IMG/VR virus record: IMGVR_UViG_3300035670_001411
Coordinates: 1-21,248 of that record
Direction: 5' to 3' (one strand)
Length of the DNA stretch: 21,248 bases
DNA from: a virus
Positions within the stretch are counted from its first letter, which is position 1, and every line of letters begins with the position of its first letter. The position numbers and the translations under genes are program-made. Shown piece by piece: positions 1 to 21,248 of this stretch. The notes beneath the pieces were generated by a model. It was not told the DNA's origin, searched no databases, and worked only from the letters and a program-made list of their open reading frames with translations.

Positions 1-2
1 CA

Positions 3-764
3 AACGGAACTATTCCCGTTAAAACAAAACAAGTTACGATAGGGAAGACTATCCCCACAATTTCGATTGACCCAACCCAATTCTCAGTAATCGGTTCTCA
101 GAGAGATATCGTTAATGGGAACGCAGGTGTTAAATCAGTAGATTACATATATGAAGGAAAACAAACAGATGGAGTACCCCAAAACTTAATCAAACAAATT
201 AATTATACGTTGGGTGAAGAGGGGAGACCTGGTGATTCTTTTGAGTTATACGATATGAAACTGGCTGATGCATCCAATTACTCCATCGAACCTTTAATCG
301 TTACTACAACGCAAGAGGATGGAAAATTTGATACTAAAAAATTAGATTCTTTTTTAGGGGGTGTTAAAGAAAGAATGAAGATTCTACAATCGGATTTTAA
401 TATGATTAAGGATACCTTCTATAACGGTACTCCTCCCCTATCTAAAGGTGTTATAAAGATTGAAGATAGAGTAGCATCCTCACAAGATGATACAACCTTT
501 GAAGGAACATACACTAAGAAGACTTCTAATACCGTAAGTGTTCAATCTACTCCAAAGGATACTGCTATTGATGCACAACAAAAGGCAACTCAAGAGCTGG
601 CTCAAAAAGCTGCTCAAGCTCTTAAAGTAGAAACCGACTCTCTCCGTTCTACTCAAAAATCCCTACAAGAGAAAGTACAAGAAGCTGGGTCTGTAACTGA
701 TTACATTCGTCAAACCGGTGGTTGGGATTCATACGTTAGAGAATTGAATAATGAAACTAAATAA
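3..764 (+). CDS. 3' end of a probable phage structural protein (5' truncated)
   Basis: The frame is open from the left edge of the window to a TAA at 762-764, so about 253 C-terminal residues are visible and the true start lies upstream. A TTG at 210 could act as a start, but the 69 codons before it are open and look equally coding, so I treat the gene as partial. The visible part is hydrophilic, with no membrane segment. Its last 80 residues include an Ala/Gln/Lys-rich helical stretch (DAQQKATQELAQKAAQALKV) likely to form a coiled coil. I do not recognise the family. Its position ahead of small membrane genes in a T4-like phage makes a tail, baseplate or virion-associated role plausible, but that is inferred from context only. 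Confidence 0.6.
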   Translation, partial: NGTIPVKTKQVTIGKTIPTISIDPTQFSVIGSQRDIVNGNAGVKSVDYIYEGKQTDGVPQNLIKQINYTLGEEGRPGDSFELYDMKLADASNYSIEPLIVTTTQEDGKFDTKKLDSFLGGVKERMKILQSDFNMIKDTFYNGTPPLSKGVIKIEDRVASSQDDTTFEGTYTKKTSNTVSVQSTPKDTAIDAQQKATQELAQKAAQALKVETDSLRSTQKSLQEKVQEAGSVTDYIRQTGGWDSYVRELNNETK

Positions 765-771
765 CTAAGTT

Positions 772-864
772 ATGAAATTTTACCCAAAAGAAAGTGATAA
801 AAACTTAATTGTATTTTTAACCTTAATAGGGTTAATTATTTTAATAGAATTGTTATGGAAATAA
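772..864 (+). CDS. 30-residue single-pass membrane peptide
   Basis: A short ORF starts at ATG 772, seven bases after the preceding stop, and ends at TAA 862-864. It overlaps the next gene by ten bases. The product begins with a charged stretch of about 11 residues, followed by one hydrophobic helix rich in Leu and Ile (roughly residues 12-29) and a C-terminal WK. Length, composition and tight packing with two further membrane-protein genes suggest a real small membrane gene rather than chance. Phage lysis or accessory membrane peptides can look like this, but nothing here identifies a function. Without comparative data a non-coding spacer cannot be excluded. Confidence 0.45.
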   Translation: MKFYPKESDKNLIVFLTLIGLIILIELLWK

Positions 865-1097
865 ATGAGAAAGTAATCAATTTTTTGGAAGGATTGGGGG
901 TTGCCATGCGAATCCTTGCCTTTGGTGTTTTATCTATTATGAATAAAGATACACCGTTCCTTGCTATGTGGATTGTAAACACCATTGATGCAATTATCCT
1001 AACTTACTGTGCTTGGTGGAGAAAGAACCCATCGTATCTTGCCCTTAATCTATTTTGGTTATTTGTGGGTATAGTTGGTATCTATAACTCGCTATGA
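855..1097 (+). CDS. Small multi-pass membrane protein
   Basis: The 80-residue product has two or three hydrophobic segments: about residues 14-30, 35-54 (AMWIVNTIDAIILTYCAWW) and 60-80 (ALNLFWLFVGIVGIYNSL). A short basic loop (RKNP) separates the last two. The Asn-containing helices followed by R-K-x-x-x-Y are loosely reminiscent of SemiSWEET/PnuC-like small membrane proteins, but this is only a visual impression. The gene overlaps the preceding 30-residue ORF by ten bases and the following one by an ATGA junction, so the three are probably translationally coupled. A holin-like role is an alternative suggested by size and topology. No lysozyme or endolysin is visible beside it. Confidence 0.7.
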   Translation: MEINEKVINFLEGLGVAMRILAFGVLSIMNKDTPFLAMWIVNTIDAIILTYCAWWRKNPSYLALNLFWLFVGIVGIYNSL

Positions 1098-1243
1098 TAC
1101 GGTTCATATTAAAGAATGTGGTAATGGGTATCCTAAGTATTCCTTTTTGGATATTGGGTATCCTTGTCTTTATCGTTGTTGGAACTATACACTTTATACC
1201 TTGGTGGGTAAAACGGAGGTTTAAGAAAAGTAACTATCAATAG
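1094..1243 (+). CDS. 49-residue membrane protein with basic C-terminus
   Basis: The start ATG at 1094 overlaps the preceding stop (ATGA), a typical coupled arrangement. The product has one long hydrophobic region at residues 9-36, then a strongly basic tail (KRRFKK followed by SNYQ). The basic residues directly after the helix would keep the C-terminus in the cytoplasm under the positive-inside rule, giving an N-out/C-in single-pass protein or a tight hairpin. It is the last gene before a 159-base intergenic block. Function is unknown. As the third of three small membrane genes in a row it may belong to a lysis or envelope-acting module. Confidence 0.55.
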   Translation: MIRFILKNVVMGILSIPFWILGILVFIVVGTIHFIPWWVKRRFKKSNYQ

Positions 1244-1339
1244 GGTAAAGATATTTCTTTACGACAAAATTTTCTTTTTGACGAGGTTTCCCCCAACCCC
1301 CGCCCCCTCAAAATAATCCTAAAAATAATGGTTCATTTT
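1244..1339 (+). other. Intergenic block with small hairpin and C-rich tract
   Basis: This non-coding stretch separates the small membrane genes from the promoter at 1340. It begins with a weak 6-bp hairpin (GTAAAG at 1245-1250, CTTTAC at 1257-1262, loop ATATTT), followed by T-rich sequence. A strikingly C-rich tract follows: three runs of five C at 1290-1294, 1297-1301 and 1303-1307. The transcript would be C-rich and G-poor, as at Rho-loading sites, and the opposite strand carries three G5 runs. A transcription stop ahead of the next promoter is the simplest reading, but this is inference. Confidence 0.4.
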
Positions 1340-1371
1340 TTTGGAAATGTGGATAATTATTAGTATATTTA
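1340..1371 (+). promoter_or_regulatory. Bacteroidota-type promoter for the 1403 operon
   Basis: TTTG at 1340-1343, exactly 20 bases, then TATATTTA at 1364-1371. This matches the Bacteroidota primary-sigma consensus (-33 TTTG, -7 TAnnTTTG) with one -7 mismatch. Initiation a few bases downstream would leave a leader of roughly 25 bases before the ATG at 1403. It is the only good promoter seen ahead of the 10.5-kb gene run that follows. Confidence 0.65.
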
Positions 1372-1402
1372 CTATACTCCTACAACTACATCTTCTTTAC
1401 TA

Positions 1403-1705
1403 ATGAACATTAATGCGTTACACAAATTGGAAAAGGGTTACATCCAATTAGATTGGAAATCGTATATCCACAAAATCGAACTTTCAAAAGAACATATGGA
1501 AACCATCATTGATATGATTGATGTGTTTAAATTTAATAAGAGTACCAAAGAATTGGTAATATTCAGATTCGAAGGTATCCCTGCTTATATTACAATCCCA
1601 CGTACTGAATATAAAGATTTATTGGATTGGATGTATGAACGAATGATTAGATATGAATTTTTCGAAAATTGTAAAAGAATAGATGATTTAATTAAAATAT
1701 TATGA
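1403..1705 (+). CDS. Hypothetical protein, 100 residues
   Basis: This is the first gene after the promoter at 1340. The start ATG at 1403 is preceded by A/T-rich sequence without a Shine-Dalgarno site, as at other starts here. The product is a soluble, mixed alpha/beta-looking protein. It has alternating hydrophobic residues around 45-70 (KELVIFRFEGIPAYITIPR) that suggest beta strands, and a helical, aromatic-rich C-terminus with acidic and basic residues (LLDWMYERMIRYEFFE). There are no cysteine clusters, membrane segments or catalytic motifs that I recognise. It overlaps the following zinc-finger-like gene by an ATGA junction, so the two are probably co-translated. Function unknown. Confidence 0.7.
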   Translation: MNINALHKLEKGYIQLDWKSYIHKIELSKEHMETIIDMIDVFKFNKSTKELVIFRFEGIPAYITIPRTEYKDLLDWMYERMIRYEFFENCKRIDDLIKIL

Positions 1706-1923
1706 GTGGTATAAAAGATATCATTAAAAGTTGGTGGACATCATTTGGTCCAACCGAAGAACAATCAAAGGAAGCAGAACGTAGATTAGCAATCTGTATG
1801 AAACCATGTGAACATCGTAGGGAATCTGTTGTGTTTGGATATACTTGTGGAATGTGTGGTTGTCCTTTAGGTAAGAAAATATTTTCATCAGACCCAAAAC
1901 CTTGTCCAGATAATAGATGGTAA
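1702..1923 (+). CDS. Small Cys-rich, probable zinc-binding protein
   Basis: The 73-residue product carries six or seven cysteines in a pattern suited to metal binding: ICMKPCEH near residues 31-38, then YTCGMCGCPLGKK near 48-60, and a terminal PCPDNRW. The CxxCxCPLxxK...CPxxxW arrangement is one I associate with small proteins found widely in marine T4-like phages, but no function is established for it. The gene overlaps its neighbours on both sides (ATGA at 1702, seven bases with the next gene at 1917). That places it in the same operon as the SGNH protein. It could be a structural zinc protein or a regulator of host machinery; the sequence does not decide between these. Confidence 0.7.
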   Translation: MSGIKDIIKSWWTSFGPTEEQSKEAERRLAICMKPCEHRRESVVFGYTCGMCGCPLGKKIFSSDPKPCPDNRW

Positions 1924-2483
1924 CACAAAAACTATTAATAGCTGGTGATAGTTTTTCAGCAGATTGGACTAAGAAATACGAAGGTACTGGTTGGGTTAAT
2001 ATGTTATCCAACCAATACGATGTAACAAATATATCCCAAGCTGGTGTAAGTGAGTATAAAATATATTTACAATTAAAATCCGTAGATTTAACTGAATATG
2101 ATAAAATAATAGTGTCTCACACATCTGCATACAGAATTCCAATAGAAACCCACCCAATTCATAAGGGAGATTCTCTGCATGATAAATGTGATATTATATT
2201 TTCAGATGTTGAAGAACATTTGGATAATCCTATAATGAAAACTGCTTATGATTTTTATTATGATATTTTCTATTCGGAATATTTCATTTTTATTAATAAC
2301 CTAATATTTGATAAGATATACAACATCATTCCTAATGCAACCCATATTACATTTTTTGATTCATTTTATGATGAAAGAGTTTTAAAATATGAAAATGTGT
2401 TTGTTGAAAATACAGGATTAATCAATCATCTTAATTCTAATGGTAATAAGATAGTATATGATAATATAATACATAATTTATAA
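1917..2483 (+). CDS. SGNH/GDSL hydrolase-like protein 1 (lacks usual Asp)
   Basis: The N-terminus follows the SGNH pattern: a short beta strand (KLLIAGDSFSAD) with GDSF at residues 10-13 and Ser12 as the predicted nucleophile. A Gly/Asn-containing segment follows (SQAGVSEYK). Near the end, NHLNSNGN resembles block V, with the His five residues before a Gly as in the family. The Asp normally three residues before that His is replaced by Leu, so the triad may be a Ser-His dyad or the protein may be inactive. SGNH enzymes act on acyl or acetyl esters, for example on polysaccharides. At 188 residues it is normal for the fold. It is the first of five such proteins in this cassette. It has no signal peptide, so action would be cytoplasmic or on the virion. 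Confidence 0.7.
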   Translation: MVTQKLLIAGDSFSADWTKKYEGTGWVNMLSNQYDVTNISQAGVSEYKIYLQLKSVDLTEYDKIIVSHTSAYRIPIETHPIHKGDSLHDKCDIIFSDVEEHLDNPIMKTAYDFYYDIFYSEYFIFINNLIFDKIYNIIPNATHITFFDSFYDERVLKYENVFVENTGLINHLNSNGNKIVYDNIIHNL

Positions 2484-2528
2484 TTATACTATATTTATAT
2501 AAAACAAAACATACAGATAAACAATTTT

Positions 2529-4388
2529 ATGAAAGGAACATTTTTTTCAGCCGATTTCGTTACCGATAAAGACGATAATTATCGTTTAATTGAAATCAAT
2601 ACAGATACTGGTATAGTACAATCACAAGCTTATATATTTGATTGGACAGATTTCATCAATGTATTAAGTGGTTCAAATATTACTGATGTTGAAGTTGTAT
2701 ATAAATACGATATTCAAAATCCTATTGTAAGTAGTTTATCTGCTTCATTAGCAGAAAGTGCTTCATTTGTAACATCATTTACAAAAACAGTAGTAGCTGC
2801 TGATTCTATTTTTCCTCCATCATCTGTTGATGCTGATAATAAGTTTATCCTAAGAATGGCATACGATGAATCTGCTATATTAGATTCGGAATATGCCAAA
2901 GGTATATTAAACTTATTAACATTATTTGCAAATGCAGGAGATACTGGTTCAGTTTGTAATTTTTATCATTCATCTTCTGTGCATGGTGAATATGATACAT
3001 TAGATAAAACTTTATTTAATGGTGATTTATTACCAGATATGGTTGGTAAGCCATTATCAGAAACTCATAGAGAGCACGTTTTCTTTAAAATAGGACACTC
3101 TCAATCTGGTTCGGTTGATAGATATAATAATTTTATAGAAGCATTAAATCCATCTTCTTTTGTTTTAGAACAGTATCACATCCCACAATCACAAATAGAT
3201 GGTGGTGTTGTAAAATCAACTCGTTCATTCTGCATTGTATATGGTCCTAATTTGGATTTATGTTATGCAGCTGAATATGATATAGAAGCAGTTTTATCAT
3301 TACCAACCGGTTCTATTGTATTTGATGATTCAAAAATAGATAATAAACTAGAATCAAAACATTATTACGAATACGCTACTAATACTATAAAGAATGTCAA
3401 TCACGGTATATTAGAGAACGAAGATATTTTAGATGAAAATAACCAACCTGTTTTGATAAAAGATATGGTATTGGGTAATAGATATGTATCGTACTTTATT
3501 AGTGGTTCACCTAATACCGATGATTATGATGTTTTAAGACAATGGAGTTATGAAGGTAATACTTTACCATCTGGTTCATATTTAACATCTTCCGTATTAA
3601 TTGGTTTATATGAAGATACAACATATGCAAACGATTTAACTGAAATTAAATTTGAAAGTGGAGATTCAGTTGTAATTGGTGGAGAAGCTAGAATGTTAGT
3701 TCATAATAAAAACACAAATATCACATCGTATCAGAGAGTAGTTGATTTAACAACAGATTATTCTGTATTTGGTATGAACGAAACTACCAATAGTATAGTT
3801 GAGTTAAATTTAGTTATTTACGATGAGCAACAACCTGTTTATACAATGAATATGGAAGATGTAGATAACTTTATCTTAGCATCAGGAAACTTTGTTTCAT
3901 TCTTCGTTGTTCACAATTTAACAGGTGGTTCTTGTTTTATTGCAGGTACTAAGATTTTGATGGCAGATGGTTCTGAAAAGAATATTGAGGATGTTGTAGA
4001 GGGTGATGAAGTTATTTCATTTAATGAAGAAACTTTAGAAAATGAAGTTAAAAAAGTAATTGGTTTAAAAACTCCTATCCATAATGATTTAGTTAGATAT
4101 GAATTTGCAAACCAAACATCTGTAACATCTACATTTGACCACCCATTTTATGTTGGTGATTTAGAATTAGCATCATTTGCTCCATTCTTAACTAACAAAA
4201 GATATGAAATTGGAAAAGAGGTTAGACAAATTAAAGTTGGTGATTTGGTATATTTACCTACTAATAAATCCAAAACTGCAATTAAAGATATTATAGAATT
4301 AGATTCTAATGATACTCAAACATATATCATTACAGTTGAAGATAATCATAATTTTTACGCAAATAACATTTTAGTTCATAACAAATAA
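2529..4388 (+). CDS. Large protein with C-terminal self-processing Hint domain
   Basis: A 619-residue protein in two parts. Residues 1-468 are unrecognised as a whole. Near the N-terminus, ADFVTDKDDNYRLIEINTDTG (9-29) resembles the closing strand of ATP-grasp enzymes with its E-x-N metal-binding pair, and FILRMAYDESA lies around residue 106. Residues 469-619 form a Hint (hedgehog/intein) domain: Cys469 in GGSCFIAGTKILMADG, block-B TFDH with T535 and His538, and C-terminal VHNK with His617 and Asn618. An N-to-S acyl shift at Cys469 would form a thioester and could release the N-terminal part or pass it to a nucleophile. Only one residue follows Asn618, so there is no C-extein to splice. The 45-base upstream gap has no clear promoter. 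Alternatives are a virion or fibre protein trimmed by its own Hint domain, or an enzyme activated by cleavage. Confidence 0.8.
   Translation: MKGTFFSADFVTDKDDNYRLIEINTDTGIVQSQAYIFDWTDFINVLSGSNITDVEVVYKYDIQNPIVSSLSASLAESASFVTSFTKTVVAADSIFPPSSVDADNKFILRMAYDESAILDSEYAKGILNLLTLFANAGDTGSVCNFYHSSSVHGEYDTLDKTLFNGDLLPDMVGKPLSETHREHVFFKIGHSQSGSVDRYNNFIEALNPSSFVLEQYHIPQSQIDGGVVKSTRSFCIVYGPNLDLCYAAEYDIEAVLSLPTGSIVFDDSKIDNKLESKHYYEYATNTIKNVNHGILENEDILDENNQPVLIKDMVLGNRYVSYFISGSPNTDDYDVLRQWSYEGNTLPSGSYLTSSVLIGLYEDTTYANDLTEIKFESGDSVVIGGEARMLVHNKNTNITSYQRVVDLTTDYSVFGMNETTNSIVELNLVIYDEQQPVYTMNMEDVDNFILASGNFVSFFVVHNLTGGSCFIAGTKILMADGSEKNIEDVVEGDEVISFNEETLENEVKKVIGLKTPIHNDLVRYEFANQTSVTSTFDHPFYVGDLELASFAPFLTNKRYEIGKEVRQIKVGDLVYLPTNKSKTAIKDIIELDSNDTQTYIITVEDNHNFYANNILVHNK
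3933..4385 (+). other. Hint domain (Cys469-Lys619) of the preceding protein
   Basis: Domain-level annotation. The predicted cleavage point is the Gly-Ser/Cys junction encoded at 3930-3935. Block A is CFIAGTKILMADG followed by EGDEVIS. Block B is TSTFDHPF with the canonical T-x-x-H. Block F/G is the NNILVHN stretch at the very C-terminus. The +1 residue is Lys, which cannot complete Cys/Ser/Thr-dependent splicing. This makes the domain like an A-type bacterial intein-like (BIL) or hedgehog-type element, not a classical intein. All four expected catalytic residues are present. Confidence 0.82.
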
Positions 4389-4392
4389 TACT

Positions 4393-4536
4393 ATGGCAAG
4401 TAAAACAATATACAAAAAATTATCTTTGGAGCAATCTCAAACAAGAACTATGACTCCATTAACACCTGATAAGAAAATTAAAACCCATGCTATTGTATCT
4501 AATTTTATACAATATTTAAAAAACGCCCATTCTTAA
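4393..4536 (+). CDS. 47-residue hypothetical protein
   Basis: A short ORF begins four bases after the stop of the Hint protein and ends ten bases before the oxygenase gene, so it fills the gap without overlap. The product is basic and soluble, rich in Lys, Thr and Ser (MASKTIYKKL..., then TMTPLTPDKKIK, ending YLKNAHS), with no membrane segment and no cysteine. I do not recognise it. Its place between a Hint/possible ATP-grasp protein and a 2OG-Fe(II) hydroxylase allows the idea that it is a substrate or partner of those enzymes, but there is no direct evidence. Codon use looks like its neighbours, which favours a real gene. Confidence 0.5.
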   Translation: MASKTIYKKLSLEQSQTRTMTPLTPDKKIKTHAIVSNFIQYLKNAHS

Positions 4537-4546
4537 TATTTACTAA

Positions 4547-5101
4547 ATGGTTTTTTATAATGATGTTATGTTTTCTGAACAAGAGTGTTCGGATATAATA
4601 AATTTGGCGGATGTTTTTGAGGATTCGAAATTAGATATTCTAATCGGTAGTAAAAAATACGGGTCAGAAGTTGATTATAAAAAACGAAAATCTATTCAAT
4701 CTAAAAAACTAGCTACGGTTGGTTCTTTGGTTTATGATAGAATATCTAATATTATTAATTCATTTGGATATGAATTGATTGTAGATTCATTTAATTATGA
4801 TATTATAAAATATAGTGAAGGTAGTTTTCTATATAAACACAAAGATGGTGATGGGTACTCTTTAAGAGTATTGAGTATCATAGGTCAGTTGAGCAATGAT
4901 ACGGATTACGAAGGAGGTGATTTAAAATTTTGGGAAGGTGAAGATGAGAAAATTCTAAATCGAACCAAAGGTGTGGGAATTATTTTTAAACATAATGTTT
5001 ACCATGAAGTAACTACGGTTACTTCTGGTGAACGAATTTCATTTGTTTGCTTTTTGGAAACAATTCATGTAAGAAAAAAAGGAAATCAATCCTTATTTTA
5101 A
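4547..5101 (+). CDS. 2-oxoglutarate/Fe(II)-dependent dioxygenase (prolyl-4-hydroxylase-like)
   Basis: The 184-residue product has the P4H/PKHD jelly-roll signature. Tyr-x-x-Gly-Ser-Phe leads into KHKDGD, with H98-x-D100 as the first two iron ligands. Then come ILSIIGQLS-like core strands ending in YEGGDLKFWEG (121-131), the distal iron ligand His153 in NVYHEV, and Arg163 in SGERIS, the 2-oxoglutarate-binding residue. All four key residues are present, so an active hydroxylase is expected, using O2 and 2-oxoglutarate. Substrates of such phage enzymes are generally unknown; peptidyl Pro/Lys/Asn, a small molecule or a sugar are possible. It lies two bases before an SGNH gene and follows the 47-residue ORF, inside the modification cassette. 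T4-like marine phages often carry members of this family. Confidence 0.88.
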   Translation: MVFYNDVMFSEQECSDIINLADVFEDSKLDILIGSKKYGSEVDYKKRKSIQSKKLATVGSLVYDRISNIINSFGYELIVDSFNYDIIKYSEGSFLYKHKDGDGYSLRVLSIIGQLSNDTDYEGGDLKFWEGEDEKILNRTKGVGIIFKHNVYHEVTTVTSGERISFVCFLETIHVRKKGNQSLF

Positions 5102-5102
5102 A

Positions 5103-5744
5103 ATGAAAAAGTTATATGTGTTTGGTGATAGTTTTACCGATGCTAACATCATTAGTAACAACAAATCATACATTCAATGGAAGGGATATACCCCTAAAAC
5201 ATTTCATCAAATAATTTCAGAAAAATTAAATTTAGAAGTTGTAAACTTTGCCAGAGATTATGGTATAGATAATTACACTATATTTAATCAAATTTGCGAT
5301 AATATCAATTATATGGATAATTGTGTTGTTATAATAAATTGGAGTGAAATTATTAGATTTAGAATGGTAGATACTTCTACGCAAAAATGGAGAAGTGTTT
5401 TGGGTAAAACTTCAACTAGAAGTATGAGAGGTTTATCCTTTGTAAATGGTATATCGAATGAAACTATATTAGATACCATACAAAATAGAAATCATAAACT
5501 TTGGATAACCGAAATTAATTCTTGGATTAATATTATTAATAAAGCATTAAAAGATAGTATAGTTGTACATTGGGGATGGAGTGGTCATACTCACAGAGAA
5601 ACTATAACACAGGAAACAAATGGTGAGGTTGATGACTTTCATTATTCGGAAAAAGGACATCAACAATTGGCTGATTGGATTATGGTTCAAATAGAAAATG
5701 GTGGGTATTATAAAAGTCCATACTCCGAATCATCTATATTATGA
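5103..5744 (+). CDS. SGNH/GDSL hydrolase-like protein 2
   Basis: The 213-residue product shows the SGNH blocks. These are LYVFGDSFTDAN with Ser10, an oxyanion-type Gly54-Ile-Asp-Asn57, and a block V of DDFHYSEKG with Asp177 and His180, which completes a Ser-Asp-His triad. It shares WKGYTPK, a following HQII-type helix and overall layout with SGNH protein 3 (6501), so the two are close paralogs, with the oxygenase and a glycosyltransferase gene nearby. Probable activity is removal or transfer of an acyl/acetyl group on a carbohydrate or other ester. No signal peptide is present. It overlaps the downstream glycosyltransferase-like gene by ATGA at 5741, implying coordinated synthesis of the pair. 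Confidence 0.8.
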   Translation: MKKLYVFGDSFTDANIISNNKSYIQWKGYTPKTFHQIISEKLNLEVVNFARDYGIDNYTIFNQICDNINYMDNCVVIINWSEIIRFRMVDTSTQKWRSVLGKTSTRSMRGLSFVNGISNETILDTIQNRNHKLWITEINSWINIINKALKDSIVVHWGWSGHTHRETITQETNGEVDDFHYSEKGHQQLADWIMVQIENGGYYKSPYSESSIL

Positions 5745-6499
5745 AATTAATTTGGACATACAATAGTGATGTTACATTTGGTAAAGAGTTTGGAAATTTG
5801 CCTAAAAACCATAACTTAATACTATTAAATTATTACATCCATTCTATAAAGAGTGCGACCGAATTAGGTTACTATACGATAGTATATTGCAATACCACAT
5901 CAATAATTTATTTTGAAAATGTTGCAAATGAAATAATCGTAATAGATAATTATGAAAATTCACCATTATGGGATTCTTTTAAAATAAAAGTATTAGAAGA
6001 TAGAGATGATGATTTTTGCTTAATAGATGGTGATGTAATATTACATAATAAACTACCAAAGTTTAACACCGATGTTACATTTGATTCGTATGAGTTGAAT
6101 AATTTTAAATACAAATATAAGGGTATATTAAATGATTTAACAGATATGGGAATAGAGAATGACTTGGTAATTTGGGAAAATAAACAAATACCAATTATAT
6201 CATGTGGTATTCTATCTATTGGAAATTCAACACTTAAAGAGCAGTATATTTATAATTGGAAATTATATAACAAATTTATATTAAAACATCTAAACAAATT
6301 TGATATTGATTTAGCAACTATGGTTGGTGCTCAATATTTACTATCCATACTTTCACAAAAAATATCACATACTAAATTATCAAATTTAGTTGGTTCAGAT
6401 AATCTATATTATAAACATCACTGTGGTCCTACCAAATACAATAATCCAATTGTACCTACAAATGAATTAATTACTAAATTAAAAAAACAATTATTTTAA
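5741..6499 (+). CDS. Glycosyltransferase-like protein A (DGD motif)
   Basis: The 252-residue product starts MKLIWTY. It contains a GT-A-like core: NYYIHSIKSA, then a strand YTIVYCN, then EDRDDDFCLIDGDVILH, with D96-G-D98 as a predicted metal- and nucleotide-sugar-binding DxD motif. The central SCGILSIGN and GAQYLLS segments match the order of the paralog at 8352, which has the same length of 252 residues. Family knowledge suggests transfer of a sugar from a UDP/GDP-sugar, but donor and acceptor cannot be read from the sequence. It overlaps the upstream SGNH gene and sits one base before the next, so SGNH and glycosyltransferase genes alternate. A non-catalytic GT-A fold is the main alternative. 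Confidence 0.68.
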   Translation: MKLIWTYNSDVTFGKEFGNLPKNHNLILLNYYIHSIKSATELGYYTIVYCNTTSIIYFENVANEIIVIDNYENSPLWDSFKIKVLEDRDDDFCLIDGDVILHNKLPKFNTDVTFDSYELNNFKYKYKGILNDLTDMGIENDLVIWENKQIPIISCGILSIGNSTLKEQYIYNWKLYNKFILKHLNKFDIDLATMVGAQYLLSILSQKISHTKLSNLVGSDNLYYKHHCGPTKYNNPIVPTNELITKLKKQLF

Positions 6500-6500
6500 T

Positions 6501-7151
6501 ATGAAAAAGTTATGGGTTTTTGGTTGTAGTATTAGTGATTTATACGATAGTGAAACATCTAAATATTATTGGAGTTCTGAATATTTGGAATGGAAAGGAT
6601 ATACACCTAAACACCATACTCAAATTATAGCAGATGAATTGGGGTATGAATTAATGAATTGCGCAGTTTCTGCTACCTGTAATGCACAAATTTTACAAGA
6701 CTTTTGTGATAAGGTAAATGATATAGGTAAAGATGATTATGTTATAATACAATGGACAGAACCAAATAGAGTTAGATTTGTTGATGATGATGAAATTTGG
6801 ACTACTTTTGCATTTCATAGTAAATGGGCAAAATTTAAACTTAAAAAGTTTTCCCATATGACATTTGAAACAATACAACAAGTTTTAATAAACAGATTGA
6901 GTAAAGAGTATAGGAAGGAAATAAACAGTTGGGAAAATCTTATACGATTAACAATACCAACTGATAAATTATTAATTTGGTATCCTTTTGATAAAATAAT
7001 TGGAAATGGTAAAGTTGTTAAAAGCATTGAAACTATAAAAGTGGAAACCAATAATTTAATAGATGATTTACATTTTAGTGAATCTGGGCAAACACATATT
7101 GCATCTATATTGGTGGATATGATACTTAATACTAAAAAAAATATTATATAG
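6501..7151 (+). CDS. SGNH/GDSL hydrolase-like protein 3
   Basis: The 216-residue product begins KKLWVFGCSISD, with Cys in place of the Asp of GDS and Ser10 as the nucleophile. An Asn-containing block follows (SATCNAQ, Asn61), and a complete block V, DDLHFSESG, with Asp188 and His191. WKGYTPKHHTQII near residues 31-43 mirrors the same stretch in SGNH protein 2, showing recent duplication and divergence. The triad is intact, so esterase or acyltransferase-type activity is plausible. The ATG is one base after the preceding stop. The TAG stop shares its G with the GTG start of the next gene. Two hydrophilic central regions differ from its paralog and may set substrate choice. Confidence 0.78.
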   Translation: MKKLWVFGCSISDLYDSETSKYYWSSEYLEWKGYTPKHHTQIIADELGYELMNCAVSATCNAQILQDFCDKVNDIGKDDYVIIQWTEPNRVRFVDDDEIWTTFAFHSKWAKFKLKKFSHMTFETIQQVLINRLSKEYRKEINSWENLIRLTIPTDKLLIWYPFDKIIGNGKVVKSIETIKVETNNLIDDLHFSESGQTHIASILVDMILNTKKNII

Positions 7152-7813
7152 TGAATTTTGCATTATGTTTTCTTGCGTATGGTGATGAACATATTACCGA
7201 GTTTAATAACTTACAAAATTATTTGCAAGAATATCCTACATTTGTTTTAACCGATAATCGTAGTTTAATATCATCTACCACATCTAATATAATAGAAACA
7301 ACAGAAGAATTTAATTTTAATCTAAAAAGATATGCTGTGAATTCTGCATTTCAAAAATACGATACAATTGTATTATTAGATACCGATATTGATATTCAAA
7401 CGTTTGAATTTATTGATGAAATAGAAATGGATGGTATGTATGTTGAGTGGATAGACCCAAAGCTAACTCATAAAGGAATTAGATTGGATACTAAGAACAA
7501 TAAATATTTGATTGAATTAAGTAAATTAAATAAACACAGTTTACCAATACAATTCATACCGGAGTATTGTGTTGTAATAAAAATATCAGATGTTGATAAA
7601 AGAAAACAGTTTGTTGAAAGATGGGGTGAAATCCACAACATAGTAAAAGATGTAGAACCAACCGATAGACACTATAATTTAAATGGTGCAATAGAAGGTT
7701 GTATAATGTATCTAACTTGTATGGATTTAAATATTCCAATTATACCATTTGGTAATAAATTAAAAGTTACTCATTATTCATCTAATTATAAATTTGATAA
7801 AAAATTGGTATGA
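7151..7813 (+). CDS. Glycosyltransferase-like protein B (DTD motif)
   Basis: The 220-residue product starts at GTG 7151, whose G is the last base of the previous stop (TAGTG). The ATGs downstream would remove the first strand, so GTG is preferred. The N-terminus FALCFLAYGDEH and the strand TIVLLDTDIDI, with D77-T-D79, resemble GT-A glycosyltransferases, where the DxD binds the metal and nucleotide sugar. Later FIPEYCVVIK and an EGCIMYLTC helix fit the acceptor half of such enzymes. It ends in an ATGA overlap with the sulfotransferase gene, suggesting that the sugar added may next be sulfated. The exact GT family and the donor are not identifiable by eye. Confidence 0.68.
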   Translation: MNFALCFLAYGDEHITEFNNLQNYLQEYPTFVLTDNRSLISSTTSNIIETTEEFNFNLKRYAVNSAFQKYDTIVLLDTDIDIQTFEFIDEIEMDGMYVEWIDPKLTHKGIRLDTKNNKYLIELSKLNKHSLPIQFIPEYCVVIKISDVDKRKQFVERWGEIHNIVKDVEPTDRHYNLNGAIEGCIMYLTCMDLNIPIIPFGNKLKVTHYSSNYKFDKKLV

Positions 7814-8352
7814 TAATTCTATTATTAGCAGAAGCAAGAAGTGGGAGCACTAATTTGGCGAAATGGTTGAAAGAATCTTTGCCAGATTATGAATTATTAA
7901 ATGAACCATACAATCCTAAATCTAACGAATTTATAGGTAACTCCAAAATAAATACAACAAAAAATTACATTATAAGTGAAAAGTATTTTAGTAATGTAGG
8001 ATTAGTAAATGAGTTAATATCCATTTCAGATGTTGTTATTTGTTTATACAGAGAAGATATTAATTCTCAATTAGAATCGTATTTAACTGCTATGAAGACA
8101 GATAATTGGTATGGTGAATATATTGATGTTATATTAGATAGTTCGTTGGTAATAGAAAAAGATGAATTTATAAAAAATAAAAAAGAATTTAAAGATTTAA
8201 TAACCCATAATAACTTTAAATCATTTACATATGAGGGGTTGTATTATAATAACCAAATAGATGAGTTAAAGTTATATTTAAATATAGAATCAAATATATC
8301 ATTTCCGTATGGAAAAAAATATAGAATAAACGTTAATAAATCCGTAATCTAA
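7810..8352 (+). CDS. PAPS-dependent sulfotransferase-like protein (Stf0-like)
   Basis: The 180-residue product has the sulfotransferase P-loop-like 5'-phosphosulfate binding motif near the N-terminus, LLAEARSGSTNLAKWL (Arg10, Ser11, Gly12, Ser13, Thr14). It also has a downstream strand-loop-helix, VVICLYREDINSQLESYL, with Arg81 followed by Ser86/Ser90, the usual 3'-phosphate binding pattern. LLNEPYNP (residues 29-36) matches the E-P-Y/F segment common in these enzymes. It is shorter than most family members (about 250), with a reduced C-terminal part. Expected activity is transfer of sulfate from host PAPS to a hydroxyl, probably on a sugar given that glycosyltransferase-like genes flank it on both sides with overlapping stops and starts. 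Sulfotransferases are uncommon in phages. Confidence 0.78.
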   Translation: MIILLLAEARSGSTNLAKWLKESLPDYELLNEPYNPKSNEFIGNSKINTTKNYIISEKYFSNVGLVNELISISDVVICLYREDINSQLESYLTAMKTDNWYGEYIDVILDSSLVIEKDEFIKNKKEFKDLITHNNFKSFTYEGLYYNNQIDELKLYLNIESNISFPYGKKYRINVNKSVI

Positions 8353-9110
8353 TGAAACTAATATGGACATATGATGGTAAAATGAGTAAGGGTGATGATA
8401 CTAGTAGAAACAAAATAATTCTTATCAATTACTACATACATTCAATTGTAACTGCCAAAACATTTGGTTATGAAACTATTATATACTGCGATTCATATTC
8501 TTCTAAATATTTTAAATTCATAGTTGATGAAATGGTTATCGTTGAATCATATGAAGATTCTATAATATGGGACTATATGAAAGTTAAAGTGATGGAAGAT
8601 AGAGATGATGAGTTTATATTAATAGATGGAGATGTAATACTACATAAACAATTACCCGAATTCTCTGCGGATATTGTGTTTGATACATATGAAACTGCTA
8701 ATTGGATGAGTGAATATTCTAAAACATCTAAACAATTAGAAGATTTAGGAGTTAAAGAAATTATACCATATTGGGATTCCGAAAGGAAAGCAGTAATATC
8801 AACTGGTATATTTTATTTAAATCCAATTTTTAGAAAAGATTATGTTTCTGAATTTAAAAAATGTAATAAGTTTATAAATCAAAATAAATATACTTCCATA
8901 TTTCACAAAGATAATATCAGTTTAGTTGGTGGTCAATATTTATTAACTTTATTTGCAAACCATAATAATTTGACTAGATTAAATATAAATAAAAATATGG
9001 GAGAAATTGGTAAATACTACAAACATTATTTTGGTAAAACAAAATACCAATCACCGTTGGTTTCTGATTTAAGTATATACAACCCATTATCTACTAAAAA
9101 TTTAATATAG
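8352..9110 (+). CDS. Glycosyltransferase-like protein A' (paralog of 5741)
   Basis: The 252-residue product is a clear paralog of the protein at 5741: same MKLIWTY start, same NYYIHSI segment, EDRDDEFILIDGDVILHKQ with D92-G-D94, then a TGIFYLN segment and VGGQYLLTLF, ending with a YYKHxxGxTKY motif shared by both. Identical lengths and conserved spacing point to duplication followed by divergence, so each copy may have its own donor or acceptor. It begins with TAATG overlap on the sulfotransferase stop and is followed by a 32-base gap, the longest inside this half of the cassette. No promoter is evident in that gap. Confidence 0.7.
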   Translation: MKLIWTYDGKMSKGDDTSRNKIILINYYIHSIVTAKTFGYETIIYCDSYSSKYFKFIVDEMVIVESYEDSIIWDYMKVKVMEDRDDEFILIDGDVILHKQLPEFSADIVFDTYETANWMSEYSKTSKQLEDLGVKEIIPYWDSERKAVISTGIFYLNPIFRKDYVSEFKKCNKFINQNKYTSIFHKDNISLVGGQYLLTLFANHNNLTRLNINKNMGEIGKYYKHYFGKTKYQSPLVSDLSIYNPLSTKNLI

Positions 9111-9142
9111 TATAATATCTATTAATAACTAAAATATTAAAT

Positions 9143-9850
9143 ATGGTTGTTTATACTAATGGGTGTTCTCATACGGCTGGTGGATGTATGAAATTTCAAC
9201 ATACTTGGCCTCTTATTATTATGAAAAGTATAATGAAAAACCAATCTTATACAATAAATCCAAATCATTTAGAATTATTTAAATTTGATAATATCATATA
9301 CAATCAAGCAATGCATGGTGCTGGTAACGATTATATATTTCACACATCATTGGAAAGTATATCTAACTTAATATCAAATAATAAAAAACCAAATCACGTA
9401 ATAATTCAATGGTCTGGCCCTAATCGTAGATTACACACACAACCCGATGGAACTATTTTATTTATAAATCCATGGGATTATCCTGAATTAGGTGTAAAGT
9501 TTGAACCAATGGGCAGTGAGCATACTATACATTATATGTTTGCATTGCAAGAGTTTCTTAAAAAGAATGAAATAGATTATTGGTTTTTCAACTATATGCA
9601 GTTAGATAAATCTATTAAAAATCTAGAAATATATAGGAAAATTGATTTTAATAGATTTATCAATTTTGGAATGGGTGATTCTATAATATTTAACGGATTG
9701 TTAAATTTTTTTAAATCCAAAAACTTATGTTGCGATGAGCAGGGACATCCCAATCAAGAAGCAAACTTTATGATAGCTAAACAATTTTTAGATAAAGTAG
9801 GAATCGAAATGATAGAATCAAATGATTTCTTAAAGGTATCTTTACTATGA
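9143..9850 (+). CDS. SGNH hydrolase-like protein 4 (GCSH type)
   Basis: The 235-residue product begins VVYTNGCSHTAGG, where Ser9 replaces the GDS serine in a GCSHT context. It has a good block III (AMHGAGNDY, Asn62), a VIIQWSGPNR strand after it, and a block V CDEQGHPNQEA with Asp198 and His202. The Asp-His spacing is four, not three, as in several SGNH variants. This GCSHT/GND/GHPN version is different from proteins 1-3 and closer to protein 5, which it precedes with an ATGA overlap. Likely substrates are again acyl or acetyl esters. The 32-base upstream gap (9111-9142) is AT-rich without a clear -33/-7 pair. Confidence 0.75.
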   Translation: MVVYTNGCSHTAGGCMKFQHTWPLIIMKSIMKNQSYTINPNHLELFKFDNIIYNQAMHGAGNDYIFHTSLESISNLISNNKKPNHVIIQWSGPNRRLHTQPDGTILFINPWDYPELGVKFEPMGSEHTIHYMFALQEFLKKNEIDYWFFNYMQLDKSIKNLEIYRKIDFNRFINFGMGDSIIFNGLLNFFKSKNLCCDEQGHPNQEANFMIAKQFLDKVGIEMIESNDFLKVSLL

Positions 9851-10638
9851 TAAAAGAGATACATTGTTTTGGAACATCGTTTACTGCGGGTGGTGGGTTT
9901 GAGTTTGAATCGCATTTTAAGCAAAAGAAATTATTAGAAAATTATTCAGAAGAACCCCTAACCCAATCAAACTACTCATATCCTGGACAATTACAAAATA
10001 TAGTTGGTAGTGATATAATTGTATTCAATCATGGACAAAGTGGATTTGGCAATGAGTTGATGTACCGTAAAGCATTTGATGTAATAGAATCGTCTAAAAC
10101 GATGGATGATAAATTATTCATATTAGAATTTTCATCATTGGGAAGAAAGGAAATATGGTCTAACACTTACAATAGACACCTTATAGTAAATTATAATTTT
10201 AATAATGATTTAAGTATTTGGGTAACAGGTATATCTGAATTATATTTTTTAACAGATACATCTGTTGAAAATAATTTAAAAGGAATAGTTGAACCGTTTT
10301 TAAAAGAAACTATAAATTTAGAAGTTCAAGAAAAATTGGTAAATCAAAATGCAGAATTCTTTGTTGATTATTTGATGTATAATAAGATTAATTTTTTAGT
10401 TGTTCAAGAACCACTTTACGAAAAAACAAAAAATAAAATATTACCAAACACAATTGATTTTGGAGATGGGATTAAGAATATGATAAATTATTCGGTTATA
10501 CATAATTTATCTATAACAAATGAAACAAACGGTAGAATTAAAGATGAGCATGGTGGTTTTAAGTGGGCAAAGATAATAGCTACTAAAATAGCAAATAAGT
10601 ATAACATAAACAATTTACAAAAAACACAAATTATATGA
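9847..10638 (+). CDS. SGNH hydrolase-like protein 5
   Basis: The 263-residue product starts IKEIHCFGTSFTAGGGFEFE, with Ser11 as nucleophile and the same TAGG element as protein 4. Block III is GQSGFGNEL (Asn69). Block V is KDEHGGFKWA with Asp233 and His235, two residues apart, so the acid could be Asp233 or Glu234. It is about 30 residues longer than its neighbour, with an added central segment around residues 110-160. Proteins 4 and 5 probably descend from a duplication separate from the one that produced 2 and 3. The ATGA overlap with the next gene at 10635 keeps it in the same translational chain. Confidence 0.72.
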   Translation: MIKEIHCFGTSFTAGGGFEFESHFKQKKLLENYSEEPLTQSNYSYPGQLQNIVGSDIIVFNHGQSGFGNELMYRKAFDVIESSKTMDDKLFILEFSSLGRKEIWSNTYNRHLIVNYNFNNDLSIWVTGISELYFLTDTSVENNLKGIVEPFLKETINLEVQEKLVNQNAEFFVDYLMYNKINFLVVQEPLYEKTKNKILPNTIDFGDGIKNMINYSVIHNLSITNETNGRIKDEHGGFKWAKIIATKIANKYNINNLQKTQII

Positions 10639-11900
10639 TGCATAAAAAAATATATGTTCATCATTATTTCTCTAAAACACTATTTTATAAACTCGCACAT
10701 AATAGTGTGGATAAAATATTTGATATAAATTCTAATAATATTGGTTCTGTAAAATGTAATTATAGAAACTTAATATTTGAATTTGTATTTAATCCAGAAT
10801 TAAACGATAACGATGATGGTGTTCATCTTATAGATTTTTTTTCCGTATTATTCCAAAAGGATTTTGACTTAAATTATAAAGACTTACACATTGTTGATTC
10901 GGAAGATGTGCCAATTTTAACTAGCATAAATGAGTTACTTTCTAATAAAAAGAAATGGATTATAACTTTGTTTAGAACGGAACGGATACTTGCCGATTAT
11001 GATAAAATGGTAGATACATATGATTATATCAATCCATTACAATCATTATTGTTAAACTTATCAAATCATACGATAGTTAGTGATAATTTATTTTTAAGTG
11101 ATTCCATTCGTTTTAAATATCCACATATTCATTATGCATTTACTAATACAATTTGGCAATGGAATGAATTAATTGGTATTAGATGGTATTATGAATTTAA
11201 ATCAATTTTCGAAAAATTAAACTTTGATTATGATTTGATGTATTCAGTTAGAAATCATAAAGACCATAGATTTTATATATTAAAAGGATTATCTGAATTA
11301 AATAATGATAGAATCTTATTACAGAGAACTAACTCCATGCCTGGTAGTTTGGGATGGGAATTATTTAATGATAAACTAAATGATATGCCAAATGTTAAAT
11401 TGAATTCAGTATTTGGTGAATATGATTTTGATAACCTATCTTCTATAAAATACCAAGATGGAATTACTTATGATTTATTTTTTAGATTATTCTCAAAGGC
11501 AAAAGTTCAAGTATTAGATGAGAGTTGGGCATGGTCTGATGATGAATTTAAAAACCAATATTTATCTGAAAAAACAATTGGTATTATACTGATGAATATA
11601 CCATTCATATCAACTCACGTTTATCCTATTGATTTTTTATCTAAAATATTAGATTTGCCACCACACCCATTTCATTCCGATTTTCAAAAACATTCTGGCA
11701 ATTCTAAATTGTTTGTTGAATTTGTTGAAAAGTTTATGACAGATTTTGATAGCAATTACGATTTAATAAAAAAATGGACAACCATTTGTCATAATAAATT
11801 TTTACAAAAGTTAAACAATACCAATGATTTGTTAGATATGATTGTAGATGAATTTAAAGAACAAAAAAATATAATAAAAACAAATACAAAGTTTATATAA
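10635..11900 (+). CDS. Putative glycosyltransferase C, last gene of the cassette
   Basis: The 421-residue soluble product begins KKIYVHHYFS. The C-terminal half carries the features that suggest a GT-B/exostosin- or fucosyltransferase-like enzyme: DLFFRLFSKAKVQVLDES (around 278-296), and YLSEKTIGIILMNIPFIST (about 309-327), where a Glu-Lys pair followed by a hydrophobic stretch and PFI is typical of nucleotide-sugar binding in such proteins. The N-terminal half is diverged, and no DxD is clear. It overlaps the SGNH protein 5 gene by four bases. Downstream lies a new promoter, so this gene closes the operon. I am fairly sure it belongs functionally with the cassette and much less sure of its exact chemistry. 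Confidence 0.55.
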   Translation: MMHKKIYVHHYFSKTLFYKLAHNSVDKIFDINSNNIGSVKCNYRNLIFEFVFNPELNDNDDGVHLIDFFSVLFQKDFDLNYKDLHIVDSEDVPILTSINELLSNKKKWIITLFRTERILADYDKMVDTYDYINPLQSLLLNLSNHTIVSDNLFLSDSIRFKYPHIHYAFTNTIWQWNELIGIRWYYEFKSIFEKLNFDYDLMYSVRNHKDHRFYILKGLSELNNDRILLQRTNSMPGSLGWELFNDKLNDMPNVKLNSVFGEYDFDNLSSIKYQDGITYDLFFRLFSKAKVQVLDESWAWSDDEFKNQYLSEKTIGIILMNIPFISTHVYPIDFLSKILDLPPHPFHSDFQKHSGNSKLFVEFVEKFMTDFDSNYDLIKKWTTICHNKFLQKLNNTNDLLDMIVDEFKEQKNIIKTNTKFI

Positions 11901-11932
11901 TTTGTTATTTTCAAAAATTTTTAGTATATTAG
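11901..11932 (+). promoter_or_regulatory. Bacteroidota-type promoter for the acidic protein gene
   Basis: TTTG at 11901-11904, exactly 20 bases, then TATATTAG at 11925-11932 (consensus TAnnTTTG with one mismatch in the T-run). The three bases before the -7 box (TAG) are the same as at the 1340 promoter. The -7 box ends only four bases before ATG 11937, so the transcript probably starts at or next to the initiator codon. Confidence 0.6.
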
Positions 11933-11936
11933 TAGT

Positions 11937-12254
11937 ATGATTATAGTTCCACAAACACCCATAACAGAATCTAGCTTCAATAGATGGAAGTGTCATAGAT
12001 TAGAAGTAGAAGATGGAGAAGACTCCTATCACTACTATGTAATACCTTTAATAGATATAGATGAAGATGAGATACCAGAATTAGAATTCGCACCCGTATT
12101 ATTCAGTTCAGAATCAGGTGAGTTTTTAGATGAAAATGGTAATGATATCTATACTGTCAGATTATTTGATGAAGACCTTCCTGAAATGACTTCGGAAGAA
12201 GAAGTAGAAATACTTTATAAAATTTTAACTAAAAAAGATATTTTTCTGAAATGA
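11937..12254 (+). CDS. Strongly acidic 105-residue protein
   Basis: The product has about 27 Asp/Glu against 8 Lys/Arg, giving a net charge near -19. Acidic runs include LIDIDEDEIPELEF, FLDENGND and MTSEEEVE. There is a single Cys and no membrane segment or catalytic motif. Such size and charge fit DNA-mimic or anti-restriction style inhibitors made early in phage infection. They also fit simple acidic accessory proteins, so the function is open. It is transcribed from its own host-like promoter, and its ATG lies four bases after the -7 box, predicting a leaderless or nearly leaderless mRNA. Individual promoters in this part of the genome suggest early or middle expression. Confidence 0.7.
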   Translation: MIIVPQTPITESSFNRWKCHRLEVEDGEDSYHYYVIPLIDIDEDEIPELEFAPVLFSSESGEFLDENGNDIYTVRLFDEDLPEMTSEEEVEILYKILTKKDIFLK

Positions 12255-12286
12255 TTTGGAAAAGTAAAATATTTTTCGTATATTTG
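12255..12286 (+). promoter_or_regulatory. Bacteroidota-type promoter for the HD gene
   Basis: TTTG at 12255-12258, exactly 20 bases, then a perfect TATATTTG at 12279-12286. The segment TTTTTCGTATATTT here is repeated at the 13501 promoter-like site. It gives a long leader of about 70 bases before ATG 12359. This is the best consensus match in the window. Confidence 0.75.
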
Positions 12287-12300
12287 AGGTATCTTTTTAT

Positions 12301-12326
12301 AGTAGCTTAAAGCAGCTTAGCAGCTT
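12301..12326 (+). repeat. Three AGYAGCTT repeats in the HD gene leader
   Basis: AGTAGCTT at 12301-12308, AGCAGCTT at 12311-12318 and AGCAGCTT at 12319-12326 sit in the 5' untranslated region between the promoter and ATG 12359. The last two copies are perfect and tandem. AGCT is self-complementary, so copies can pair with one another in RNA. Confidence 0.7.
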
Positions 12327-12358
12327 CACAACTTTTTAATAACTTAAACTTTCAAACA

Positions 12359-13015
12359 ATGATTCAAAAAACAGAACAAGAATTAAAACAAAACTACACA
12401 AGGTTCATAGGAATCCTTAACAAATACTTTACAGGAGACAGATTGGAGAAATTACTCCATATGTACTCAGAAGAAGAGTTGGGTATCAACCTAACATTAG
12501 CACCAGCAAGTGGAAATGTAAATTATCATAATGCTTACATTGGTGGGTATATTGACCATATTTTTAATGTTACCAAAAATGCTTTAAGAATGAAGGAAAC
12601 TTTTGCTGCCGCAGGTGGTGAGATTGACTTTACCGATGAAGAATTAGTATTTACCGCTTTACATCATGATTTAGGTAAGTTAGGTACGAAGGGTAATTTA
12701 CATTATATTCAAAACGATTCCGATTGGCATATTAAGAATAGAGGTGATGCTTTCAAAATGAATTCAGATAATTCATATATGACTCTTACCGATAGAACAT
12801 TCTTTACTTTGAATCACTACGGTATTACTTATAATGAGAAAGAGTATTTTGGTATTAAACTTACAGATGGTATGTTTGATGAAGAAAATATTAAATACTA
12901 CAAAACGCACGATATTACTAAGAGTTTGAGATACAATATTCAGTATATCATGCATTGGGCAGATTATATGAGTACCATCATAGAACGACAAAATTTCCGA
13001 AATTCTCAAAAGTAG
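12359..13015 (+). CDS. HD-domain metal-dependent phosphohydrolase
   Basis: The 218-residue product has the HD-superfamily ligand series in order. His67 is in GGYIDHIFNV, His103-Asp104 in ALHHDLGKLG, His153 in LNHYGI, and Asp202 in MHWADYMS. All residues expected for one or two divalent metals are present, so phosphohydrolase activity is likely, perhaps on nucleotides or a nucleotide second messenger. T4-like phages carry related HD proteins whose substrates are not settled. The HHDLGKLG motif and small size resemble nucleotide-processing HD enzymes more than Cas3-type nucleases. The gene has its own consensus promoter, a long repeat-bearing leader and a strong terminator directly after the stop, making it a self-contained transcription unit. 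Confidence 0.85.
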   Translation: MIQKTEQELKQNYTRFIGILNKYFTGDRLEKLLHMYSEEELGINLTLAPASGNVNYHNAYIGGYIDHIFNVTKNALRMKETFAAAGGEIDFTDEELVFTALHHDLGKLGTKGNLHYIQNDSDWHIKNRGDAFKMNSDNSYMTLTDRTFFTLNHYGITYNEKEYFGIKLTDGMFDEENIKYYKTHDITKSLRYNIQYIMHWADYMSTIIERQNFRNSQK

Positions 13016-13019
13016 GAGT

Positions 13020-13050
13020 AAAAAGTATGACAGTTTGTCATACTTTTTTT
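13020..13050 (+). terminator. Intrinsic terminator after the HD gene
   Basis: A perfect 13-bp stem (AAAAAGTATGACA at 13020-13032 with TGTCATACTTTTT at 13036-13048) and a three-base loop GTT, followed by further T residues. It begins five bases after the stop at 13015. The A-run and T-run make it potentially bidirectional, though no minus-strand gene uses it. Confidence 0.88.
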
Positions 13051-13051
13051 A

Positions 13052-13081
13052 TTTGGTATAGAAATTGAACCTTTATATTTA
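13052..13081 (+). promoter_or_regulatory. Promoter for the hsp20 gene
   Basis: TTTG at 13052-13055, 18 bases, then TATATTTA at 13074-13081, directly after the HD-gene terminator. The spacer is two bases shorter than at the other promoters. The leader would be about 16-20 bases before ATG 13102. Confidence 0.55.
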
Positions 13082-13101
13082 AACTTTAAACAATTAATAT
13101 T

Positions 13102-13491
13102 ATGTATAAAACAAACTTAGACAATTTAATCGATAAATTATTCGATGCTAATCTACCATCACAAACATGGAAAACAATTTCTTCATCTGAAAAAAGAGAA
13201 GTTGATTATGTTTACCATATAGAAGATAATCAGATTCATTTATCCGTAGATGTAGTAGGACACGACCCTAAAAACATTTCATTAGAAGCAACCTCAGACC
13301 AAATTATTATTAAATCTGCAAAACCAGATACTGCTTGTAGTTTGGTACAAGATATTGATTTTAGCTTTAAATTGGGTAAAGAATACGATGGTACAAAATC
13401 GGAAGCTAAATTCGATAATGGGTTATTGGTAATCGTTATCTCTAAAAAAGAGGAATCTAAAACAAAAAAATTATCTATTAATATTAGGTAA
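13102..13491 (+). CDS. Hsp20/alpha-crystallin small heat-shock protein
   Basis: The 129-residue product is an sHsp. It has a short N-terminal arm (residues 1-33), an alpha-crystallin domain with strands HLSVDVVGHDPKNISLEA and QIIIKSA, and the conserved A-x-F-x-N-G-L-L stretch (SEAKFDNGLLVIVISK). A C-terminal I-x-I element (INI in LSINIR) normally docks into a neighbouring subunit. The length is typical for phage versions, which lack the long arms of some bacterial proteins. It would act as an ATP-independent holdase in the host cytoplasm, protecting unfolded proteins or helping virion assembly. T4-like marine phages commonly carry Hsp20. It has its own promoter and is followed by a hairpin terminator. 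Confidence 0.92.
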   Translation: MYKTNLDNLIDKLFDANLPSQTWKTISSSEKREVDYVYHIEDNQIHLSVDVVGHDPKNISLEATSDQIIIKSAKPDTACSLVQDIDFSFKLGKEYDGTKSEAKFDNGLLVIVISKKEESKTKKLSINIR

Positions 13492-13515
13492 TTTGGGTTA
13501 TTTTTCGTATATTTA
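13484..13515 (+). promoter_or_regulatory. Possible promoter ending in a hairpin leader
   Basis: TTAG at 13484-13487 (a weak -33, overlapping the last hsp20 codons), exactly 20 bases, then TATATTTA at 13508-13515. The sequence TTTTTCGTATATTT is shared with the strong promoter at 12255. The terminator-like hairpin starts at the last base of the -7 box. Strength is doubtful because the -33 element deviates. Confidence 0.45.
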
Positions 13516-13548
13516 ATGAGTGGGGCAATTATGTCTCACTCATTTTTT
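13515..13548 (+). terminator. Terminator-like hairpin between hsp20 and next unit
   Basis: An 11-pair stem (AATGAGTGGGG at 13515-13525 with TCTCACTCATT at 13534-13544, two G-T wobbles) and an 8-base loop, followed by a T-run through 13548. It lies 24 bases after the hsp20 stop and would end that transcript. If the promoter-like site just upstream is used, the same hairpin would sit at the start of the next mRNA and could attenuate it. Confidence 0.72.
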
Positions 13549-13569
13549 ATATATAAAATATTTATTACT

Positions 13570-13755
13570 ATGAGTATGATGTACAAACAACAGGTTCTTA
13601 ACCTAACAGAAGTAATGGCAGGTAAATTAAGAATCATCGAAGGAGCTGCAACAGGAGCAATGCAGTTATCACATGCCGAAATCCTACAAATCATTAGGGA
13701 TACGCAAAAAGTAAATGAAAGAATCGCAGAATTAATCACCATTGAAAGAGAATAA
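13570..13755 (+). CDS. Small helical protein, 61 residues
   Basis: I choose ATG 13570 (MSMMYKQQVLNL) over the in-frame ATG at 13516, because the latter would place the terminator hairpin and T-run inside the coding region and give an odd N-terminus. The 61-residue product is largely alpha-helical, with amphipathic stretches (NLTEVMAGKLRIIEGAATGA and AEILQIIRDTQKVNERIAEL) and no membrane segment or cysteine. I do not recognise the family. It ends with TAATG overlap on the coiled-coil membrane protein gene, so the two are probably translated together. A role as a soluble partner of that membrane protein is a reasonable but unproven inference. Confidence 0.65.
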   Translation: MSMMYKQQVLNLTEVMAGKLRIIEGAATGAMQLSHAEILQIIRDTQKVNERIAELITIERE

Positions 13756-14846
13756 TGAATTGGCTTAAAGTTTTAGTTGGTTTATCCGCACTTATTATTG
13801 CAGGATGTGCTGCTTATTTTTCTGTGACGGGTTTAGGTGTTCTTTTTGCAGGAGCATCTATACCTGTTATGGTAATGGCATCTTCTTTGGAGTTAGCAAA
13901 ATTAGTCGCTGCTACCTATCTAAAACAAAAATGGGATGAATTGCAAGGATTCAACAAATGGTATCTAACTATTTCGGTTGGAGTTCTTATGTTAATTACA
14001 TCTGCTGGAATTTTTGGATATCTTTCAAATGCTTTTCAGGCACAATCTCTACAATTACAACAGGTAGATAGAGAAATTGCAGTTCATCAAACTAAAATAG
14101 ACCAAAATAACACCCAAATTACTCAACTTTCTACTCAAATTACAGAATTTAACTCAAATCAAGGTAAAATATTAGATGGTGGTAAAGTAAATTCTCGTCT
14201 TATTCGTTCAATAGATAACAGAGATAAGCAAATTTCTAAAATAAACGATAAAATTTCAGATTTACAGAATCAAAATGCCGAAGAAACTGAAAAAATCAAC
14301 CAAATTAAGATTTCTAATTTAGGATTAGAGAAAGAAGTGGGTGGATTTAGGTTTGTAGCAGAGGCATTTAATATGGAATTGAAAAATGTTGTAAAATTCT
14401 TCATATTTTTGATTGTAATTGTATTTGACCCTCTTGCAGTTGCTCTGATTATCGCGTTTAATGGGTTAGTTTCGGTAAAAAACCGAAAAGAGGAAGAAAT
14501 TTTAACAGAAAATGTAAAATTAGATAAACCAATTCGGACAGATTCCGAATTAGTGGAAAAAATTTATCAAGTTTATGGGGATAGTGGAAAAAATTCACCA
14601 ATTGAGGAAGAAAATGGTGTTATAGTGGAAAATTCTTTAGAAATAGAAGAAGTTTCAACTCAACAAGAAGAGGATTCACCAAAATTACAATGGGAAGAGT
14701 TTATGCATCCTGAATTTAATTGGAGTAATAAAAAGTTGTGGATAAATAACCCAAGAGCAGTCAATTTTTGGTTAAATTCAAAGGGGGGTAGTGCAAGAGA
14801 ACTCAATAAAATCAAAAACGAAGAAGATAATATAAAAACTTATTAA
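13755..14846 (+). CDS. Polytopic membrane protein with a long coiled coil
   Basis: The 363-residue product shows hydrophobic segments at about residues 4-26, 28-50, 69-91 and 213-240. Between segments 3 and 4 lies a long polar heptad-like region (about 95-195, Gln/Asn/Ile-rich, e.g. QITQLSTQITEF and ISKINDKISDLQ) likely to form a coiled coil. Segment 4 contains the striking VIVFDPLAVALIIAFN. The acidic C-terminal tail of about 120 residues ends in a Trp-rich, more basic part (LQWEEFMHPEFNWSNKKLW). I recall similar FDPLAVAL proteins in other phages, but no established function. With three helices before and one after, the coiled coil and the tail lie on opposite sides of the membrane. Superinfection exclusion or membrane remodelling are possibilities only. 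No signal peptidase site is clear. Confidence 0.75.
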   Translation: MNWLKVLVGLSALIIAGCAAYFSVTGLGVLFAGASIPVMVMASSLELAKLVAATYLKQKWDELQGFNKWYLTISVGVLMLITSAGIFGYLSNAFQAQSLQLQQVDREIAVHQTKIDQNNTQITQLSTQITEFNSNQGKILDGGKVNSRLIRSIDNRDKQISKINDKISDLQNQNAEETEKINQIKISNLGLEKEVGGFRFVAEAFNMELKNVVKFFIFLIVIVFDPLAVALIIAFNGLVSVKNRKEEEILTENVKLDKPIRTDSELVEKIYQVYGDSGKNSPIEEENGVIVENSLEIEEVSTQQEEDSPKLQWEEFMHPEFNWSNKKLWINNPRAVNFWLNSKGGSARELNKIKNEEDNIKTY

Positions 14847-14850
14847 AAGA

Positions 14851-14882
14851 CTTGTTTTTGTGAAATAAATTTCTTATATTTG
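14851..14882 (+). promoter_or_regulatory. Bacteroidota-type promoter for the uvsE-baseplate unit
   Basis: CTTG at 14851-14854, exactly 20 bases, then a perfect TATATTTG at 14875-14882. The -7 box ends four bases before ATG 14887, the same distance as at 11932/11937, so a leaderless transcript is predicted. No further clear promoter is seen between here and the end of the window. Confidence 0.65.
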
Positions 14883-14886
14883 AATT

Positions 14887-15783
14887 ATGAATATAGGATA
14901 TGCATGTATTAATATGACTTTGGGTGAGCAGACTCCCCGAATCACAACAAATCGTAGTATGGTTAAGAAAACCTTCACACAAAAAGGTATTTCTTATGCT
15001 TCGGAACTAGCACTACAAAACTCTCGTGATTTATTTGAGATTTTAAAATGGAATGTAGCAAATAACATCAAATTGTTTCGTACTTCATCCGATATGTTTC
15101 CGTGGGCAAGTGAATATAATTTAGAAGACTTACCAGATTACAATAAAATTGCAAATATTCTTAAAGGGTGTGGAACTTATGCTAACGAAAATGGGTTGCG
15201 TATTAACTCACATCCTGGTCCTTTCAATGTATTAGTTTCACCAAATCCAAAGGTAGTACAAAATACGATTGTAGATTTAGAACTACATGGTAAAGTATTC
15301 GATATGATGGGGTTATCTAAAACACCATATAATAATATTAATATTCATTGTAATGGTGTCTACGGAGATAAAATCTCTGCAATGGATAGATTCTGTGAGA
15401 ACTTTGAGAAACTCTCTGACAGTGTAAAGAAACGATTGACAATAGAGAATGATGATAAAGCATCTATGTATTCAGTTTCAGATTTGATGTATATCCACAA
15501 AAAGATTGGTATTCCAATTGTATTCGATTACCATCACCACCAATTTTGTACAGGTGATTTATCGGAAAAAGAAGCATTAGAGTTAGCATCTACAACTTGG
15601 CCAAAAGGTATTACACCAGAAGTTCATTATTCAGAATCAAAAGCATTACATGAAGAAAATAGTAAATTAAAACCACAAGCTCACTCTGATTATATCAAAC
15701 AATTACCCAATTTATATGGTAATGTTGTAGATATTATGGTTGAAGCAAAAGCAAAAGAATTGGCAATATTACCATTTTTATAA
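14887..15783 (+). CDS. uvsE: UV damage endonuclease UvsE/UVDE
   Basis: The 298-residue product matches the UVDE TIM-barrel family from its start (NIGYACINMTL, then the Arg/Asn stretch ITTNRSMVKKTF) through LFRTSSDMFPWAS to the metal-binding end. Candidate ligands in order are His109 (NSHPGPF), His154 (NIHCNGVYG), Glu187 in IENDD, Asp214 and His217 in FDYHHHQF, His247 in EVHYS, and Glu286 in DIMVEAK. The enzyme nicks DNA 5' to pyrimidine dimers and other helix distortions, starting alternative excision repair in the cytoplasm. T4 itself uses the unrelated DenV glycosylase. The -7 box four bases upstream suggests a leaderless message. It heads a long unit continuing into deformylase and baseplate genes. 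Confidence 0.93.
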   Translation: MNIGYACINMTLGEQTPRITTNRSMVKKTFTQKGISYASELALQNSRDLFEILKWNVANNIKLFRTSSDMFPWASEYNLEDLPDYNKIANILKGCGTYANENGLRINSHPGPFNVLVSPNPKVVQNTIVDLELHGKVFDMMGLSKTPYNNINIHCNGVYGDKISAMDRFCENFEKLSDSVKKRLTIENDDKASMYSVSDLMYIHKKIGIPIVFDYHHHQFCTGDLSEKEALELASTTWPKGITPEVHYSESKALHEENSKLKPQAHSDYIKQLPNLYGNVVDIMVEAKAKELAILPFL

Positions 15784-15802
15784 AACTTAAAACACAAAAC
15801 AA

Positions 15803-16444
15803 ATGACATTAATTACAGACAAAAAAACAAACGGTTTATTAAATCCAGAATTCAGAGAGTTTCTTTTAACACCAACTCCTAAAACAGAGTTTACTGCTAT
15901 TGAAGCAAATGAATTAGAAGAAACACTTAAAGCGGGATTATTTCAATATCCAGGTTTAGGTATTTCGGCAACTCAATTAGGTATTAAGAAAAGAGCTTGT
16001 TATATCAAATTTGGTGATGAAGAAAATGGTAGAGAGTTATTTTTATTAAATCCAGTTATTACATATCGTTCTAATGAAGGATTTCTTTTCTATGAAGGAT
16101 GTTTATCTATTCCAAAAACAGTCCAAAATCCATTAAAAACTATTAGAGCTTGTAAAGTTGTAGTTGAAACGGATAATTTAGGAACTTTGGAATTTGAAAT
16201 CAACAAAGAAGGAGATAAAGAGCAAGTTTCGGTAGAAACTATGATGACAGTTATTGTTCAGCATGAAATTGACCATTTAGATGGAATTACTATCAAAGAT
16301 AGAGTATATTCAACAACTCGTAAAGTTAAAGCAACACCGGGTAGAAACTCAATTGTAGTTATGAAATCACCGGAAGGGGAGTTGGTTGAAGTTAAGTATA
16401 AAAAAGCAAACGATTATTATTTACAAGGATACGAAATAGTTTAA
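15803..16444 (+). CDS. def: Peptide deformylase
   Basis: All three PDF motifs are present: GLGISATQLG at 51-60 (motif 1, GxGxAAxQ with Ser for Ala), EGCLSIP with the metal ligand Cys100 (motif 2), and QHEIDHLDG with His154, catalytic Glu155 and His158 (motif 3). The enzyme removes the formyl group from the N-terminal Met of new proteins, and here it is expected to be active. At 213 residues it is longer than most cyanophage versions, which are trimmed at the C-terminus; a C-terminal extension of about 50 residues with basic then acidic segments remains. Phage deformylases are thought to speed processing of proteins needed late in infection. The gap from uvsE is 19 bases. Confidence 0.95.
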   Translation: MTLITDKKTNGLLNPEFREFLLTPTPKTEFTAIEANELEETLKAGLFQYPGLGISATQLGIKKRACYIKFGDEENGRELFLLNPVITYRSNEGFLFYEGCLSIPKTVQNPLKTIRACKVVVETDNLGTLEFEINKEGDKEQVSVETMMTVIVQHEIDHLDGITIKDRVYSTTRKVKATPGRNSIVVMKSPEGELVEVKYKKANDYYLQGYEIV

Positions 16445-16446
16445 TT

Positions 16447-16686
16447 ATGGAAATTATACTAGGAATTGTAATTGCTTGTTTATTGGGAGCAATATACGGA
16501 ATTTGGAATCTTCTACAAAAGTTAGAAAGATACGAAGATTTTATAGAAGAAGAAACAACTAAAAACCAGGCATTACTGGAAGCATTGCGAGAAATAGATA
16601 ATCGCCAAATGTTTGAGAAGGATGATGACGTAGGTTCTATATTTTATCAAATAAAAGAAACTATCGAAAGATTCAAAAACATTTAG
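16447..16686 (+). CDS. Membrane-anchored short coiled-coil protein
   Basis: The 79-residue product begins with one N-terminal transmembrane helix (IILGIVIACLLGAIYGIWNLL, roughly residues 3-23). This is followed by a charged helical region with heptad spacing (KLERYEDFIEEETTKNQALLEAL) and an acidic patch before a final helix (FEKDDDVGSIFYQIKETIERF). I recall comparable small proteins in T4-like marine phages near gp55-type genes, but without an assigned function. Topology predicts a short N-out segment and a cytoplasmic coiled coil. The gene is two bases after the deformylase stop and one base before the sigma factor start, so it is co-expressed with both. Confidence 0.75.
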   Translation: MEIILGIVIACLLGAIYGIWNLLQKLERYEDFIEEETTKNQALLEALREIDNRQMFEKDDDVGSIFYQIKETIERFKNI

Positions 16687-16687
16687 A

Positions 16688-17377
16688 ATGGCAAGAAAAG
16701 CAAAGAGCAAACAATACTTTACAAAGGATACAGAAGATGCAATCATAGAGTATAATTTATCAGATGAACAAAGAGTTAAAGATTTATTATACAGAGATAG
16801 AATTAAACCTGCATTTGATAAACTTGCTGAAATAGTTTATAATAAATGGAAGTTTACTTATTTTGATGATGACCCACAAGATGTAATGGCAGAAGTTGTT
16901 GCATTTATGGTTGAAAAAATCCATATGTACAAAAACGGTAAAGGTAAAGCATTTAGTTACTTTACAATTGTTGCTAGAAATTACCTTATCTTAAATAATA
17001 ACGCAAACTACAAACGATATAAAGATACTGATATTTTATCATCTTTACCTGAAAACTTTGATACGGAAAACAATTTCAAAGAAGAGGTAAGAAACGATGA
17101 ATACAGAACTTTTAATAAAAGAATGTTAGCATATTGGGATGTTCATTTAGAAAATTATTTTCCAAAGAAACGTGATATGCAGATTGCGGATGCGGTTTTA
17201 GAATTATTTAGGAGAGCAGAATACATAGAAAATTTCAATAAAAAATCTCTTTATCTACTTATTAGAGAGATGACTGGTCACCCAACTCATTATATAACTA
17301 AGGTTGTCAATAAAATGAAAGAAAGACAAATGGAGTTATTTAACGAATTTGAAGATATGGGTGATATTAAAATTTAA
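16688..17377 (+). CDS. 55: gp55-like late transcription sigma factor
   Basis: The 229-residue product matches T4 gp55, the phage sigma that directs host RNA polymerase to late promoters. YFTKDTEDAIIEYN at the N-terminus precedes a region-2-like core: the helix AFDKLAEIVYNKWKFTYF, then DVMAEVVAFMVEKI, and GKGKAFSYFTIVARNYLI around 95-112, where the K-AFSYF-x-x-V-x-N pattern is diagnostic. The remaining helical part ends in KMKERQMELFNEFEDMGDI, in the position of T4 gp55's terminal sliding-clamp-binding peptide, though the motif is not certain by eye. Sigma regions 3 and 4 are absent, as expected for gp55. It is collinear with the baseplate genes it would help express. Confidence 0.88.
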   Translation: MARKAKSKQYFTKDTEDAIIEYNLSDEQRVKDLLYRDRIKPAFDKLAEIVYNKWKFTYFDDDPQDVMAEVVAFMVEKIHMYKNGKGKAFSYFTIVARNYLILNNNANYKRYKDTDILSSLPENFDTENNFKEEVRNDEYRTFNKRMLAYWDVHLENYFPKKRDMQIADAVLELFRRAEYIENFNKKSLYLLIREMTGHPTHYITKVVNKMKERQMELFNEFEDMGDIKI

Positions 17378-17381
17378 CACT

Positions 17382-19079
17382 ATGATTCAATTAGGAATTT
17401 CAGCTTTCTACCATGATTCAGCAGCTTCAATAGTAATAGATGGTAAAGTTATATGTGCAATAGAAGAAGAGAAGTTGTCAGGCATAAAGCATGACAACTC
17501 TTTTCCATTTAAGGCAATTGCTTGGTGTTTAAGCTACGCAAATATATCAATCGAAGATGTTACCATGGTTTGTTGGTATGAGAACCCAGAGTTAAAGTAT
17601 GATAGGGTAAAACACACATTAGGTAGGAGATGGATTAGTAATTGGAAGACTTGGTTTAAGTTTAAGAAAGAATTTAAAGCAACAGAAGGTAATTTATCTC
17701 AATATTTAGAGAAAAACATAGGTTTTAAGGGTACTTTGTACAAAATCAAACACCATTTATCACATCTAGCACTATCTTTTTATACATCCCCATATGATGA
17801 TGCTATTGGGTTATCCATAGATGGTGTTGGTGAATGGGATACAATTTCTATTGCAAGTTGTGATATTAGTGGTATTAGAGAGGTAAAATCGGTATATTTT
17901 CCCAATTCTTTGGGATTAGTGTATTCAACTATAACTGCATATTTGGGATTCAAACCAAATGAAGGAGAATATAAAGTAATGGGTTTAGCACCTTACGGAA
18001 CTCCTAAAAACTACGAACACATTTTTGATAAATTCACCAAATTGGGTGGAGATGATATTATCAGTATAGACCAAAAGTATTTCACTTGGGAATATTCTAA
18101 TACAGATATGTTCAATATGGATTTAGTAGACTTAATTGGGTTTGAACCGAGAACACCTGATTCAGAAATAGAACTACATCATATGGAGTTAGCATCTGCT
18201 CTTCAACATTGGTATGAAAAATGTTTTTATTATGTAATCAACCACTCATTAGAATATATTGACAGTAAAAACTTAGTATTGGGTGGTGGGTGTGCTTACA
18301 ACGGAACTGCTAATGGTAAGATAAAACAAAACACACCTATAAAGGATGTGTGGATTCCGTATGCTCCATCTGATGCGGGTTCTGCTATTGGTGCGTGTTT
18401 ATATGTTTGGCATGATGTTTTAGGATACTCTAAGAAAATGGGTGGTGATAATCAATCTCCATACTTAGGACCTGAATTTAGTGAAGATGAATTATTTCAT
18501 ATTATAAATAAAGAAAATAATATTGTTGTTGAAAAAATAGAAGATGAATATCAGTTATGTAGAATTGCTGCGAATATTATAAATGAAGGTAATATTGTAG
18601 GATGGTTTCAAGGTAGAACTGAATTCGGTGCAAGAGGTTTAGGTAATCGTTCTATATTAGCAAATCCCCATTTACCAGATGTTAGAGATAGAATAAATAA
18701 AGTTGTTAAGAAAAGAGAGATGTTTAGACCATTTGCTCCATCTGTAACAATTGAAGATTATAAATTATATTTTGATTCAGAAGGTGAAGTTCCATATATG
18801 AATCAGGTTGTAAAAGTTAGTGGATATAAAGATATCCCATCAGTAACACACGTTGACCGTTCAGCAAGAATACAAACTGTTAGAAAAGAACAAAATCCAC
18901 TATACTATAATTTGTTAAAAGAATTTGAAAAAGTAAGTGGAACTCCAATTTTACTAAACACATCATTTAATTTAAAAGGACATACTACAACAAATGACCC
19001 ACAAAAAGCAATGTGGACATTTATGAATTGTGATATGGATTATTTGATTATGAATAATTATATAATAAAGAAGATATAA
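17382..19079 (+). CDS. NodU/CmcH-family carbamoyltransferase
   Basis: I start at ATG 17382, giving 565 residues beginning MIQLGISAFYHDSAAS. An upstream TTG at 17349 would overlap the sigma gene and add 11 unlikely residues. The N-terminal Kae1-like domain contains LGISAFYHDSA, the metal-binding KHHLSH (His124, His125, His128), SIDGVGEWDT and LVLGGGCAYNG. The C-terminal YrdC-like part has GWFQGRTEFGARGLGNRSIL, RDRINKVVKKREMFRPFAPS and a PILLNTSFNLKGH stretch. Enzymes of this family transfer the carbamoyl group of carbamoyl phosphate, through an adenylate, to a hydroxyl on a sugar or antibiotic. T4-like cyanophages also carry one. The acceptor here is unknown; a glycan made by the upstream cassette is a plausible target. 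Confidence 0.92.
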   Translation: MIQLGISAFYHDSAASIVIDGKVICAIEEEKLSGIKHDNSFPFKAIAWCLSYANISIEDVTMVCWYENPELKYDRVKHTLGRRWISNWKTWFKFKKEFKATEGNLSQYLEKNIGFKGTLYKIKHHLSHLALSFYTSPYDDAIGLSIDGVGEWDTISIASCDISGIREVKSVYFPNSLGLVYSTITAYLGFKPNEGEYKVMGLAPYGTPKNYEHIFDKFTKLGGDDIISIDQKYFTWEYSNTDMFNMDLVDLIGFEPRTPDSEIELHHMELASALQHWYEKCFYYVINHSLEYIDSKNLVLGGGCAYNGTANGKIKQNTPIKDVWIPYAPSDAGSAIGACLYVWHDVLGYSKKMGGDNQSPYLGPEFSEDELFHIINKENNIVVEKIEDEYQLCRIAANIINEGNIVGWFQGRTEFGARGLGNRSILANPHLPDVRDRINKVVKKREMFRPFAPSVTIEDYKLYFDSEGEVPYMNQVVKVSGYKDIPSVTHVDRSARIQTVRKEQNPLYYNLLKEFEKVSGTPILLNTSFNLKGHTTTNDPQKAMWTFMNCDMDYLIMNNYIIKKI

Positions 19080-19080
19080 T

Positions 19081-19485
19081 ATGAGTACAGAATTTAAGTT
19101 ATTTGATGGCAAAGATTTATCATCCTTATTTAAGGATATTTACGATAATCAACAACAAAAGAAGAAAAATATTTCAGAAATGATTGAATCACTTCGTAAG
19201 TTGATTCGTAATGTGGGAGAGGCAACTGTTCTTGCTCCTATCATTAGAGATTTGATAGATTCATCTATTAAAAATGATGACCATTTAATTAAATTGGCAA
19301 CTATTGCTCAAAGATTGGCAATTGCCGATTCTAAAAGTATTGGAGAAGATGGTTGGTTAAGTGAAGCAGAAAAAGCACAACTCATCGGTGATATGGAAGA
19401 TACTATAAATGAAATTGAAAAGAAGAACGATGAAAAGTTATTAGATATTCAAGTTGAAATAGAAGATATAAAAACAAAAATTTAA
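19081..19485 (+). CDS. Probable virion assembly protein, helical
   Basis: The 134-residue product is hydrophilic and almost entirely helical. It has charged coiled-coil-like stretches near both ends (NQQQKKKNISEMIESLRKLI and MEDTINEIEKKNDEKLLDIQ). There is no membrane segment or enzyme motif. It begins one base after the carbamoyltransferase stop and ends immediately before the baseplate needle protein gene, so it is most likely a tail/baseplate assembly or structural component. I do not recognise a specific T4 equivalent. Its length and heptads would suit a chaperone-like or adaptor protein of the baseplate, but this is inferred from position. Confidence 0.65.
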   Translation: MSTEFKLFDGKDLSSLFKDIYDNQQQKKKNISEMIESLRKLIRNVGEATVLAPIIRDLIDSSIKNDDHLIKLATIAQRLAIADSKSIGEDGWLSEAEKAQLIGDMEDTINEIEKKNDEKLLDIQVEIEDIKTKI

Positions 19486-20691
19486 ATGGAATCATTTTTA
19501 GCAACAGTTGATAAAGTATATCCAACTAATACAGAATTCTTAGCTAAACCAGAAACCGATAAGATACCACTTTACAATGGTAACGAAAAGTTTTCGGATA
19601 AGGATGCTAGAATGTATGGTGCTATAACTTATCTAGCAGAAACTGGTGTTCAAACCGATTATGCATTTCCATTTGATAAAAATAATTTTACATTTCCAAT
19701 TAAAGGAGAAACTGTCGTAGTATTCAAAATAGCAAATCAAACATTTTGGATGCCTTATACTAATACACCGTATTCAAATTATAGAAGAGATTATATTACA
19801 TACAAAGCAACTGAAGCAGATGATGTAACCGAAGTTGGTGGTAGTAAAACTGGAAAAGAATATACACAAACTGCAAATGCAGGTGGAACTACTACTAATA
19901 CTAGTTCTTCAAAACCGGATGATAAAAAAAAATATAAACAAAATGAAAACATTAAGTTTATAAATCCAAAAGAAGGTGATACTATTTTAAGTGGTAGAGT
20001 TGGAAACACAATTCGTTTATCTGAATTTTTTTTATCTTCGGATGGTAAATCTTATCCTGGTATATTCATTCGTAACAAACAAAATGCGGAATTAGATACT
20101 AAACCAATTGGAGAACTTATAGATGAAGATATAAATAAAGATGGTACATCTGTTTATTTCGTTTCTGGTAAAATAAAAGTTCCATTCAAGGAAACTATTA
20201 AAAAAGAAAAGAAAGCATTTAAATCATATCCATCCGATTTTAGCGGAGACCAATTATTTGTAAATTCAGATAGAATTGTACTATCTGCAAAAGCAAAGGA
20301 GTTTATTATTTTTGGAAAAGGAAATACAGGTGTGATTACGGATGGTAATTATTCAGTAGATGCTAGTAAAGAAGTTTATATAAATTCAGATAATAAAATA
20401 ACTATACATTCAAATGGTTCAAACCAAATATTTTTAAATTCAAGTAATGGTAAGATATTTTTAGGTAAGAATCAAGGAGCAGGAGGACAAGGAGCAGATG
20501 TTCAAAAGATGGTATTGGGTGGTGAGTTGGTTCAAATACTTACAGAATTATTGGATGCAATATCACAACAGATATACCTAACACCGGCAGGACCATCTGC
20601 ACCAGGACCAACTAATGTTGCACAATTTAATACCATAAAATCAAAACTACAAACCATATTATCTGCTAATAATTATTTAAGTAAAAACTAA
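19486..20691 (+). CDS. Baseplate hub/needle protein (gp5-like, non-lysozyme)
   Basis: The 401-residue product has an N-terminal beta-rich region (1-105: ATVDKVYPTNTEF to QTFWMPYTNTPY) compatible with the OB-fold of gp5/VgrG-type hub proteins. A Ser/Thr/Gly linker follows (110-150), then GDTILSGRVGNTIRLSE (about 165-181). A repetitive strand region at about 255-345 (VNSDRIVLSAKAKEFIIFG, YINSDNKITIHS, QIFLNSSNGKIFLG) is like the triple beta-helix of the membrane-piercing needle. No lysozyme domain is seen, unlike T4 gp5. The C-terminal part (GAGGQGADVQKMVLGGEL onward) is helical with a Pro/Gly-rich segment. It would sit at the centre of the baseplate. The next gene starts on its last base (TAATG). 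Confidence 0.78.
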   Translation: MESFLATVDKVYPTNTEFLAKPETDKIPLYNGNEKFSDKDARMYGAITYLAETGVQTDYAFPFDKNNFTFPIKGETVVVFKIANQTFWMPYTNTPYSNYRRDYITYKATEADDVTEVGGSKTGKEYTQTANAGGTTTNTSSSKPDDKKKYKQNENIKFINPKEGDTILSGRVGNTIRLSEFFLSSDGKSYPGIFIRNKQNAELDTKPIGELIDEDINKDGTSVYFVSGKIKVPFKETIKKEKKAFKSYPSDFSGDQLFVNSDRIVLSAKAKEFIIFGKGNTGVITDGNYSVDASKEVYINSDNKITIHSNGSNQIFLNSSNGKIFLGKNQGAGGQGADVQKMVLGGELVQILTELLDAISQQIYLTPAGPSAPGPTNVAQFNTIKSKLQTILSANNYLSKN

Positions 20692-21242
20692 TGTCTTGGA
20701 ATACTTTTAAATCTACTCTATTACCTTCTATGCAATCAAATGTATATGGGAATAATATCGCGGGATTTTCAAAATTATTTACAACATCTTATGATATAGC
20801 TATAAAAAGTGGTTTTGATTCTTTAAATAAAGTTCCACTTGCGTTGGGTAATACTGTTTTAATGGAATCAACTTTAACGGCATTATTAGTACAAACACAA
20901 TTATCAACTACATTGACATTTTTAGATGTGGTAGGTCCGGCTATAATTGGATATTGGGTAGGTGCGCAATTATCAAATTTTCCACCACCAATTATTCCTG
21001 CGGTTGGAACTATTCAAAATATATCAACATTATCCGGAATAGTATTATCACCGGGTGTATGGACTGCTTTACCAGTTACTCCAAATAATAATTCATCTAT
21101 ATTTTTGGATGCTTTTATAAATTCTGCAAAAATACATTTAACAACAGTTAGTGGTATTTTTTCAGTAATTGGGCAATATCCACCACCTGCACCCGCAGCA
21201 CCTGCTATATTACCATGGTCTGGATATAATGTTATTGGGTAA
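20691..21242 (+). CDS. Probable baseplate/tail structural protein
   Basis: The 183-residue product begins SWNTFKSTLLPSMQSN, with an Ala/Ser/Thr-rich, non-charged composition typical of structural proteins. It continues with a hydrophobic, Gly/Pro-rich central stretch (FLDVVGPAIIGYWVGAQL) that is probably buried instead of membrane-spanning, and a PPPAPAAPAILP segment near the end. I recall proteins of similar start and composition next to baseplate hub genes in T4-like marine phages, without a clear T4 equivalent. The start overlaps the needle gene stop, indicating coupled expression and probably a shared complex. The stop at 21240-21242 lies just before the window's end, so the gene is complete. 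Confidence 0.65.
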   Translation: MSWNTFKSTLLPSMQSNVYGNNIAGFSKLFTTSYDIAIKSGFDSLNKVPLALGNTVLMESTLTALLVQTQLSTTLTFLDVVGPAIIGYWVGAQLSNFPPPIIPAVGTIQNISTLSGIVLSPGVWTALPVTPNNNSSIFLDAFINSAKIHLTTVSGIFSVIGQYPPPAPAAPAILPWSGYNVIG

Positions 21243-21248
21243 ATTTCA

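Follow-up and report, generated by a model that had tools for sequence, protein, structure and literature searches.

Short C-terminal targeting tags are known from encapsulin cargo-loading peptides and PTS1, and RiPP clusters combine a precursor, whose leader is recognized by tailoring enzymes, with a core that is excised. Among phages, marine T4-like members such as HTVC008M and cyanophages carry auxiliary 2OG oxygenases and tryptophan halogenase (PMC3037559). The window studied here (the whole 21,248-nucleotide stretch of viral DNA, which is AT-rich) holds at positions 1917 to 11900 an exchangeable island, which occupies a constant position in the genome of an uncultured T4-like phage whose host most likely belongs to the Bacteroidota. 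The coordinates and strand that the first-pass annotation gave for this cassette were borne out, as were its tight junctions (8 of 11 range from an overlap of 4 bases to a gap of 1 base, with 2483/2529, 4388/4547, and 9110/9143 as exceptions), while its count of 14 open reading frames (ORFs) was corrected to 12. Two features had escaped that annotation, i.e., the 619-amino-acid Hint protein encoded at 2529-4388 and a C-terminal tag common to the ten enzymes of 4547-11900. A literature search, with coverage excluding most subscription journals, did not retrieve this combination.

Gene content and site of the island

The following genes flank the island:

1403..1705, plus strand: left anchor gene, 100 aa, conserved beside the island (93%, 86%, and 76% identity in relatives L088, L089, and L090)
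1702..1923, plus strand: small Cys-rich zinc-ribbon-like protein (phrog_13558, E = 9.5e-5), untagged in the window
11937..12254, plus strand: right anchor gene, 105 aa, start of the conserved backbone (68 to 90% identity in most island-bearing relatives, only 40% in L014 and L025)

In relatives, the same site, bounded by conserved T4-like genes, holds varied sets of similar enzyme kinds, and in L016 it is empty, the left and right anchor genes adjoining with no island. Paralogues of the zinc-ribbon-like protein found inside the relatives' islands are tagged (L009:2505-2792, RKSLI; L013:4215-4502, KNSLI). The genes do behave as a unit, as previously suggested, in that they fill one constant location flanked by conserved genes, with content exchanged among relatives. 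Their location is constant but their order is not conserved, and therefore they do not form one fixed pathway; a single fixed glycan pathway was rejected on the varying gene content and on the empty site of L016. As far as tested, we encountered neither unrelated folds among the grouped proteins nor genes that never occur together as a set. Besides the Hint protein, the island encodes the following products, listed with their tails and the empirical p values of the tag:

1917..2483, plus strand: 188-aa protein with a GDSF motif, untagged (tail p = 0.24)
4547..5101, plus strand: 2OG-Fe(II) oxygenase, prolyl-4-hydroxylase type (Pfam 2OG-FeII_Oxy_3, 2.3e-9), tail GNQSLF (p = 0.0009)
5103..5744, plus strand: SGNH/GDSL protein (Pfam Lipase_GDSL, 1.2e-8, above cut-off), tail SESSIL (p = 0.0097)
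5741..6499, plus strand: glycosyltransferase-like protein, DUF6734 type (Pfam DUF6734, 0.0066), tail LKKQLF (p = 0.0009)
6501..7151, plus strand: SGNH-like protein, 36% identical to 5103-5744, tail TKKNII (p < 0.0001)
7151..7813, plus strand: GT8-like protein (Pfam Glyco_transf_8, 0.008, weak), tail FDKKLV (p = 0.0057)
7810..8352, plus strand: sulfotransferase-like protein with an RSGST P-loop (family alignment A4), tail NKSVI (p = 0.0012)
8352..9110, plus strand: glycosyltransferase-like protein, DUF6734 type (Pfam DUF6734, 0.00099), tail TKNLI (p = 0.0004)
9143..9850, plus strand: SGNH-like protein (Pfam GDSL, 0.011; BLAST-linked to the 9847 family), tail LKVSLL (p = 0.0068)
9847..10638, plus strand: SGNH-like protein (44 to 46% identity in L003-L007), tail QKTQII (p = 0.0046)
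10635..11900, plus strand: GT-B glycosyltransferase (AlphaFold2 pLDDT 87.8), tail TNTKFI (p = 0.0012)

The 2OG-Fe(II) oxygenase was confirmed (38.5 bits against a Pfam cut-off of 27), and its family profile matched PKHD/P4H hydroxylases in the PDB (best 3dkq, E = 1.8e-13). Of the five SGNH proteins announced by the first-pass annotation, 5103 alone passes the Pfam cut-off, and 6501, 9143, and 9847 are joined to it by homology through BLAST linkage; 1917-2483 gained no family support, with no Pfam or NCBIfam match, a PHROG match only at E = 0.07, and the GDSF motif as its sole SGNH-like feature. In the SGNH alignment (A5), the columns holding the catalytic Ser and His show no variation, but the Asp of DxxH occurs in 5103 and 6501 only. 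Homologues of 9847-10638 in relatives have a backbone location between UvdE and peptide deformylase. One of the four presumed glycosyltransferases is supported by its fold, 10635-11900, the most conserved enzyme of the island, whose predicted two-Rossmann GT-B fold aligned with SenB (VIA-align Z of 12.7 over 297 residues), TarM (Z of 12.3), and a phage glycosyltransferase (Z of 11.2). The others (5741, 7151, and 8352) were assigned from weak profiles plus motifs, 5741-6499 and 8352-9110 being paralogues (alignment A3). As for the presumed PAPS sulfotransferase, the P-loop motif is present in 7810-8352, which had no Pfam match, and Sulfotransfer_3 matched 3 of 11 members of its family (best E = 0.0019).

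Sugar, sulfate, and hydroxylation chemistry is plausible for the set, but a glycan-only scope is too narrow. Equivalent islands also hold tagged SET-domain, radical-SAM/SPASM, FkbM methyltransferase, and tryptophan-halogenase proteins, a content that is as indicative of the tailoring of proteins or peptides as of a glycan.

The C-terminal tag shared by ten enzymes

All ten enzymes of 4547-11900 end in a tag of consensus K-x-x-K-[KSTN]-[LI]-[ILF]-COOH, with an empirical p of at most 0.0097 for each and of no less than 0.016 for every other window ORF, and a weight matrix whose training set left out the window flagged 10 of the 10 enzymes but none of the remaining window ORFs. Of 1292 proteins encoded around related loci, 442 have the tag at the C-terminus, compared with 4 to 37 (~1%) at any other offset. 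It ends proteins of the 2OG, SET, radical-SAM, FkbM, halogenase, sulfotransferase-like, and glycosyltransferase families, and KxLI was the sole consensus left in a MAFFT alignment of 118 tagged proteins of many families. The codons of the tag match the usage of the protein body, tagged genes end in all three stop codons, and 66 of 363 of them are separated from the following gene by over 30 nt; hence, the tag is conserved at the protein level, and an origin of the tail at the nucleotide level (translational coupling or a recombination linker) was rejected on the same grounds. Tagged SGNH genes at a distance from the island in a 245-kb relative show in addition that the tag goes with the protein class and not with the locus. 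In the single AlphaFold2 model of the GT-B protein, the tail is disordered (residues 412-421, pLDDT below 50), and the tag apparently sits on a flexible tail.

Tagged genes are concentrated around homologues of the 2529 protein. Among ORFs of large genomes, 47 of 101 (46%) score as tagged within 8 kb of such a homologue, 14 of 108 at 8 to 20 kb, and 24 of 742 (3%) beyond. This distance profile was used because many loci are short fragments, on which account the presence of the 2529 homologue as a single-locus predictor of the tag was weakly significant (p = 0.023); most records being fragments, its absence from tag-poor records therefore counts weakly. This co-location could nevertheless reflect a shared host or lineage.

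The strongest competitor to docking on the 2529 protein, to which we give a distinctly lower though appreciable likelihood, is that the tag is read by another factor of host or phage that sets the location or lifetime of the enzymes, which would act separately on host surface glycans or on the virion. It could take the form of membrane or inner-capsid targeting or of a C-terminal degradation signal. Many targeting or degradation signals are short, hydrophobic, and C-terminal, as is the tag, and tagged SGNH proteins are also encoded far from the island. Moreover, dependence on the 2529 protein is inseparable from lineage or host. The clustering of tagged genes at the 2529 homologue argues against this alternative, as does the restriction of the tag mostly to tailoring-type enzymes, the tag not being general among the remaining phage proteins.

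The double-Hint protein 2529-4388

The best candidate for a common partner is the first large gene of the island:

2529..4388, plus strand: candidate hub, predicted self-processing protein, 619 aa (AlphaFold2 pLDDT 90.6)

Its homologue is single copy in all 18 of the 18 records having one. It consists of an N-domain (1-290), a degenerate Hint-1 (~293-463), an insert (LTGGS), and Hint-2/BIL (469-619). In the model, residues 293-459 resemble the Prp8 intein (Z of 16.9) and Hint-2 resembles BIL2 of BUBL1 (6y75, Z of 25) and 2lwy (Z of 20.6). Hint-2 shows the Hint fold, an N-terminal Cys, and a terminal His-Asn that precedes the final K, and Hint-1 also keeps its terminal His-Asn. Pfam returned AXH above cut-off (38.3 bits) and Intein_splicing just below it (1.8e-8). 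By these predicted folds and motifs, 2529-4388 is a putative self-processing protein. Across 64 homologues, D9, E22, N24, T25, R109, K174, N463, and C469 are invariant. In some homologues, S74 replaces Hint-2/BIL as second self-cleaving domain, which speaks for a virion protein of fibre-like character and against a hub. A host-genome search matched the Hint domain alone, best in Flavobacteriaceae, and matches in BFVD were mostly Hint proteins. In tblastn against 50,697 phage records, no match was obtained for the N-part of 2529 or its L211 homologue, for 8352 and 6501, or for the GT-B protein of L211 and the sulfotransferase-like protein of L219; NCBIfam gave spurious weak matches only.

Within the model of the whole protein, the N-domain matched StGSS1 (5oes; Foldseek E = 1.8e-5, rank 50), and by fold and motif order only it tentatively resembles an ATP-grasp of the eukaryotic glutathione synthetase type. 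A sequence-based ATP-grasp assignment was sought and not found: a PDB profile search gave no match at E ≤ 10, and hhalign against glutathione synthetase gave a probability of 1.1%, the best segment being the EINT motif. An active ATP-grasp ligase could take the tag as its substrate, activating the C-terminal carboxylate and joining it to an amine in a Hint-assisted protein conjugation. Besides the fold match, the conserved E22/N24 and R109/Y112 follow the motif order of the Mg and substrate residues of the synthetase, the tag terminates in a free carboxylate, and the BIL domain is closest to that of Tetrahymena BUBL1. However, no GGGNN-type glycine-rich loop is conserved after K174 in the family alignment (A11), and the link to ATP-grasp does not extend to sequence; we regard such conjugation as improbable.

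Equally doubtful in our estimation is that the 2529 family are RiPP-like precursors, in which two self-cleaving domains would release the short insert or Cys/Trp/Tyr-rich mini-peptide lying between them, for tailoring by the enzymes encoded nearby. H462 (62 of 64 homologues), N463, and C469 (both 64 of 64) border the insert, which is, for example, VCTYCYTSWAPCGNYYCDSGCPPCG before Hint-2 in L192 and PFGAGRYSYGEC in L185, and the tailoring families are those of radical SAM/SPASM, Trp halogenase, 2OG, SET, FkbM, and glycosyltransferase proteins. Against it, the insert of the window is only five residues long and that of many homologues has none to two, some members end in the fibre chaperone S74, and an N-part of ~465 aa is unusual as a leader.

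Proposed model and comparison with known systems

We propose, at close to even confidence, that the tag brings exchangeable tailoring enzymes to one shared partner, with the 2529 protein as the most likely choice, and that they would modify its exposed product. In the island, the gene for one putative self-processing protein (2529-4388) is followed by those for the tailoring set, which comprises a hydroxylase, SGNH proteins, glycosyltransferases, and a sulfotransferase-like protein. Each enzyme would dock by its free C-terminus onto the common partner, so that the tag would allow enzymes of any family to be added to the assembly or taken out of it. The 2529 protein, the best candidate for both partner and substrate carrier, would expose or release a short segment by self-cleavage, and the docked enzymes could then hydroxylate, glycosylate, and sulfate this segment or a nearby virion protein, with modification of the virion tip or surface as the inferred final role. 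Speaking against the model, the LTGGS insert of the window, with only five residues, would on its own make a poor substrate. The hundreds of tagged enzymes around one self-cutting protein in related phages suggest an unrecognized mode of assembly of a swappable modification kit. More tentatively, this would amount to an unrecognized modular phage system, in which the tag recruits enzymes of dozens of unrelated families to an ATP-grasp-like/double-Hint protein present in single copy. The segment that they modify would be exposed or released when this protein cleaves itself, and the chemistry would be changed by swapping tagged genes in one island.

That the island is an ordinary glycan or surface cassette lacking shared docking, whose tails arise as by-products when genes are translationally coupled or end in AT-rich DNA, agrees with the many overlapping junctions and with AT-rich DNA in which I, L, K, and N are common, but is already disfavoured and very improbable given the body-like codons of the tag, its persistence despite long 3' gaps, and the untagged state of other genes in the same genomes and of like enzymes in HTVC008M and bacteria.

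Should the tag serve as a docking code, phages would have a general and portable means of adding enzymes to a modification assembly, which would explain how they can exchange tailoring chemistry quickly. Unknown phage modification enzymes could be found simply by their last four residues, and the roles of the many 2OG oxygenases, glycosyltransferases, and SGNH proteins that large aquatic phages encode would become testable, at least in this lineage.

Compared with described systems, HTVC008M and cyanophages are likewise T4-like phages with several 2OG oxygenases and PrnA-like halogenases, but HTVC008M proteins lack the tail tag (14 of 14 2OG and halogenase proteins untagged; 3 of 157 ORFs tagged overall), as do the Flavobacteriia homologues of the halogenase and DUF6734 among the bacterial homologues tested, and tblastn found no homologue of the 2529 protein in the 50,697 phage records. 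Hint-2 shares Cys1 and the terminal His-Asn with BIL/Hint domains (Tetrahymena BUBL1 BIL2, 6y75 and 6tmm; Clostridium thermocellum, 2lwy), but is fused behind a degenerate Hint and an ATP-grasp-like domain beside an island of tagged enzymes, and has no ubiquitin-like domain. The N-domain has the ExN and R..Y motif order of eukaryotic glutathione synthetase (2hgs, 5oes; circularly permuted ATP-grasp), but measures ~290 aa instead of 474 and shows neither the glycine-rich loop nor a sequence-level match. As in RiPP clusters, a precursor-like protein lies in relatives beside radical SAM, 2OG, halogenase, SET, and glycosyltransferase genes, and the layout of several relatives is RiPP-compatible; here, however, it is the enzymes and not a leader that bear the common recognition element, and the putative core has a self-cleaving domain on either side. 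Finally, like encapsulin cargo-loading peptides and PTS1, the tag is a short C-terminal peptide common to unrelated enzymes, and it is disordered in the one model examined; it differs from them in sequence and occurs in phage modification islands on proteins that fall into dozens of BLAST clusters.

The island and its fixed site

Between positions 1917 and 11900 of the window, a complete IMG/VR record (21,248 bp), we counted 12 same-strand ORFs, named here by their starts:

1917, + strand, no family support found
2529-4388, + strand, 619-aa protein with a Hint domain at its end
4547-5101, + strand, 2OG oxygenase (above the curated Pfam cut-off)
5103-5744, + strand, SGNH protein (over the curated Pfam cut-off)
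5741, + strand, resemblance to DUF6734 (weaker assignment)
6501, + strand, SGNH cluster by BLAST linkage (weaker than the Pfam-supported assignments)
7151, + strand, resemblance to GT8, E 0.008 (weaker assignment)
7810, + strand, sulfotransferase-like from motif and relatives (weaker assignment)
8352, + strand, as 5741
9143, + strand, as 6501
9847, + strand, as 6501
10635-11900, + strand, large ORF with no family match, GT-B fold by model

The first-pass annotation had claimed 14 ORFs and overlooked 2529-4388, but it rightly described tight junctions (8 of 11 are an overlap of one or four bases, or a one-base gap) and the 2OG oxygenase. Of its five SGNH-like proteins, 1917 is unsupported and the other four are kept, three of them at the weaker grade, and its sulfotransferase is kept at that grade as well. 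Among its four glycosyltransferase-like proteins, 10635-11900 holds through an AlphaFold2 model (pLDDT 87.8) of GT-B fold, with VIA Z scores of 12.7 to SenB and 12.3 to TarM, while 5741, 8352, and 7151 remain weaker resemblances.

Genes from 11937 onward (HD-domain protein, Hsp20, UvdE-type endonuclease, peptide deformylase, sigma-like protein, carbamoyltransferase) are kept at about 45-97% identity in the related loci L003-L007 and L088-L090, and T4-type baseplate wedge genes come next where a relative's contig runs beyond the window's right end. On the left side, 1403 is retained in L088-L090 (76-93% identity). Between these anchors (1403-1705 and 11937-12254), gene content varies by lineage and the kinds of protein stay the same. 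Moreover, L016:9124-9997 is an empty site, where nothing but a small Cys-rich protein separates the left from the right anchor, and homologues of the SGNH gene 9847 lie in the L003-L007 backbone between endonuclease and peptide deformylase. Altogether, these observations establish the island as an exchangeable cassette at a fixed site. Two backbone extras without window counterpart (L004:6761-7093 and L004:8037-8375) look, by eye only, iron-sulfur-assembly-like and nucleotidyltransferase-like.

The C-terminal tail tag

Side-by-side alignment of families revealed a common ending of unrelated proteins. Searched as [KRNSTQ][KRSNTQ][LIVFM][LIVFM] in proteins of at least 100 aa from 134 loci that surround 2529 or 10635 homologues, it closes 442 of 1292 proteins, compared with 4-37 matches at each of 39 more internal positions. 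After sequences more than 80% alike were dropped, 384 tagged proteins fell into 57 BLAST clusters, of which some are singletons, possibly chance matches, and fold independence is not proven for all of them. The tag's consensus reads K-x-x-K-[KST]-L-I, with isoleucine at -1 in 64%, the last four positions being biased by the search pattern itself, and lysine at -7, free of that bias, in 34%; a MAFFT alignment of 118 tagged proteins gave KxLI as sole consensus. With a weight matrix trained without the window, every one of the ten enzymes of 4547-11900 reached p <= 0.0097, and the remaining window ORFs all stayed at or above p 0.016.

Pfam families among tagged proteins include 2OG oxygenases, radical SAM, SPASM, FkbM methyltransferase, GDSL, SET, GT2, and others, as well as tryptophan halogenase (2.5e-97), which adjoins 2529 homologues at L135:12271-13497, L192:4438-5667, and L202:2508-3731. 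Islands also hold tagged paralogues of the zinc-ribbon-like anchor protein 1702-1923 (L009:2505-2792, L013:4215-4502, L025:7833-8114), a possible adaptor.

The tag is a protein-level feature. Synonymous codons of the last four positions closely match gene-body usage, all three stop codons are used, more than 30 nt precede the next gene in 66 of 363 tagged genes, and the tagged end of 10635-11900 is disordered in the GT-B model. In a 245-kb relative, the strict tag marks nine of 324 ORFs: four island enzymes, four SGNH-like proteins located elsewhere, and one ORF of 56 aa. The tag is missing from halogenase and DUF6734-family homologues in Flavobacteriia and from the 2OG homologues of S-PRM1, S-SM2, AG-345-E15, and LR756501. 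Pelagibacter phage HTVC008M has 14 2OG and halogenase proteins, all untagged, and the 3 of its 157 ORFs that match the tag include none of these enzymes. This phage also carries annotated curli assembly genes csgF and csgG with a curlin-like gene (L354:7562-9557). The NodU/CmcH-type carbamoyltransferase 17376-19079 (phrog_1601, E 5e-118) is untagged and kept at about 68% in relatives, with distant versions (about 30% identity) in cyanophages and HTVC008M.

The 2529 protein

Hundreds of viral contigs carry a 2529 homologue (318 confirmed, 80 retrieved), with one copy in each of 18 records having it. A tblastn search of 50,697 phage records gave none at the limit applied, and scanned bacterial genomes matched only the Hint domain, mostly in Flavobacteriaceae for the best matches. 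In the AlphaFold2 model (pLDDT 90.6), residues 469-619 match two BIL domains, BIL2 of Tetrahymena BUBL1 (Z 25) and one from Clostridium (Z 20.6). A second Hint, without N-terminal cysteine, is formed by residues 293-459, whose match is the Prp8 intein (Z 16.9). BIL domain products are mainly cleaved, not spliced (PMC7664689).

Around the insert separating the two Hints, N463 and C469 are conserved in 64/64 homologues and H462 in 62/64. In the window the insert reads LTGGS; many homologues have two residues there or none, and others 8-13 residues rich in G, R, and Y. Further clades carry a mini-peptide rich in Cys, Trp, and Tyr, after which comes Hint-2, an S74 chaperone domain, or the protein end. 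This conserved mini-peptide, e.g., CWCPWNYCGHWCNSWYCPGC, directly follows the terminal Asn of Hint-1 in L217:2423-3910, L231:2443-3933, and L192:6001-7953. The S74-type domain replaces Hint-2 in L009:3474-5219, L013:4541-6235, and L017:2023-3963, one putative self-cleaving C-terminal domain being swapped for another. Two homologues of 913 and 911 aa carry several tandem Hint domains (L149:220-2961, L182:6001-8736).

For the N-domain, Foldseek picked out potato glutathione synthetase (E 1.8e-5), which belongs to the circularly permuted ATP-grasp enzymes. The invariant residues of this domain (D9, E22, N24, T25, R109, K174) come in the same order as the glutathione synthetase motifs (LKQIEINT and YFRDGYMP in the human protein). 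Since sequence-level tests came out negative and the glycine-rich loop is not retained, we infer a putative ATP-grasp at the fold level only.

A putative docking code and known systems

Grouped by distance from the 2529 homologue, the ORFs of five relatives score as tagged in 47 of 101 cases up to 8 kb, 14 of 108 between 8 and 20 kb, and 24 of 742 farther out. Where no homologue was detectable (four records), the count was 3 of 230, a weak comparison as these records are fragments; for single loci the association reaches p 0.023 only. The simplest interpretation is a docking code with putative partner and substrate: through the free C-terminal peptide on their flexible tails, interchangeable tailoring enzymes would be recruited to a common partner. 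For this role, the best candidate is the single-copy, putatively self-processing 2529 protein that heads the island, its rival being that something else reads the tag. Under the docking code, prolyl-hydroxylase-type hydroxylation, glycosylation, and sulfation could act on the exposed 2529 segment or a nearby virion protein. Alternatively, the tag could be ligated by the putative ATP-grasp activity; a RiPP-like peptide product is the remaining rival.

Neither the enzyme families nor the Hint domain is new, and T4-like marine phages with 2OG oxygenases and halogenases have been described (PMC3037559). Our literature search, mostly of sources other than subscription journals, found no report of a C-terminal tag shared by dozens of enzyme families that surround one putatively self-processing phage protein. 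The 2529 layout, with two putative self-cleaving elements flanking a short segment, resembles the arrangement in BUBL proteins or in split inteins engineered to cyclise peptides.
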